DNA of 64,000 nt from Richelia intracellularis HH01 (GTDB lineage Bacteria > Cyanobacteriota > Cyanobacteriia > Cyanobacteriales > Nostocaceae). Shown piece after piece: positions 1 to 64,000 of this stretch. A program made the position numbers and the translations under genes. Within the stretch, counting starts at the first letter, position 1. Each line of letters begins with the position of its first letter. The notes under the pieces were generated by a model. The model was not told the DNA's origin. It made no database searches and saw only the letters and a list, made by a program, of their open reading frames with translations. Where the stretch lies: contig NZ_CAIY01000038.1 of the NCBI RefSeq assembly GCF_000350105.1, forward strand, positions 1 to 64,000. Direction: 5' to 3'.

Positions 1-203
1 ATCTATGATAAAGAGTCATAACTCAAATACAATGATGTAATTTACTACATACAAAATTGATAAAGTAGTTCTAGGATATAATTCCTAGTTAATTAAATAG
101 GTTATTAATTAGGATATATTTGTAGCTACTTAAAATAATTTAACTTGTTAACCCTGTTTGTTCTAGACTACTATCAAATAAAATTTATATAAGCTAATAG
201 CAG

Positions 204-239
204 AAAGTAAAGTAATAATGTTCATTATTACTTTACTTT
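204..239. repeat. Perfect 17-bp inverted repeat
   Basis: Arms 204-220 and 223-239 are exact reverse complements separated by 2 nt. Followed by TTGAT rather than a clean T-tract. Could be a remnant terminator of a lost gene or a mobile palindromic element; no adjacent gene decides it. Confidence 0.75.
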
Positions 240-377
240 TGATAAATACACTATATCTAGCTTGCTATAGGATTTGAATACAGCAAAATTTTTTCTAAAC
301 CCTATACATAATTTACTTGTAGTTTTTACCAATTTACTATTAGTAAATTCTGCAATTTATGAAGTCTTTTAGTAGAT

Positions 378-425
378 AAATATATCTGAATTATTATTAA
401 TTTTTCAGGGAATTCAGATATATTT
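378..425. repeat. Perfect 15-bp inverted repeat, 18-nt loop
   Basis: Arms 378-392 and 411-425 are exact reverse complements. It lies in gene-free DNA about 140 bp after the first palindrome. Function unknown. Confidence 0.7.
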
Positions 426-1383
426 AAACCAGAATATAATCAATTATAATTATTGCTATATAATCATAGTTGTGGAATTCATTTCAGTGGAATTATTCCT
501 AGCTGTAATTTTCCATAATTACCTAAAACTATTTGCTGCTCGTTACTGTGATTCACTGTGCCCAAGTTATTGTTAATATATCTTTGCTTTTCACACAAAT
601 CATGAATCAATTAATAATGTTAAAGACTTCAATGATTCACCCTATATATTTTTATTAAGTTTTTACTCATACCATTGTCTGAAAGAAAAATTAGAAAATC
701 TCTTGTAATTTGCTTATCTGGCAAGATGTTTAATTTCAGTTAATCCTAAATTAAGTTTATTTTAATTGAAAATAATATTTGTTATAAATTAAATAAGCTG
801 AGGTTATCTTCCATGATAAAATTGTGTTACTCTGAAACAGAAATTTTTGTTAATAAATGATAATAAATATTTTTCCTGAAGTTTAAATATATCCTTATTC
901 AATCTGGATGTTGCTTATATTATCGACTCTTACTTAAAGTGTTATTCCGATATTTATTATTGTTATAATTAGTTTATCCTCTTTCTGTAACTAAAAAGTC
1001 TAGTTTTAATTATAAATTCCTCTAATGTATAGATATTACAATATTCTGGGGGTATTGCTACGTAAAAAGTTCTAGTCTTCATATTTAATTAAGGCATATA
1101 TTACCTATTTATTTAAAATATCTTCTATATAAATAAGCTTTTTAAATAAGTTTTTATAAAAAAGCAAATCCAAACTGGAAAATAGTTAATTGACTAACAA
1201 AAGTATATAAATAGTTAAGCTTGAAAATTATTTATATTTCTATACCAGGTAATTTATTGAGAAAGCAAATAATATTATTACTTTTACTACCTTATTCTCT
1301 CATAGACACAAAAAATGAGAGAATGAATTTACCATGTGCTTCCTTTAGAAATTATCTCCATCAGGTAATAAGATCAAGACAAT

Positions 1384-2985
1384 ATGGCAATTGCAATTGA
1401 TTTTGGTACAAGTAATACAGTTGTTGCGCGTTGGAACCCAATTAACCAGCGAGCAGAAACTATCAGTATTGATGGCTTATCTATCCGACAAATTCCTAAT
1501 CCACCAATAATACCGAGTTTGGTATATGTTGAGGATGCATCTGAGGATAAAGTATTAGTAGGACAACAAGTACGTGATCAAGGTTTGGATATAAGCGGGG
1601 AATCCCGGTTTTTTCGTAATTTTAAGCGCGGTATTGGTACAAATATCCAAGGGTTTTTGCCAAAGTTAGACGGAAGAACTATTACCTTTGAACAGGTGGG
1701 ACAATGGTTTATTTCCCAGGTATGTGAACAATTAGCACCTCTAGAAGGATGTTTGGATTCATTAGTATTAACGGTACCTGTGGATAGTTTTGAAGCCTAT
1801 CGCCACTGGTTGGGTAAAGTGTGTCTGGAATTACCAGTGGAACAAATAAGGATGTTAGATGAGCCCACTGCTGCTGCTTTGGGATACGGTTTAGAAAACC
1901 AAGAAATTTTCTTGGTGGTCGATTTTGGTGGGGGGACTTTAGATTTATCTTTAGTGAGGTCATCACACAATTCCCTTGTAAATCAGGAGCCTTTAGGTTT
2001 TTTATTAAAGTGGGGTAATAAATCCTTAGTAGATAACTCCAAGCAAAATACAAAAATTGCTCATGTATTAGGTAAGGTAGGTCAAAACTTGGGGGGAGTA
2101 GATATTGATAATTGGCTAGTAGATTACTTTGCTAAAACCCAAGGGTTAATGATTAATGCTTTAACAACAAAATTATCAGAAAAGGTTAAAGTCCAGCTGT
2201 CTAAACAGCAACAAGTTAGTGAATTATACTTTGATGATGAGAATTTGGAGACTTATGAATTAAAACTGGATCGGGATACTTTAGAAAATATCCTCAAAGT
2301 AAACTTCTTTTTTGTCCGCTTAGATAATTCGATGGCTCAACTGTTACAACAAGCAAGAAGACAAGGAATAGACGAGGATGATATTAACGGGGTTTTGTTA
2401 GTAGGAGGAACTTCCCAAATACCAGCAGTGCAGACATGGTTAAAGCAGTATTTTAATGAAGATAAAATCCATTATGAGTATCCCTTTGAAGCAATAGCTC
2501 AAGGAGCTTTACAAGTAACACAAGGTCTTGTAGTCAAGGATTTCCTTTACCATAGCTATGGTATTCGCTATTGGGATCATCGGCAAAGTCAACATAGCTG
2601 GCATACTCTTATTAAAGAAGGACAATCCTACCCCATGACTGAATCAGTAGAATTACTATTAGGGGCTTCTTCAGAAAACCAACACAGTATTGAATTAATA
2701 ATAGGGGAATTGGGAACAAAAACAGGCAGTAATACAGAAGTTTATCTTGATGGTGATCGTTTATTCACTCGGCATTTGGATAATAGTCAGGCTGTTGCCA
2801 AAACTTTAAATGACAGAGATGGTTCAAAAATTATTGTCCATTTAACACCACCAGGATTTCCAGGAATTGATCGGATTAAAGTTATGTTTATAGTTGATAA
2901 ACAAAGGTTCTTAAGAATTACAGTAGAAGACCTATTAACCAGCCAAATTCTCTTGGAGAATTATTTAGTAGCTAAGTTAAGTTAA
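1384..2985 (+). CDS. Hsp70-family (DnaK-like) ATPase, short form
   Basis: A 533-residue member of the Hsp70/actin-fold ATPases. Visible motifs are the N-terminal phosphate loop IDFGTSN (5-11), DEPTAAALGYG (159-169), the second phosphate loop VVDFGGGTLDL (178-188) and VGGTSQIPAV near 342. Canonical DnaK has about 630 residues; this protein keeps the nucleotide-binding domain and part of a substrate domain, but the tail after about 390 does not look like the DnaK lid. Such short Hsp70-like proteins occur in cyanobacteria beside true DnaKs, with poorly defined clients. It stands alone, with gene-free DNA of more than 1 kb on both sides, so context gives no hint. Reading frame intact, suggesting it is still functional. 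Confidence 0.85.
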   Translation: MAIAIDFGTSNTVVARWNPINQRAETISIDGLSIRQIPNPPIIPSLVYVEDASEDKVLVGQQVRDQGLDISGESRFFRNFKRGIGTNIQGFLPKLDGRTITFEQVGQWFISQVCEQLAPLEGCLDSLVLTVPVDSFEAYRHWLGKVCLELPVEQIRMLDEPTAAALGYGLENQEIFLVVDFGGGTLDLSLVRSSHNSLVNQEPLGFLLKWGNKSLVDNSKQNTKIAHVLGKVGQNLGGVDIDNWLVDYFAKTQGLMINALTTKLSEKVKVQLSKQQQVSELYFDDENLETYELKLDRDTLENILKVNFFFVRLDNSMAQLLQQARRQGIDEDDINGVLLVGGTSQIPAVQTWLKQYFNEDKIHYEYPFEAIAQGALQVTQGLVVKDFLYHSYGIRYWDHRQSQHSWHTLIKEGQSYPMTESVELLLGASSENQHSIELIIGELGTKTGSNTEVYLDGDRLFTRHLDNSQAVAKTLNDRDGSKIIVHLTPPGFPGIDRIKVMFIVDKQRFLRITVEDLLTSQILLENYLVAKLS

Positions 2986-4237
2986 AGCTCAGAATTTTTA
3001 TAGTTGGAGTAAATTTGTATATGACACAACTTTTATTATAAATTGTCATATATCTCGGATGACTAACTAGTTAAGACAAAGGCATTACAAATGTATCATT
3101 ACTCTCAATATTTATTATTGAAATTTAGCCTAATACAAGGTTTAAATGAGCTTTAGAAAGTCGTACGAGGCAGAATAGACCAACATATAGAGTTCCTGAG
3201 TAAGTAGTAGTTTGAAGTTCTTAGTAAATTACATAACTTAATGCATACCCAACACATAAATTATGTTTAACTTAACTTTTTTACTCTACAAACCAGACAA
3301 TTCAATATCAACTATTTACTCTAATAATTTATGAATAATTTTTATTAGCTAATTATCATTTTAGGTGCCAAGCAACTATTAGTTCCCCAATAATAATTGC
3401 ATATTATTCTGATAATTAATAGTAACCTTGGTCAATTAATCTGGCTTGTTTATGTATATATAGCTACTAATGGTTTTTGATAATATCTTATATTATTATG
3501 AATCAATTGATTTGTAAAAAGCCCAAGTCTCCTCATCTATATTAGAACAATATTCAAATTTACAACACACATCTTGAAAATTTGAATATTGATTAATTGA
3601 GTTAAAGTCCCAAGTCAAATTTCTTAGTCAAAGGCACAAACAAATAGCATCTGAGATGATAAATTTCTGAATCTAGCTTAATCTATACTAATTGGTTATA
3701 AGCTATTTAATCTTTGAATATTAAATTTTTCTTAAATATCCCAAATATTTTATTATTTTTAATATTTGGGTTTTAAAATATAAAATTCGGTCTAAATTTC
3801 AATAAAGGAGCCTAATTTATCCCTGATGTCTTTAGCTTTCTACCAATTTATTGTAATGTTCATTAGTTTAATTTTCTTGTCTGTATAAACAGTTTATACT
3901 GGCTCCATTCTTCAGTGCTATTTTCATACTTATGAAAAAAATAGAAAAAGGCATATAAGTTGTTTGTAAAAACTTTATTTATGGAGTCATAAACTTTTAG
4001 ATACAAGGATGATGATATTAGAAAATTTTGGGTAATACAGAAACATACCAGGTTAATTTACTTGATACTTTCAACAGACTTGGGATTATAAGTTACCAAC
4101 AAAAATATTTTTTACCCCTATGATATTATCAAATATTTTCTTAGAGTTCTGAGTAAAATGAAATACTAATGTTGTCAGTATAATAAGCTTTCACATGTCT
4201 TAGAATATCATATATAAGAAAAATTAATTAATGAAAA
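2986..4237. other. Gene-free stretch between Hsp70-like gene and photolyase
   Basis: No supported coding region. It contains an inverted repeat with 13-bp perfect arms (3548-3560 and 3579-3591) and a 10-bp hairpin near 3739-3769. Otherwise AT-rich sequence with frequent stops. Confidence 0.55.
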
Positions 4238-5674
4238 ATGTCCAATTTAATTATGTTTTGGCATAGGCGAGATTTACGGATTACTGATAATACTGGGCTG
4301 TTAAATGCAAGAGAATTAAGTCCTCAAGTAGTAGGTTTATTTTGCTTTGACCCTCATATTATCAAAGGAAATGATATTGCTCCTGTAAGAATGAAATATA
4401 TGGTGGGCTGTTTACAAGCATTACAAAAAGATTACCAAAAAGCAGGCAGCCAGTTACTAATTCTCCAGGGAAACCCAGTGAAAGTTATTCCCAAATTGGC
4501 TATTGCTTTGAATGCTAAAGCTGTATTCTGGAATTGGGATGTGGAACCCTATGCCCAGAAACGTGATTATATGACTATGGAAGTTCTACGAAATCAGGGT
4601 ATTCAGGTACTTGAACAGAATTGGGACCATTTGTTAAGTTCACCACATGATATTTTTACAGGTACTAAGCGGCCATACACAGTTTACAGTCCTTTTTGGA
4701 AGAATTGGAATAGCAAAACCAAAGCAGAACCTGTATATAGGCTAGATAATATTATTGGTCTAGATGACGCACAAAAAGAAATTGCTGCTAACAATGGAGT
4801 TATTGCACTGCCTAGTTCTAGAGATTTAGGATTTGTATGGGAAAGTCAATTAATTCTAGAACCAGGCGAAACAGCAGCTAAAGAGAAGTTAGAAAAATTC
4901 TGTAAAAAAACTATTAATGAATACCAAGAACAACGTAATTTACCTAGTATAGAAGGAACCTCACAACTCAGTGCAGCATTAAAATTTGGGGTTATTAGCA
5001 TTCGCACTGTGTGGCAAGCCACACTGAAAGCCCTAGAAAATAGCTGTAGTGATGAAACTAAGGTAAGTATTCATGCATATCAACAAGAATTAGCTTGGCG
5101 AGAATTTTATCAACATGTTATGTATCATTTCCCAGAGTTAGCAGAAAGTGCTTACCGGAAAGCCTTCAAAAATTTTCCTTGGGAAAACAACACTGAATAC
5201 TTTCAAGCTTGGTGTAAGGGTAAAACTGGTTATCCAATAATTGATGCAGCCATGCGTCAGTTAAATCAAACAGGATGGATGCATAACCGTTGTCGAATGA
5301 TTGTTGCTAGTTTCTTGACTAAAGATCTGATTATTGACTCCCAGTGGGGAGAGAAATATTTTATGCAGAACCTGATAGATGGTGATTTATCCTCAAATAA
5401 TGGAGGTTGGCAATGGAGTACTTCTAGTGGTATGGATCCCAAACCACTGCGAATCTTTAATCCAATTAGTCAGACCCAAAAATTTGATCGTGAAGGGGAA
5501 TATATCAGAAAATGGATTCCTGAATTGCAATCTCTAGATCCTGAGTATCTGGTTACTGGTAAAATATCTCCCCTAGAACGCCATGCAATTAATTACCCCG
5601 AACCAATTGTGGATCACAATCATCAACAGAAAAGATTTAAGGAACTTTATAAACAAGCAACTGACTGCAAATAA
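4238..5674 (+). CDS. phrA: Deoxyribodipyrimidine photolyase (class I CPD type)
   Basis: Light-driven repair of cyclobutane pyrimidine dimers using FAD and an antenna chromophore. The 478-residue protein starts with the photolyase fold MFWHRRDLRITDNTGL. The C-terminal FAD/DNA-binding domain carries the family signature regions: a WREFYQH stretch, GYPIIDAAMRQL, GWMHNRCRMIVASFLTKDL and the NNGGWQWSTSSGMDPKP block. Length is typical for cyanobacterial class I enzymes. Single gene, no operon partners, flanked by decayed DNA; retention fits a phototroph exposed to light. The first Met is in the right place relative to the family. Confidence 0.93.
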   Translation: MSNLIMFWHRRDLRITDNTGLLNARELSPQVVGLFCFDPHIIKGNDIAPVRMKYMVGCLQALQKDYQKAGSQLLILQGNPVKVIPKLAIALNAKAVFWNWDVEPYAQKRDYMTMEVLRNQGIQVLEQNWDHLLSSPHDIFTGTKRPYTVYSPFWKNWNSKTKAEPVYRLDNIIGLDDAQKEIAANNGVIALPSSRDLGFVWESQLILEPGETAAKEKLEKFCKKTINEYQEQRNLPSIEGTSQLSAALKFGVISIRTVWQATLKALENSCSDETKVSIHAYQQELAWREFYQHVMYHFPELAESAYRKAFKNFPWENNTEYFQAWCKGKTGYPIIDAAMRQLNQTGWMHNRCRMIVASFLTKDLIIDSQWGEKYFMQNLIDGDLSSNNGGWQWSTSSGMDPKPLRIFNPISQTQKFDREGEYIRKWIPELQSLDPEYLVTGKISPLERHAINYPEPIVDHNHQQKRFKELYKQATDCK

Positions 5675-5961
5675 AGCATCTGAAACTTGTCATGATAGCT
5701 CATGAAATTGGCTCTAAACTAATTCAATAATTACTAGAAACTTAAAATTTATTGAATAGTTTGGTTTACTAATAAGTTACTTGTACTCGAAAAAAAAAGC
5801 AAAAAGTAAGATATTGTAAACTACCTATAATTTTTGATGTATAAGGCTTAAACCTCTAAAATTGGGCTAAATACCGATTATCAAAAACTCATAAAAAAAT
5901 TATAGATGTTTTTAAGGCACTTGCTTTATGAGAGAGTATGAACAACACGAGCAGTTTTTAA

Positions 5962-5995
5962 GTTTTATTGTGGGAATTATATCCCACAATAAAAC
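5962..5995. repeat. Perfect 14-bp inverted repeat
   Basis: Arms 5962-5975 and 5982-5995 with a 6-nt loop (ATTATA). Lies 288 bp after the photolyase stop; too far for an obvious terminator and no T-tract follows. Confidence 0.6.
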
Positions 5996-6678
5996 ACTCC
6001 ATCAATAGGCATAGTTACATTTAAGTTGAGTAAAGATAAAGATGTTCATCTCTGAGCTGATAAGTCTGAAATCGCCTGGGAAGCATATACTTTTGCAGAA
6101 TTATCTGCATATCCAAATTTGCAAGAGGCAATACGTGAAAGATAGGAATTTACATATCCCTACACATTAATTAAACTTAAATATTGCTGATTTATAACCG
6201 AGAATTGGTTGCAGTAAATTTGGGATGAACTTGAATAATTTCATAATTATTTATGTTAATGCTTTAACCAAAATAATGAAGATATAGTTGCATAGCTATA
6301 ACACAATACGATTTTTCCAATATGGCTATGCTACGATTACCTACTTGAGTCTAAAGTTAAGTTCCAAGAATATTAGCTGACCATTTTTGCAGATAGATAC
6401 CAAAAATCTAACTCAAAGTTGAATTTGCCATTCATTTATGAGTTGATAGAGTTGCTAAACTTCTACGCTCATTGCAAAATTCAAACTAACAAGGGTAAGA
6501 TTTCTCAGAATAACTGGAAATAAAACCTGAAAACTATTTGACAGAATAAAGATTATATTTTGGTACTTGTCACAAGAAAAACCAGTAGCTGTTCCCATTC
6601 AATAGATATGTTTTATACTGCTAATTTGTTAATGTTATATAGTCAACTCTACCTTACTAACTATTTATTTAAACCCTA

Positions 6679-6942
6679 AGTTTCACATATCAATTACTTC
6701 TGCATTGATACGTGAAACTATATTTTTTCCTCAAGATGTTCTAAGAGGAGAACATCTTGACTGTCAATTAGCGTGCATCCATTTTATCTGGGTTTGATCA
6801 GCCATAGAGCAGTCTCTCATATGCATTTGAGTACAGATGAGAGACTGCTCTGTACTTGTGTCACACTGATATTATTAATGAATAGCTAAAAGTTAATGAC
6901 AATAACATTAATATGAGTAAAGTGAACTTTGCTCATACTAAT
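6679..6942. repeat. Array of four consecutive inverted repeats
   Basis: Hairpin 1: arms 6679-6694/6704-6719 (16 bp, one mismatch). Hairpin 2: 6731-6742/6749-6760 (12 bp, perfect). Hairpin 3: 6806-6820/6837-6851 (15 bp, perfect). Hairpin 4: 6907-6923/6926-6942 (17 bp, two positions differing as G-U compatible changes). The arms differ in sequence from one hairpin to the next, so this is not a simple duplicated unit. It lies just beyond the 3' end of the GH31 pseudogene. Confidence 0.65.
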
Positions 6943-6964
6943 ACAACAATATACTAAATAAAAA

Positions 6965-8339
6965 TTAAAATACTAAATTCCTGCTTATACTTGTATCAAT
7001 AAATTCCTGTTCCCCTTTCCTAATAACTGAAACTGTAACTTCGCGAGGTGAAGAAATCCATTTCCCTTGCCTGGATAGAATCTTCACTACGACTTTTCCT
7101 CTTTATTGAAATGCCTGATAGTTAGTAATTGCATAAATACCTTATCGATAGGCAAAAGAAACACCATCCTATTCATATAGGATAAATTTTCCTATCCCAG
7201 GGGTAACTAAGAATCTTATTTTACCCACTGAGAAATTGCCCACATATTGCATCAATGGATCCTTAAAGAATACATATAGGCATTCTTTATAGAGGGGTAT
7301 CCGCTAAAATTTACCTTCCTTCTATGTAGCTTTCCCCTGTCCAGCAATTATTATACTAAGTACCTACTGGGAGATAAACTGAGCGATATCCTACCCCAGG
7401 ACGATAAATTGATGCAGCCATTTAGAGATGAGCCCAAAATAATTTGATCATATAATTCGTGAGTTTAAGAACCTCTGAATTAATTGTATAGTATGGGCTT
7501 TAAGGTGAGGTGGGGTCATCTGTGTTTACTAGTAACCAAAATAAATTATAGAGATAGAACAGTATACTGATGACAAATTCTTTCCACCTCAATCCCAAAA
7601 AACTATGGTTAATGGGGTTTGTTATGAATCATCTGTTACTGATACTAACTCAATGTCTACAGTGGAGGCATATCTCCTAAGCCTGTGAGTTGGGTATAAG
7701 TACAAGTAATATATGCAAGTTCTTCACCATAGATAATATAGTAATCTAACTCACTACTGTAGGTATTCATTTGCAAGACATCTGTAATTAACTTCAGGTG
7801 AGATGAATTTTAGAAAAGGAATTGCCTGATACATCTCATCTGTTAATACGGTAGTAGCAATCTGTTGTCTAATGGGTATAGCATTTTCCCCTATCATTTG
7901 GACTTCCTAACCTTCCTTAAAAACCCTAGAACTTTTCCCTTAGTTGAATTTTCTTCTAAGTAGTAGTTTGTTCTACTCGTCAGCCAATATCCATACCTGT
8001 ATCTGCAGTAAAGATATGGCCAAACTTGTCAAAATATATCTTGCAGGGATGCGTTTGTAATCGCACTCCTACCCTTGCAGTAGTTATAGTTACAGGTTTT
8101 TCTATTACTTCCACCTCAAAGGGTGCGACTTTCCATTGTTTATCATCTAAAGTTATAGCTCAGGAACGGTATAGAGTAGAATACATAACCACTGGGGGAA
8201 AACGCATACGTACAAATTGTCAGTTAATTATATTTATATGCAATATACCATCACCACATCTAAAATCTATACTTTACCTTCCTTCACAAATTTGATTTAC
8301 TGATAAAATAGTATGTTATCTAGTTTCATATTTTTTCAT
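6965..8339 (-). pseudogene. Glycoside hydrolase family 31 (alpha-glucosidase) pseudogene
   Basis: Reading the reverse strand in shifting frames recovers a GH31 protein in correct order. First comes an N-terminal beta-domain: DDKQWKVAPFEVEV and VGVRLQTHPCKIYF, then DKFGHIFTADTG. Next are LTDEMYQAIPFL, then ELDYYIIYGEELAYI and CTYTQLTG. Last are YRSVYLPVGT with a ..NCWTGESY.. stretch, ILADTPL, and a C-terminal YAITNYQAF region with PREVTVSV. Several in-frame stops and frameshifts interrupt it. Only about 230 bp separate the CTYTQLTG block from the YRSVYLPVGT block, where the catalytic barrel should need much more, so the active-site core has been deleted. Intact GH31 enzymes hydrolyse terminal alpha-glucosides; the activity is lost here. 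The family call rests on remembered motif order; boundaries are approximate. Confidence 0.8.
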
Positions 8340-9727
8340 TTGATATATAAATTCTGGTATATTTTAATTATGCGTAAGCAATAAAAGTACTTTAGCAAAT
8401 ATAAAGAAATTAAAGAATAAAAAATAGTTAAAATTACTTTTTCAATTCTTACTTATAATAATTTCAATAACTCAAATTTTAACTAATATGATTTGTGCTT
8501 AGTTAACTATGGGAGATGATTAACTTTTATGATTTATAAAATATATTGTAAACTTCTATAAACACTACCATAGCCTCAATTTTATTATGCTCTCATCAAT
8601 AATATCATGATACTGAGGAAGTAATTAACTGTAAAATTAAGTATTTTGCTATGTCTTATTACCATGATTATGGCAAACTAATAATGTCAATATATTTCTA
8701 TACAGAATTACTACCCTGGCATTTTAGCTCTAAATCAATACCAATTTAAAAGCTCATATAATTTTATTTATAACCACAAGTCTACTTAGTTTGAGGTCTG
8801 AGATATTGCTGATTTACTTACTTAGTGCCAAAAAAATAGGCTGGTTTAATAGAAGTATTTAGTAAATCATTGATAAGTAACCAATTCTCTATTTTATCCT
8901 TTTGCTTTTAGACTAATTGATTACCTTTATACTTGTTGTATATAGTAATGTGATATGCCTGAATTGCAAGAAATCCTATATCCATCGAATTTTTATATTA
9001 TTGGGTATAGTTGCTGATATATATCCAGAATTGTGATTTTTCTTGACATTTATACTTTCTGATATTTTTTTTCTAAAATGTACTGAATTTCAGACGTTTC
9101 TTAGGTGTACCTTAATTTATTACTGAATTATTTTTTTCTTATAATTGTTTGGTCATTTAATAAGAAATTCAACTCCATCAATAATAAGCATCCCAAACTC
9201 ATAAAAATACTTGGTAAATTGTCCTATATTATTTAATATTTTCTACATTACTATGATATTCTCATCTGAAATGGATTCTGCAATCCTATGTAACTTATAT
9301 ATCTAAGTACTCTTCCGAACATGAAACCTATTGTTCATCACAAATGTATGAGTATAACTCTTAATAAAATACTTTGAGTTTTGATATAAGTTACACAACA
9401 AAACCTAATAATTGCTTACACTTACCCTATATTTCATTGTATGACACTTATCTTTTACATGGTTTACTATTCAAGGTTTTATGCATGATGATTGCATACT
9501 TTTAGTCTCAAGTCTATTTATTTAGGTCAATCATAATATTTAATTATAAATCACAAATAGAATTTTGGATTACTTAAGACATAAACTAAAAATAGCAGTA
9601 TCATTAGGTGATAAATACTTTATATAAAGATCCAACCAGGGTTAATTATTAAGTATCAAACAGCCTAATTAATCATATATTTTAATCAAAAGACTAAAAT
9701 CAGATTTTGCCTGTGTTTTCATATTCA
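8340..9727. other. Gene-free stretch upstream of murI
   Basis: No supported coding sequence on either strand. AT-rich with dense stops. I could not recognise remnants. Confidence 0.55.
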
Positions 9728-10591
9728 ATGAACTTTAACAGCAATCTTCCCTCTTTTAACTCCAAAGAACCTCAACGTGCCCCCATTGGAATTTTTGATA
9801 GTGGAATAGGCGGTTTAACCGTACTTAGACAGTTGTACCAACAACTTCCTCAAGAATCTATCATCTACTTTGGGGATACTGCAAGACTCCCCTATGGTAT
9901 TCGTTCCCAGTCAGAAATTTTACAGTTTGTGCGGGAAATTTTGGACTGGATGCAATTACAAGGGGTAAAAATGGTACTTATGGCCTGTAATACGAGTTCT
10001 GCTCTGGCTTTAGAAGCCGTGCGTGCAGAATTTGACTTTCCTATTCTTGGCTTGATTTTACCAGGGGCAAAGGCCGCAGTACAAGTGGGGAAAAAAATAG
10101 GGGTTATTGCCACCCCTGCAACTGCTAAAAGCAATGCTTACAAACGATTAATTTTAGAAATTACAGAGGACTTAGAAGTTTGGCAAGTTAGTTGTCCGGA
10201 GTTTGTACCTTTAATTGAACAAAATCGGATTTATGACCCCTATACAACAGAGGTGGCAAGCTCCTATTTAAAGCCACTAATAGAAAAAGAGATTGACACC
10301 TTAATATATGGCTGTACTCATTATCCCCATCTCTCACCTGTGTTGCGAGCACTACTGCCTGAAAATGTTCAACTGATTGATCCAGCTGTTCATCTTGTTG
10401 CTACTTGTTCCCAAAAATTAGACATAAGCAACTTAAAAAATAATAATTATTCAGCCTTACCGACACGTTTTGCTGTTAGTGGCTGTTCCCAAGCATTTGC
10501 ACGTTCTGCCCTCCGATGGTTAGGATACACTCCTATGGTAGAGACTGTGAGTCTTCAACATTATGCAGTTATTCAGACTATAAAGGATTAG
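9728..10591 (+). CDS. murI: Glutamate racemase
   Basis: Converts L-glutamate to D-glutamate for peptidoglycan. The Asp/Glu racemase fold shows GIFDSGIGGLTVL at the N-terminus, catalytic cysteine 1 in ACNTSSA (Cys87) and catalytic cysteine 2 in GCTHYP (Cys196), counted from the ATG at 9728. An in-frame TTG lies 21 bp upstream, but the ATG gives the expected short leader before the conserved domain, so I use it. 287 residues, normal for the family. It lies upstream of sds in the same direction with a 2-kb decayed gap between. All catalytic residues are present, as expected for an essential wall enzyme. Confidence 0.92.
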   Translation: MNFNSNLPSFNSKEPQRAPIGIFDSGIGGLTVLRQLYQQLPQESIIYFGDTARLPYGIRSQSEILQFVREILDWMQLQGVKMVLMACNTSSALALEAVRAEFDFPILGLILPGAKAAVQVGKKIGVIATPATAKSNAYKRLILEITEDLEVWQVSCPEFVPLIEQNRIYDPYTTEVASSYLKPLIEKEIDTLIYGCTHYPHLSPVLRALLPENVQLIDPAVHLVATCSQKLDISNLKNNNYSALPTRFAVSGCSQAFARSALRWLGYTPMVETVSLQHYAVIQTIKD

Positions 10592-10864
10592 GGATACAGA
10601 ATATTAGTATAAAAGCCCTGTAAATATGTTGAAATATATTGTTAGTTAGTAATGTATCTTATTTAAGAAGTTAACATAATCATTCTGTACCTAAAATACC
10701 CTCTATTTTTTCCTCTTGATCTCATTAGTGGCCTTTCTCCAACACAAACCAGGTAGTTCTTTTTGCAAGAACTGACAGTCCGTACATATATAATGCATAG
10801 ACTGTAAGTTTTCTGCAGCTAGTTACTGCCATCCAATCTATCCGCATATCCCATCGTCCATCCT

Positions 10865-11056
10865 TCAACTATTAAGAATCGACTCTGGACTACTAATAAC
10901 TTCACCCACTTGACGGGCTACAGAAACATCTGATTGAGATTTACTTTTACCCATCTGATACATGAAGTCCTCGTTTCTTTTACAACTACGCTTAGCGATC
11001 GCTAATAAAATGTAAACAGCAAATAAATATCCCGCAGCTAAAATAAATATCAACAT
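10865..11056 (-). CDS. Small hypothetical protein with one membrane segment
   Basis: I do not recognise this gene. Starting at the ATG at 11056 gives 63 residues: an N-terminal hydrophobic helix (LIFILAAGYLFAVYILLAI) followed by a basic RSCKR patch and a polar tail. The sequence GGAAAGG precedes the ATG at suitable spacing. The frame stays open upstream to a TTG at 11137. A second 50-codon reading frame (11141-11293, same strand) precedes it, so both could be pieces of one decaying gene. It contains the only GCGATCGC (HIP1) octamer I noticed in the window (10995-11002), an element common in cyanobacterial coding DNA. Confidence 0.4.
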   Translation of the reverse strand: MLIFILAAGYLFAVYILLAIAKRSCKRNEDFMYQMGKSKSQSDVSVARQVGEVISSPESILNS

Positions 11057-11293
11057 AGGCACCTTTCCACTAACTATTTTTCTCCCAGTAATTATCTCAA
11101 AAGAAGATCTCACCAATAGGTATAACGTGGCTATCAAAACTTACACTTGATAGTTTGTTCTTATACAATCAATTATTCTTGCCAGAATTGTGACTGCCCT
11201 TCGCCCAATGTTAACTAGCCTTTTGAACTTTGTATGTATCCCTTTTACCATAGATAATACAGGCGTCCCAGGCATGGCAAAGAAATACGGCAT

Positions 11294-12595
11294 AATCCCT
11301 AGGTAGTTTACAACTCCTAGCCTAGAGGTTCACACCTCCAGCTTTGACATTGGAAATCATCCCTAGTCGAGCTGAAAATTATTCATTTAGACTTAGACTT
11401 CCGACATAGCAAAAATGCTTACTGACCTTAGACTTCTTTAGAGTGAATTCAATAAAATATCAAAATCTCTTAACTATTAGGTTAACACAAATATGCCTAA
11501 TTTATAAGACATATTTTTGCCAAATTTACAATTCAGTCATAGTTATGTATCGGTTATATATTGGAAGCATTGTGCTTAGTATAAATCCGATAAGTCATAC
11601 AGAATTTTTAGAAATCCGAGATAAAATTCATAGTGTCTACTTTAAATAGTAGTATGGCAAGTCTCATCTGTCTTTAGATTTATAGTAAAACCATTATTGA
11701 TTTCTTTAATATTCTCCTATTCTAATTATTTGTTGTTAAGTCTAAAATATTTATGATTTTGGATTTTAAGAATGGCAAGCCTTTTCATATCGCTAAGATA
11801 CTATAATCTTAGTATTTCTTAGCTAACTCAAGAAGTATAGTATTTTAATACTTATTTAAGTATGAGATATATTAGCCATACTAAATAATGACTGCAGTTT
11901 AAATATTATCAATTATATTTCTTATTGTTGTGTATTAATAATTGCAGAAACTTACTACAATGGATTTTGTAGCATTTTTTCATATTTGAAACAAGTATTA
12001 TCTTACTTGTACTTAATACTTTTAGATACCTGCATATATATATTTACTGTTGTATAAGAGTAATTAAACACTATTTTATTATTCTTATCTAATATTCTGG
12101 ATAGTATTTGATTTAGTATAAGATTCATGAATATACTTTTTGATGATTGCATACTCTTCTAAAAACATCTGAAAGTATAGAGAAATAGCAAACAGTAAAA
12201 CGCATAGTTCTGAGTACCTAGTTTGAAGATTATTAATTCTATGTATTACAACTTATGTATTATACCTGTAGAAAATATCAACATAAAGTACAAAAGCACG
12301 AGGAAACTCAATGAGGTATTTTACTTTTCAAAGTATCAGTTAATATAAATTAACATTGACAATAAGTACTATTTATATACTTAAACAATTTTCATTATAG
12401 ATCAATCTAAAGGTAAAGTTAGAGAGTAAGACTGGACCTACCAAATAATTACATGTGATTCACACTGTTATATTATAAGTGGAATAGAAGGAATCGAGGG
12501 AATCATAGATGAAAACTTCTCACTAGCACTAGGTTATTTTAAAATGATCATAGGATATGTAAACTTCCGTAACCTAAGCCAGAGTCGGCCAATCT
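11294..12595. other. Gene-free stretch upstream of sds
   Basis: No supported gene. A 68-codon frame at 11443-11649 has no recognisable features and AT-driven composition, so I do not call it. No clear repeats. Confidence 0.5.
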
Positions 12596-13567
12596 ATGTT
12601 CCCAGCCACATCTCTATTTGCCCCTGTCGAAGCAGACCTAAAGATACTAGCAGATAATCTAAAGCAGTTAGTAGGAAATCGTCATCCTATCCTTTATGCT
12701 GCAGCCGAACACCTGTTTGGAGCTGGTGGTAAACGTATTCGACCTGCAATTGTACTACTTGTATCACGGGCAACAATGCAAGAACAAGACATTAACCCAT
12801 GTCATCGACGGTTAGCTGAAATTACAGAAATGATTCATACAGCAAGCTTAGTACATGATGATGTTGTAGATGAATCAGAGATAAGGCGTAGTGTAGCCAC
12901 AGTACATAACATCTTTGGTAACCGTATAGCAGTATTGGCAGGAGACTTTCTATTTGCTCAATCTTCATGGTATCTAGCAAATTTAAATAATTTAGAAGTG
13001 GTAAAATTATTATCAGAAGTTATTATGGACCTGGCAGTTGGGGAAATTCAGCAGGGGCTAAATCGCTTAGATACAAGTACATCTTTGGAGATTTACTTGC
13101 AGAAAAGCTATTATAAGACCGCTTCACTAATAGCCAATAGTTCTAAAGCTGCAGGACTATTAAGCAACGTAACTACAGAAACAGCTGAATATATATACAG
13201 TTATGGTCGTCATTTAGGCTTGGCATTCCAAATTGTAGATGATATTTTAGATTTTACGAGCTCCAGTAGTGCATTGGGGAAGCCTGTTGGATCTGATTTG
13301 AAGAGTGGAAATCTAACAGCACCAGTTTTGTTTGCCTTAGAAGAGAAGCCATATTTGGAAGTACTAATTGAAAGAGAGTTTGCTCAAGAAGGAGATTTAG
13401 AGCAAGCAATAGCTCTAATTAAAAATAGCCAAGGTATTCAGAAATCGAGGGAATTAGCTATTAAATATTCAAAAATAGCTGTGGATAATATAGAAGAGCT
13501 TACACCCTCTCAATCACGCCAAACTCTGATTAATTTAGCTAATTATGTGTCTAGCAGGCTTGAATAG
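12596..13567 (+). CDS. sds: Solanesyl (long-chain polyprenyl) diphosphate synthase
   Basis: Trans-prenyltransferase that elongates farnesyl/geranylgeranyl diphosphate with IPP, supplying the plastoquinone side chain. The 323-residue protein has GGKRIRPA (about 44-51), the first aspartate-rich motif DDVVD (88-92), a KTASLI stretch, and the second motif QIVDDILDF near 213-221. In cyanobacteria one such enzyme supports plastoquinone, hence photosynthetic electron transport. Monocistronic here. The N-terminal MFPATSLFAPVEADL matches the family start as I know it from Nostocales, supporting the ATG at 12596. Confidence 0.9.
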   Translation: MFPATSLFAPVEADLKILADNLKQLVGNRHPILYAAAEHLFGAGGKRIRPAIVLLVSRATMQEQDINPCHRRLAEITEMIHTASLVHDDVVDESEIRRSVATVHNIFGNRIAVLAGDFLFAQSSWYLANLNNLEVVKLLSEVIMDLAVGEIQQGLNRLDTSTSLEIYLQKSYYKTASLIANSSKAAGLLSNVTTETAEYIYSYGRHLGLAFQIVDDILDFTSSSSALGKPVGSDLKSGNLTAPVLFALEEKPYLEVLIEREFAQEGDLEQAIALIKNSQGIQKSRELAIKYSKIAVDNIEELTPSQSRQTLINLANYVSSRLE

Positions 13568-14096
13568 CATATCAGAATAATGAATAAACTAGCCCGATCT
13601 TGATGAAAGTTCAAAATGAATCATAAGAGTTATAAGTTGAGTTGAATAAACAAATTCTGTTTGAGCTCTTCGCTTTGATGGATATAACTTTTAGGGGGAT
13701 AAATAACCCTGTTATATAAGGTAAAAAATAGGGGAGGGAGTAATTTCAGACAAAGCCGGTTTTCTAGCCATCTATCATAGCTAGAAAACATTTCAAGGAT
13801 ACAAACAAGTTGTATATATGAGATTTACTTACTCCTAACTCCCAATTTTTGCCGAATAAAAAACTGGGGATATTATATTTACCCTTTCTTTTTAGATAAA
13901 GTTGTGGTTTCCTTAGAGGTCTATGATTATTTTCTGTCTCCAGAGTTTAGTAGAGATGGGATACCTCAAAGCTGAGAAAAATTCTAGTTATTTTCAATAC
14001 TTTACTTGAGAGTTAAAACTAGTTATTTTCAATACTTCGCTTGAGGGTTAAAATAATACCAGTACATCAGGCCAATTTCTAAAAATATAAGTTAGC
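13568..14096. other. Intergenic region between convergent sds and the 157-aa gene
   Basis: Contains a 10-bp perfect hairpin (13759-13768/13780-13789), a possible sds terminator without T-tract, and a 35-bp tandem duplication at 13984-14053. No coding sequence seen. Confidence 0.5.
13984..14053. repeat. 35-bp tandem direct repeat, two copies
   Basis: Copies 13984-14018 and 14019-14053 differ at only a few positions (TTTACTTGAGAG versus TTCGCTTGAGGG). Lies just beyond the stop of the 157-aa gene, whose start region is itself triplicated. Confidence 0.8.
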
Positions 14097-14570
14097 TTAG
14101 ACAATATCATCGGGTATATTAACAGTTGGAGGTAATTTTTTTAATTGATTCTCAATTTGTTTATGTAATTCTGCTCGTCGTATTTCTACTGATCTTGATT
14201 CAGTATATGGTGATTCTATAAACACTATACTGTCTACGGAATTCAAAGCCACCAATTGAAATAAAACATCAACCACGGGCATGGGAATAGCTATAACATG
14301 GTCATCCAATCCTACTAAGTAGCTGGGGGAAATGTATTTCAAGTCGCCAAAAGCATAAATAACACGCTTTTGTGCTACTGAATTAGTGTGCTTGCTTAAT
14401 ATAGTTACAACCCAAGACTGCTGTGGGTTTTGGTGAATGTAGTAATGGTGATGGCTTAACTTGTGAGTAATCTTGCTCAATACTGGAGCAATTGCTGCTA
14501 TCAGTTGTGGGGTCACACCATCTTGGGGTGCATTGTCAATGAGTAATTGAATTTGCGTATCTAGATCCAT
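14097..14570 (-). CDS. Conserved hypothetical cyanobacterial protein
   Basis: A 157-residue soluble protein, probably known only as a conserved hypothetical in Nostocales; I do not know its function. It starts MDLDTQIQLLIDNAP and has a mixed alpha/beta look with a polar C-terminal helix (RRAELHKQIENQLKKL). It sits divergently upstream of hetZ, with its start 387 bp from the hetZ ATG. The start codon and first 17 codons lie in the first copy of a 90-bp tandem triplication (14521-14790). Copies two and three carry their own ATG on the reverse strand but are closed by a stop codon, so the ATG at 14570 is the usable start. The frame is intact. Confidence 0.7.
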   Translation of the reverse strand: MDLDTQIQLLIDNAPQDGVTPQLIAAIAPVLSKITHKLSHHHYYIHQNPQQSWVVTILSKHTNSVAQKRVIYAFGDLKYISPSYLVGLDDHVIAIPMPVVDVLFQLVALNSVDSIVFIESPYTESRSVEIRRAELHKQIENQLKKLPPTVNIPDDIV

Positions 14571-14790
14571 TGTGATATGTAAACAATTCCTAATGTATTG
14601 GCTATAACTATCTTGGGGTGAATTGTCAATGAGTGATTGAATTTACGTATCTAGATCCATCGTGATATGTAAACAATTCCTAATGTATTGGCTATAACTA
14701 TCTTGGGGTGCATTGTCAATGAGTGATTGAATTTGCATATCTAGATCCATCGTGATCAATCAATAACTCCTAAAGTATTGGCTATAACTA
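14521..14790 (-). repeat. 90-bp tandem triplication covering the gene start
   Basis: Three head-to-tail copies: 14521-14610, 14611-14700 and 14701-14790. Each contains, on the reverse strand, the leader, ATG and first codons of the 157-aa gene (ATGs at 14570, 14660 and 14750). The period is a multiple of three. Copy 2 has CAA changed to TAA at codon 6; copy 3 opens a frame that runs through copy 2's leader and ends at that same TAA. Copies 1 and 2 are nearly identical, while copy 3 diverges at its outer edge. Confidence 0.92.
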
Positions 14791-14957
14791 TTTTTTGTAG
14801 CGGATAAACAATCTCATAAGATTGGGGAGTAATAATCCAAGTTAAATCCTCATCATAGGATTAAGGTGTATTTAGCTTACATGCAAAACCCTTAGCCCAC
14901 TAACTGTCAACACAGACTTCCATTAAGTTATGTTAGGGTCTTTCGAATAACAAGACT

Positions 14958-16148
14958 ATGAATTTAGCCGCAACCACAACTACTCAGGGAGAAAAATCTA
15001 TTGGCGTGGAGGCGATATTTGAACTCCTATTACAGGAGCTTAAAACATTAACTGGTGCTTCAGCAAAAAATTGTCACCATGTGGCATGTCGAATTGCTGC
15101 AGAAGTGGAGCGTATTTGCTGTGAGAGCAAACGCATACAGGCTTCTGGTGCGATTGCCAGTGCAGCAATGACTCTAGCCAAGCACAGACTACAGCAGTGT
15201 ATTAAGTACTATCAACTAGGGTCAAACCGAGGCAGAATTGAGTTACATAGCACTCTTAGTGCAATTATTTACCGTTATATTAACTCTCCCCAAAGACAAT
15301 TGAGCTATCAAGGGCGACTGACTGTAATAGAAGACTTTTTACAAGGTTTCTATTTGGAATCATTAAATGCTTTCCGGCGAGAAAATCAATTACTCCCAAC
15401 TTATTGTCCTCGAACCTTAATAGAACTAGCAGAGTACATGGCATTTACGGAGCGTTATGGAAAACGACGCATACCCCTACCTGGTCGTCAACAGCAATTA
15501 ATTATTCTACGGGCACAAACATTTTCTCAGCAGCAACCTCCAGAGACCTGTGTGGATATGGAAAAAGCTGCTGAAGGTAGTAGTGGTGAATCTGATACTA
15601 CCTGGGAAGATCCCGCAGTACAGCTATTACGCAATGCTATGGCAACCCAAATAGAGCCAGAACCCCCAGAAGAGAGTTTACGTTCTGTAGTAGTTAAAGA
15701 GTTAATGGATTACCTTGATGAAAAGCAACAATCAGATTGTACGGATTATTTTGTCTTACGCCTTCAAGACCTATCCGCACAGGAAATTGAGAATATCCTC
15801 GGCTTAAACTCTCGTCAGCGAGATTATTTACAACAACGCTTCAAATATCACTTAATCAGATTTGCCTTATTACACAAGTGGGAGTTAGTTCACGAGTGGT
15901 TAGAAGCAGATTTAAAGGCTAATTTAGGTTTGACCCCACAAGAATGGAAAACATATACAGAGAAACTGGACGATAATCAGCGTTCTCTATTAAAATTAAA
16001 ACAAAAAGGACAAACAGATGAACAAATTGCTAGAAAATTAGGGTTATCCATAGCTCAATTACAAAAATGCTGGTTTAAAATTCTTGAGCAGGCTTGGGAA
16101 ATTCGTAACTCTCTAATGTCCGGATCACGTACATCTACTCATGAATAG
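14958..16148 (+). CDS. hetZ: Heterocyst differentiation regulator HetZ
   Basis: HetZ is a transcription regulator acting early in heterocyst differentiation, downstream of or together with HetR in Anabaena. The 396-residue protein matches my memory of HetZ, with blocks GSNRGRIELHSTLSAIIYRY, FTERYGKRRIPLPGRQQQ and LSAQEIENILGLNSRQRDYL. The C-terminal half looks like sigma-factor-type helix-turn-helix repeats (ENILGLNSRQRDYLQQRF and DEQIARKLGLSIAQLQKCWF). The next gene, patU, overlaps its 3' end by 8 bp, the arrangement known in heterocystous cyanobacteria. I could not find a convincing HetR inverted-repeat operator in the 167 bp upstream. Length and frame are intact, so patterning has been retained. 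Confidence 0.88.
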   Translation: MNLAATTTTQGEKSIGVEAIFELLLQELKTLTGASAKNCHHVACRIAAEVERICCESKRIQASGAIASAAMTLAKHRLQQCIKYYQLGSNRGRIELHSTLSAIIYRYINSPQRQLSYQGRLTVIEDFLQGFYLESLNAFRRENQLLPTYCPRTLIELAEYMAFTERYGKRRIPLPGRQQQLIILRAQTFSQQQPPETCVDMEKAAEGSSGESDTTWEDPAVQLLRNAMATQIEPEPPEESLRSVVVKELMDYLDEKQQSDCTDYFVLRLQDLSAQEIENILGLNSRQRDYLQQRFKYHLIRFALLHKWELVHEWLEADLKANLGLTPQEWKTYTEKLDDNQRSLLKLKQKGQTDEQIARKLGLSIAQLQKCWFKILEQAWEIRNSLMSGSRTSTHE

Positions 16149-17103
16149 TGACTCAGAATCCTTGAAGTATAAGTTACTTGCCCTGTTGTTAGAATATATT
16201 GCTGACATTCCACAGGGTAATGGATTGCCACTCAAGGAAATTACCTGGGTAGACAACATTCTTGAAACCGCCGCCACTTTCATGGTTGGCGATTTTGAGT
16301 CTCTAAAAATGCCCGAAACCTTTCAATTAGGAGAAATTCCTACTGTGCAAGAACGTTTCCAAGCCGTCTTGAAACGTCGGCTACAAATCCAAATAGAAAA
16401 CCACCCACCTGTATTCCCGTGGGAGTCTCAATTACAGGAATATCCAGATTGTTTGGATAATAAACCATCACTAAAATTTATTCCTGATAAGTTAAGTTTG
16501 CCTATTTCCATCCCGGAAAATGTATTTCAAGTATTGCTGACATTCTGTCAGCAATACTTGACTTCTTCACTACCTTTAGGATCAAAGTTGGTCAAGGTGG
16601 TAGAAAGTATATTTCCTGAAAATTATCAAGAGTTGAACGATATAGCAGGATTGGTACTTAGAAGTACTTCTTCGCGTTCCTCTGATTCCTTGGCAATTAT
16701 ACCTAATATAGATAGTGATTACTCAGAATTGCAAGCATGCCAGCAGATGGCATTGTCTTTGCTAACAGCCAAACAATTACTGGACATTTTTAATGTGAGC
16801 ATTTCTGCTACAAATCCACTACTAAATAGGCAATTGCTGACTAGTAATGGAGAATTGTACGTAGAAGTTGAATTGAAGTTTACAAATGAATCACCTAAAA
16901 TACTAGTAAGAACTCAATTACCTAGTGAAGGAAGCATCAAATTACAAGGGGGCAAATTGCATGTAATGGCAAAGTCTGACTATCCGGATTTTCTAAGCGT
17001 GGAATTACCCTGCACTGAAAATCAACATTATTATACTTTAACTGTTGAATTAGAAGGAATTGAAGAACAAGCATTGTTGTTTTTAATTGTGCCGACGATT
17101 TAA
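16141..17103 (+). CDS. patU: PatU-like heterocyst patterning protein
   Basis: A 320-residue protein starting inside the hetZ stop region (8-bp overlap, ATGAATAG), so probably translated by coupling to hetZ. In Anabaena PCC 7120 hetZ is followed by patU5 and patU3, and other Nostocales have a single patU; position and orientation here fit that locus. I infer identity mainly from context: no catalytic motif or membrane segment is visible. The N-terminal half is helical (YKLLALLLEYIADIPQG) and the C-terminal third is beta-rich (VEVELKFTNESPKILV). PatU affects heterocyst spacing. The single undivided frame is worth comparing with the split version in PCC 7120. Confidence 0.7.
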   Translation: MNSDSESLKYKLLALLLEYIADIPQGNGLPLKEITWVDNILETAATFMVGDFESLKMPETFQLGEIPTVQERFQAVLKRRLQIQIENHPPVFPWESQLQEYPDCLDNKPSLKFIPDKLSLPISIPENVFQVLLTFCQQYLTSSLPLGSKLVKVVESIFPENYQELNDIAGLVLRSTSSRSSDSLAIIPNIDSDYSELQACQQMALSLLTAKQLLDIFNVSISATNPLLNRQLLTSNGELYVEVELKFTNESPKILVRTQLPSEGSIKLQGGKLHVMAKSDYPDFLSVELPCTENQHYYTLTVELEGIEEQALLFLIVPTI

Positions 17104-17942
17104 TAAACATTAAAGACTACCGGCCACTGGTACCTCAGTAGGTCAAACCCCTATTTTTCCATGAATAAACCCGGGTTTAGAATTTTTTCTAGTTGGTTGG
17201 GGTATATATTGAGGAAACAGCTTCAACAAGTTAACTGTACATCAATCATCAATAATTTATATTGTCTTTACAGTCCTAATCATGAGAATATTAGGACTCT
17301 TAGGATAAACTAGTCCTGGCATCTGCCTTTAGTTAATAAATATTAGGTATATAAATACTTCAAACTTTTAATAACAGAAGTAGAAAATCTAATTACCTTA
17401 CTAATTTTGCTTCTAGGAATAATAATTATATTGCGGGCGTTTTGTAGATATTTCTACTGCACAGATGTAATTAGTCATGTAGTTAATACTGTCCATTCTA
17501 GATAGTTGCAGTAGTCTTTTATGGTGTCTATTGTAACTGTCCTCAATAATTTATTGACTTTTACACCTGTTTTTCAGTTCCTAATTGCTTTTGATTCATC
17601 TGCTTTAAAATCCAAAATTTAGTCTAAACTATGGTTGCGAGATAATTTTTAATATTGCAATGATTAAAAAAAATGAGGAAGTGAAATCTAACAAGAATTA
17701 TGCTGAGCGAAAAAAGAAAACAGTCATTTTCCCTTTAGTGGGGTATTTCTTACACACTAACAACTTACTGATAACTATGCAGACTTGTGAATATTAAGTG
17801 ATTTATTATAGTTTTTTGGCTAAGTTTGCCAAGTTTATGATTAAGCATATCATATTTACTACCGACTGTGTGTTACTTTTTAAATTCAAGTTTGAACTAA
17901 CCCTCAAATTATTCAACCTTAAGTAAATTATTAGACTGATGA
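17104..17942. other. Intergenic region between convergent patU and dnaG
   Basis: No supported gene. A 9-bp hairpin near 17272-17298 may help end the hetZ-patU transcript. Otherwise AT-rich filler. Confidence 0.5.
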
Positions 17943-19862
17943 CTATAATAAATTAGAAATTGTAAATTGCCGCTGCTTTTCTAATAGTAGTAATTTTTGT
18001 TTCTCGGTATAAAATGCCTTGTAATAGTATGTTGAATGCTTTGGTTTCATGTTTGCATCTGTTTTTTCCCAAAGATTCAAAAAATAGCGATACCTCTTTT
18101 CTGTCAGTACTATTTCCATAGAAGCAATTGCTGCTTGAATTAATTGGGGTATTCGCAACATATCTTTTTCATTCTTCTCGCTCAGGTAAAATAAATGTGA
18201 AATCAGGCCAATCTTTTCAGGAAATTCTAGACATTTATCTTGTACTGTCGAGAGTAAATCATAGTTTACACTTTCCGATACTTCTAAAATTTTCTGCCAT
18301 AAAAAGCGATGATGGGACAAACTAAATTGTAAATTATACTCCTCCAATTTATCAAAAATAAATTCTCTATATTCATAACAGTGCAAATAAATCTGCAGTA
18401 ATAAACCTTCTGCTGCTTCTAGTAAACTACTTTCTGAAAAATTGGATCTTTGATTTGAAAGAATAGATTGATTTTGACTTGTCAGTAATTGTATTTGTTT
18501 ATAATTACTAGTGGTTGGAGAAATGTGAGTTAATAGATTTTCAATTCTTAGGGGTATTAGTCTGCTATCTCCTAAGCTGAGGATTTCAGCACAGTAGGTA
18601 ATGTAGTAGTTACGAGCATCAGTATTTGTTATACTTGTAAGTAGTTTTACTAGTTGCTGTGAAACCTGCTGGAAATCTGTTGCTTGTTTCAAATCCCGGT
18701 TATAGATAATTTGTTGAATTTTCCAATCTAACCACAGCGGAGCATTTTCTATTAGTTGTTGATAATCCTTGGAAGTATATACTTGCAAGTATTCATCAGC
18801 ATCCTTTCCATCAGAGATATTAAGAATTTTCAGTTGTACTTCACCTGTGTATGCGAGTTGGGCAATTTCCCCAATAGCCCTCTCCGTAGCATTAATACCG
18901 GCAGAATCAGCATCAAAATTTAAGATAATTTGTTTAGAATCTGTATAGCGTAAAACTAACCGAGCCTGTTCCACACTGAAAGCAGTACCTAAAGAAGCCA
19001 CTACATTATTTATACCAGAAGCATGAAGAGCAATTGCATCAAAATATCCTTCTACCACAACTGCTTGATCTTTCTGAGAAATACCATGTTTTGCCTTATC
19101 CAAAGCAAATAAAGTTTTACCCTTGTTGAAAAGTTCTGTTTCTGGAGAGTTAATATACTTAGGCTGGTTTTCTCCTAAGGCTCTTCCACCGAAACCAATT
19201 ATCCTCCCCATGACATCATGAATGGGAATCATTAAGCGATCACGAAAAATATCATAATAGCCATCACCGGATTTCTGTGGTTTAATTAAGCCTGCCTGTT
19301 CTAACAGTTTCACAGGATAGTGTTTATTCTCTACAAAATGATGGTAGAGAACTCCCCAACCTGCGGGAGCATAACCCAAAGCAAAATTGTGTATAGTAGA
19401 CTCAGAGAGTTTTCGATAATTTGATAGATAATCCAAGGCATTTTTCCCTTGGGTTTGTTTAAGGGCATACTGATAGAATTTTCCTGTTAAAGCCAATACT
19501 TCATAAATTTGTTCCCTGAGAGATAATTTTCTTTGCAGCTCCTGTGTTTGTTCAAAGTCGAGACTCTTAACAGGAATTTGGTAACGCTGTGCTAAGTCAA
19601 TTATCACTTCAGTAAAGGAAGTTTTTCCTAATTCCATTAAGAACTTAATAGCATTTCCCCCAGCCTGACACCCAAAGCAATAGTACATTTGCTTGGCTTG
19701 GTTAATAGTAAAGCTAGGGGTTTTTTCCTTATGGAAAGGACATAAACCAATAAAATCCTTACCACGCTTGCGCAAAACAACGTACTCTGACACAAGCTCA
19801 TATATGTCAGTTCTTTGTTTAACCTCTTCAATGGTCTCTGGATGCAAGCGTTGAATAAACAT
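17943..19862 (-). CDS. dnaG: DNA primase
   Basis: Synthesises RNA primers for Okazaki fragments at the replication fork with DnaB. The CHC2 zinc finger is visible near the N-terminus (CPFHKEKTPSF and CFGCQAGGNA), followed by the catalytic core with the RLMIPIHD and IIGFGGRAL stretches and the TOPRIM domain (VVEGYFDAIALH, then ILNFDADSAG). The C-terminal part is helical as expected for the DnaB-interacting domain. I use the Met at 19862 (639 residues) because the family begins a few residues before RLHPETIEEVK; the frame extends 14 codons further upstream without similarity. Transcribed opposite to its neighbours. Confidence 0.93.
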   Translation of the reverse strand: MFIQRLHPETIEEVKQRTDIYELVSEYVVLRKRGKDFIGLCPFHKEKTPSFTINQAKQMYYCFGCQAGGNAIKFLMELGKTSFTEVIIDLAQRYQIPVKSLDFEQTQELQRKLSLREQIYEVLALTGKFYQYALKQTQGKNALDYLSNYRKLSESTIHNFALGYAPAGWGVLYHHFVENKHYPVKLLEQAGLIKPQKSGDGYYDIFRDRLMIPIHDVMGRIIGFGGRALGENQPKYINSPETELFNKGKTLFALDKAKHGISQKDQAVVVEGYFDAIALHASGINNVVASLGTAFSVEQARLVLRYTDSKQIILNFDADSAGINATERAIGEIAQLAYTGEVQLKILNISDGKDADEYLQVYTSKDYQQLIENAPLWLDWKIQQIIYNRDLKQATDFQQVSQQLVKLLTSITNTDARNYYITYCAEILSLGDSRLIPLRIENLLTHISPTTSNYKQIQLLTSQNQSILSNQRSNFSESSLLEAAEGLLLQIYLHCYEYREFIFDKLEEYNLQFSLSHHRFLWQKILEVSESVNYDLLSTVQDKCLEFPEKIGLISHLFYLSEKNEKDMLRIPQLIQAAIASMEIVLTEKRYRYFLNLWEKTDANMKPKHSTYYYKAFYTEKQKLLLLEKQRQFTISNLL

Positions 19863-19863
19863 A

Positions 19864-20145
19864 TTGCAAATTTTGGATTTTATATTACAAAAATGGATAA
19901 ACAATAGAAAATCGGCAATTACTAAATATTTATTTTTCCTTTTCTATATTCCGAGAAAGCAATTTTGGTGGTTAGGTTTCTGGCGTATGTTTATATTATT
20001 TTATGCTCACTCTAGATTTGTCGCCATAATACTAATAACTATTTGTATTGTTACTGCCATATTTAGGATCCTATATACAATATCTCATGGTTCAAACAAA
20101 CTGAGCAAAGCCGGAGTTTTATTAAAAATCAGAGGAAATACTTAA
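19864..20145 (+). CDS. Possible small membrane protein upstream of the amidase
   Basis: A 93-codon frame immediately preceding the amidase gene (3-bp gap) and starting 2 bp from the dnaG start on the other strand. It has aromatic stretches and one clear hydrophobic helix (FVAIILITICIVTAIFRIL). I do not recognise it. It could be a real leader gene or fortuitous open sequence; the close spacing to the amidase start is the only support. Confidence 0.25.
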   Translation: MQILDFILQKWINNRKSAITKYLFFLFYIPRKQFWWLGFWRMFILFYAHSRFVAIILITICIVTAIFRILYTISHGSNKLSKAGVLLKIRGNT

Positions 20146-20148
20146 TAT

Positions 20149-21507
20149 ATGGGGCGTATTTTTATTTCAGCAGCTCACGGGGGTCGAGAATGGGGAAGAA
20201 TAGACCCGGGTTCTATTGCGGGTGGAACTACAGAAGCCAGAGAAATGATATTATTGCGTGATTTGATTGTCACTGAATTAAGAACAAGGAGTTTTGAAGT
20301 CCTATCGGTTCCGGATAGTTTGAGTGCAGCAAATACAATTAATTGGATTAACTCCCGTGATGACAGAGGAGATATAGCAGTAGAAATTCACATGGATGCA
20401 GCTAGAAGCCCATTTATAAGGGGTGCAAGTGCATTTTATATTGCTAGTAATAACGAGCGCAAAAAACATGCTGATTTATTACTCCTAAAACTATTAAGTC
20501 GGGTTACCCAATTACCAAATCTAGGATCAAAACCCGATACAGACGCTGGTTTAGGTAACTTAGCATTTTGTCGTCAAGTAGCAGCTCCTTCTGTGTATTT
20601 ACAAGTTGGTTTCCTAAGTAGTCCAGATGACCGAGCCTTGCTACAAAACCATCGTCATGATTTTGCTCAGGGCGTTGCTGATGGGCTGGAATCCTGGAGT
20701 CAGTTTGTAAGGCCTGATTCTCCTCCTCTAAACCAACCGGAAAAAAATTATCCTATTATCAATATTAAAATCAACGGGCAAAATTATCCAGAGCAAGGAA
20801 TACTGGTTAATGGTAATTCTTATATTCCTGTAGATTTGGCAGATTGCTTACGTATTGACTTATCTAAGTCTATCAATGTGCGTCGTATAAGTTATCGACA
20901 GGTGGTATATATAAAAGCGATCGAATTACGAGAATTTAACGTATTTGTGGGTTGGAATGAAGCAACTCGTACAGCAATCCTACGTTCCAATTTAACTATA
21001 TGTCCTGGACAAATCGACTTGATTATGTCTCATGGTAATACTACTGAAGTACAGTTACAATTATTTCTGCAAAATAATAATAAAAATGCTCTAACAAAAT
21101 TTCCAAATTTACCTGAACTATACCGAGAAGAAGGTACTACTGAAGGAGTAAATTATGATATTGCTTTTTGTCAGATGTGTATAGAAACTGGATTTCTTGA
21201 ATTTAGTAGTGATATTAGACCAGAACAAAACAACTTTGCCGGCCTAGGTACGTTTGGTGGAGGGTTGGAAGTGGCATCTTTCAGTAGTCCAAGACTTGGT
21301 GTAAGGGCACATATTCAACATTTAAAAGCTTATGCTAGTTTGGAACCTATTGTTCAGGATATTGTTGATCCGCGTTTTCGCTTTGTCACGCGTGGCGTTG
21401 CTCCCCTAATTAATCAATTGTCTGGCAGATGGTCAGCAGATATAGAATATGGGTATAGATTAATAGCCATGCTTAAAAGATTATATGAGCTAGCACAATT
21501 GATGTAA
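20149..21507 (+). CDS. N-acetylmuramoyl-L-alanine amidase with glucosaminidase-like tail
   Basis: A peptidoglycan hydrolase of 452 residues. The Amidase_3 zinc domain spans about 1-185, with ISAAHGG (first His ligand), GGTTEAREM (Glu ligand) and EIHMDAA (second His). A middle domain (about 200-285) resembles copper-amine-oxidase-like N-terminal repeats (ILVNGNSYIPVDLAD). The C-terminal part (about 325-450) resembles a glucosaminidase/GH73 fold (CQMCIETGFLEF, NNFAGLG). No AMIN domain and no obvious signal peptide, unlike the AmiC septal amidases of Anabaena. The motif usually carrying the catalytic Glu before GFLS reads YLQVGFLS, Gln instead of Glu. A possible role in septum or heterocyst wall remodelling is inference. 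Confidence 0.8.
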   Translation: MGRIFISAAHGGREWGRIDPGSIAGGTTEAREMILLRDLIVTELRTRSFEVLSVPDSLSAANTINWINSRDDRGDIAVEIHMDAARSPFIRGASAFYIASNNERKKHADLLLLKLLSRVTQLPNLGSKPDTDAGLGNLAFCRQVAAPSVYLQVGFLSSPDDRALLQNHRHDFAQGVADGLESWSQFVRPDSPPLNQPEKNYPIINIKINGQNYPEQGILVNGNSYIPVDLADCLRIDLSKSINVRRISYRQVVYIKAIELREFNVFVGWNEATRTAILRSNLTICPGQIDLIMSHGNTTEVQLQLFLQNNNKNALTKFPNLPELYREEGTTEGVNYDIAFCQMCIETGFLEFSSDIRPEQNNFAGLGTFGGGLEVASFSSPRLGVRAHIQHLKAYASLEPIVQDIVDPRFRFVTRGVAPLINQLSGRWSADIEYGYRLIAMLKRLYELAQLM

Positions 21508-21771
21508 TAAATCATAACTTTGGATTACTAAAAACTAGGAGAATGAAAATATATATTTTTATACCTATTTCTAATAATGGAATATTATCTTATCTCCTAA
21601 AAAATTTAAGACTTTAGGAAGTGTATAGATTAGTGATAATAATGAATAGTATCTTCTGGAGGATATAGAAGATGTTGAATAATTAGGTAAAGTTCCTACC
21701 ATTATTAACTATTAACTAGGTAGTAAAACATTAAAGTATCTAGGGCATATTATAATTATTGGGAAGAGATA

Positions 21772-21810
21772 AGCTATATAGTGACTATTAATAATAGTCA
21801 CTATATAGCT
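21772..21810. repeat. Perfect 19-bp inverted repeat with 1-nt centre
   Basis: Arms 21772-21790 and 21792-21810 are exact reverse complements around a single base. It lies 265 bp after the amidase stop, too far and too symmetrical for an ordinary terminator and without a T-tract. Confidence 0.85.
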
Positions 21811-22220
21811 ATGAAATAGTATAAATAAACTTGGGATGAATAATGATTTAAAAAATTAATTATCATCAAGTTATTATTAGGATAAATACTAGGAGAATTA
21901 CAAAAAATACCCTATATTTTGACTAATGCAAATTCTACTTTATTTAATTCCTCTGATACTTATTATGGTAACAAGTTCAACTCTGTTAATAATTCCAGTT
22001 TTAAAAACCTCTAATATATGATAATTATAGTATGTATATCGCCTATAATTATTATTCGGTTATATCCCAAGGGCAATATCAGTTAAATTCATATTACCTA
22101 CCATTTGGAGAAATTGGTTAAAATCTCTGACTAAAATAATTAAGAGATTTTCCAGTTTAATAGATTGATATAAATTGAGCTATCTCTAGTAAAATTGAAA
22201 AATAAAACCATAAATAATTG

Positions 22221-22250
22221 AGAACTATCATAAATACTTATGGTAGTTCT
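22221..22250. repeat. 13-bp inverted repeat, 4-nt loop
   Basis: Arms 22221-22233 and 22238-22250 with one G-U compatible difference (AGAACTATCATAA against TTATGGTAGTTCT). Confidence 0.65.
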
Positions 22251-22389
22251 TAGAAAATTTCCCAATAAAACTTTCCATGATTTTTATTAAACAGAATTGG
22301 TTATTAAGTGAATATACTGGGTGAACAAAACGACTAAATTCATGCAAGTAAAATTACTTATATCTTCTTGTTTTACTCTACTATTCAGT

Positions 22390-22427
22390 AAGGTAATATT
22401 ATGATTAACTAATCATAATATTACCTT
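22390..22427. repeat. Perfect 18-bp inverted repeat, 2-nt loop
   Basis: Arms 22390-22407 and 22410-22427 are exact reverse complements. No gene within 370 bp. Resembles the palindrome at 21772 in geometry but not in sequence. Confidence 0.85.
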
Positions 22428-22797
22428 GAAGAGACCATCACTTTTTAAAGAGAAAATTTCGTTAGATACCCGTTAGATACCTCTGAAATTTGAAGTTTGA
22501 CAATCATATTTTTATTTATCAACAACTTATTTCCGCATATTAAGCATATTAAAGAGTGAATTTAAAATTGTCAGCTTTGCCTCTATTCTATGAAGATTTA
22601 TATTAGTGCCAGAAAAAAAGTATGAATCAAATACCCCAATTCTAAAATAATGGCTAATTCCTAAATTTGTTCATAGTTTAGCAGCACATACATAAGATGG
22701 AATAAGAGTATGTCATAAAAATTTTTACTTCTTGAACATTCATACTAATATACTACAATTGTATTACTGTGTTTTACATTTTTTAGTAGAGAAAATC

Positions 22798-23133
22798 ATG
22801 CATGCCATAACACGCACCGCAACTACTGACATGGAAGTTACTAGTATTCGCTTAGAAAAAGAACTCAAGGACAAGCTCAAAGAGTTATCCGGGAGTCAGG
22901 GATATCAAGCTCTTATTCGGGATATTCTTTGGAATTATGTACAACAAAAGTCAGGTGATTGGAAACCACTATTTTCTAAAAATGATATTAGGGTTAGCAT
23001 TACTGCAACTGCACAAAAGGAAGAGCGTTGTGTACTTACAGGTCAAAGTATTCAGCCAAAACAACAAATGCTTCTAGGGCTAACAAAAACGGGTGATATG
23101 GTACCCCTAACGATAGAAAGCTTAGCCGTTTAA
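22798..23133 (+). CDS. Ribbon-helix-helix DNA-binding protein
   Basis: A 111-residue protein starting at the ATG at 22798; the frame is open 22 codons further up but that part lacks conserved character. The N-terminal third, MEVTSIRLEKELKDKLKEL followed by GYQALIRDILWNYV, has the beta-strand plus two-helix layout of MetJ/Arc (CopG-like) repressors. The rest contains a C..TGQ turn (CVLTGQSIQPKQ) and a final beta part that may bind a ligand or partner. I recall similar proteins as conserved hypotheticals in Nostocales. Stand-alone; target genes unknown. Confidence 0.7.
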   Translation: MHAITRTATTDMEVTSIRLEKELKDKLKELSGSQGYQALIRDILWNYVQQKSGDWKPLFSKNDIRVSITATAQKEERCVLTGQSIQPKQQMLLGLTKTGDMVPLTIESLAV

Positions 23134-23308
23134 GTTTGTCATTGGGAGGAATAAGGAATGTAGCTTAATAACTAAATTCCTTATTTAGTTGCTAATGCTT
23201 AAATATACCGAAAAGGGGGCAATTTAAATTTAGGTTTTTAACTAAATTTTTACACTTGATACAAAATTAAAGGCTATAATGCCTTGTTATTTAGAGAATT
23301 TAAGAGTT

Positions 23309-23352
23309 GTAAATACTCAATTTGTATATTGTAAATACTCAATTTGTATATG
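23309..23352. repeat. 22-bp tandem direct repeat, two copies
   Basis: Copies 23309-23330 and 23331-23352 (GTAAATACTCAATTTGTATA core) differ at the last base only. Confidence 0.85.
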
Positions 23353-23401
23353 GGAATTTATAAGTTATTGTTTATCTGTTTAGTGGGGGGTCCAACAATC
23401 C

Positions 23402-23430
23402 TTGACATACATACCTAGCTTAGCATAATT
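23402..23430 (+). promoter_or_regulatory. Candidate sigma-70-type promoter
   Basis: TTGACA at 23402-23407 and ATAATT at 23425-23430 (17-nt spacer; CATAAT one base earlier gives 16). Good consensus match, but in AT-rich DNA such matches arise by chance, and the next gene starts 510 bp away. Confidence 0.35.
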
Positions 23431-23940
23431 AGTAGTTAACATTGTAGCTCTCAAATCGCCAGGTTATAATACCCAGTGGTTTTCGCCTCCTAGCAGACAA
23501 TTTCCATGATTTTTAAGTGTTAGGAATCATAAGCAGTGATGGGAATTATTATTTATGTTTTAAATTTTAAATTGCAATATGCGTTTTTTACAGCTTCGGT
23601 AGGAATGCGTAATATAACTATTTTCTCCTGGTTGTAAGTCTAGAAAATTTACGGTTTGTATCTAAACGGTTTGTCTCTAAGCTGTAGAAGTTATATCCTG
23701 TCTTCTGGGTAGATGAATTGTACTTATTTGCCTCTAGAACTGTATCTCTAAAACAATCCCTGTCCTACAAGATAAATTGAGATTGGGTGTTTGGATTCAT
23801 ATAAAAAATACCTACTTAATGGTCTGCAGTGGAACGGGGCTATAATATTTGGGGTGTAAACAGTTTAATTTGATCAGATCGTAGCCGGAGTCAGATAAAA
23901 AAGTCTATGGCAAAAATAGCTTAATTTAAGGGCAGTAAGT

Positions 23941-25998
23941 ATGGGGTCATTATCTGAAAGTATACCAGCCACGACAAAGCAGTTATCATCTATCTCGAAG
24001 ATAACAGGTGAAGCAGGTCGAGAAACACAAAACCCACTTAAGCTGATGCAGCATCAGGAAAAACCAATTCAAAAATTGGTACCACAGATTAATCGAATTA
24101 TAGCCGCTAATCTGTTAGGGGTAGAGGTACTGCAGGAAATTGCCCGAGTTGTGGGTGAAACCTTTGAAGTGGATTGTTGCTGCTTAGTGGCTCTTCCTGG
24201 TGATGATGGTGAGGCTATAACTGCTAATTGGTGTGCTCAAAAGTACTTGGGAATGACTCAAAATGACAATTTTTCTGCTATAGACGAATTAGATTGGCCA
24301 GTTATGCAGTGTGCAGAAGAGTCATTCACCATCGAAGATATTTCAACCATAGAGCGTAGTCTGGTCGTTGGGTGTCAGTATTTACCACTACCAATCAAAA
24401 CAGTTCTAGGTCTTCCTACACATTTCGGCAATAATAATAATGGTGTGGTTATCCTTATTCACTCCCAGCCTTATGAGTGGAGTGGAGCAGAAAAAAAACT
24501 ACTCAAGTTGTTAGAGCCCCTGTGTGCGATTGCTTTTGCACAATTGCTCCAAGCTCAAAAAATTGACTTTCAAAAACAAAGTATAGAAGCTAGCTCCCAA
24601 TATCAAAATTTATTAAAGAAACTCACCATACTTAGCCGCAGCAACCTGGACTTAAATCAAATACTCCAATTGGCAGTTGCATCAATAGCAGAAACCCTAC
24701 ATGCAGATCGTGGGTTATTAATGCTTTTAAAATACACGGACCCCTTATTTAAGCGTCAAAGAGGACAAGTTCCAAAAGCAAAAGTTAATCTTGTTGGTGA
24801 GTGGTCAATAGAAACATCGAATATCTGTCAGAATAAAACTAATCTAAAGGAATCTTTCTCTCTTGCTGATTGTGCGCTATGTCAACGGGTGTTTACAGCA
24901 TCTATTAGGCCTATAATTGTCAATGAAGATTTAGAACAGCAAGAGGGTTATAATTTCAGCGCGGCTCCAATCTTTCGACTATCTGAACTACCTACAGTAC
25001 TACTAATGCCTTTAGAAAGCCAAGGGAAAATTTTAGGCTTTCTAGTCCTACAGCAATCTCAAAATCGCCAATGGAAGAACAGAGAATTAAATATCCTAGA
25101 AATGATTTGTGCCCAGATTGTCAATATAATTATTCAATCTCAAACTCTCAGACAAGTCCAAAACCTAGTTGGCGAACGTACGGCACAATTACAACGTAGT
25201 TTAGAAGTCCAAGCAAAATTGTACGAGATTAAGCAACAACATGTTAAGCAATTACAAGAACTTAATGATTTAAAAGATGAGTTCTTAAGCAATATGAGCG
25301 ACCGTCTTCGTTACCCTTTAACTAATATGTGGATGGCAATTCGCAACCTCCACAACCCAGGAATAACCCCAGACCGTCAGACACGCTATCTAGAAATTCT
25401 TGAGCAAGAATGTAGCAAGGAAATTAATTTAATAAATGATTTACTAACCCTACAAAAGTTGGATAGTCATAGTCAGCCTCTTCAATATGAAACTGTAGAT
25501 ATAAATATAATCACTAAGAATTTTATTGCATCTATCCAGAATCAAGTGGCGGAGAAGGGATTAACTATCTCTTTGGACTTGCAAAGTAATCCATTAGAAT
25601 CACAGACGGAAATAGAAAGCTTTAAACGGATATTACAAGAGTTATTAAATAATGCCGTTAAATACTCTCAACATGGCAGTAATATTAATTTAAAGGTAAC
25701 CCAACGAGTCGAACAGCTGATAGATCGAGTTATCATAGAGGTAAATAACATAGGGCGTGCTATTTCAAAAGAAGAAGCTACTTATATCTTTGACAGATTT
25801 CGTCGTGGGAAGGGCCGATGGACCCCAGGAACTGGATTGGGCTTGGCGCTGGCCAAATCCCTAGTTCAACACCTGAATGGTTCAATAAAAGTGGAAAGCA
25901 CCCCCCTTAGCGAGGGTGATAATTTAAGCAATATTTGTTTTACAGTTATGCTTCCCCAGTTTGCTGAAGACAATCAACCATATTCGAACAGTGAATGA
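23941..25998 (+). CDS. GAF-domain sensor kinase-like protein without phospho-acceptor His
   Basis: A 685-residue soluble two-component sensor-like protein. Two GAF domains (about 50-200 and 215-400) are followed by a coiled linker (about 405-440), a dimerisation helix region (about 440-505) and a HATPase_c domain (about 545-675; N-box ELLNNAVKYS, G2 box GTGLGLALAKS). In the H-box, where histidine kinases read SHELRTPL, this protein reads SDRLRYPL: residue 454 is Asp (codon GAC at 25300-25302). It may be a pseudokinase or signal through a partner. GAF1 contains a CCCL cluster; no canonical bilin-attachment motif was recognised. The stop overlaps the downstream SRPBCC gene, suggesting one transcript. 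Confidence 0.8.
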   Translation: MGSLSESIPATTKQLSSISKITGEAGRETQNPLKLMQHQEKPIQKLVPQINRIIAANLLGVEVLQEIARVVGETFEVDCCCLVALPGDDGEAITANWCAQKYLGMTQNDNFSAIDELDWPVMQCAEESFTIEDISTIERSLVVGCQYLPLPIKTVLGLPTHFGNNNNGVVILIHSQPYEWSGAEKKLLKLLEPLCAIAFAQLLQAQKIDFQKQSIEASSQYQNLLKKLTILSRSNLDLNQILQLAVASIAETLHADRGLLMLLKYTDPLFKRQRGQVPKAKVNLVGEWSIETSNICQNKTNLKESFSLADCALCQRVFTASIRPIIVNEDLEQQEGYNFSAAPIFRLSELPTVLLMPLESQGKILGFLVLQQSQNRQWKNRELNILEMICAQIVNIIIQSQTLRQVQNLVGERTAQLQRSLEVQAKLYEIKQQHVKQLQELNDLKDEFLSNMSDRLRYPLTNMWMAIRNLHNPGITPDRQTRYLEILEQECSKEINLINDLLTLQKLDSHSQPLQYETVDINIITKNFIASIQNQVAEKGLTISLDLQSNPLESQTEIESFKRILQELLNNAVKYSQHGSNINLKVTQRVEQLIDRVIIEVNNIGRAISKEEATYIFDRFRRGKGRWTPGTGLGLALAKSLVQHLNGSIKVESTPLSEGDNLSNICFTVMLPQFAEDNQPYSNSE

Positions 25999-26596
25999 AC
26001 CCAATCCTCAGAATGAACCCAATCCTCACCCATTGATACAGACAAAGGAAATAATTGATGCCGATAACATTTTAATTCCAGGGACAGCTCCGGTATATCC
26101 GACAGAAGCTCATGTCCATGTCAAGAAAGTTGGTGGTCGTAAGAGGCAAATTACTGCCCATAGCAATATTATTCATCCAATAGAGAATGTGTGGAAAGTG
26201 CTAACCGACTATGACGCTCTGGCCGATTTTCTTCCCAGTCTTTCTCGCAGCCGACGCATTCACCACCCGAATAGTGGTATACGCGTGGAACAGATTGGCA
26301 CTCAACGTTTTTTTAAGTTCAATTTTAGTGCCCGTGTAGTTTTAGATCTGGAAGAATCATTCCCCAAAGAGATAAACTTCCGTATGATAGAAGGGGACTT
26401 TAAAAAATTTTCTGGGAAATGGAACCTAGAAAGCTACGAAACAGAAGGGCTGCAAGGGACACGATTATCCTACACATTAGAAGTTTTGCCTAAAGCAATA
26501 ATACCAGTTTACATAACCGAGAATCGTCTCTCTGAAGACATAAGAAGTAACTTTCTAGCAATTCATAAAAGGGTCGCACAAATACCAGTCGTATAG
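25961..26596 (+). CDS. SRPBCC/START-like (polyketide cyclase family) protein
   Basis: Up to 211 residues beginning at TTG 25961, which overlaps the kinase-like gene by 38 bp; GTG at 25991, overlapping by 8 bp, is an equally plausible start. The domain begins near ITAHSNIIHPIENVWKVLTD and continues with DYDALADFLPSLSRSRRI, the pattern of SRPBCC hydrophobic-pocket proteins. Cyanobacterial members are annotated as cyclase/dehydrase-like and may bind lipids, quinones or pigments. The N-terminus encodes a doubled NEPNPQ/NEPNPH from an 18-bp tandem duplication. Translational coupling to the sensor gene suggests a shared pathway (inference). Confidence 0.75.
   Translation: MLKTINHIRTVNEPNPQNEPNPHPLIQTKEIIDADNILIPGTAPVYPTEAHVHVKKVGGRKRQITAHSNIIHPIENVWKVLTDYDALADFLPSLSRSRRIHHPNSGIRVEQIGTQRFFKFNFSARVVLDLEESFPKEINFRMIEGDFKKFSGKWNLESYETEGLQGTRLSYTLEVLPKAIIPVYITENRLSEDIRSNFLAIHKRVAQIPVV
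25993..26028. repeat. 18-bp tandem repeat across a stop/start overlap
   Basis: GAATGAACCCAATCCTCA occurs at 25993-26010 and again at 26011-26028. The first copy contains the TGA stop of the kinase-like gene while both are read through by the SRPBCC frame. Confidence 0.9.
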
Positions 26597-26657
26597 ACAT
26601 GAGAGGGGATATGACTTAACAAGTCAATCCCAATTCTTCATACTATTATGTGGAAAG

Positions 26658-26730
26658 TACCCCCAGGGGAATTCGAATCCCCGTCGCCTCCGTGAAAGGG
26701 AGGTGTCCTAGGCCTCTAGACGATGGGGGC
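26658..26730 (-). tRNA. trnE: tRNA-Glu (anticodon TTC)
   Basis: On the reverse strand a full cloverleaf can be drawn: acceptor GCCCCCA with TGGGGGT, anticodon stem CCTCC/GGAGG enclosing CTTTCAC (anticodon TTC), and T-arm GGGGA-TTCGAAT-TCCCC. 73 nt, no encoded CCA. In cyanobacteria the same tRNA-Glu feeds tetrapyrrole (chlorophyll, haem) synthesis via GluTR. Confidence 0.95.
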
Positions 26731-27011
26731 AAAACGCCCAATCAATTTCAAACTTAGCTGACTTTGTTCTCAATGTCAATATATTTCTAATTTTTTATCT
26801 ATATTAATTGAATTCTAACTTGTGTGTTTGGCTGCCAAATAAGCACCCAAGCCTTCTTAGAGAATTGATGAAGTTAAATGCCATCATATCGAAAAAATAT
26901 TTCAAAGTCTTCACTACCGAAAACACATGGGGTATGATGTTGTAGCCTGTAAGAGTAATGTTTACTGTTCTTTACGAAGGATTTTGAAATCTAATACTCA
27001 AAATCTACTAC

Positions 27012-28919
27012 ATGGAAGCATCTTTTGAAATTACCCTGCAGATGGTGCTTACCGTCATTGCAGGTATTAGTGCCCAAGTGTTAGCAGCCTATCTAAGGGT
27101 TCCTAGCATCTTGTTTCTGTTGCCATTTGGAATTTTGCTAGGTCCGGATGGTATAGACTTGCTACACCCCCATGTACTGGGTACAGGACTGGAAGTAATT
27201 GTTTCTCTTGCCACAGCAATTATTTTGTTTGAAGGTGGGCTAAACCTGAATTTGCGAGAAATTGGCAGGGTCTCTGTGAGTTTGCAATTACTTGTAACCT
27301 TAGGGACGATGATTACATTGCTGGGTGGTAGTATGGCAGCGCACTGGTTGGGAGAATTTCCCTGGCCGATTGCTTTTTTATATGCCTCTATTGTTGTTGT
27401 TACTGGACCAACAGTGATTGGACCACTACTCAAGCACGTTAACGTGGATCGTCAGGTAGCAACTTTGTTAGAAGGAGAAGGAATTTTAATCGATCCTGTA
27501 GGGGCCATTCTAGCATTTGTAGTGTTGGACACAATTTTGAATGGTGATACAGATCCAGCCAATGCAATTATTGGACTGTTATTACGTCTGGGCATAGGAG
27601 TAGCCATTGGAGGTGGAGGTGGTTACTTAATGAGTTTAATTTTTAAGCGTGCTAATTTTTTGTCGTTTGAACTGAAGAATTTAGTCGTATTAGCAATTCT
27701 CTGGGGCCTATTTGTAATCGCCCAAATGATCCGGAGTGAGTCAGGAGTAATGACAACAGTAGTAGCAGGGGCCGTATTTGCCAATTCTTCCGTTCCAGAT
27801 GAGCGATTGTTACGTCATTTCAAAGGTCAACTAACAATTCTAAGCCTTTCGGTGTTGTTTATCTTGCTGGCGGCTGATTTATCGATTGATAGCATCTTTG
27901 CTTTAGGCTGGGGTAGTTTGTGTACAGTTTTAGTGCTCATGTTTGTGGTTCGCCCTATCAACATCTTATTCTGTACCTGGAATAGCAATCTCAACTGGCG
28001 GCAGAAAGCATTTTTAAGTTGGGTGGCTCCCAGAGGTATTGTTTGTGCCTCAATTGCCTCCTTATTTGGTATTTTACTTACCCAAAGGGGTATTAATGGT
28101 GGCGATTCTATTAAAGCATTAGTATTCTTGACAATTATTATGACCGTTGTTTGTCAAGGTTTAACGGCTGGTTTTCTTGCTCAATGGTTGCGAATTACCG
28201 CCACGGATACCACTGGATTAGTAATTGTGGGTTGTAATCCCCTCAGTTTATTGGTGGCTCAATTCTTTCAGGATAGAGGGGAACCAGTAGTAATGATTGA
28301 TACTGATAAGCAGGCTTCAGAGCAGGCAGAAGCACAGAACATTCGAGTAATTGCTAGCAGCGCACTAGATACAGGGGTTTTAGAAGAAGCTGGATTGTTA
28401 TCAATGGGAACTTTTTTGGCAATGACTAATAATGGGGAGGTAAACTTTGTCCTTGCCCAGAGAGCAGCAGAAGAATTTGAACCTCCTAGGGTTTTGGCTA
28501 TATTTCCCAGAAGTCCCCAAACCAATAGTTCTAGCGAAAAGAATAAAGTGAGCCAGGCATTTTCATCTAATTTAGCAATCAAAACCTGGAACCAGTATTT
28601 AAATGATGGACAAGTTAAATTGGGAACTACCACATTCACAAGTGCGGAATTAACTCAGCAACATGAAGGAATACAAAGATTAATTGAAACAGGGGAATTA
28701 GTACCCTTATTATTGGAAAGGAAAGGACATTTACAGGTAATAACAGCTAATTATGGTTGGGAAGATGGTGATCGTATTATTTACTTATTACATGATCCAA
28801 GGCCTGAATTGCTGAAACGATTGTCTGGAGGAAACCAGTCTACTCGTCTACCCTTAGAAAAGTTACCTCAGGTTGAAGAAGTACCCATGGCAAAATTAGC
28901 TCAACTATCTATGAATTAA
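27012..28919 (+). CDS. CPA-type Na+/H+ antiporter with C-terminal TrkA-N-like domain
   Basis: A 635-residue inner-membrane cation/proton antiporter. About 12 hydrophobic helices span 5-395, with the CPA1 patterns ATAIILFEGGLNL and VVTGPTVIGPLL and the LEGEGILIDPVGA stretch carrying the acidic transport residue. After about 400 a cytosolic Rossmann-like RCK/TrkA-N domain follows (GLVIVGCNPLSLLVAQFF, VVMIDTD), then a TrkA-C-like end. The nucleotide loop G-C-N-P-L-S departs from GxGxxG, so NAD regulation is uncertain. Functions in pH and sodium homeostasis. Single gene; the upstream 280 bp separate it from tRNA-Glu. Confidence 0.9.
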   Translation: MEASFEITLQMVLTVIAGISAQVLAAYLRVPSILFLLPFGILLGPDGIDLLHPHVLGTGLEVIVSLATAIILFEGGLNLNLREIGRVSVSLQLLVTLGTMITLLGGSMAAHWLGEFPWPIAFLYASIVVVTGPTVIGPLLKHVNVDRQVATLLEGEGILIDPVGAILAFVVLDTILNGDTDPANAIIGLLLRLGIGVAIGGGGGYLMSLIFKRANFLSFELKNLVVLAILWGLFVIAQMIRSESGVMTTVVAGAVFANSSVPDERLLRHFKGQLTILSLSVLFILLAADLSIDSIFALGWGSLCTVLVLMFVVRPINILFCTWNSNLNWRQKAFLSWVAPRGIVCASIASLFGILLTQRGINGGDSIKALVFLTIIMTVVCQGLTAGFLAQWLRITATDTTGLVIVGCNPLSLLVAQFFQDRGEPVVMIDTDKQASEQAEAQNIRVIASSALDTGVLEEAGLLSMGTFLAMTNNGEVNFVLAQRAAEEFEPPRVLAIFPRSPQTNSSSEKNKVSQAFSSNLAIKTWNQYLNDGQVKLGTTTFTSAELTQQHEGIQRLIETGELVPLLLERKGHLQVITANYGWEDGDRIIYLLHDPRPELLKRLSGGNQSTRLPLEKLPQVEEVPMAKLAQLSMN

Positions 28920-29547
28920 GCTTCTGGGTAAGATAATTATGAGTCGGGAGAAAATAGTAGGTGGTTCTCATGATTTCTAACTTCAGTCGAGTTTCCATGA
29001 TTTTTATTCACTATTTTCCGTATAACTTTACTATTAAGGTTAAAATAGTGTCAGTTTGGTATACATCCCTATCCCTGTATTCTCTGCAAGAGTTAGGGAA
29101 AAGTATTGCCACACTTGTTGCATTCTAAAAAGTTACATAGTTCAGTGGTTCAAGATAACATGGTGGTGTAAACAAGTTGATAATTATAAAAATGTGAAAA
29201 GCTGTAATTAATCAATTTTTGTACTTCTTTACATGCTAGTTTCTTACTTGTACCCTGATGTACTAGGCAATCCCTCCAAATTGAGGTTTAATAGTCATGT
29301 GAACAGGCATGTAAACACAATCGCAGAATAAAAATATTGATACTAAAATATGCTGCTGGTGTGGTTTGTCTTTGGTATTGAAGCTTTAATTGCTTTTATC
29401 CCTTTACTCAGGAAAGTTCCCCACGTGGGTTTTACATTGATGTTTACCAAGTCCTTTATTTTATAGGATTTGCTTTGAAGCATTGCTCACCTTATCAGGG
29501 GCAAATACACGGTAAGATTCTAAAACAATCATTGTATTATAGTTGGA
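28920..29547. other. Intergenic region upstream of pdhB
   Basis: No gene supported. A 38-codon frame at 29350-29466 (MLLVWFVFGIEAL..., hydrophobic N-terminus) could encode a tiny membrane peptide, but nothing beyond length supports it. Confidence 0.45.
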
Positions 29548-30531
29548 ATGGCAGAAACAGTACTTTTTAACGCTCTGCGGGAAGCCATTGATGAAGAAAT
29601 GGCTCGCGATTCTACCGTGTTTTTACTCGGTGAAGACGTGGGACACTATGGCGGTTCCTACAAGGTCACTAAAGATTTATATAAAAAATATGGTGATTTG
29701 CGACTACTAGATACTCCTATTGCTGAAAATAGCTTTACGGGTTTAGCAGTAGGAGCAGCAATTACTGGATTAAGACCAATTGTTGAAGGGATGAATATGG
29801 GGTTTTTACTCTTAGCCTTTAACCAAATTGCTAATAACGCTGGGATGCTGCGCTATACTTCTGGTGGTAATTTTAAAATTCCTATGGTTATTAGGGGTCC
29901 TGGTGGTGTAGGGAAACAGTTAGGTGCAGAGCACTCTCAACGTCTTGAGGCTTATTTTCAAGCTGTGCCAGGCTTAAAAATAGTTGCCTGTTCGACTCCT
30001 TATAACGCCAAAGGACTTCTTAAGTCGGCTATCCGGGATGATAATCCAGTGCTCTTTTTTGAACATGTACTACTGTACAATCTCAAGGAAGATTTGCCAT
30101 CTGAAGAATATATTCTACCGCTGGATAAAGCAGAAGTGGTACGTTTTGGAAAAGATGTAACTATTCTGACTTACTCGCGGATGCGATACCACGTTATACA
30201 AGCGGTAAATACTTTGGAGCAACAAGGTTATGATCCAGAAATAATTGATTTAATTTCTCTCAAACCCTTGGATTTTGATACTATTGGTCAATCAATCCGA
30301 AAAACCCACAAGGTGATTATTGTGGAGGAATGTATGCGTAGTGGCGGTATTGGGGCAGAATTAACTGCTTCTATTAATGACAGACTATTTGATGAATTGG
30401 ACGCACCTGTATTACGGCTTGCCTCACAGGATATCCCCACTCCTTATAATGGTAATTTAGAACGTTTAACTATTGTCCAGCCAGAACAAGTTGTTGAAGC
30501 TGTCGAAAAAATGGTAGCTTTAAGGGTCTAA
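29548..30531 (+). CDS. pdhB: Pyruvate dehydrogenase E1 component, beta subunit
   Basis: With the alpha subunit (not in this window) it decarboxylates pyruvate using thiamine diphosphate, feeding acetyl-CoA synthesis. The 327-residue protein shows the transketolase pyrimidine-binding domain ([51 protein letters not shown]) and the C-terminal transketolase domain ([29 protein letters not shown]). Length and motifs are normal for cyanobacteria. Transcribed towards the secDF block. Confidence 0.94.
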
Positions 30532-31000
30532 ATTCATTGGAGGATAAAATCCAGCATTCTGATAACCCAAATATTAGGGGCGAAAAATTGCAGGACAAAT
30601 AAGTGCCTTCCTCTGTATCTCAGAACAGGGGAAAGGACACTTATCCCCGGAGAATAAATAGTTTTTGTCTATTACAAGTGTTTATTATATTTTTAACAAA
30701 AAAATTGAAAAGCGGTCTTTTAAAGCTGCATAAATTGCAAAGTGAATTTTAGAAGTTAAATTTATCAATTGCTTTTTTTTGAATAGTTAAATACTGACTA
30801 ATATAGTTTTGTGAGAATGTCCTTGTGACAGTAGTAATTATGACAGCAGTATGTATACAAGTTTCAAAAAATCAATATGATTGTAGAATTTGGTTTGCAA
30901 CTTGAGGTTATTTAAACCTAATGGCAACCATAAAACAAAACCGTGTGTGTATATTTGAATACATAACAAACTAGTTTGGTTCTCATATATTTTAACATGT
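30532..31000. other. Intergenic region between convergent pdhB and the secDF operon
   Basis: Holds a long imperfect hairpin just after pdhB (30599-30644); otherwise AT-rich sequence with an A/T-run near 30770. No gene. Confidence 0.5.
30599..30644 (+). terminator. Probable hairpin after pdhB
   Basis: ATAAGTG pairs with CACTTAT at the base, then CCTTCCTCTGT pairs with ACAGGGGAAAGG with bulged bases. No T-tract follows, so it may be an mRNA-end stabilising hairpin rather than a full intrinsic terminator. Confidence 0.4.
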
Positions 31001-31414
31001 CTAATTGTTGATCCACTTCCAGAGAGGATGGCTCTGGCCCTGCTGTCTTATTTGAGAAACTTTCTGTTCAAGACGTTTAAGCTCAGACTGTGGTAAACCA
31101 AAGATAAAATTACGGCTTTGCAAAACAAGAACTACGACTGTCATGCTAACACAAATGACTAAACCCAAAGTTGAGAATGGGTGATAGTACAGTGCATATC
31201 GAATCGCAACCCAAGTAAAATACTGCCGCCATAATAATATTTCCTCTTTGAGACCCCACAGAGACAATGGGGCAATTATCAGCCATAAGCAGCTGATAAG
31301 TAACCATCTGCCACGGATTGTCAAATTATGCAACTTTTGCACCTGCCGAGCAAAATGAGGATCAGAAATTGCCATGTTTACATCTGTTGGTAGGATTTTT
31401 TCTAGTGGATCCAT
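31001..31414 (-). CDS. Small conserved membrane protein after secF
   Basis: A 137-residue protein I know only as a conserved cyanobacterial hypothetical. Two hydrophobic helices are visible (WLLISCLWLIIAPLSLWGL and FSTLGLVICVSMTVVVLVL), followed by a C-terminal helix (LPQSELKRLEQKVSQIRQQ). It begins 27 bp after secF ends, in the same direction, so it is probably co-transcribed with secD-secF. A role in export is guilt by association only. Confidence 0.65.
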   Translation of the reverse strand: MDPLEKILPTDVNMAISDPHFARQVQKLHNLTIRGRWLLISCLWLIIAPLSLWGLKEEILLWRQYFTWVAIRYALYYHPFSTLGLVICVSMTVVVLVLQSRNFIFGLPQSELKRLEQKVSQIRQQGQSHPLWKWINN

Positions 31415-31441
31415 GGCTGGGAATCAAGAGAATAAGTAATT

Positions 31442-32425
31442 CTATGAGTTATCTACATTTGCGTCAATAGGTTTTGGAGTATAGTTGATGTTAGATTCAC
31501 CTTTACGTTCCCGCCACCAAGCAAGAAGAGTGCTGGCAATAAATATACTCGAATAAGCACCTACGCTAAAACCAATAATCAATGCCAAGGCAAAGTTTCT
31601 TAATGTTTCACCACCAAATAAAAAAATTGCAACTAGACTCATTAGAGTAGTTAAAGTTGTATTAACTGAACGGGTAATGGATTGATTAACAGCATTATCT
31701 ACAATCTCATTAAAGGGAATATTGCCTTGGTTTTTAAGATTTTCTCGGATGCGATCATATATGACCACAGTATCATTTACGGAAAAACCTGTAATTGTCA
31801 ACAATGCAACAATAAATAGGCTGCCAACTTCCATATTTAAAAATAAACCAAGGACGGAAAAGACCCCCACTGTTACTAATAAATCGTGTAAGATTGCAAC
31901 AATAGCAAAGACAGAGTAATCCCACTGAAAGCGAATACCGAGATAAATAACAATACCAATAAAGGAAACTATTAAAGCTACGATTCCTGAGTTAAATAAT
32001 TGAAGTCCTAGAGTTGGACCAACAGTATCAATCTGATTCTTATTGGGGCTAAATGAACCAATCTCAGCACTGATTCTGTCTTGTAGGTTCTTACGTTGAT
32101 CCACATCTAGAGTTTTGGTACGAACTAGTAGTCCATCATTTTTTCCTGATTCCTTATCAGCAATAATTTGGATGCTGCTATCACCTAAACCCTGCTGCCT
32201 GACAATATCACGTACCAAATTAATATCAATGGGCTTATTACAGTTTTCAGTCTTACTACAATCTCTCCCAAGTAGCAAACGTGTTCCACCAATAAAATCC
32301 AAACTAGGACGAAGAGGGTAACTAGTGATTTGCCAAGAAATTATCATGGATGTGATCCCAAGAGCAATTATTGCAGCAGAAATACTCCACCAAAGTGATC
32401 GCCATTTATTAATATGTAATTTCAC
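31442..32425 (-). CDS. secF: Protein translocase subunit SecF
   Basis: Partner of SecD that uses the proton-motive force to assist protein release after SecYEG translocation. The 327-residue protein has one N-terminal helix, the periplasmic DFIGGTRLLL segment, then five C-terminal helices with the SecF signature GFSVNDTVVIYDRIREN and the arginine-rich SITRSVNTTLTTL motif. Its ATG overlaps the secD stop (ATGA), so translation is coupled. In cyanobacteria SecDF act in thylakoid and plasma membranes. Confidence 0.93.
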   Translation of the reverse strand: MKLHINKWRSLWWSISAAIIALGITSMIISWQITSYPLRPSLDFIGGTRLLLGRDCSKTENCNKPIDINLVRDIVRQQGLGDSSIQIIADKESGKNDGLLVRTKTLDVDQRKNLQDRISAEIGSFSPNKNQIDTVGPTLGLQLFNSGIVALIVSFIGIVIYLGIRFQWDYSVFAIVAILHDLLVTVGVFSVLGLFLNMEVGSLFIVALLTITGFSVNDTVVIYDRIRENLKNQGNIPFNEIVDNAVNQSITRSVNTTLTTLMSLVAIFLFGGETLRNFALALIIGFSVGAYSSIFIASTLLAWWRERKGESNINYTPKPIDANVDNS

Positions 32426-33849
32426 TGTGTCACCTCTGCTGTTTTAGAAGTAGGTAACTTAGGACAAAATAGTTCTGGTTTTCGAAGATTGGGGGTTGAT
32501 ACTGCCATAAACATTAAAGTACGACTACAGGTAGTAGCAGTAAACATACTAACAACCACACCTATGGCTAAGGTTACAGCAAAACCCTTGACGAAACTAT
32601 AACCCAAAAAATATAGGGCTGTACAGGCAATGAGGGTTGTTAGATTGCTATCTAATATACTTGAAAATGCCCTGTAAAATCCAGACTCTACCGAACGGTA
32701 TAAGGATTTCCCTGTACACAATTCTTCTCTTGTTCGTTCAAAAATTAATATATTTGCATCCACAGCCATACCAATACTTAAGATAAAACCTGCTATACCT
32801 GGCAGTGTGAGAGTTACACCCAGAAGTATAAAGCAAGCTAATGTCAGAATTGAGTAAATTATTAGAGATATATCAGCTATCACTCCTGGTAGTCGATAGT
32901 AAACCACCATAAAAACTAAAACTAGTACTAAACCACCTAAAGCAGCATATATGCTATGTTTAATGCTATCTTGCCCTAAAGTTGCACCTACAGTACGAAT
33001 TTCTACAACTTCTATGGGAACAGGTAAAGAGCCTCCTTTTAATTGAATACCTAAGTCTTGCGCTTCTTGTGCTGTAAAAGTTCCGGTAATTACTGCTGCA
33101 CCACCTGTAATGCCTGTGATAGCAAATTCTGGCCCCACAGTAGGGAAACTAATTAATTCATCATCGAGGAAAATACCTATACTGCGTCCAGTTCCAGCTA
33201 ATTGTTTAGTGAGATTTGTAAATAAGTCTCCACCCTTAGATTTGAAACGAATAGCTACGTTCCAGTTACTACCTTGGGTCGGTTCTCCATAGGCATCATC
33301 TAGCAATTTACCAGTCAGTGGAGGGTTTGTACTTTCAAATAATTCCTTGATTTCCTGTTTATTCTCTTCCAAAGAGGCCTTATTCTTGACAACTTCTTCA
33401 GAATTATTCTCTTCTTTCCTAGCCAGTAATTCCTGCTGTTTGGTTTGAAGTTGTTTTCCCAAAGTACGTAAAGCAAATAATTGAGCTTCCGTGTCTTGTT
33501 TTTGTTGGCGGAATTCCAACAGTGCTGTTCCTTTCAGCCTACGCTCAGCTTCCTCTGGATTGTCTACACCTGGCAATTGTACTAAAATCTGGTCATTACC
33601 GACTCCTTGAATTAAGGGTTCTACAACTCCAGAGGCATTAATTCTACCTTCAACAACTTTTTGTACAGCTTCTAATTCTTTTTTGGTTATCTCCTTAATT
33701 TCCGGTGTGGTATTAATCTGAATAGTTAACTGAGAACCACCTTTCAAATCCAAACCCAATTCTAAGGGAAAGACGGGACTAATAATAACTGCCAATGAGG
33801 CAATTAATAAAAATATAATCAAAGCTAATAGTGATCGCCTTCTTTGCAT
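32422..33849 (-). CDS. secD: Protein translocase subunit SecD
   Basis: First gene of a secD-secF-small membrane protein operon. Signature features: N-terminal helix (LLALIIFLLIASLAVI), LGLDLKGGSQLTIQI with the conserved DLKGG, the P1 periplasmic domain with a cyanobacterial Q/K/E-rich insertion (about residues 140-180), and a membrane half with GFILSIGMAVDANILIFERT. I choose the Met at 33849 (475 residues): MQRRRSLLALI fits the family start, while the upstream 12 codons do not. Works with SecF in proton-driven export. Confidence 0.92.
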   Translation of the reverse strand: MQRRRSLLALIIFLLIASLAVIISPVFPLELGLDLKGGSQLTIQINTTPEIKEITKKELEAVQKVVEGRINASGVVEPLIQGVGNDQILVQLPGVDNPEEAERRLKGTALLEFRQQKQDTEAQLFALRTLGKQLQTKQQELLARKEENNSEEVVKNKASLEENKQEIKELFESTNPPLTGKLLDDAYGEPTQGSNWNVAIRFKSKGGDLFTNLTKQLAGTGRSIGIFLDDELISFPTVGPEFAITGITGGAAVITGTFTAQEAQDLGIQLKGGSLPVPIEVVEIRTVGATLGQDSIKHSIYAALGGLVLVLVFMVVYYRLPGVIADISLIIYSILTLACFILLGVTLTLPGIAGFILSIGMAVDANILIFERTREELCTGKSLYRSVESGFYRAFSSILDSNLTTLIACTALYFLGYSFVKGFAVTLAIGVVVSMFTATTCSRTLMFMAVSTPNLRKPELFCPKLPTSKTAEVTQ

Positions 33850-34029
33850 ATAATTACTCACTGCAATAAGGGCTATCATAACCAATTTTGTTTGGATTTT
33901 AGATTGGAGTTGATGGGAAATAGATCAGGATTTCGGTTAATATTCCTTAGTCAACCTCCTAGAAGATGGTATAAGATCATACTTCTTTCTTGGAGCTCCA
34001 TAACTTTATAAGATCAAGTATCGAGTAAT

Positions 34030-34880
34030 TCATAAGTAATCATGACTTCAGGTATACTATTCCACCATCAAAAAAACCCATTGTTACAAATCGTACGGAA
34101 TCAACTCCATTATCTTTGAAAAATTCACTATTTATGAGCTTCCTGATGGAGGATAAAAATATGATTATGTTATTTTCCGATTCTAAGAAATACCTAATCA
34201 GCGTATACCCAAACATTAACATCAGATAAAATCGCCACTATATCTCTAAGATGTAGTGAACTTTTCCTAAAATTTTACTGTTTGAAACTCAAACCTCACC
34301 TCTGCTTTCCATCCATATATAAACTTAATTGCAAGTGTGAATTAGATTTTTAATACAAGCATTCTATTTTTATTTTTCCGAATCTTGAAGGAATTGAATA
34401 GAATATTAACCTCCATTAATCATAACTTACTCAACTTAATAAAAGACCAAATCAGTTTTTCTATGCTACATATCATTAGAATTATTGTTCTGACAATAGA
34501 ATCTTCTTATCCAAAATTATATTCATAAAATTCTTTCTAATTTATGCATTCACATCAATGTGTTTTAGTATAGTCAATATCAAATCTAAAGTATCTGGTA
34601 AATCAAATGTTGGATAATATTTGAATTTAGAACAGAATGCAAAACAATTTATCCTGAAGATTTAGCAAGCGAGCTCTGCTTCATACTCGAAAAATGTATT
34701 GGCATAGAATAATAAAGCAATCGTTCTGATTGTTTATAGACAGTACTAAAGGATTGCGAACAACGCTTCAGGGCTTTTCCTATTTGATCCAGTCATTATT
34801 GTCCATATAAGCCAATCTTGCTCCAATGCTTACTTAGTGTTTATCACTATCACCACCTAGGTACTAATTTTCCCTTAATT
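34030..34880 (-). pseudogene. Probable decayed gene, unidentified
   Basis: Several reverse-strand pieces read like protein but are separated by stops and frameshifts: SIGARLAYMDNNDWIK, LDQIGKALKRCSQSFSTVY (continuing KQSERLLYY) and FKYYPTFDLPDTLDLILTIL. Near the end, a 60-codon open piece (34040-34222) contains DNGVDSVRFVTMGFFDGG. I cannot name the family. Treating them as one gene is inference from their order and common strand; boundaries are rough. Confidence 0.35.
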
Positions 34881-34896
34881 CTCCAACAAATCTCTT

Positions 34897-35385
34897 ATGA
34901 ATAATTCTCTTATTTTGTTTAGTGATCATAAATCAGAGATTGATCTTCACCAATTACAAAAGCTTTTTGATGTATCAGCTTTCTGGGCACAAGACCGCAG
35001 TTTAGAAGATCTCAACATTGCTATTAATAATAGCAACCCCGTAATTACAGTTTGGGATCAACAAAAACTGATTGGTTTTGCTAGGGCAATATCCGATGGT
35101 ATCTATCGTGCTACTATTTGGGATGTGATAATTCACCCGGAATATCAAGGTAGTGGTTTAGGAAGTAAATTAGTGGAAACAGTTATAAGCCACCCCTGTA
35201 TACATCGGGTGGAAAGAATATATTTGATGACAACTCATCAACAACGTTTCTATCAACGTATCGGATTTCAACTGAATTCCACAAGCACCATGGTTTTATA
35301 TAACCAATCTAATTCATCCTCTCTGACGGTTGGGGGGATGCAGTTGAAACAAGCCCTTGGGGAATCGAAACCTGTAATCTTGTAA
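34897..35385 (+). CDS. GNAT acetyltransferase, Ycf52-like
   Basis: A 162-residue N-acetyltransferase. The acetyl-CoA fold is visible: KLIGFARAISDGIYRATIWD, VIIHPEYQGSGLGSKLV (the QGxGLG pyrophosphate loop) and QRFYQRIGFQ. It resembles the second GNAT gene at 39853-40380 over most of its length, so the two are paralogues; that family includes plastid-encoded Ycf52. Its last 77 bp overlap the 3' end of the kinase gene on the opposite strand, and the C-terminal residues after about 140 look non-conserved, so the stop may have drifted. Substrate unknown. Confidence 0.8.
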   Translation: MNNSLILFSDHKSEIDLHQLQKLFDVSAFWAQDRSLEDLNIAINNSNPVITVWDQQKLIGFARAISDGIYRATIWDVIIHPEYQGSGLGSKLVETVISHPCIHRVERIYLMTTHQQRFYQRIGFQLNSTSTMVLYNQSNSSSLTVGGMQLKQALGESKPVIL

Positions 35386-36235
35386 ATTTCCCAGCTTCTT
35401 CAAGTATGGGATAGGGAACTATTTCCAGTTTTCCCCCCATCAATTCTAAAATTGTCTGATTCATTAACAGTCTCATCCCTGGTGAAACATGATTTTCCTG
35501 GTCTCGATTAAACACATCTGGGTTTAAGTAATCAATGGCTTCACTTTCAGGAATTGTGGCTTGGGGAACATCTAAATAAATATGAACTATATTATTTTCA
35601 GTATTATTGTTGCTAGAAACAGAAATGCTACCTTCTTCCATATTTAGAATAGCTAAACTCAATAAATTCACCAGTACTTGCCGTAACCAATAAACATCAG
35701 CCAACACATAAATATCTGCATCAGGGATTCTTACCTGTAAGGGATAGTTACGATTTTCTGCCAACATGTAAATAATTTGATGTACATTCTTCAATAATTC
35801 AGCCAAGGATACAGAGCTGATATTTAATTCGTTAGTCCCATGTTCCATCTTAGCAATTAGAAGAATTTCATCAATTAATTTCAATAACTTTAATGCTCTT
35901 TCATTAGCTTGAGATAAGAACTTTCGCTCTTCTTCTGAGCTATCACATAAGTCAGATAAGATTAACTGGTGTAATCCGATCAGGCCATTCAAGGGAGAAC
36001 GTAACACATGTGTAGTTCTAGCCAAAAATCCTGACTTGAAATAGCTCATTTCTCTTGCCATTTCATATGCCATTTGAGTTTTTTGTATTTGCTGCTGCAA
36101 ATCTAATTTATGGTTGTCATGGTCAGACTTTCTTGAGGTGGTGATCATTATATCCTGGGAATGTTGCTCAATTCTTTTAATTAATATTCCTAGCCCAACT
36201 CCTACTCCCAGATATGCCCAATTAATCCAAGTCAT
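35309..36235 (-). CDS. Histidine kinase-like protein with degenerate ATPase domain
   Basis: 308 residues. One N-terminal membrane helix (WAYLGVGVGLGILI), a coiled region, then a HisKA domain whose H-box is kept (THVLRSPLNGLIGL). The ATP-binding half is reduced: an N-box-like NLLSLAILNMEEG lacks the conserved Asn, no DxGxG is visible, and the G2 region reads SPGMRLLMNQ. Catalysis is therefore doubtful, though the reduction may be typical of its family. It is followed downstream (same strand) by nothing before the GNAT overlap and preceded by tsaC. In Anabaena PCC 7120 I recall a heterocyst-related kinase, alr0117, lying near the Tic22 gene alr0114; orthology is a synteny-based guess. Confidence 0.7.
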   Translation of the reverse strand: MTWINWAYLGVGVGLGILIKRIEQHSQDIMITTSRKSDHDNHKLDLQQQIQKTQMAYEMAREMSYFKSGFLARTTHVLRSPLNGLIGLHQLILSDLCDSSEEERKFLSQANERALKLLKLIDEILLIAKMEHGTNELNISSVSLAELLKNVHQIIYMLAENRNYPLQVRIPDADIYVLADVYWLRQVLVNLLSLAILNMEEGSISVSSNNNTENNIVHIYLDVPQATIPESEAIDYLNPDVFNRDQENHVSPGMRLLMNQTILELMGGKLEIVPYPILEEAGKFTRLQVSIPQGLVSTASPQPSERMN

Positions 36236-36316
36236 ATGGCTTTTTAGTAATTATAAATTAATTTATTGACTATGTAAGATTGAAAGGAGTAAATAGTGAT
36301 ACTTACAATGTAACTG

Positions 36317-36910
36317 TCACAACTCTATTTGACCTTGACGTAAAACCTGCCAACTTTTTTTGTTTTCCCATTTAGCAATAGTGGAAGCTAAACCACTGCC
36401 TAATAGCTCCATATATTCATATTCTTTTGTTACTCTTAATGTAAGAGCTTTAGGGAAAGTAATACTAATTTCTGCCATCGTTTGCAAAGCCGGTTTTCCA
36501 GACAAATTGGCACTACTAGTTGCCATTGGTCCTGTATGGCTTAAAATCTGTCGGGCAATTGGACTATTAGAAACGCGAATACCAATTGTAGTTCGATTCA
36601 TGGGGTTCATTACTGAGGGTACTTTTGCAGAAGAGGGTAATACTAAAGTCAAGGCCCCAGGCCAGTATTTCTGGGCTACTTGCCGCCAAATTTCAAACTC
36701 AGAATCGCTTCCTTGAACAAAACTCCATAAATCATCAGTACTAGCTGCAATAAGGATTAAAGGTTTATCCTTACTGCGTTGTTTCACATCAAATATTAAA
36801 TCAGCTTTTTCTGGTAAGGTAGCCAGCGCAGGAACAGTATCTGTAGGAAAACTTACCAAATGACCACTAATCGCACCAGCTATTAATTCAGTAATACTAA
36901 CTTGACTCAT
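36317..36910 (-). CDS. tsaC: L-threonylcarbamoyladenylate synthase (YrdC/Sua5 family)
   Basis: Makes threonylcarbamoyl-AMP from threonine, bicarbonate and ATP for the t6A modification of ANN-decoding tRNAs. The 197-residue YrdC domain shows SFPTDTVPALA (14 residues into the fold the KxR/SxN pocket), KQRSKDKPLILI, and the ATSSANLSGKPA motif. No extra Sua5 domain. The partner enzyme TsaD is encoded at 42453-43493. Lies 56 bp downstream of prmC on the same strand, probably one transcription unit with tic22-prmC. Confidence 0.9.
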   Translation of the reverse strand: MSQVSITELIAGAISGHLVSFPTDTVPALATLPEKADLIFDVKQRSKDKPLILIAASTDDLWSFVQGSDSEFEIWRQVAQKYWPGALTLVLPSSAKVPSVMNPMNRTTIGIRVSNSPIARQILSHTGPMATSSANLSGKPALQTMAEISITFPKALTLRVTKEYEYMELLGSGLASTIAKWENKKSWQVLRQGQIEL

Positions 36911-36966
36911 AGTTTAAGAAAATAGGGAATATTGAAAGATTTATTTCTCCTCAGCTTCTTCTCTCC

Positions 36967-37878
36967 CTATCTCTTTATTTGGGCAACAGCAAAACGTTCA
37001 ATTCCAGCCAAATCAGTATGGATATGGATATTATCATAGCTACCTTGCCGTTCTAATAATTTTTTAACCATATCAGCTTGTCCAGCCATAATTTCCAATA
37101 ACCACAAACCTCCTGGACATAAATATCTGGGGGATAAATTTATCAAGTGGAGAATACAATCCAAGCCGAACTCTCCCCCATCCAAAGCTAAATGGGGTTC
37201 ATGCTGTCTAACCTCTGGTTGTAAATTTGGCAGCATCCCAACAGGGATATAAGGGGGGTTAGAAACCATTCCACTGAATTGGCCTTTAAGTAATTCCAAG
37301 GGTTGCCACCAATAACCTTCATAAAATTTGACTATATGAGCAAAACCATATTTCTCGGCATTCTGCTGTGCGATTACCAAAGCATCACTAGAGCAGTCCA
37401 CGGCATGAATAATAGCATTGGGAAAAGCGTCAGCTAGCCCCAATGCTATTGCACCACTGCCCGTCCCCAAATCAGCCCAATGCCCTTGATTTAAATTTAA
37501 ATCCTCCTTAGTATACTGAGTTGCTTCTATTGCCAAATCAATCAAAATTTCAGTTTCCGGTCTGGGAATTAACACCCTAGTAGAAACTATTAGTTCAAAT
37601 TGCCTCCAAGATGTAATTCCAGCAATATACTGTACTGGCAGACGTTCTGTGATTCGTCTTTGCCACATTACTTCTAAATCCTTAAAGGGAAATTTTAAGA
37701 CAATTTTTGGCCATTCTTTGAAATAATCTAAACAGATTGATAACCGATCTAAACTAGCTACTTTTAGTAATAACCAGTCAACCTCTCTAGGGGAAATATT
37801 AGACGCGACCGCAGCTTCAATCGCTTTGTTTCGCCAATGCCAAAGTTCCAAACCGGAAACGAAAAACTGCTTTTCCAC
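36967..37878 (-). CDS. prmC: Peptide chain release factor N5-glutamine methyltransferase
   Basis: Methylates the GGQ glutamine of RF1/RF2 with S-adenosylmethionine. The 303-residue protein has the helical N-terminal domain (about 1-85), a PVQYIAGITSWRQFEL linker, RVLIPRPETE, the SAM motif DLGTGSGAIALGLA and the catalytic NPPY (VSNPPYIPVG). Typical length and complete motifs. Separated by 6 bp from the broken tic22 upstream and 56 bp from tsaC downstream, so likely co-transcribed with both. Confidence 0.92.
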   Translation of the reverse strand: MEKQFFVSGLELWHWRNKAIEAAVASNISPREVDWLLLKVASLDRLSICLDYFKEWPKIVLKFPFKDLEVMWQRRITERLPVQYIAGITSWRQFELIVSTRVLIPRPETEILIDLAIEATQYTKEDLNLNQGHWADLGTGSGAIALGLADAFPNAIIHAVDCSSDALVIAQQNAEKYGFAHIVKFYEGYWWQPLELLKGQFSGMVSNPPYIPVGMLPNLQPEVRQHEPHLALDGGEFGLDCILHLINLSPRYLCPGGLWLLEIMAGQADMVKKLLERQGSYDNIHIHTDLAGIERFAVAQIKR

Positions 37879-37884
37879 TATGTA

Positions 37885-38678
37885 TTAACCCTTTGGCTTA
37901 AGAAGTTTATGATTACTATCCTTTGTTTTCTGCATCTGACTAAAAAATTGTAAACTGTCAGAAGATGGGACTAAAAATACTTGGCTTAACCACGAATCAT
38001 TCCTCTTGTACAACACATTGAGTACCCCATCGATATCGCCTACCTCCAATTTAGCTTTGGGATATTTTTTCTTCACTTGTTTTAATAGATTTTGGGCATC
38101 TTTCTTACTAAAGTACAATGGAATGATTTCATCCTGATTTGGCCCCCTTTTTATTGATATATATCCCTTGCCTTCTGCACTGATCATAAATAGAGGTACA
38201 CTAATGAATTTATCAATTTTCCTACCCTGCTGCTTTAGCAAAGCGAGCGCACCTTTAATCTCTTCTTGTCCTGGTTGAAAAGCAAACTTCAAACCATTGG
38301 GGTGTTTGGCACTTTCACGAGACTTTTTGTGGATGTCTCCCAATCCCACAGTTGTTATCCTTAGTTCATTTATCATTGCTGCAATTTTAGGAGCTTGTTT
38401 TTTTGTTGCTGCAATTTACTGATAAAGGATTGAGCTTCTCTAATACTCATAAATACTTGGGTGTAGGATAAACTTGACTTTCCATCTTTATCTGATAAAC
38501 GGCGAGTTAATGGCAAACCATTACTATTGGTAATTAAAAAACATGGCGTGTTATTTAATTTTTTGACTACCTCGGATTCTGATAATGCTAGCAATGGGGC
38601 AATATCAATTAGTATAGATGTTATTAGAGTCGTTCCTAATAAGCCTAATTTCATACCCCAATAAACCAATGATCTCAT
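37885..38678 (-). pseudogene. tic22: Tic22-family protein, frameshifted at an A-run
   Basis: In cyanobacteria Tic22 is a periplasmic/thylakoid-associated chaperone for outer-membrane biogenesis. Here it is two reading frames: residues 1-101 from ATG 38678 (AGGAGT upstream; signal peptide MRSLVYWGMKLGLLG...LLALS, then CFLITNSNGLPLTRRL), and 37885-38376 with the rest (INELRITTVGLGDI, KFAFQPGQEEIKGALALL, KAKLEVGDIDGVLNVLY). The first ends in TGA overlapping the ATG of the second. Reverse-strand A7 (plus-strand T7, 38398-38404) is the break: one more A joins them through QAPKIAAM. Both halves stay conserved and otherwise free of stops, so it is a fresh mutation, a sequencing error, or a slippage-rescued gene. 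Confidence 0.8.
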
Positions 38679-39530
38679 AACGACTCCTAGCATTAAATAC
38701 TTATTAATTGAGCAAGGTAATTTCCTGAATTATATATGTATGTCACACAAGAGTTGTAATTCAGTGTATCTTTTTCTTACGACTAAGAAAACTTTGTATT
38801 AGCTTTTAACGTTCAAACATACTTCTGCTTAAATACAAGGTCATTTAATAATAACTGGAAGCATTTTATTGAGTATGTACTCTTATAAATAAAAACAAAC
38901 AATGCTTTTCTAGTCTTTTCTTTATTCTAAAATATTCAAATCTAAAAAAGAATAATACAGTGGCCATGATTCTGATAATTATGGCAGGATTATTATTCCA
39001 TTTATTTTGATCTAATTTATCATGAAAACTAATTAATCTAATACCACTACAAGAAGTTCAGATTAAATTTAAGTATTTTGAGGAACTCATCTAAAGGGGA
39101 ATAATTAATATATCCAATTACTTAATAATATTGACATATATCAATAGTTATTGCAGTCATGGAGAAGAATATAGCTATTCACTCAAAGAATAGCTATATA
39201 AATAATTGTTATTCTAGGGATAATCACCAGGCAAGATGGTAGAATTGTAGAGGCAAATATTACGGATTTAAGTAAATATCGATATAGATAGTAAAGAATC
39301 TAAAATACCGGAAAATAACCTGTATCAATTGTATTTAGGTTGGCTACTTACCCTCCTAGGCTAATATGACTTGCAAATACCAAAAAATAATTTCAGTTAA
39401 ATCTCTTAACTGAAATTATTTTTTAGAAATTCTCCAATTCACACAAATGTTCAAGTTCATTTAGGATTAAAGATCCAATTAAAGACAAAAACCTAGATAT
39501 TATTTGCAAAATCTAGGGTAAGAGTATATA
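38679..39530. other. Gene-free stretch between tic22 and tRNA-Pro
   Basis: No gene supported. Contains a 12-bp perfect hairpin (39169-39180/39188-39199) and the long terminator-like hairpin 39382-39424. Confidence 0.5.
39382..39424 (-). terminator. Strong hairpin, likely tRNA-Pro terminator
   Basis: Perfect 19-bp arms (39382-39400 and 39406-39424) with loop ATCTC; the stem base is A6/T6, so it can act as an intrinsic terminator on either strand. It lies 107 bp beyond the 3' end of tRNA-Pro on the reverse strand. Confidence 0.7.
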
Positions 39531-39604
39531 TCGGGATGACAGGATTCGAACCTGCGGCATCCTGCTCCCAAAGCAGGCGCGCTACCAAGCTGCGCTACAT
39601 CCCG
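39531..39604 (-). tRNA. trnP: tRNA-Pro (anticodon TGG)
   Basis: Reverse-strand cloverleaf: acceptor CGGGATG/CATCCCG, D-arm AGCGCAGC, anticodon stem CCTGC/GCAGG with loop TTTGGGA (anticodon TGG), T-arm with TTCGAAT. 74 nt, no encoded CCA. Confidence 0.95.
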
Positions 39605-39852
39605 TAGATCCATGGCCGAGTTCAGAAGCTAACTCCAGGTACCTAATTATACTGCCTTTGAAGGGTTAACTTGAATTCTCCCAATGTGAGTTCTATCTTA
39701 CCATAGTATTTACATCTAGTGCTGGTAATTTAAGGAATTTTATAAAAGTCAAAAGAGAAAGAGACTAGTACCTTATAGTCATTGTTGATAGAAACTATAA
39801 ATTAAAAAGCTCCATATGTTTTAGTGTAAAAATGTAAATGCAAATGAAAACA

Positions 39853-40380
39853 CTAGTGTGGATACCAGAACATTCCCTTAATTCCTTCAGGATCAGGCAT
39901 GAAACCCAAGCTCTGATAAAACTCGACAACATCGGGATCAGCAAACAGAGTCACATTACTGATTTCTTCACTTCTAAGTTGTTTAAGAATATATTGCATA
40001 AGTACTTTGCCCAACCCTTTACCTTGAAATTTGGGATGGACTACCACATCCCAAATTGTGGCATTAAAAGCATGATCTGATGTGGCGCGAGCAAAGCCGA
40101 TCAAATGTTTTTGAGTATTTTGTACTTGCCACATGGAGACAACAAGAAAACTATGCTCAATTGCCTTTTTAACCTTGCGTAGTGGACGTCGTGACCAACC
40201 TACAGCATCGCATAGTTCTTCCAACTGATATAAATCTATTTCCCGTTCTGTACTGAATATAATATGATTACCAACATTTTTTTTATTAGCTTTAGCATTT
40301 ATCTTCTCTTCCTCAACAAATGTATTTTTTGCCGTAGTAATCGCTTCAGGGTTACTAAACCAAGCTTTCCAAAAACCCAT
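39853..40380 (-). CDS. GNAT acetyltransferase, Ycf52-like
   Basis: 175 residues. After a charged leader the GNAT fold is clear: [54 protein letters not shown] and [15 protein letters not shown]. Strongly resembles the plastid Ycf52/NSI-type acetyltransferases and the paralogue at 34897. In plants such enzymes acetylate lysines and protein N-termini in chloroplasts; the cyanobacterial substrate is unknown. Single gene preceded by more than 1 kb without genes. Confidence 0.85.
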
Positions 40381-41485
40381 GTTAGCACGGTCCGGATAGT
40401 AAAAATGGACTATATTTCAATGAGAGATTACTTATCAACGTGTTGCATATCTGTATACTTTTACTTTTCCCATAACATAAATTAAGTTAGTTTTGGGAAG
40501 AACATTGGTACCAACAGAGTATTTAGCGTTGATAATACGTCAATCATTTTCAACTCTAACATTTTGTCGTAGAAACTAGTAAAAATTGACCAAATATCTA
40601 AAATTCAACTGCAGATCAAAAATAATAGCTCCATGCTATAGACTTGGCAATTGTGTATTACCAAAAAGGAAATTAAAAAGCTAGGGCTGAATTTGGTAGA
40701 ATATGTACCTATGTTCTGAAACCCCTAATAATTTCTTTCTGGCGTACAAATTACCATTTAGAGTAGAGATTGACAGGAAAAGCAAACCATTATATTCTTC
40801 CTACCCCCCAGAAAGCACTAATTTCAAACTGAAAACCTTCTACCCTAAAATCAAAGTATTTCAATTAGATTGCTTACCGTTATTATGAACAATCAGTGCG
40901 CAGGAAAAATCACTTACAAAAACTATAACCAGCTTATTAGCTTGTTCCCTTTATTAAAAAAATCATCACTATAAAATTGAATTTAACTTGTAAGGGAGAA
41001 TAAGGCACTTTGGACTCAACCTAATAAGAATTACTCTTTTATATGAAATTAAATGTTGAGTATTTTTGTTGATTATGGTTTGATTACCCATAGTCGTAGT
41101 TTATATTCAACCAACAAATTTATAAAATGTTGGTTTTAAGGTTTCGCCATACAGTATAGTAGTTTGTTAAGTTTTGGGGGATAGGGGGAAGTGTGAAAGG
41201 TAAAATATGCTAGTAGTAATACTTAAATTTGTCTAGTACTAAAATAGGTTCAAATCCATATTTTATATTGTGGCAATCTAATTTTTGGTCTACCGATTTT
41301 GGTAATTGAGGCTGACTTACTGCCTCAATTTTTTTAGTTCACGTGTACTGTCTGATGGAAAAATCCTAAAGCTATGAATAAATAAGGTTGAAACCTCATC
41401 ACTCCACATTGCGATTACTTATCCTCATTTTTATTTTAAATGCCTGCTTCTTTAGGGGTTCCTAAAGTAAGGTAAGGATGGAATT
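40381..41485. other. Gene-free stretch with an orphan terminator
   Basis: No protein gene supported; a 61-codon frame at 40703-40888 has no recognisable features. Contains a good intrinsic terminator (41304-41335) plus smaller hairpins near 41014-41061 and 41109-41135. Because no forward-strand gene lies upstream, an untranslated RNA ending here is possible. Confidence 0.5.
41304..41335 (+). terminator. Intrinsic terminator without an upstream gene
   Basis: AATTGAGGC (41304-41312), 9-nt loop, GCCTCAATT (41322-41330), then TTTTT. Classic layout on the forward strand. The nearest forward gene begins after it. Confidence 0.7.
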
Positions 41486-42412
41486 ATGATGGCAACCATA
41501 GAAATATTAGGCGTTCCCCATGTATATGAACTAACATATTCGACCTCTTCCCACCTTACTTTGGTGTTTGTTCATGGTTGGCTTAACAGTCGTGGTTATT
41601 GGCAGCCTGTTATTTCTCGACTGGCAGATAGTTTTCAGTGCCTATCTTATGATTTACGGGGTTTTGGTCAGTCCCAGTGTCAGATTACCACTAGCCATAT
41701 TGAACGTACGAATGTAATGGTGACAAATGATGGTGGTATGAGTGGAAATCCCTTTAATTCCATCTATACACCTGCTAAGTATGCTTGTGATCTAAAAATT
41801 TTGCTGGAAAAATTGAATATAACAAGTGCCTGGCTAGTTGGTCATTCTTGGGGAGGAACCATTGCTTTGTGGGCTGCTGCCGAGTTAACAAATTTAGTTC
41901 ATGGGGTAATTTGTATAAATGCAGGTGGGGGTATCTATCTCAAAGAAGCTTTTGAAGAATTTCGCTCTGCCGGACAAAGGTTTTTACAAATTCGTCCCCG
42001 GTGGTTATTTCAGCTACCTCTAATTGATTTGTTATTCGCAAGAAGTAATGTGGCCCGTCCCCTAGAACGCTATTGGGCACGTCAACGAGTTGTTGATTTT
42101 ATAGTTGCTAATCCAGAAGCTGCTTTGGGAACATTGCTAGATTCAACCACAGAAGACGAGATCAATCACTTGCCACAGTTGGTTTCTCAATTGAAGCAGC
42201 CTGTATATTTTTTAGCTGGTGCGAATGATCAGGTAATGGAACCCAAATATGTTCGCCATTTAGCGAGTTTTCATCCTCTTTTTGATAATTGTGGTGATAA
42301 TGTGCTCGAAATCCCTGACTGTGGGAATTTCGCAATGCTAGAACAGCCAGATGCAGTGGCTAATCATATTCGTTATCTTATTAACCAGAATAAATTAGGA
42401 ATTAGGATATAG
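41486..42412 (+). CDS. Alpha/beta hydrolase
   Basis: A 308-residue serine hydrolase-fold protein. VFVHGWLNSRGYW supplies the oxyanion region, GHSWGG (about residues 126-131) the nucleophile elbow with Ser, ANDQVMEP a likely acid Asp, and the usual C-terminal His position is occupied by an Asn/Cys-rich PDCGNFAMLEQP stretch where haloperoxidase-like relatives have GH; the catalytic His is therefore uncertain. AAGGATGG precedes the double ATG start. Substrate unknown. Convergent with tsaD (40-bp gap). Confidence 0.8.
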   Translation: MMATIEILGVPHVYELTYSTSSHLTLVFVHGWLNSRGYWQPVISRLADSFQCLSYDLRGFGQSQCQITTSHIERTNVMVTNDGGMSGNPFNSIYTPAKYACDLKILLEKLNITSAWLVGHSWGGTIALWAAAELTNLVHGVICINAGGGIYLKEAFEEFRSAGQRFLQIRPRWLFQLPLIDLLFARSNVARPLERYWARQRVVDFIVANPEAALGTLLDSTTEDEINHLPQLVSQLKQPVYFLAGANDQVMEPKYVRHLASFHPLFDNCGDNVLEIPDCGNFAMLEQPDAVANHIRYLINQNKLGIRI

Positions 42413-42452
42413 GAGAGGGTGAAAGATTTTTAATTTTCTATTTCTCCCTAAT

Positions 42453-43493
42453 TCATTGATATAACTCCATGACTTTACTTAATGGCAAACGAGAATATAC
42501 ACCTAAGGATAAAGGAGAAGTATGTCCCCTTTCAAAATGTTCTACAGCTGCACAGCCAATCATGGCAGCATTGTCTGTACAGAATTCGATTCGGGGAAAT
42601 ATGACCCGCAGCTTATATTTAGATGCTGCGGCTATGAGTTTGCTTCTTAAGGTACTATTAGCTGCCACTCCACCACCAATGGTAATGGTTTCTAATCCAT
42701 AATCAAGAGCACAGCTTATTACTCTTTTAGTTAGTGCCTGAGCTATAGTACCTTGAAAGCTTGCAGCAATGTCTGCTATTGGTAAAGGATTTTCCTTTTG
42801 TTTTAATTGCTGTACAAGGCGCCAAACCGCTGTTTTTAAGCCACTAAAACTAGTGTCATATGGATGAAAGCCACCATCAGGTAGCGAAATTCTCCCTTCT
42901 GGTAGATTGAAGGCTTTCATATTACCCTGTTGCGCTAATTTGTCGATGATTGGTCCACCAGGATATCCAAGTTGTAACAACCGCGCTACCTTATCAAAGG
43001 CCTCCCCAGCAGCATCATCTCGGGTTTCTCCTAAAGTTTGATATTCCCCACATTTCCTCACATTAATTAGGCTGGTATGCCCTCCAGATACGAGTAAACT
43101 TAGGAAAGGTGGTTTTAGGTCCGGTTCAGTTAAATATATAGCGTAAATATGACCTTCTAGGTGATGGATCCCTAAAAATGGTTTCTCATGGATTATAGCT
43201 AAGGTTTTTGCTGCAGTTGTTCCTACTAATAATGCTCCTACCAAACCAGGGGCAGCAGTTGCAGCAATAGCATCAATATCCTCCCAATCTAATTGTGCTT
43301 CTGAAAATGCTTGAGCAATAGCGGGATTAATGGTTTCTAAATGCTTACGTGATGCGACCTCCGGGACCACACCCCCATAGGGTTGATGAATTGAAGTTTG
43401 TGAACTTACTACACTGCTACAAACTTGACGATTCTTAATAACTGCCACAGCAGTTTCATCACAACTAGTTTCAATTGCCAGTAAAGTTGCCAT
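42453..43493 (-). CDS. tsaD: tRNA N6-adenosine threonylcarbamoyltransferase
   Basis: Transfers the threonylcarbamoyl group made by TsaC onto A37 of tRNAs, with TsaB and TsaE. The 346-residue Kae1/Qri7 family protein shows [13 protein letters not shown] at the start, the metal-binding HLEGH (111-115), [24 protein letters not shown], and a C-terminal [10 protein letters not shown]. Length and motifs are normal. Divergent from psaF with 188 bp between starts. Confidence 0.95.
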
Positions 43494-43681
43494 TATGGAA
43501 TTAATGCCCCATTACGAAAATCGTGATTGATTTGGAAAGCTTTAACTTTTATTTACTTAAACTTTACTGCTTTCATGGGCAAGAGTATGATGGTCTGGAA
43601 GTTATATCAATAAACAAGCCGTACAAGCCGCTTCGTTTTGTACAAAAGACTTCTAGTTTCGTAATACAAGGAAACAATTCC

Positions 43682-44176
43682 ATGCGTCGATTGTTTGCTG
43701 TAGTTCTAGCAATTTGCCTCTGGTCAAATTTTGCCCCCTCGGCAAAAGCTTTAGGGGCTGACCTCATCCCTTGCAGTGAGTCTTCTGTTTTTCATGAACG
43801 TGCTGCCACTGCACGTAATACCACTGCTGACCCTATGTCTGGTGAAAAAAGGTTCAAGCGTTATTCGCAGGCTCTCTGTGGCCCAGAAGGCCTACCACAC
43901 CTGATTGTGGATGGTCGTTGGGAACATGCAGGGGACTTTGTAATTCCTGGGTTGATGTTTCTTTATATTGCCGGATGGATTGGTTGGGTAGGTCGTGCTT
44001 ACCTAATTGCCATCAGGGGAAGTAAGGATGCAGAACAGAAGGAAATCCAAATAGATATTCGCCTGGCTTTGCCTATTATTTTGTCTGGTTTTGCTTGGCC
44101 TGCTGCTGCTATCCAAGAGCTTTTATCGGGAAGTTTAACTGCTAAGGAATCAGAAATCACTGTTTCCCCTCGTTGA
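43682..44176 (+). CDS. psaF: Photosystem I subunit III (PsaF)
   Basis: Lumenal/transmembrane PSI subunit. I start at ATG 43682 (164 residues), preceded by AAGGAAAC; the frame continues upstream but only from here does a signal peptide follow ([22 protein letters not shown], cleaved before LGADLIPC). Mature features include [40 protein letters not shown] and the C-terminal membrane region. First gene of a psaF-psaJ-psaL cluster, the order known from Nostocales. Confidence 0.95.
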
Positions 44177-44225
44177 ACTAATAGTTTTTTGTCTTTGTCA
44201 ATTAACTTGTTTTGGAGATTAATTT

Positions 44226-44360
44226 ATGGATAAGCAAGGTGCTTTTATTAAGTTTCTTTGCACTGCTCCTGTTATTACTACCATTTGGATGTTCGTAACT
44301 GCTGGTATTTTGATTGAATTCAATCGCTTTTTCCCTGACTTGCTTTTCCACCCATTATAG
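44226..44360 (+). CDS. psaJ: Photosystem I subunit IX (PsaJ)
   Basis: A 44-residue single-helix PSI subunit 49 bp after psaF. The sequence contains [16 protein letters not shown] and the family signature [17 protein letters not shown], ending directly after HPL. TTTTGGAGATTAATTT provides a Shine-Dalgarno GGAG. It stabilises PsaF in the complex. Confidence 0.95.
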
Positions 44361-44652
44361 GCTGTGACAAGTTTGATTGTGGGGTTTGTACTTGGTTAAC
44401 AATAACTACTAGGAATAGACATTTTAAGTCTAAACTCCATGGGTTATTTTCTAGTGCTGGAGTGTTTTGCTGTCCGACAATTTAAATGCATCATGAAGTT
44501 CGTGGTGCATTTGTTAGCATACGATTTTTATCGTGCAGTATTTGGAGGATTAGTTCAATTAATTTTTCAAAGTCAGTGGTTATAGAATTAGTAGAGCAAC
44601 GATTATTCATGTGTAATAATGCCAGCGTTTTTATTTGGAGGCAAATATAAAT

Positions 44653-45177
44653 ATGGTGCAAATAGTAGATGCATCCAAAGATCTGTCTAGTGATCCCAGA
44701 AACCGGGAAGCGATTATGGCTGCAGGAGGAGATCCCCAAATTGGCAATCTGGAAACCCCTATAAATTCATCTCCCCTGGTCAAGTGGTTTATTAGCAATT
44801 TGCCGGCCTACCGTCCTAGTCTAACCCCATTTAGACGGGGTCTAGAAGTCGGTATGGCTCACGGTTATTTTATTTATGGCCCATTTTTGGTACTGGGCCC
44901 ATTACGCAATGGAACTAATTCCAACCTAGCTGGTTTATTAGAGGCTATTGGCTTAGTGATTATTCTTACAGGAGCATTATCTCTCTACGCTAATAGTAGT
45001 CCTGGAAAACCCTTGTCTAATGTCACTATAAACAATCTCCCCGTAGATGCATTTAATTCCAAGGAAAATTGGAATAATTTTGCCAGTGCCTTTCTTATTG
45101 GTGGCATTGGTGGTGCAATTACAGCATTCTTCATCTACAGTAATTTGGAACTAATTAAAAGTTTGATTGGTTTATAG
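44653..45177 (+). CDS. psaL: Photosystem I subunit XI (PsaL)
   Basis: PsaL forms the centre of PSI trimers or tetramers. Start chosen at ATG 44653 (174 residues): the GGAG at 44637-44640 is its Shine-Dalgarno, so the upstream in-frame TTG is unlikely. Signature stretches are DPRNREAIMAAGGDPQIGNL, NLPAYRPSLTPFRRGLEVGM and NNFASAFLIGGIGGA with three hydrophobic segments. A 292-bp gap separates it from psaJ, so it may have its own promoter. I saw no psaI beside it. Confidence 0.95.
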   Translation: MVQIVDASKDLSSDPRNREAIMAAGGDPQIGNLETPINSSPLVKWFISNLPAYRPSLTPFRRGLEVGMAHGYFIYGPFLVLGPLRNGTNSNLAGLLEAIGLVIILTGALSLYANSSPGKPLSNVTINNLPVDAFNSKENWNNFASAFLIGGIGGAITAFFIYSNLELIKSLIGL

Positions 45178-45243
45178 GGAATAACCTTACCATTGGGGTT
45201 GATTGTGGGCCAAATATTTCTTTCTTGTCTAATAAATAATATG

Positions 45244-45290
45244 CACAAAGGAATTCAGAGTATTGATTTGTGATACCTTTGTGTATTTTT
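45244..45290 (+). terminator. Terminator between convergent psaL and gmk
   Basis: CACAAAGG (45244-45251) pairs with CCTTTGTG (45276-45283), followed by TATTTTTG. The loop is long (24 nt). Confidence 0.5.
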
Positions 45291-45304
45291 GTTTATAAAG
45301 ATAA

Positions 45305-45862
45305 TTAAGAATTAGATGGCCTGAACAGAGCTGATTCTAGTTTTTTTAGGGTTACATCTAATTTGTCATTAACAATTTGCAAATCAAATTCATGTGCAGC
45401 CTTAATTTCTCTTTGAGAACATATTAAACGTTGTGCAACCGCATCATCGGAGTCCTGTGCCCGACTACGCAATCTTCTCTCCAGCTCTTTTACTGATGGT
45501 GGCAGTATAAAAATACTTAAGACCTCAGGAAAAGTCTTGCGAATTTGCTTAGCCCCCTCAACCTCGATTTCTAGTAGTACTAATTTACTAATATTTATTT
45601 TATCTAATACGCATTTTCTAAGTGTACCATAATAATTGCCAGCAAATTCAGCCCACTCTAGGAACTCTTCTTGGGCAATCAATTGCTCAAATTTTTGTCT
45701 GCTAATAAAGTGATAATCCTTACCATCTACTTCACCGAAACGAGGGGCACGGGTCGTTGCAGATACAGAATAATACAGCTCTGGATGCTTTTCGATTAAT
45801 GAGCGCATTAGAGTGCCCTTGCCCACACCGCTAGGACCAGTAAGAACAATAAGTTTTCCCAA
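45305..45862 (-). CDS. gmk: Guanylate kinase
   Basis: Phosphorylates GMP to GDP. 185 residues with the P-loop GPSGVGKGT (9-17), the GMP-binding SVSATTRAPRFGEVDGKDYH and EFLEWAEFAGNYYGT, and the lid RLRSRAQDSD. Follows remA on the same strand, the conserved remA-gmk pair known in cyanobacteria and Firmicutes, with a 223-bp gap. Confidence 0.95.
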   Translation of the reverse strand: MGKLIVLTGPSGVGKGTLMRSLIEKHPELYYSVSATTRAPRFGEVDGKDYHFISRQKFEQLIAQEEFLEWAEFAGNYYGTLRKCVLDKINISKLVLLEIEVEGAKQIRKTFPEVLSIFILPPSVKELERRLRSRAQDSDDAVAQRLICSQREIKAAHEFDLQIVNDKLDVTLKKLESALFRPSNS

Positions 45863-46085
45863 TGGTAGTTTTTTTGAGTGTTTTTATTGTAACTAAACAA
45901 AGCTATCATTTGCTCAACCTGCAAATCATAAATAAAAAAATCTGCTTTCGAAAGCATCTGCTATTGAGATGCTTCAAACACTACTATAGATTTCGACGAA
46001 ACAAGAAATCATTAAATTATCACATACTAGTATATTTACGTATAAACACTGGGAGATTTTAATTGTAAGTCAATAGTGCCGTCAA

Positions 46086-46364
46086 TTATAAATTGTGTTT
46101 ATCCACAGTATTATGATGATCGCGGGCAATCACAAACCGATTTGCAATTGTTTCCGGCTGAATTGCAGAAAGGATAACATGGCTGGAATCAGTAATAATT
46201 ACAGCCCTGGTCCGACGACCATAAGTTGAATCAACCAGTTTACCCTTATCTCTTGCATCATTAATGATACGTTTAATGGGTGCAGACTCCGGACTGACAA
46301 TGGCAACTACTCGGTTAGCAGATACAATGTTGCCGAAACCAATATTTATTAGCTGAATGTCCAT
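46086..46364 (-). CDS. remA: RemA-like DNA-binding regulator (DUF370)
   Basis: A 92-residue RemA/DUF370 protein. Start at 46364 ([14 protein letters not shown]) fits the family; the frame opens five codons earlier. Conserved blocks are [18 protein letters not shown] and [18 protein letters not shown]. In Bacillus RemA is a histone-like activator of biofilm matrix genes; its cyanobacterial role is not established. Immediately upstream of gmk, as usual. Confidence 0.9.
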
Positions 46365-46379
46365 AAAAAATGATGGCAA

Positions 46380-47599
46380 ACTCAGAATGGGGTAAATACG
46401 TAACTAGTTACGCTTATATAGGCAACTGTTCTCCAATGTTATCCCTAAAAAACTGTAGTTACAATGGTCTTGAGTTATTTTTCAATGCTGCTTTGAAATG
46501 GGTGCTTAGTGCTGAAACATGTCATAAGTTTTTAGTACCTAAAATAATTACTAGTCAAGTGAAATTGTTTACAAAGATTCCAAGTATTTGGTTGGTAGTC
46601 AGCACAATCATTCAATTAAAAAGCGTTTAAACCTTACTTATATTTACTCCTTACAGTAGAGTTAGTAAAGTGTTTAAACAGTTTAATATAGAGTCCTTGG
46701 TAGAGGTAATAATTTGAGTAATAAAAATTATTATGATAAAAAAATCAGGCTAAGTCCTGTAAACATTTTTTGTTTGCTTACTTGTTTGTTTTAAACTACC
46801 AGTAGATAAAATTCTATTAACATTAGATTTCTCTAAATTGTAGTTATTTTATGTTACCTTCTCATCTTAAGTACATTTTGAAATAATTACAATCTTAGAA
46901 GCTATTAGTGTAATTAGGTAAGGATTATATTAAATGTAATTTCTGGCAAACTAACATATTGGAGTACTTCTTAAAAGTCAATAATTTATCTTGAGGATAC
47001 GGTAACTGAGTTTTATACCCGTGTGTTGTGTATTGATAAGTTCCCATTTCTCCTTAGTTCTTCATTAACTGTACATAAAATGAAATAATAAATCTATTTA
47101 TTATTATTATTATTTACAAATTGTAAATATATTTTGCTTTTCCAAAGTATTTTTTTGTAAATATATAATTACTTGATTAATTTTAACATTTAGTTCTGGC
47201 ATTCCAATGTAGAGTGACACTCTACTGCATTAATTTAATTTGTCCTTTGCATAAGTCAAAGTTTGATTTTGAAGTTATATACAATACTTGTTTTTACAAA
47301 TTGTTTACCTTTGTAAAGTAAATGAGTAGACTATTGACTTTTTTGCATATTCTTTGAATTGAAAAGACTTATTATTCAAATAATATAGGGATGTTGAAGT
47401 ATTGTTAAAATGTGTCTAACAACATGCAAGTTAAGACTCTATAATTCAACAGAAAGCACTCTTAAATTTCAAGAGTCTTCTCTTCACCAAAACTATTCCC
47501 AAGTTAAAATTTGGGGGTGGTAATGATTTCAAATCTCAACCAGAAATATAACTGGTAACTTCAATGATTCCTCAATCCTTATTAGAGAGGAGGGTATGA
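46380..47599. other. Long upstream region of psaA
   Basis: 1.2 kb without a supported gene (an 86-codon frame at 46370-46630 overlaps the remA start and looks spurious). Contains repeated TTTACAAA-like motifs near 47115-47165 and 47293-47316. Probably includes the psaAB promoter region and a long leader. Confidence 0.5.
47293..47311 (+). promoter_or_regulatory. Possible HLR1-like (RpaB) element upstream of psaA
   Basis: TTTACAAA (47293-47300) and TTTACCTT (47304-47311) form a degenerate direct repeat with an 11-bp period. RpaB's HLR1 site is two (G/T)TTACA(T/A)(T/A) units separated by 2 nt and is known at PSI promoters; here the spacing is 3 and one base deviates, so this is tentative. Confidence 0.25.
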
Positions 47600-49861
47600 A
47601 TGACGATAAGTCCTCCAGAACGAGAGGAGAAAAAGGCAAAAGTTCTAGTTGATACGGATCCAGTAGCAACTTCCTTTGAGAAGTGGGCAAAACCAGGACA
47701 TTTTGACAGGACTTTAGCTAGAGGCCCCAAAACCACTACATGGATTTGGAACCTCCATGCCCTCGCCCATGATTTCGATACACATACAAGTGACTTAGAA
47801 GATATATCCCGCAAAATCTTCTCTGCGCACTTCGGTCATTTGGCTGTAGTAACCCTATGGCTAAGTGGGATGATATTTCACGGCGCAAAATTTTCAAACT
47901 ATGAGGCTTGGTTAAATAACCCCATTGGAGTCAAACCAAGTGCTCAAGTTGTGTGGTCTATTGTTGGCCAAGATATCTTGAATGGTGATGTTGGCGGTGG
48001 CTTCCATGGCATTCAAATTACATCGGGTTTATTCCATGTTTGGCGTGGCTGGGGTATTACCAGTTCCTTCCAGCTTTACTGTACTGCAATAGGTGGTTTG
48101 TTATTAGCAGGATTATTTTTATTTGCTGGCTGGTTCCACTACCACAAAAAAGCCCCCAAACTTGAATGGTTCCAGAATGTGGAATCAATGATGAATCACC
48201 ACTTGGCTGTATTACTGGGTTGTGGTTCCTTAGGCTGGGCTGGTCATCTGATACATGTATCTGCCCCTATTAACCAACTTTTGGATAAGGGTATAGTAGC
48301 AAGAGATATCCCCCTACCTCATGAACTGCTTTTTAATGCAGACAAGATGGCGGAGTTTTATCCTAGCTTTGCACAGGGTTTATCTCCCTTCTTTACCTTT
48401 AACTGGGGTGTTTATGCTGACTTCCTCACATTCAAAGGTGGTCTTAACCCCACAACAGGTAGTTTGTGGATGACAGATATTGCCCATCACCATTTAGCAA
48501 TTGCAGTATTATTTATTGTTGCTGGCCATATGTACCGTACCAACTGGGGTATTGGTCATAGCATGAAGGAAATTTTGGAAAGTCATAAGGGTCCTTTCAC
48601 AGGTGAAGGTCACAAAGGTCTTTATGAAATTCTTACGACCTCTTGGCACGCTCAACTGGCAGTTAACTTGGCTATGATGGGCTCATTGAGTATCATTGTT
48701 GCGCATCACATGTATTCAATGCCGCCATATCCATACTTGGCAACTGACTATGCAACTCAGTTATGCTTATTTACTCACCATATTTGGATAGGTGGGTTTT
48801 TAATTGTTGGTGCAGGTGCTCATGGAGCGATATTCATGGTGCGTGATTATGATCCTGTTATTAACCAGAATAACCTTTTGGATCGGATGATTCGTCACCG
48901 TGATGCAATTATTTCTCATCTAAACTGGGTATGTATCTTCCTTGGATTCCACAGTTTTGGGCTTTATGTCCATAACGATACAATGCGTGCCTTAGGCAGA
49001 CCCCAAGACATGTTTTCGGATGCATCAATTAAATTGCAGCCTGTATTTGCTCAGTGGTTACAGAACCTACATACGATGGCTCCTGGTAGTGGTACTGCTC
49101 CTAATGCCTTGACAACTGTTAGTCATGCTTTTGGTGGTGGTGCAGTTGCAATTGGTGGTAAAGTCGCAATGATGCCCATTGCACTAGGTACGGCTGATTT
49201 CATGGTTCACCATATCCATGCTTTTACTATTCATGTCACCGTACTCATACTACTCAAGGGTCTACTATTTGCTCGTAGTTCTCGTTTAATTCCAGACAAA
49301 AGTAATTTAGGCTTTCGTTTCCCATGTGATGGCCCTGGTCGTGGTGGTACTTGTCAAGTTTCTGGATGGGATCACGTATTCCTAGGTCTATTCTGGATGT
49401 ATAATTCCCTATCCATAGTAATTTTTCACTTTAGCTGGAAGATGCAATCCGATATTTGGGGAACTATAGATACAGCTGGTAATGTGTCTCACATTACCGG
49501 CGGAAACTTTGCCCAAAGTGCTATTACTATCAATGGCTGGTTGCGCGATTTCTTATGGGCACAATCAACACAAGTTATCAATTCCTATGGTAGTGAGTTA
49601 TCTGCTTATGGTTTGATGTTCTTGGCTGGCCACTTTATTTGGGCCTTCAGCTTGATGTTCTTATTTAGTGGTCGTGGCTATTGGCAAGAATTGATTGAGT
49701 CTATTGTTTGGGCACACAATAAGCTAAAAGTTGCACCTGCAATTCAGCCGCGCGCCCTGAGTATCATTCAGGGCCGTGCTGTAGGGGTAGCTCACTACCT
49801 CTTGGGAGGAATTACCGTTACCTGGGCATTCTTCCACGCACATATACTTTCAATAGGCTAG
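47600..49861 (+). CDS. psaA: Photosystem I P700 apoprotein A1
   Basis: Core PSI reaction-centre subunit that binds P700, chlorophylls, phylloquinone and shares the FX 4Fe-4S cluster with PsaB. 753 residues, the usual size. The FX-binding loop [19 protein letters not shown] is present, as are many histidines in membrane helices ([28 protein letters not shown]). GAGGAGGG precedes the ATG; an out-of-frame ATG four bases earlier is not used. Followed by psaB after 133 bp. Confidence 0.98.
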
Positions 49862-49994
49862 TCACAAGCCTTATTTAAACTATGAGTAGTGAGTGATGGA
49901 GAATGTAGTTGTAAACTCCCAATCCCACACTCTAAACTCGTAAAATCAGCCGTTGATATGTGATAGCTCAAGGTCAGATAAATTATCATAACCC

Positions 49995-52196
49995 ATGGCA
50001 ACAAAATTTCCCAAATTTAGCCAGGATCTTGCACAGGATCCGACTACGCGTCGGATTTGGTATGCAATGGCGATGGCCAACGATTTTGAAAGTCATGATG
50101 GCATGAATGAGGAAAATCTTTATCAAAAGATTTTCGCCACTCACTTTGGTCATCTAGCAATCATTTTCCTATGGGCATCCGGCAATCTTTTCCACGTAGC
50201 CTGGCAAGGTAACTTTGAACAGTGGATTAAAGATCCTCTGCATATTCGTCCCATTGCCCATGCAATTTGGGACCCTCACTTCGGCAAACCAGCAATTGAT
50301 GCTTTTACCCAGGCAGGTGCTTCTAATCCTGTAAACATAGCTTATTCTGGTGTCTATCACTGGTGGTACACCATTGGTATGCGGACTAATGGTGACTTAT
50401 ATATGGGTTCCGTATTCCTGCTAATGTTTGCAGCAGTATTGTTATTTGCTGGCTGGTTACACTTACAACCCAAGTTCCGCCCCAGTCTAGCTTGGTTTAA
50501 GAATGCTGAATCTCGTCTCAACCACCACTTAGCTGGTTTATTTGGTGTTAGCTCCTTAGCCTGGACAGGACACCTAGTACATGTTGCCATTCCTGAATCT
50601 CGAGGACAACATGTGGGTTGGGATAACTTTTTAAGTACTGCTCCACACCCAGCTGGTTTACAACCTTTCTTTAGTGGAAACTGGGGGATTTATGCTCAAA
50701 ATACAGATACTGCTAGTCATGTATTTGGTACTTCTCAAGGTGCAGGAACTGCAATCCTGACCTTTTTGGGCGGTTTCCATCCCCAAACCGAATCGTTGTG
50801 GTTAACCGATATGGCTCACCACCATCTGGCAATTGCAGTGATTTTCATTATTGCTGGCCATATGTATCGGACTAGCTTCGGCATTGGTCATAACATGAGG
50901 GAGATTCTTGATGCTCATATACCTCCTTCTGGTCGCCTGGGTGATGGTCACAAGGGTCTTTATGACACAGTTAACAACTCCCTACATTTCCAATTAGGAC
51001 TGGCCTTGGCCTCTTTAGGTGTAGTTACCTCTTTGGTGGCACAACACATGTATGCCTTGCCTCCTTATGCCTTTATTGCTAGGGACTACACTACAATGTC
51101 AGCATTGTATACTCATCACCAATACATTGCTGGTTTTCTGATGGTTGGTGCTTTTGCTCATGGTGCGATCTTCTTTGTTCGCGACTACGATCCAGAACAA
51201 AATAAAAATAATGTTCTTGCCCGGATTATAAATCATAAAGAAACGATAATTTCCCACCTAAGTTGGGTAACTCTGTTTCTTGGTTTTCACACCTTGGGTC
51301 TTTATGTCCACAATGATGTAGTGGTTGCTTTTGGTACTCCCGAAAAGCAAATTTTAATTGAACCCGTGTTTGCACAGTTTATACAAGCTGCTCACGGCAA
51401 GGTGATGTATGGCATGGATATCCTACTATCTAATGCTAGTAGTCTTCCTTCCACGGCTGGTGCTGCTTGGTTACCTGGTTGGTCTGATGCAATAAACTCT
51501 GGTACAAACTCTCTGTTCTTAACTATTGGGCCTGGAGATTTTCTAGTACACCATGCTTTTGCTCTGGCAATTCATACTACTGCTCTAGTACTAATTAAAG
51601 GTGCTTTAGATGCACGTGGTTCTAAGTTAATGCCCGACAAAAAAGACTTTGGTTATGCTTTCCCTTGCGATGGCCCTGGCCGTGGAGGTACTTGTGATAT
51701 TTCAGCTTGGGATTCCTTCTACCTGGCTATGTTCTGGATGTTAAATACTATTGGTTGGGTAACCTTCTATTGGCACTGGAAGCATCTAGGTATTTGGCAG
51801 GGCAATGTTGCTCAGTTTAACGAAAACTCAACTTACTTAATGGGCTGGTTCCGTGATTACCTTTGGGCTAACTCTGCTCAGTTAATCAATGGTTACAATC
51901 CCTACGGTATGAATAATCTATCTGTTTGGGCTTGGATGTTTCTCTTCGGACATCTGGTTTGGGCCACTGGTTTCATGTTTTTAATTTCCTGGAGAGGTTA
52001 TTGGCAAGAGTTAATTGAGACTCTTGTTTGGGCACATGAACGCACACCTTTGGCAAGCTTAATTCGCTGGAAAGATAAGCCTGTTGCTCTCTCTATCATA
52101 CAAGCTCGTGTAGTTGGTTTAGCTCACTTCACTGTTGGTTATATTCTTACCTACGCAGCTTTTCTAATTGCTTCAACTGCTGGGAAATTTGGTTAA
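49995..52196 (+). CDS. psaB: Photosystem I P700 apoprotein A2
   Basis: Second PSI core subunit, 733 residues, start [20 protein letters not shown] as in all PsaB. The FX loop [18 protein letters not shown] supplies the other two cysteine ligands; [13 protein letters not shown] and [16 protein letters not shown] are typical chlorophyll-binding helices. Co-transcribed with psaA (133-bp spacer). A G/C-rich terminator follows at 52227. Confidence 0.98.
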
Positions 52197-52553
52197 TCTA
52201 AACCAATAGTAGTTTAAGCAATCAACAAATCCCCCATGACGGATGGGGGATTTCTATTATGAGTATTTATTATCATTACAATTCACTTATATATATTACT
52301 CTAATTAATAGAAAAATAACTAAATTAGAGAAATCAGGGGCAATGGATTTACTACTAGAGATGCAAGATATTAAGTCAGGTGTTATTTTTGATTTTAGGT
52401 AGGTTGCTAACAGCTACAGATAGGAAAATTCTATAATAGATTTTCTGACATAGAAAACTTAAAATATTATGCCTATTGCACCAGCAAATCTTTCAAGGAA
52501 GGAAATATCTGAACAATTATGTCCTGAAAAGAAGAGTCAGCAGAAGAAAGTGA
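52197..52553. other. Intergenic region between convergent psaB and sigma factor gene
   Basis: Contains the psaB terminator; the rest is AT-rich with no gene. Confidence 0.6.
52227..52258 (+). terminator. psaAB intrinsic terminator
   Basis: AAATCCCCCAT (52227-52237), loop GACGG, ATGGGGGATTT (52243-52253), then CTATT. Perfect 11-bp stem 30 bp after the psaB stop. Confidence 0.85.
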
Positions 52554-53510
52554 CTAACTTGCCAAATATTCACTCATATTAGGTTGGGTTTTACGCAGTT
52601 TCTTTAAAGCTTCTCGTTCAATTTGGCGTACTCTTTCACGGCTAATATTAAGAATTTCACCAATCCTTGCCAAGGTCAAGGGGTTCCCATCATTCAAGCC
52701 ATAGCGTAAAGACAAAACCTCTCTCTGCTGGGGGGTTAATTTATCCATTAAGTGTTCTATTTCATAGGAAAGAGAAGATTGAATCACAAAATCTTCCGGG
52801 GAAATATTAGGGTCTTCCAACATTTCTCCTAATTCAGTGTCATAGTTATCTCCCAACCTTAAATCTAAAGATAAAGGAGCACGAGACTTTTCTAAATATT
52901 CTCTTACTTGTTGAGGAGTCAATGACAGTTCTGTAGATAACTCTGAAATATTCGGAGCCCGTCCTAGTGTTTGAGACATAGTACGTTGGGCCTTTTTTAT
53001 TTTATTTAGCTTCTCAGTAATATGAATGGGAAGACGAATAGTTCTGCCCTTTTCTGCTATGGCTCTGGTTATAGCCTGTCGTATCCACCAGTAGGCATAT
53101 GTAGAAAACCTATAGCCTTTACTAGGGTCAAATTTTTCTACCCCTCGCTGCATACCAATACTACCTTCCTGAATTAAGTCTAGTAGATCGACGTTGCGCT
53201 TAATGTACTTCTTTGCAACCGATACTACTAAACGCAAATTTGCTTCCACCATTTTCCTCTTAGCTATTTCACCATCTGCAATCACCTGTTTTAATTCTGT
53301 TAATTCTAACTTGGTTGCTCGTAACCATTCTTCCCAGCTTGGTTCATATCCTAACTGATTAGCCAAAGATTCTTTCACTTTGTATAACATGGCAGCCTTC
53401 TGCACTTGTTTACCATATTGAATTTCTTGTTCATGTGTTAAAAGTGGTACGCGACCAATTTCGCGTAAGTAAGTCCGCACAAGATCTGTGGGTTTAGGGA
53501 TAGTCTTCAT
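52554..53510 (-). CDS. Group 2 RNA polymerase sigma factor (SigB/SigD type)
   Basis: A 318-residue primary-like, non-essential sigma-70 factor. Region 1.2 ([19 protein letters not shown]), region 2 ([50 protein letters not shown] for -10 recognition and melting), region 3 ([20 protein letters not shown]) and region 4 ([20 protein letters not shown]) are all present; no long region 1.1. Cyanobacteria carry several such factors for nitrogen, light and stress responses; I cannot tell which one from sequence alone. A 1.15-kb gene-free upstream region precedes it. Confidence 0.9.
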
Positions 53511-54667
53511 GGTGCTACTTTTCGTGAATGATGTAGTTTTAGGTATTTTCTTTGATATTTGGAATAAGATCGATTAGATAATAGTAATATTTACCACTTG
53601 CCAATATGGGATTTAACAAGTTTGTACGCAGTTACCCTTACATATTCTCAGTTTAACTGCAAATGGTAATTAAATTTACCTAAGTGTTAATTCTCACAAC
53701 TGCTCTATCTAAATTCCACAAACTCAACAAGCATAGCCAGTTAGATATCAATGGTTGAATGTCAAATTTCTTTATGCGTATTTTTAATAATTGTAACATT
53801 TATAATTTTTTTACGACTACTAGTTTACAGATGGATTATAGGAAGTATGGTTTCTATCCATTAATTAATCATAATCATAGATGTGGGAATACTTTTGTTA
53901 TTTCAATATTTAAATTTATTAGTTTATTAACATAACTCAATAATAAAGGTAATTGCTTTGATTTAGGAGGAGCTTTATGTTTTCTTTCGAGTGCCTATAT
54001 CAATAATGTGGTTTTGTTTCGAAAACCTAACAACTTCAACAATCCTATGTTTCATTTATATGAATGGCCCCATGCTACTGCAAGATATTAGGTAGTCCAT
54101 GGGATAAGGGATATAGAATTCTTCAGTTATTTACTTATTAGTTAAGTGTTAGCCATTGTACTTAAATTCACTGTAATAACTGTTTGCTGAGAACTATAAA
54201 TATTTATATTTAATAGACAATTGGCTTGGGAGTAGCAGAAAAAACAAAGACTAGAGAAAAATGATTTCTAATGAAATTACTGAAATCTTATTAAAATGTA
54301 TTGAGTTAGAGCATAACTAAAGATAACATGAAGGTTATATAACAATAAGAGCTTGATGCACATACAGCCAATCACCCCACACAAGTTTTATCATTTATTA
54401 TTCATAGCTCCTATTAGTGAGATAATATTCTAGTTAGGATCTAGAGTGTAGAAAAACTGAATTGTGAAAATTGCTTATGAAAATTACTTAATCCCCTTCA
54501 GGAAAAGTCCTACCCTTTGGCCATAGGCATTCTTGCCCTGAATAGATTATGCAGATACACTGACTTTAAAGCGAGAACACATATTATCATCAAGAAAATC
54601 CCTTTCAGTTACCCATCTAGATAAAATAGTCATCAGAATGACATAAGTAATGCTTAAGAGCTGAATC
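53511..54667. other. Gene-free stretch between divergent sigma factor and tatC genes
   Basis: No gene supported. Contains GGAGGAGC followed by an ATG and only 9 codons (53967-54005), and a 40-codon reverse frame at 54547-54669 without recognisable features. Likely upstream regulatory and decayed DNA. Confidence 0.5.
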
Positions 54668-55453
54668 ATGCCACTTTCAAAAGATGCAGACACGTTAGTT
54701 GATATCGAAGAAGATAGCTTTTTAGCAGATAATGATTCACTGGATGAATTACCAGGTAATGTGGAAATGTCTCTGTTTGAGCATTTAGAAGAACTGCGGA
54801 TGCGGATGTTCTATGCTCTAGTTGCTACAGTCATAGCTGCTATTGGCTGTTTTATTATAGTTAAACCTATTGTCCAGCTATTAGAAGTCCCGGCCAAGGG
54901 AGTTAAATTCCTTCAACTCGCACCTGGGGAGTATTTCTTTGTTTCTGTTCAAGTTGCTGGATATAGTGGTTTGCTAATTGTTAGTCCTTTCATTCTATAT
55001 CAAATTATTCAATTTGTTTTACCTGGATTAACCCGTCGTGAGCGTCACTTTTTAGGACCAGTAGTCTTAGGTTCTAGTATTCTATTTTTTGCTGGTTTAA
55101 TATTTTCTTACCTTTTACTAATTCCCGCTGCATTAAACTTTTTGATTAATTATGGTGCAGAAGTAGTAGATCAGTTGTGGTCTATCGATAAATACTTTAA
55201 ATTTGTGTTGCTATTACTTTTTAGTGCTGGTTTAGCCTTCCAAATTCCTGTAATTCAGCTATTATTAGGCTCTTTAGGTATAGTTTCTTCCCAAACAATG
55301 ATTTCCGGCTGGCGCTACGTTATTTTGGGAGCAGTAGTTCTGGGAGCTATACTTACCCCATCCACCGATCCTCTTACCCAGAGTTTATTAGCAGGAGCAA
55401 TATTAGGATTATATTTCAGCGGTATTGGGTTGGTAAAATTACTTGGTAAATAG
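54668..55453 (+). CDS. tatC: Sec-independent translocase TatC
   Basis: Receptor subunit of the twin-arginine translocase for folded proteins (such as the Rieske protein) across plasma and thylakoid membranes. 261 residues: an acidic N-terminal tail (1-35), the signature [17 protein letters not shown], six membrane helices, and [15 protein letters not shown] and [12 protein letters not shown] loops typical of TatC. Monocistronic. Confidence 0.94.
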
Positions 55454-55623
55454 GAACACAACTAGGGGATTGGTTGGAACTATCACTTATCTGCCCCCAG
55501 CTAATTAATTATTAGCTTGATTAGTTGTACGGAATAGACTGTGATTTTAGCCTTTATTTTATTACACTTGTGAAGTAAAATTTTAATGTGAAAATACTCT
55601 AACATATGGCAATTCTTGCAAGG

Positions 55624-56421
55624 TTAATAATTTCCAAGAAAAGATAAGGGGTTGCCCATATCTTCTGCAAAACCCAGAATACCTCGGTCACGATGTTCAT
55701 AAATTAAACATCCTTGAGCATCAAATAAAAAAGTCCCTCCCCTTTGCACCAAATAAGATGTGTTGGACATGTAAGTATTCCAATTACTCAAAACATGTAT
55801 CATATTTCGCAAACGTAGGGTTGCTAATTCAAAAGGACGTTGAAAACCTTTTCCCCCAGTTAAATTAAACAATGAACCTTTTATTACTGGTAGGGGAGTA
55901 AAATCTAAAAACTCATCATCAGTAATTAATTGTGGTGCTTTTTTATCTCCTATGTAACCACGAAAAACCTCCTTCATAGTGCCAGGGCTACCAATTCCAG
56001 TACACATGACAAGAAAATTCAGCCAAGCCTTTTGTGAGACTGATAATAGGGGAAATTGAATAGATAAGCCGCCATATAGTCCTAGTTGGGAATGAATTTC
56101 CGCCTTCTCTTCTACAAACAAACATTCTGGGGCAAATCCTGTGTATTTACAAAATTTAAGTCCAGAATCACGATCACCAATTCCAATAGCACGAACCGCA
56201 ATTCCCTTGTTAGAAAGTAGCTTTCTCTCTCTTTGTAACCACCAAGCATATTCCAAACTATCGAAATCCCCTAATAGTGACCAAATTATTACTAGCAATT
56301 GGGGGGCATTCCAGCAATCATCTAATACTGATTTAATATTCCCATCACTAACTCGTAAGCATTGAGTTCGACTCAAAAAAGAATAAGTATTTTGAGAGTT
56401 GGAGATTATTTGGTTATTCAT
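55624..56421 (-). CDS. Peroxiredoxin-like (AhpC/TSA superfamily) protein
   Basis: Start at 56421 (MNNQIIS, 265 residues); an in-frame Met six codons earlier is less likely. The thioredoxin-fold core is suggested by LLVIIWSLLGDFDSLEYAWW, GIAVRAIGIGDRDSG and the C-terminal GGTFLFDAQGCLIYEHRDRG. The place where peroxiredoxins have the peroxidatic Cys reads W-S-L-L-G, so no redox-active Cys is visible; it may be non-catalytic, like many cyanobacterial AhpC/TSA-like proteins. Divergent from ycf23 with 130 bp between. Confidence 0.7.
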   Translation of the reverse strand: MNNQIISNSQNTYSFLSRTQCLRVSDGNIKSVLDDCWNAPQLLVIIWSLLGDFDSLEYAWWLQRERKLLSNKGIAVRAIGIGDRDSGLKFCKYTGFAPECLFVEEKAEIHSQLGLYGGLSIQFPLLSVSQKAWLNFLVMCTGIGSPGTMKEVFRGYIGDKKAPQLITDDEFLDFTPLPVIKGSLFNLTGGKGFQRPFELATLRLRNMIHVLSNWNTYMSNTSYLVQRGGTFLFDAQGCLIYEHRDRGILGFAEDMGNPLSFLGNY

Positions 56422-56551
56422 TTGAAGTAATGGCAACAACCTTTAAGTACAATTATACTATCTTCTTACCAGTCATTAATACAAAATCCAAAATAAAATT
56501 GTTCTTTAGGGTTGGTATAATTATAATTTACTTAGCTTCAAGGTAAAAACT

Positions 56552-57301
56552 ATGGCAATGCATCCTGCACTCCTAAATATATTTAATAAACGGCAAGTCC
56601 TAAAAATTATCAGTGGCTTGAATAATTTTAATCCTCAAAGTGTTACTTCTACTATCAAGGCAGCAAATCATGGTGGTGCAACTTTTATTGACATCGCTAT
56701 AGAACCAGCCTTAGTAAGGCTAGCCAAGAAACTAACAAATCTTCCTATCTGCGTGTCTGCTGTAGAACCAGAAAAGTTCCTACCTGCAGTAGCAGCCGGT
56801 GCAGACTTAATTGAAATTGGTAACTTTGATAGCTTTTATGCTCAAGGGCTTCAATTTCAGGCAGATGAAGTTTTGGCTCTAACGGAGCAAACTCGTACTT
56901 TATTACCAAATATTTGCCTTTCTGTGACAGTCCCTCACATTCTCAGCTTAGATAAACAAGTACAACTAGCAGAAGAATTAGTTCAAGCTGGTGCAGATAT
57001 TATCCAAACTGAGGGTGGTACTAGCAGCAGACCTAATAGTTCAGGAACATTAGGTTTAATAGAAAAAGCCTCTCCTACGTTAGCTGCAACTCATGAAATT
57101 AGCCGTGCCATTTCTATCCCAGTATTATGTGCTTCCGGTCTTTCTGATGTCACTGTACCATTGGCAATTGCATCTGGTGCAGCTGGTGTGGGTGTTGGTT
57201 CTTATATTAACCAGCTTAATAGTGAAGTGGCAATGGTTGCAGCAGTACGCAGTTTAAGGGAATCGATTACACTTGCCAACAAATCTAATATTATTGCTTA
57301 G
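56552..57301 (+). CDS. ycf23: Ycf23 family (DUF561) TIM-barrel protein
   Basis: 249 residues conserved in cyanobacteria and red-lineage plastids, function not established. The sequence shows a nitronate-monooxygenase/ThiG-like barrel: KIISGLNNFNPQSV, AAGADLIEIGNFDSFY, LVQAGADIIQTEGGTS and the C-terminal phosphate-binding ASGAAGVGVGSYIN. The first Met or the second (MHP) could be used. Single gene. Confidence 0.88.
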   Translation: MAMHPALLNIFNKRQVLKIISGLNNFNPQSVTSTIKAANHGGATFIDIAIEPALVRLAKKLTNLPICVSAVEPEKFLPAVAAGADLIEIGNFDSFYAQGLQFQADEVLALTEQTRTLLPNICLSVTVPHILSLDKQVQLAEELVQAGADIIQTEGGTSSRPNSSGTLGLIEKASPTLAATHEISRAISIPVLCASGLSDVTVPLAIASGAAGVGVGSYINQLNSEVAMVAAVRSLRESITLANKSNIIA

Positions 57302-57684
57302 AAAAAATCAGGTGGCAGTGATTATTCAATCCACTTTTTTCACAGTAGAATTAGTAACTTTGCATGTGGAATTGTATCTCTGCACAACAGGTAGTTTGAT
57401 GATATTATGATTGACAACACTCCGTGGATTAATATTACTTGATGTAATTCTCTGATAACAGTTTTATTATCTTCTTAGATGAAATTGACAAATAACTAAG
57501 AATGTGTACATCTATTTTATAGTGTTACACTTTAATTTTTAAATGTCTATTTCCTCATACTCTCTGCCAACTGGCTTTTTCAAGTTGAATTATGACTGTT
57601 AATTTAGAATACCCCTTAATCAATAGCCAGTGAGCAGGGAGGTAAAATGAAAAAACTGTGGAGTATAGATAATATTAGAAAATA
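57302..57684. other. Intergenic region between ycf23 and lysS
   Basis: No gene or clear hairpin; GCAGGGAGGT at 57634-57643 lies 42 bp ahead of the lysS ATG, further than a normal ribosome-binding site. Confidence 0.5.
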
Positions 57685-59307
57685 ATGTTTTGGGCTGATA
57701 AAATTGCTGCTGATACAAAAGGTCACGAAATAGTTAATGATTCAAAAACCCCTTCAGGAAGAGTGCATGTGGGTTCATTACGGGGGGTAGTTATCCATGA
57801 TGTTATTTACCGTGCCCTAAAACAAGCAGGTAGGCCTGTCAAATTTTTGTATGGAGTTGATGACTATGATGCATTTGATACTATTCCAAAGTATTTAGAT
57901 AGGGAGAAATTTTCTCCCTATCTTGGTTTCCCATTGTGTAATACACCTTCACCGGAAGATCCAAATAGTGATTATGCCAAGTATTTCATGGGTGAGTTTC
58001 TGGGAGTATTTGAGTATTTAGGGGTCAAACCAGAAGTTTATTACCTTCGTGATTTATATCGTTTGGGTAAACTGAACAAACATATTGATACTTTCTTACA
58101 AAATGCCCACCTTGTTAGAGAAGTTTATAAAGAGGTAAGTAAAGCCGAGCGTCCTGATAACTGGTATCCATTTCAAATTGTGTGTGAAAAGTGCGGCAAA
58201 ATTGCCACCACAATTGTTACAGATTACAATGGTTCAGAAGTTTTTTATACTTGTAGGCCAAATGCCACTAAGTGGGTAGCAGGTTGTGGCCACTCTGGTT
58301 GGGTTTCCCCCTTTGATGGTAATGGTAAATTGCCATGGAAAGTTGAATGGGTTGCCAAGTGGGATTTATTGGGTGTCACCATTGAAATGGCTGGCAAGGA
58401 TCACTCCCAAAAGGGTGGGTCCCGGGATGTAGCAAATGCCATCTGCTACAAAGTATTAAAAAAACAACCACCATTACATTCCCCCTATGAATTCATTCTT
58501 GTAAATGGTACAAAAATGAGTTCTTCTAAGGGTTTGGGTTCTAGTGCTGTAGAAATTGCCGAATTGCTCCCCCCAGAATTATTGCGTTTTCTAGTATTAC
58601 GTACACAACCGCGAACAGCAATTAACTTTGCCCCTAATTACGAGACTATTACTAGGTTATTAAGAGACTACGACACATTAGTGAGCAAGTATGTAGATAA
58701 CTATGACGAATTAAAAGATAATGATTGCAAATTGACTAAGGATTTGATGCCTTTATTTTATGCCCAAGTAGGCGATCAAATTAAGCCTTATAATTCCTTT
58801 AATTTCAGTACTATCATTTCCTTATTACAAATCCCACATTTAGATATTAAAGAGGAAATAGCCAAACGTAGTCCTAAGGTATTAAATGAGTTTGATTGGC
58901 AAATAATCAATCAAAGAGTTGCAACTGCACAAAAATGGCTGCAAGATTATGCAGATGAAGAAGAAAAATTGGTGATTTATCTACAGGAAGTTCCAAAGAA
59001 AGCTATTAATTTATCTTCAGAACAAATTACTTACTTAGAAAAATTAACGAAAAACCTAGAAACATTGACTAGTTGGGAAAGTGAAGAGTTACAAATTGCT
59101 ATTTTTTCCATTTCAAAAGAGCTAGAAATTAATCCTGCTAATGCTTTTCAGTCGATATACCTGTCTTTCTTAGGTAAAGTAAGAGGACCTAAGGCAGGCA
59201 CTTTGTTATCTTACCTGGATAAATCTTTTGTTATTTCTCGTATCCATGACGTAATTGCGTTGAACAAATCTAAATCTGATTTGGCTGAACAAACCACAGA
59301 ACCTTAA
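57685..59307 (+). CDS. lysS: Class I lysyl-tRNA synthetase (LysRS1)
   Basis: Charges tRNA-Lys. The 540-residue protein is the archaeal-type class I enzyme, not the common bacterial class II form: HVGS (28-31) is the HIGH motif, KMSSS (277-281) the second class I motif, and a four-Cys zinc-like region is visible (CEKCGKI with later CRPNATKWVAGCGH). The FLYGVDDYDAFDTIPKYLD region matches LysRS1. Class I and class II LysRS rarely coexist, so this is probably the organism's only LysRS. A terminator follows at 59369. Confidence 0.9.
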   Translation: MFWADKIAADTKGHEIVNDSKTPSGRVHVGSLRGVVIHDVIYRALKQAGRPVKFLYGVDDYDAFDTIPKYLDREKFSPYLGFPLCNTPSPEDPNSDYAKYFMGEFLGVFEYLGVKPEVYYLRDLYRLGKLNKHIDTFLQNAHLVREVYKEVSKAERPDNWYPFQIVCEKCGKIATTIVTDYNGSEVFYTCRPNATKWVAGCGHSGWVSPFDGNGKLPWKVEWVAKWDLLGVTIEMAGKDHSQKGGSRDVANAICYKVLKKQPPLHSPYEFILVNGTKMSSSKGLGSSAVEIAELLPPELLRFLVLRTQPRTAINFAPNYETITRLLRDYDTLVSKYVDNYDELKDNDCKLTKDLMPLFYAQVGDQIKPYNSFNFSTIISLLQIPHLDIKEEIAKRSPKVLNEFDWQIINQRVATAQKWLQDYADEEEKLVIYLQEVPKKAINLSSEQITYLEKLTKNLETLTSWESEELQIAIFSISKELEINPANAFQSIYLSFLGKVRGPKAGTLLSYLDKSFVISRIHDVIALNKSKSDLAEQTTEP

Positions 59308-60221
59308 GGCTGAAATTGACTTTTATAGATATATATAGAGTCTGAAATACCTATTTCTTTCTCTTTATAGGGCTGTTTTTAACAGCCCTCCCAGTAAAAT
59401 ATATAAACTATAAAGTCGTCAAAGGTTGACAGCATTTCCTTAACTACATTAGTGTTACTAACACCTCCGTAATATCATAAAGTACTATTAAGATTACAAA
59501 GGTTACAGAGCAGAGTAGTTTTGATCTCTCATATAAGTTCTAAAATGTAAGATTTTTGTATATAGAAGTCCTAATTCATAAAGTAGAGGGTGAATTTGAA
59601 AAGGTTGAAGTCAGATGAGCGGTTACATTCTCAAGGTATTCGTTATTTCTCTAAAATTCGTATGTAGAATTTATTAATTCCACATATATTAAACAATTGA
59701 TGGTAAGTATTTATTGGGAAAGGGGATATTCATGAATTTATAAAGCAGTAGTGAATATTCTGCCTGGCAATGATTATCACTCAACTCTATGCTAGAAAGG
59801 CAAACATTATTTTTATATCAAATAACATTGAATATTCAGAGGTCAAAATCGCTGTTATTACCCAGTCTATTAGATGTTATTTATTACCCAATCTATTAAA
59901 AGCACCAAGACTTTTTCTTTGTACAGAAGAATTATTCAATTATTTCCAGCCTATAAATATAAGTGCACTATAATAGCTTAATCTATTGGATTAGCATTTC
60001 ATTATGTCAGACTTTTCTTGAAATCCCAAAATATATAATCAATAATATTTGAGCTTTTTACCTGTACATAATGTAGTATTAGTTGTTAGTATTTATTAAA
60101 TTCACAAAAATATAAAGTATTAAAATATATTCCTGATTGAAGAGTTTTATATTGCTTTGATTCATATCTAAACCTTGGTTTTACACCAGTAGTATAATTC
60201 TACTTACTCTCTTCTCTGTAA
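59308..60221. other. Gene-free stretch after lysS
   Basis: Contains the lysS terminator; a 67-codon frame at 59770-59973 has no recognisable features and is not called. Otherwise AT-rich. Confidence 0.5.
59369..59392 (+). terminator. lysS hairpin terminator
   Basis: AGGGCTGTT (59369-59377), TTT loop, AACAGCCCT (59381-59389), 62 bp after the lysS stop. No strong T-tract follows. Confidence 0.6.
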
Positions 60222-61826
60222 CTATTTGACCTTATGCTTATGAAGTATCTCCACTATTAACATGCTCCCACCCAATACTAACAATACAGAAGTTAGCCAG
60301 TCACCCCAACGCACATATAGAGTTTGGGTTTGTCGCTTATAAATCGTCTCTGCCTTAATTTCATAAGTATTGTGTCCTGATATCCACAAAGTTCTACCAT
60401 GAGGATTAACAAACGCTGAATATCCGGTATTTGTAGCTCTCACAGCCCATCTATCATTTTCGATTGCTCGCATGATATCTAAAGCATGATGTTGAGCTGG
60501 CATTGCTGCACTATAATGAGCATCATTAGAAGAGCTGAGAATAAACTGTCCACCTACAGAAGCTTGATAACGAAATCTTTCAGAAAAGGCAGACTCATAG
60601 CAAATAGCAATAATTGCCCTTCCGAAAGGAGTATCAAATACTTGGGTTTCCAGACCATGGACTTGGTTTGCTTTCAAGGGTGATAACCTGCTAATTGCAG
60701 TACCCAGAATCTCTTTAAAAGGGACATACTCACCGAGAGGTACTAGTTTTACCTTATCATAACGGCTAAAAACTTCCCCCTCCCTAGTAACAGTAAATAC
60801 ACTATTGGTATACTCACTATCTTGATATGGTGCAAAACCCCCAATCCAAGCAACTACACCTTTATCTTTTACTGCTGCTACTAAGGGACTAGCCATAATT
60901 CGCTCTTCAAAAAAAGGCAAAGCTCCCTCTGGGGTTAATACTACATTTACCCCTTGTTTTACTAAGTTTATATACCCCATAGTGTAGCCTGTTATGGCTT
61001 TATATAAACCTTCTGGATATAGCTTAATGGTATTGGGAATATTACCTTGAATAATCCCTACTTTTAAAGCTGTTTCTGCTGTTTGATTAAGGGGAACCTT
61101 ATATAAACTCCAACCTATTATATGAACCATCAAAAAGAGGGTAAGAGGTAATAAATAATACTGGAATTGAACGATGGTTCGTAACTTAAGCTCCATTTCT
61201 AGTATATAGCTCTCTCTTGCTCTGTTTGCTTTATAGGCTTCAGCAATCAAACCATTAACTGCCACAATTGCTGCTGTCACTGTATTAGGACCAGAAATTT
61301 GACCTATATGTAGAACTATTAGGTTATTGGGGCTTTGAGTGTAGGAAAGGGAACTCCACCAAAGTGGACCATAACTCCAAATCGCTTCCAGACCACACCA
61401 TAGTGCTGTACCCACAAGAACACGAGATAGGCTATTAAGTTTACTTGTTAGCAAAAATAGTCCTATACCCCATGGTAATAGTAAAATTGCTCCCCAAAAT
61501 GTAATAAACACCCAGCAAAACAAAGAAATTCCCAAACTAGCTAACCAAGAAACCTTCATCCAAGTCATGGGGTGAATACTTGTAATCCAAGATAGGGATG
61601 TACCATGGTAACCAATACCCCAGGCAATAGATACTAGGGAAATATGAAAGTATAATTTCCTCTTTGGTTCTTTATCAAAAATCATAAGCCAAAGGGGAAC
61701 CAGAGCAAACCATGCTAAAAACCAAGCACCAACTGGAGCAACTGTCATTCCCATTAAAACACCACTTAGGAAAGCTTTAGACACATTAGATGGTAAAATT
61801 TTGTGTGGTATGGTTGACAATTTCAT
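60222..61826 (-). CDS. lnt: Apolipoprotein N-acyltransferase
   Basis: Adds the third acyl chain to lipoproteins in the inner membrane. 534 residues: about six N-terminal membrane helices, a periplasmic nitrilase-like domain (about 265-495) with the Glu (LTPEGALPFF), Lys (YDKVKLVPLGEYVPF) and Cys (AICYESAFSERF) triad, and a final helix (LTSVLLVLGGSMLIVEIL). All three catalytic residues are present. Downstream of gyrA on the same strand with a 157-bp gap holding the gyrA terminator. Confidence 0.93.
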   Translation of the reverse strand: MKLSTIPHKILPSNVSKAFLSGVLMGMTVAPVGAWFLAWFALVPLWLMIFDKEPKRKLYFHISLVSIAWGIGYHGTSLSWITSIHPMTWMKVSWLASLGISLFCWVFITFWGAILLLPWGIGLFLLTSKLNSLSRVLVGTALWCGLEAIWSYGPLWWSSLSYTQSPNNLIVLHIGQISGPNTVTAAIVAVNGLIAEAYKANRARESYILEMELKLRTIVQFQYYLLPLTLFLMVHIIGWSLYKVPLNQTAETALKVGIIQGNIPNTIKLYPEGLYKAITGYTMGYINLVKQGVNVVLTPEGALPFFEERIMASPLVAAVKDKGVVAWIGGFAPYQDSEYTNSVFTVTREGEVFSRYDKVKLVPLGEYVPFKEILGTAISRLSPLKANQVHGLETQVFDTPFGRAIIAICYESAFSERFRYQASVGGQFILSSSNDAHYSAAMPAQHHALDIMRAIENDRWAVRATNTGYSAFVNPHGRTLWISGHNTYEIKAETIYKRQTQTLYVRWGDWLTSVLLVLGGSMLIVEILHKHKVK

Positions 61827-61963
61827 TGATCATGGTGGTTGTGAGAAAGGAGAAAAGCTAGAAAAACATAAAAGTTTTTGCCTCTGGCAGGGATAGCAGT
61901 GAAGAGTAGTGAGTATGCTTTTACATCTTATAACCGAGAGTTAACAACCCGATTCTAAGAAAA

Positions 61964-62006
61964 AAAGTTATCTTCCAGAAAACTCAATTCTCTGGAAGAT
62001 AACTTT
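61964..62006 (-). terminator. gyrA: gyrA terminator overlapping its last codons
   Basis: On the reverse strand AAAGTTATCTTCCAGA (62006-61991) pairs perfectly with TCTGGAAGATAACTTT (61979-61964), 16 bp, followed by a T-run and CTTAG. The 5' arm encodes the S-Y-L-P-E near the GyrA C-terminus; the stop codon lies in the loop. Confidence 0.85.
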
Positions 62007-64000
62007 CGGTCTCAGAATATGATACTTGTGATAATTCAGATTCTCCTTCATCCTCCCTAGTATCTGGAGGAACTATCGCAACTCCAGTAATAGCATCATC
62101 TCCATCCAAACGCTGTACTTTCACTCCTGTTGCAGAACGGGATTGAATTGAAATTGCATTTACTGCTTGTCTGATTATAATGCCGCGATTGGTTACCATC
62201 ATAATTTCGTCTTCATCTTTGACGATTTGCAAGGATGCCAGTTTATCTTTTGTTTTGCTGTTCTTGAACTTAGTCACCATTAAACCCTGACCGGCTCGGT
62301 TTTGCAATCGGAAATGTGGCATAGGAACCCGCTTCCCGTAACCACCATTAGTAATAACCAATACCCAAGGGCCATAATTACTATTTCCGGATACTTCTAT
62401 GGTTTCCCCATTAACAATATCTTCTATTTCCATCTCTCCTTCATGTTCATTTTCCAGGATACTAGGAACATCAGCAATTATCACTGCCGGGATAATATCC
62501 ATACCCACCAATTGATCACCTTTCTTCAACTTCATAGCTCTTACCCCTCTGGTTGCTCTTCCCAAAGGTCTTAATTGCTCATGATTACAACGGAAATGAA
62601 TTGCCATACCATTACGAGAGCCCACAATTATGGAATCTTCTGCTTTTGCTTTTCTCACCCATCGTAGTTGATCCCCTTTTTCTAGAGAAATAGCAATTAA
62701 ACCATTGGCACGAATATTACTGAATGCGGACAGGGAAGTTTTTTTAATATTACCTCCTTGGGTAAGCATAACTAGGTATTCATCATCAGTGAATTCATTG
62801 ACCGGAATGATAGAAGTAATTTTTTCTTTCTTAGGAATTGGTAGCATTTGTACAATCGGTGTACCCCGACTAGTACGAGAGCCCATAGTAATTTGATAGG
62901 CTTTAAGACAGTAAACAACGCCTCGATCACTAAAGAACAGTACGCTATCATGATCACAACAACTCAAGAAATGCTCTACTGTATCATCATTTTTTACTTT
63001 AGCAGCAGCCTTTCCCCTCGTTGCCCTGCTTTGAGCCTCAAAAGTATTAACGGGCATACGTTTGATATACCCTTGTTCTGTAAGAAGGATAATTGCTTTG
63101 TCATTGGCAATTAAATCAATGTCATCAATATCACCTTCCATATGAGCAATTATTGTACGTCGTGGCGTAGCATGGTTGGCTTTGATTTGAGTGACTTCTG
63201 TTTCAATAATTTTTAGAATTCTTTCTCTTTTCAAGAGAATATCCTGTAAATCAGTAATCTTTTCTTGTAATGCCTTGTGCTCCTTGTGAATTTTATCAGA
63301 TTCTAAAGCGGTCAATCTTCGTAATTGCATTTGCAAAATTGCGTCTGACTGAGGTTCTGATAAGCCGTAGACGTTGATTAACTGTATCTTTGCGGTAGGT
63401 ATATCAGCAGAATGGCGAATTAGGGAAATAATTGCATCTAGGTGGGATAAAGCAATCAACAAACCTTGTAATAAATGATCTCTTTCTTCTGATTTTCGCA
63501 GTTCGTACTGGGTTCTTCGAGTAATAACCTCTATTCGGAAATCAAGAAAAACCTGTAAGAATTGTTTTAAATTTAGTACATGTGGTTCTCCATTTACAAG
63601 TGCCAGCATATTGGCACCAAAGTTGGTTTGTAGTGGTGTTTGTTTATATAGGTTATTTAATATTACTTGAGGATAGGCATCTAGCTTAAGTTCAATTACA
63701 ATTCGCATTCCATCACGATCACTTTCATCTCGAATATCTGCAATGCCTGTAATTCTTTTATCATTAACTAATTCAGCTATTTTCTCAACTAGAGCTGCTT
63801 TATTGATTTGGTAGGGCAACTCTGTAATAATAATAGCCTCTCTATCTGGTCTGCCCCTTTGCTCAATAGTCTCGATACTTGCAACACTCCGAACAGCTAT
63901 TGAACCCCGTCCCAGCGTATAAGCCTCTTTTATAGCTGAGGTTCCCAGAATCTGGCCCCCGGTGGGAAAATCAGGGCCATGAATATATTCAATTAACTCC
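61984..64000 (-). CDS. gyrA: DNA gyrase subunit A, 3' part (runs off the window)
   Basis: Type II topoisomerase breakage-reunion subunit, partial: the start lies beyond base 64000. The visible part begins in the catalytic core (GPDFPTGGQILGTSAIKEAY, EAIIITELPYQINKAALVEK) and continues with NNLYKQTPLQTNFGANMLAL, the long coiled region, and the six-bladed C-terminal beta-pinwheel (repeats such as GYIKRMPVNTF, GGNIKKTSLSAF, RNGMAIHF, GGYGKRVPMPHF, RGIIIRQ). The GyrA-box-like element reads SRATRGKAAAK. The acidic tail is typical. GyrA rather than ParC is inferred from similarity to cyanobacterial GyrA. Confidence 0.92.
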   Translation of the reverse strand, partial: ELIEYIHGPDFPTGGQILGTSAIKEAYTLGRGSIAVRSVASIETIEQRGRPDREAIIITELPYQINKAALVEKIAELVNDKRITGIADIRDESDRDGMRIVIELKLDAYPQVILNNLYKQTPLQTNFGANMLALVNGEPHVLNLKQFLQVFLDFRIEVITRRTQYELRKSEERDHLLQGLLIALSHLDAIISLIRHSADIPTAKIQLINVYGLSEPQSDAILQMQLRRLTALESDKIHKEHKALQEKITDLQDILLKRERILKIIETEVTQIKANHATPRRTIIAHMEGDIDDIDLIANDKAIILLTEQGYIKRMPVNTFEAQSRATRGKAAAKVKNDDTVEHFLSCCDHDSVLFFSDRGVVYCLKAYQITMGSRTSRGTPIVQMLPIPKKEKITSIIPVNEFTDDEYLVMLTQGGNIKKTSLSAFSNIRANGLIAISLEKGDQLRWVRKAKAEDSIIVGSRNGMAIHFRCNHEQLRPLGRATRGVRAMKLKKGDQLVGMDIIPAVIIADVPSILENEHEGEMEIEDIVNGETIEVSGNSNYGPWVLVITNGGYGKRVPMPHFRLQNRAGQGLMVTKFKNSKTKDKLASLQIVKDEDEIMMVTNRGIIIRQAVNAISIQSRSATGVKVQRLDGDDAITGVAIVPPDTREDEGESELSQVSYSETESYLPEN

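Follow-up and report, generated by a model that had tools for sequence, protein, structure and literature searches.

In Richelia intracellularis HH01, probably a diatom symbiont, the gene for the Tic22 protein is laid out as two minus-strand open reading frames (ORFs) in adjacent frames that meet in an ATGA overlap. The question considered here is whether this tic22 gene is broken in the organism, read across the break, or whole in the cell and one base short in the assembly. The window analyzed is a stretch of 64,000 nucleotides of contig NZ_CAIY01000038.1; the genome has a size of ~3.24 Mb, according to the part of the literature that describes it (PMC8969518), and a literature search returned no paper treating tic22 together with Richelia. 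The split is really there in the sequence, and the best account of it is an ordinary one: most likely a slip in sequencing or a one-base assembly error, or else a very recent break. Of the readings weighed below, a base missing from the draft ranks first, somewhat short of an even chance; a recent real deletion ranks second, at about one chance in three; and a deletion that is bypassed ranks third, as unlikely.

The split gene and the place of the missing base

Both ORFs belong to the Tic22 family. They match consecutive parts of the Pfam profile PF04278 (positions 46-109 and 116-242 of 244), scoring 24.9 and 40.5 bits as ORFs against the curated cut-off of 23, and 22.2 bits (N-half, just below the cut-off) and 39.9 bits (C-half) in a six-frame search of the genome; they also align to Anabaena Tic22 (PDB 4ev1), the N-half to chain residues 2-72 and the C-half to residues 75-225. 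The two halves are the only Tic22 matches in the assembly (3.24 Mb in 90 contigs, rated 89% complete). Among 39 relatives a Tic22 match is present in 38, the exception being G028, and each of the 38 matches is without internal stop.

The earlier note had described a tic22 gene in two adjacent-frame halves joined by a TGA/ATG overlap, with a run of seven T on the forward strand, no further stop in either half and a frame that one added base at the junction would restore. The ORFs together with the Pfam and 4ev1 matches bear out this arrangement, the run lies exactly where it had been placed (Table 1), and tic22 shows a single lesion over 809 bases, with both halves otherwise open. A second ATG in the N-half, at 38678, fits the start used by several relatives and is the likely start. 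The gene downstream encodes a methyltransferase, which we take to be PrmC-like; a gene with a similar N-terminus also follows tic22 in the genus-mate G001 and in the Calothrix MAGs L036 and L037.

Table 1. Features of the tic22 locus and of other broken genes in the surveyed part of the assembly.
Feature	Position	Strand	Basis or remark
N-half of tic22	38373..38693	-	106 aa; signal-peptide-like segment (by eye) and first part of Tic22 domain
N-half stop, TGA	38375-38373	-	ORF reading
C-half of tic22	37885..38376	-	163 aa; -1 frame; no signal peptide by eye
ATGA stop/start overlap	38373..38376	-	C-half ATG (38376-38374) on N-half TGA; would permit reinitiation
A7 run, coding strand	38398..38404	-	T7 on forward strand, exact; length equal in intact G001 gene
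Slippery heptamer A_AAA_AAC	38397..38403	-	-1, in frame; sequence fits X_XXY_YYZ
Missing base by alignment	38396..38397	-	C expected between; AAC CAA in G001, AAC-AA in window
Methyltransferase gene downstream of tic22	36967..37878	-	ORF and Pfam
Decayed glycosyl hydrolase family 31 (GH31) gene	window 6968-8072	-	several frames
coxA-like gene (COX1, Cytochrome c oxidase subunit I)	contig 53, ~91002-91184 and 89497-91071; L039:5497-7184	-	T7
YdcF/DUF218	contig 3, 19854-20426 and 20405-20662; L130:405-662	+	A7 or near
Peptidase C39/ABC exporter	L124:4204-6872	-	last part in other frame after T7
mreC	contig 11, 19790-20586	-	one base missing; near A6
lpxD in pieces	contig 11, 13260-14161; L115	-	frame breaks and internal loss (by reading)
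Bcp-like peroxiredoxin	L126:1477-2038	+	apparent 4-base tandem duplication
HAD hydrolase fragment	L124:1789-2198	-	one-base frame change

The lesion was placed by a four-way alignment of the window, G001, L036 and L037; the genus is represented by two genomes, that of the window and G001. The tic22 gene of G001 is intact and 78% identical to the window gene. At the junction G001 reads GAAAAAAACCAAG and the window CAAAAAAACAAG, and the two Calothrix MAGs read CAAAAAACCCAAG. The A-run is seven bases long in both Richelia-genus genomes, and the alignment gap is one C of the CC that follows the run, not an A. A split tic22 was seen in no second genome; G001, L036 and L037 read through in one frame, and no sister strain was found among viral contigs.

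The residue column at the lesion can be read against these alternatives. Among the 18 of 20 relatives that have a letter there, Gly occurs six times, Glu three, Asn, Thr and Ser twice each, and Lys, Asp and Ile once each; a restored C gives Asn, seen in two of the 18 (G001 and L022), and a run of eight A gives Lys, seen in one. A single event, loss of C, would explain the window sequence, and an origin by shortening of A8 to A7 would take two steps, a C-to-A change followed by loss of one A. The C reading is favored because G001 has A7, the gap falls on C and the residue column has Asn in two relatives against Lys in one. The A8 reading is still a possible one, because errors and slippage in runs are commoner than loss of a base from CC. 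The earlier note had described the lesion as A8 shortened to A7, which as stated is unsupported: the intact G001 gene has A7 and the gap falls on the following C, so that by alignment the lesion does not lie within a long A/T run.

Constraint on the two halves and other broken genes

Selection on the halves was estimated as dN/dS by a Nei-Gojobori-type count against G001 and compared with 15 other ORFs of the window, which range from 0.10 to 0.36. The C-half has a dN/dS of 0.07, lower than all 15, at a dS of 1.6 that is near saturation; the N-half has 0.26 without the signal segment, inside the range of the other ORFs, and 0.37 with it. Both halves are thus under purifying selection, the whole N-half at the upper edge. 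Changes were also polarised with L036 as outgroup, altered codons being counted against changed bases, so that the shares are approximate. On the window branch 42 of 106 changes in tic22 are protein-altering (N-half 18 of 41, C-half 24 of 65), compared with 117 of 334 in five neighbor ORFs (Fisher p 0.42), one of which (34897-35385) has a distant outgroup copy and gives a poor share. The tic22 share is far from the neutral 0.75 (p 1e-14), and a rough mixture estimate puts the neutral (unconstrained) part of the window branch at 5%, at most 18%. The gene has one lesion and neighbor-like constraint, not the several lesions or relaxed constraint of a pseudogene. Because constraint on the branch is like that of the neighbors, the break is either young, or bypassed, or no real break; selection on tic22 therefore either stayed near normal until recently or is near normal to this day.

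Other genes of the assembly bear on the choice among these. The survey covered 679 kb (21% of 3.24 Mb; G+C 33.9%), with six contigs of < 1.7 kb omitted, and its scan for frame shifts is blind to genes whose only damage is a stop codon, and these are uncounted. On contig 53, G001 proteins match at 50 places (at least 80 bits and at least 45% identity), 45 of them in one frame, two partial and three in several frames; these three are tic22, a coxA-like gene and the GH31 remnant, a gene of which G001 has a 682 aa copy. Besides tic22, four otherwise-open genes in the 679 kb are one base short (the coxA-like gene, YdcF/DUF218, the peptidase/ABC exporter and mreC), and in all five the frame change corresponds to the loss of one base. 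At the coxA-like site the relatives (n = 2) have T4-C-T3, which fits loss of the C, or a C-to-T change followed by loss of a T. The two YdcF/DUF218 pieces both match PF02698, in consecutive parts; the gap lies 3' of the A7 run against G001 and before the run against two more distant genomes. A split of mreC at A6 was considered and rejected when alignment against G001 moved the lesion to an A4/G site. The joins of the coxA-like, ABC, mreC, bcp-like and HAD splits were made by sequence reading, DNA alignment also being used for coxA-like, YdcF and mreC, and the short pieces of the first five gave no Pfam family match. So tic22 is one of a small class here, otherwise-open genes from which a single base is missing within or next to low-complexity sequence.

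A possible missing base in the draft, or a possible recent deletion

An omission of one base from the draft beside the homopolymer is, with some reserve, the explanation given most weight, in which the living tic22 is whole and an ordinary exported Tic22 is made. The assembled sequence would be one base short at the 3' edge of A7 in a normal single-copy gene; the base, absent from the assembly, would be present in the organism, and the living gene would probably be whole and yield an exported Tic22, a periplasmic shuttle for outer-membrane proteins. This reading is drawn from the single lesion, the intact orthologues, the neighbor-like constraint and the other one-base-short genes of the assembly. 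If it holds, gene-loss lists compiled from this draft may contain false losses, among envelope or respiration genes for example.

Against a draft error stand the A/T runs with flanking coding sequence that were scored as in frame on both strands of these 679 kb (86 of length 7, seven of length 8 and one of length 9), from which it follows that run errors are not rife in the assembly. The base lost by alignment is moreover a C beside the run, as the mreC lesion is also outside its longer run, and the dN/dS of the whole N-half lies slightly above the top of the other ORFs. The sequencing platform of strain HH01 was, we assume, pyrosequencing. The scan flagged 10 runs of at least 7 in this genome, which by eye comprise four split genes (tic22, coxA-like, YdcF/DUF218 and the peptidase/ABC exporter) and six cases of neighbors, antisense or non-coding sequence; at runs of at least 5 there are 55 flags in all, read by eye only. 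In favor of a draft error, 66 runs of at least 7 are in frame and four are flagged in two near-closed genomes of the family (400 kb), with no clear gene split by eye, a contrast that rests on numbers too small to be firm. In G001, which is also a draft, 12 frame changes are flagged at runs of at least 6, and at least one of these, transposase-like, looks split.

The lengths of the runs were considered separately. A/T runs of at least 10 are absent from the 679 kb, where the trend predicts 16 at length 10; the near-closed G014 has no run longer than 9, with 2.7 expected at length 10, the near-closed G018 has three runs of 10 against 5.5 expected, and the run lengths of G001 are nearer to the trend. 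Assembly-wide shortening of runs was rejected as a simple cause, since G014 and G018 are also short of long runs; the lack of long runs is thus no mark of artefact.

A very recent one-base deletion that inactivated tic22, of a C from CC or of an A from a prior A8, would make the gene a nascent pseudogene in the course of envelope-gene loss, and it is possible, though less probable than the missing base. Loss of the C is one step. Real gene loss is to be expected here, because the genome has truly decayed genes (the GH31 remnant, lpxD in pieces) and the apparent four-base gain of the bcp-like gene; no lpxD match over the family cut-off was found in the 89%-complete assembly, from which 11% may be absent, and with lpxD in pieces the symbiont may have lost normal lipid A synthesis. 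The genes lpxD, mreC and tic22 are all envelope genes, and protein changes in tic22 lean slightly to the window branch (42:10 over the two branches, compared with 117:48 in the neighbors, p 0.21). Against inactivation, constraint on the branch is not significantly relaxed, the Anabaena orthologue is described, in the passages on its function, as essential for development (PMC3652856), and an insertion in the Anabaena gene is described as impairing both the envelope and growth (PMC9705863). The earlier note had named artefact and recent inactivation as alternatives to rescue, and was right to do so. A real deletion would mean that loss of an outer-membrane biogenesis factor has been caught at its very start in an intracellular cyanobacterium, and would bear on the simplification of symbiont envelopes.

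Possible bypass of the lesion, and known systems

A real deletion could also be bypassed, so that some full-length exported protein is made; this is judged unlikely, and two routes can be proposed. Ribosomes would slip -1 at 38403-38397 and read the C twice, giving ...KNQAPKIAAM, the peptide expected from relatives, or RNA polymerase would extend the run by an A, with ...KKQAPK as the product. The slip site stands at the lesion with frame and direction right for bypass, constraint is retained on the window branch, and a structure model of low confidence (mean pLDDT 45) places the lesion between two helices. Parts of one study describe how indels are bypassed within repeats of 3-8 bases, and also where they adjoin repeats and lie between conserved motifs (PMC3812077), which counts against doubting slippage at A7, and chloroplast recoding at an oligoA tract is described in the relevant part of another (PMC8254509).

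The heptamer, however, need not have evolved for bypass, because A_AAA_AAC occurs in the intact gene of G001 as well, and in frame three times among the 45 intact genes of contig 53. No stable structure lies downstream: a fold of 109 nt, in which pseudoknots are outside the coverage, has a z of +0.76, and a fold equally good or better was reached by 158 of 200 shuffles; nor was an SD-like stimulator seen by eye. Programmed -1 ribosomal frameshifting is accordingly unsupported, being without downstream structure and in an arrangement that G001, L036 and L037 do not conserve. A7 is also short for transcriptional slippage. In the passages on slippage in Blochmannia vafer the tracts named are of at least 9, with 11 As in visC (PMC3017870); a transplastomic A8 tract is judged insufficient in the part of the chloroplast study concerned with it (PMC8254509); and a transcript survey of E. 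coli and Buchnera reports no frame-restoring transcription error in its text on the subject (PMC5574713). The rescue by slippage at A7 that the earlier note put forward thus finds no support, the run being short and its length shared with the intact G001 gene, and the split was not found in a second genome.

A wider form of the same idea is more doubtful still. It holds that the deletion is real, that tic22 and the coxA-like, YdcF and ABC exporter genes are kept functional through slippage at A/T runs of 7 bases, that one-base losses are tolerated genome-wide in a photosynthetic nitrogen-fixing endosymbiont, and that tic22 would yield its ancestral peptide via -1 frameshifting. Bypass, if it occurs, would add a diatom symbiont to the insect symbionts and the chloroplast in which slippage rescue is known.

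The ATGA overlap is present, and the two halves might be translated separately through reinitiation and function together as a split Tic22, which is very improbable. The cut falls close to where two weakly similar parts meet (phmmer, C-half part against 4ev1 residues 9-70, 3.6 bits, not significant). The C-half, however, would stay in the cytoplasm, because only the N-half has a signal-peptide-like segment, and Anabaena Tic22 is located in periplasm and thylakoids, as the localization passages report (PMC3652856). The Met at the overlap is also a residue already in the G001 and MAG proteins (AAMIK).

Among known systems, the frameshifted conserved poly(A) genes of Blochmannia and Buchnera, as far as their published description extends (PMC3017870), resemble tic22 in being found in a reduced AT-rich symbiont, with a single run lesion and no clear rate increase; unlike them, tic22 has a run of 7, a lesion that alignment puts outside the run and no sister that shares it, and is known from DNA alone. 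Frameshift correction of chloroplast atpB in Oenothera/tobacco shares with tic22 a cyanobacterial descent and an oligoA at the lesion, but in the part of the study that presents it atpB has protein evidence and a predicted downstream stem-loop (PMC8254509), whereas tic22 is a case read from DNA, with no stable structure. The Tic22 of Anabaena sp. PCC 7120 (Alr0114) is like the Richelia protein in family and in the alignment of both halves. It differs in that the Richelia gene is one base short between the two parts. Draft assemblies carry homopolymer indel errors, and tic22 is like these errors in its single missing base beside a run, in affecting a conserved gene and in being one of several such cases in the assembly.
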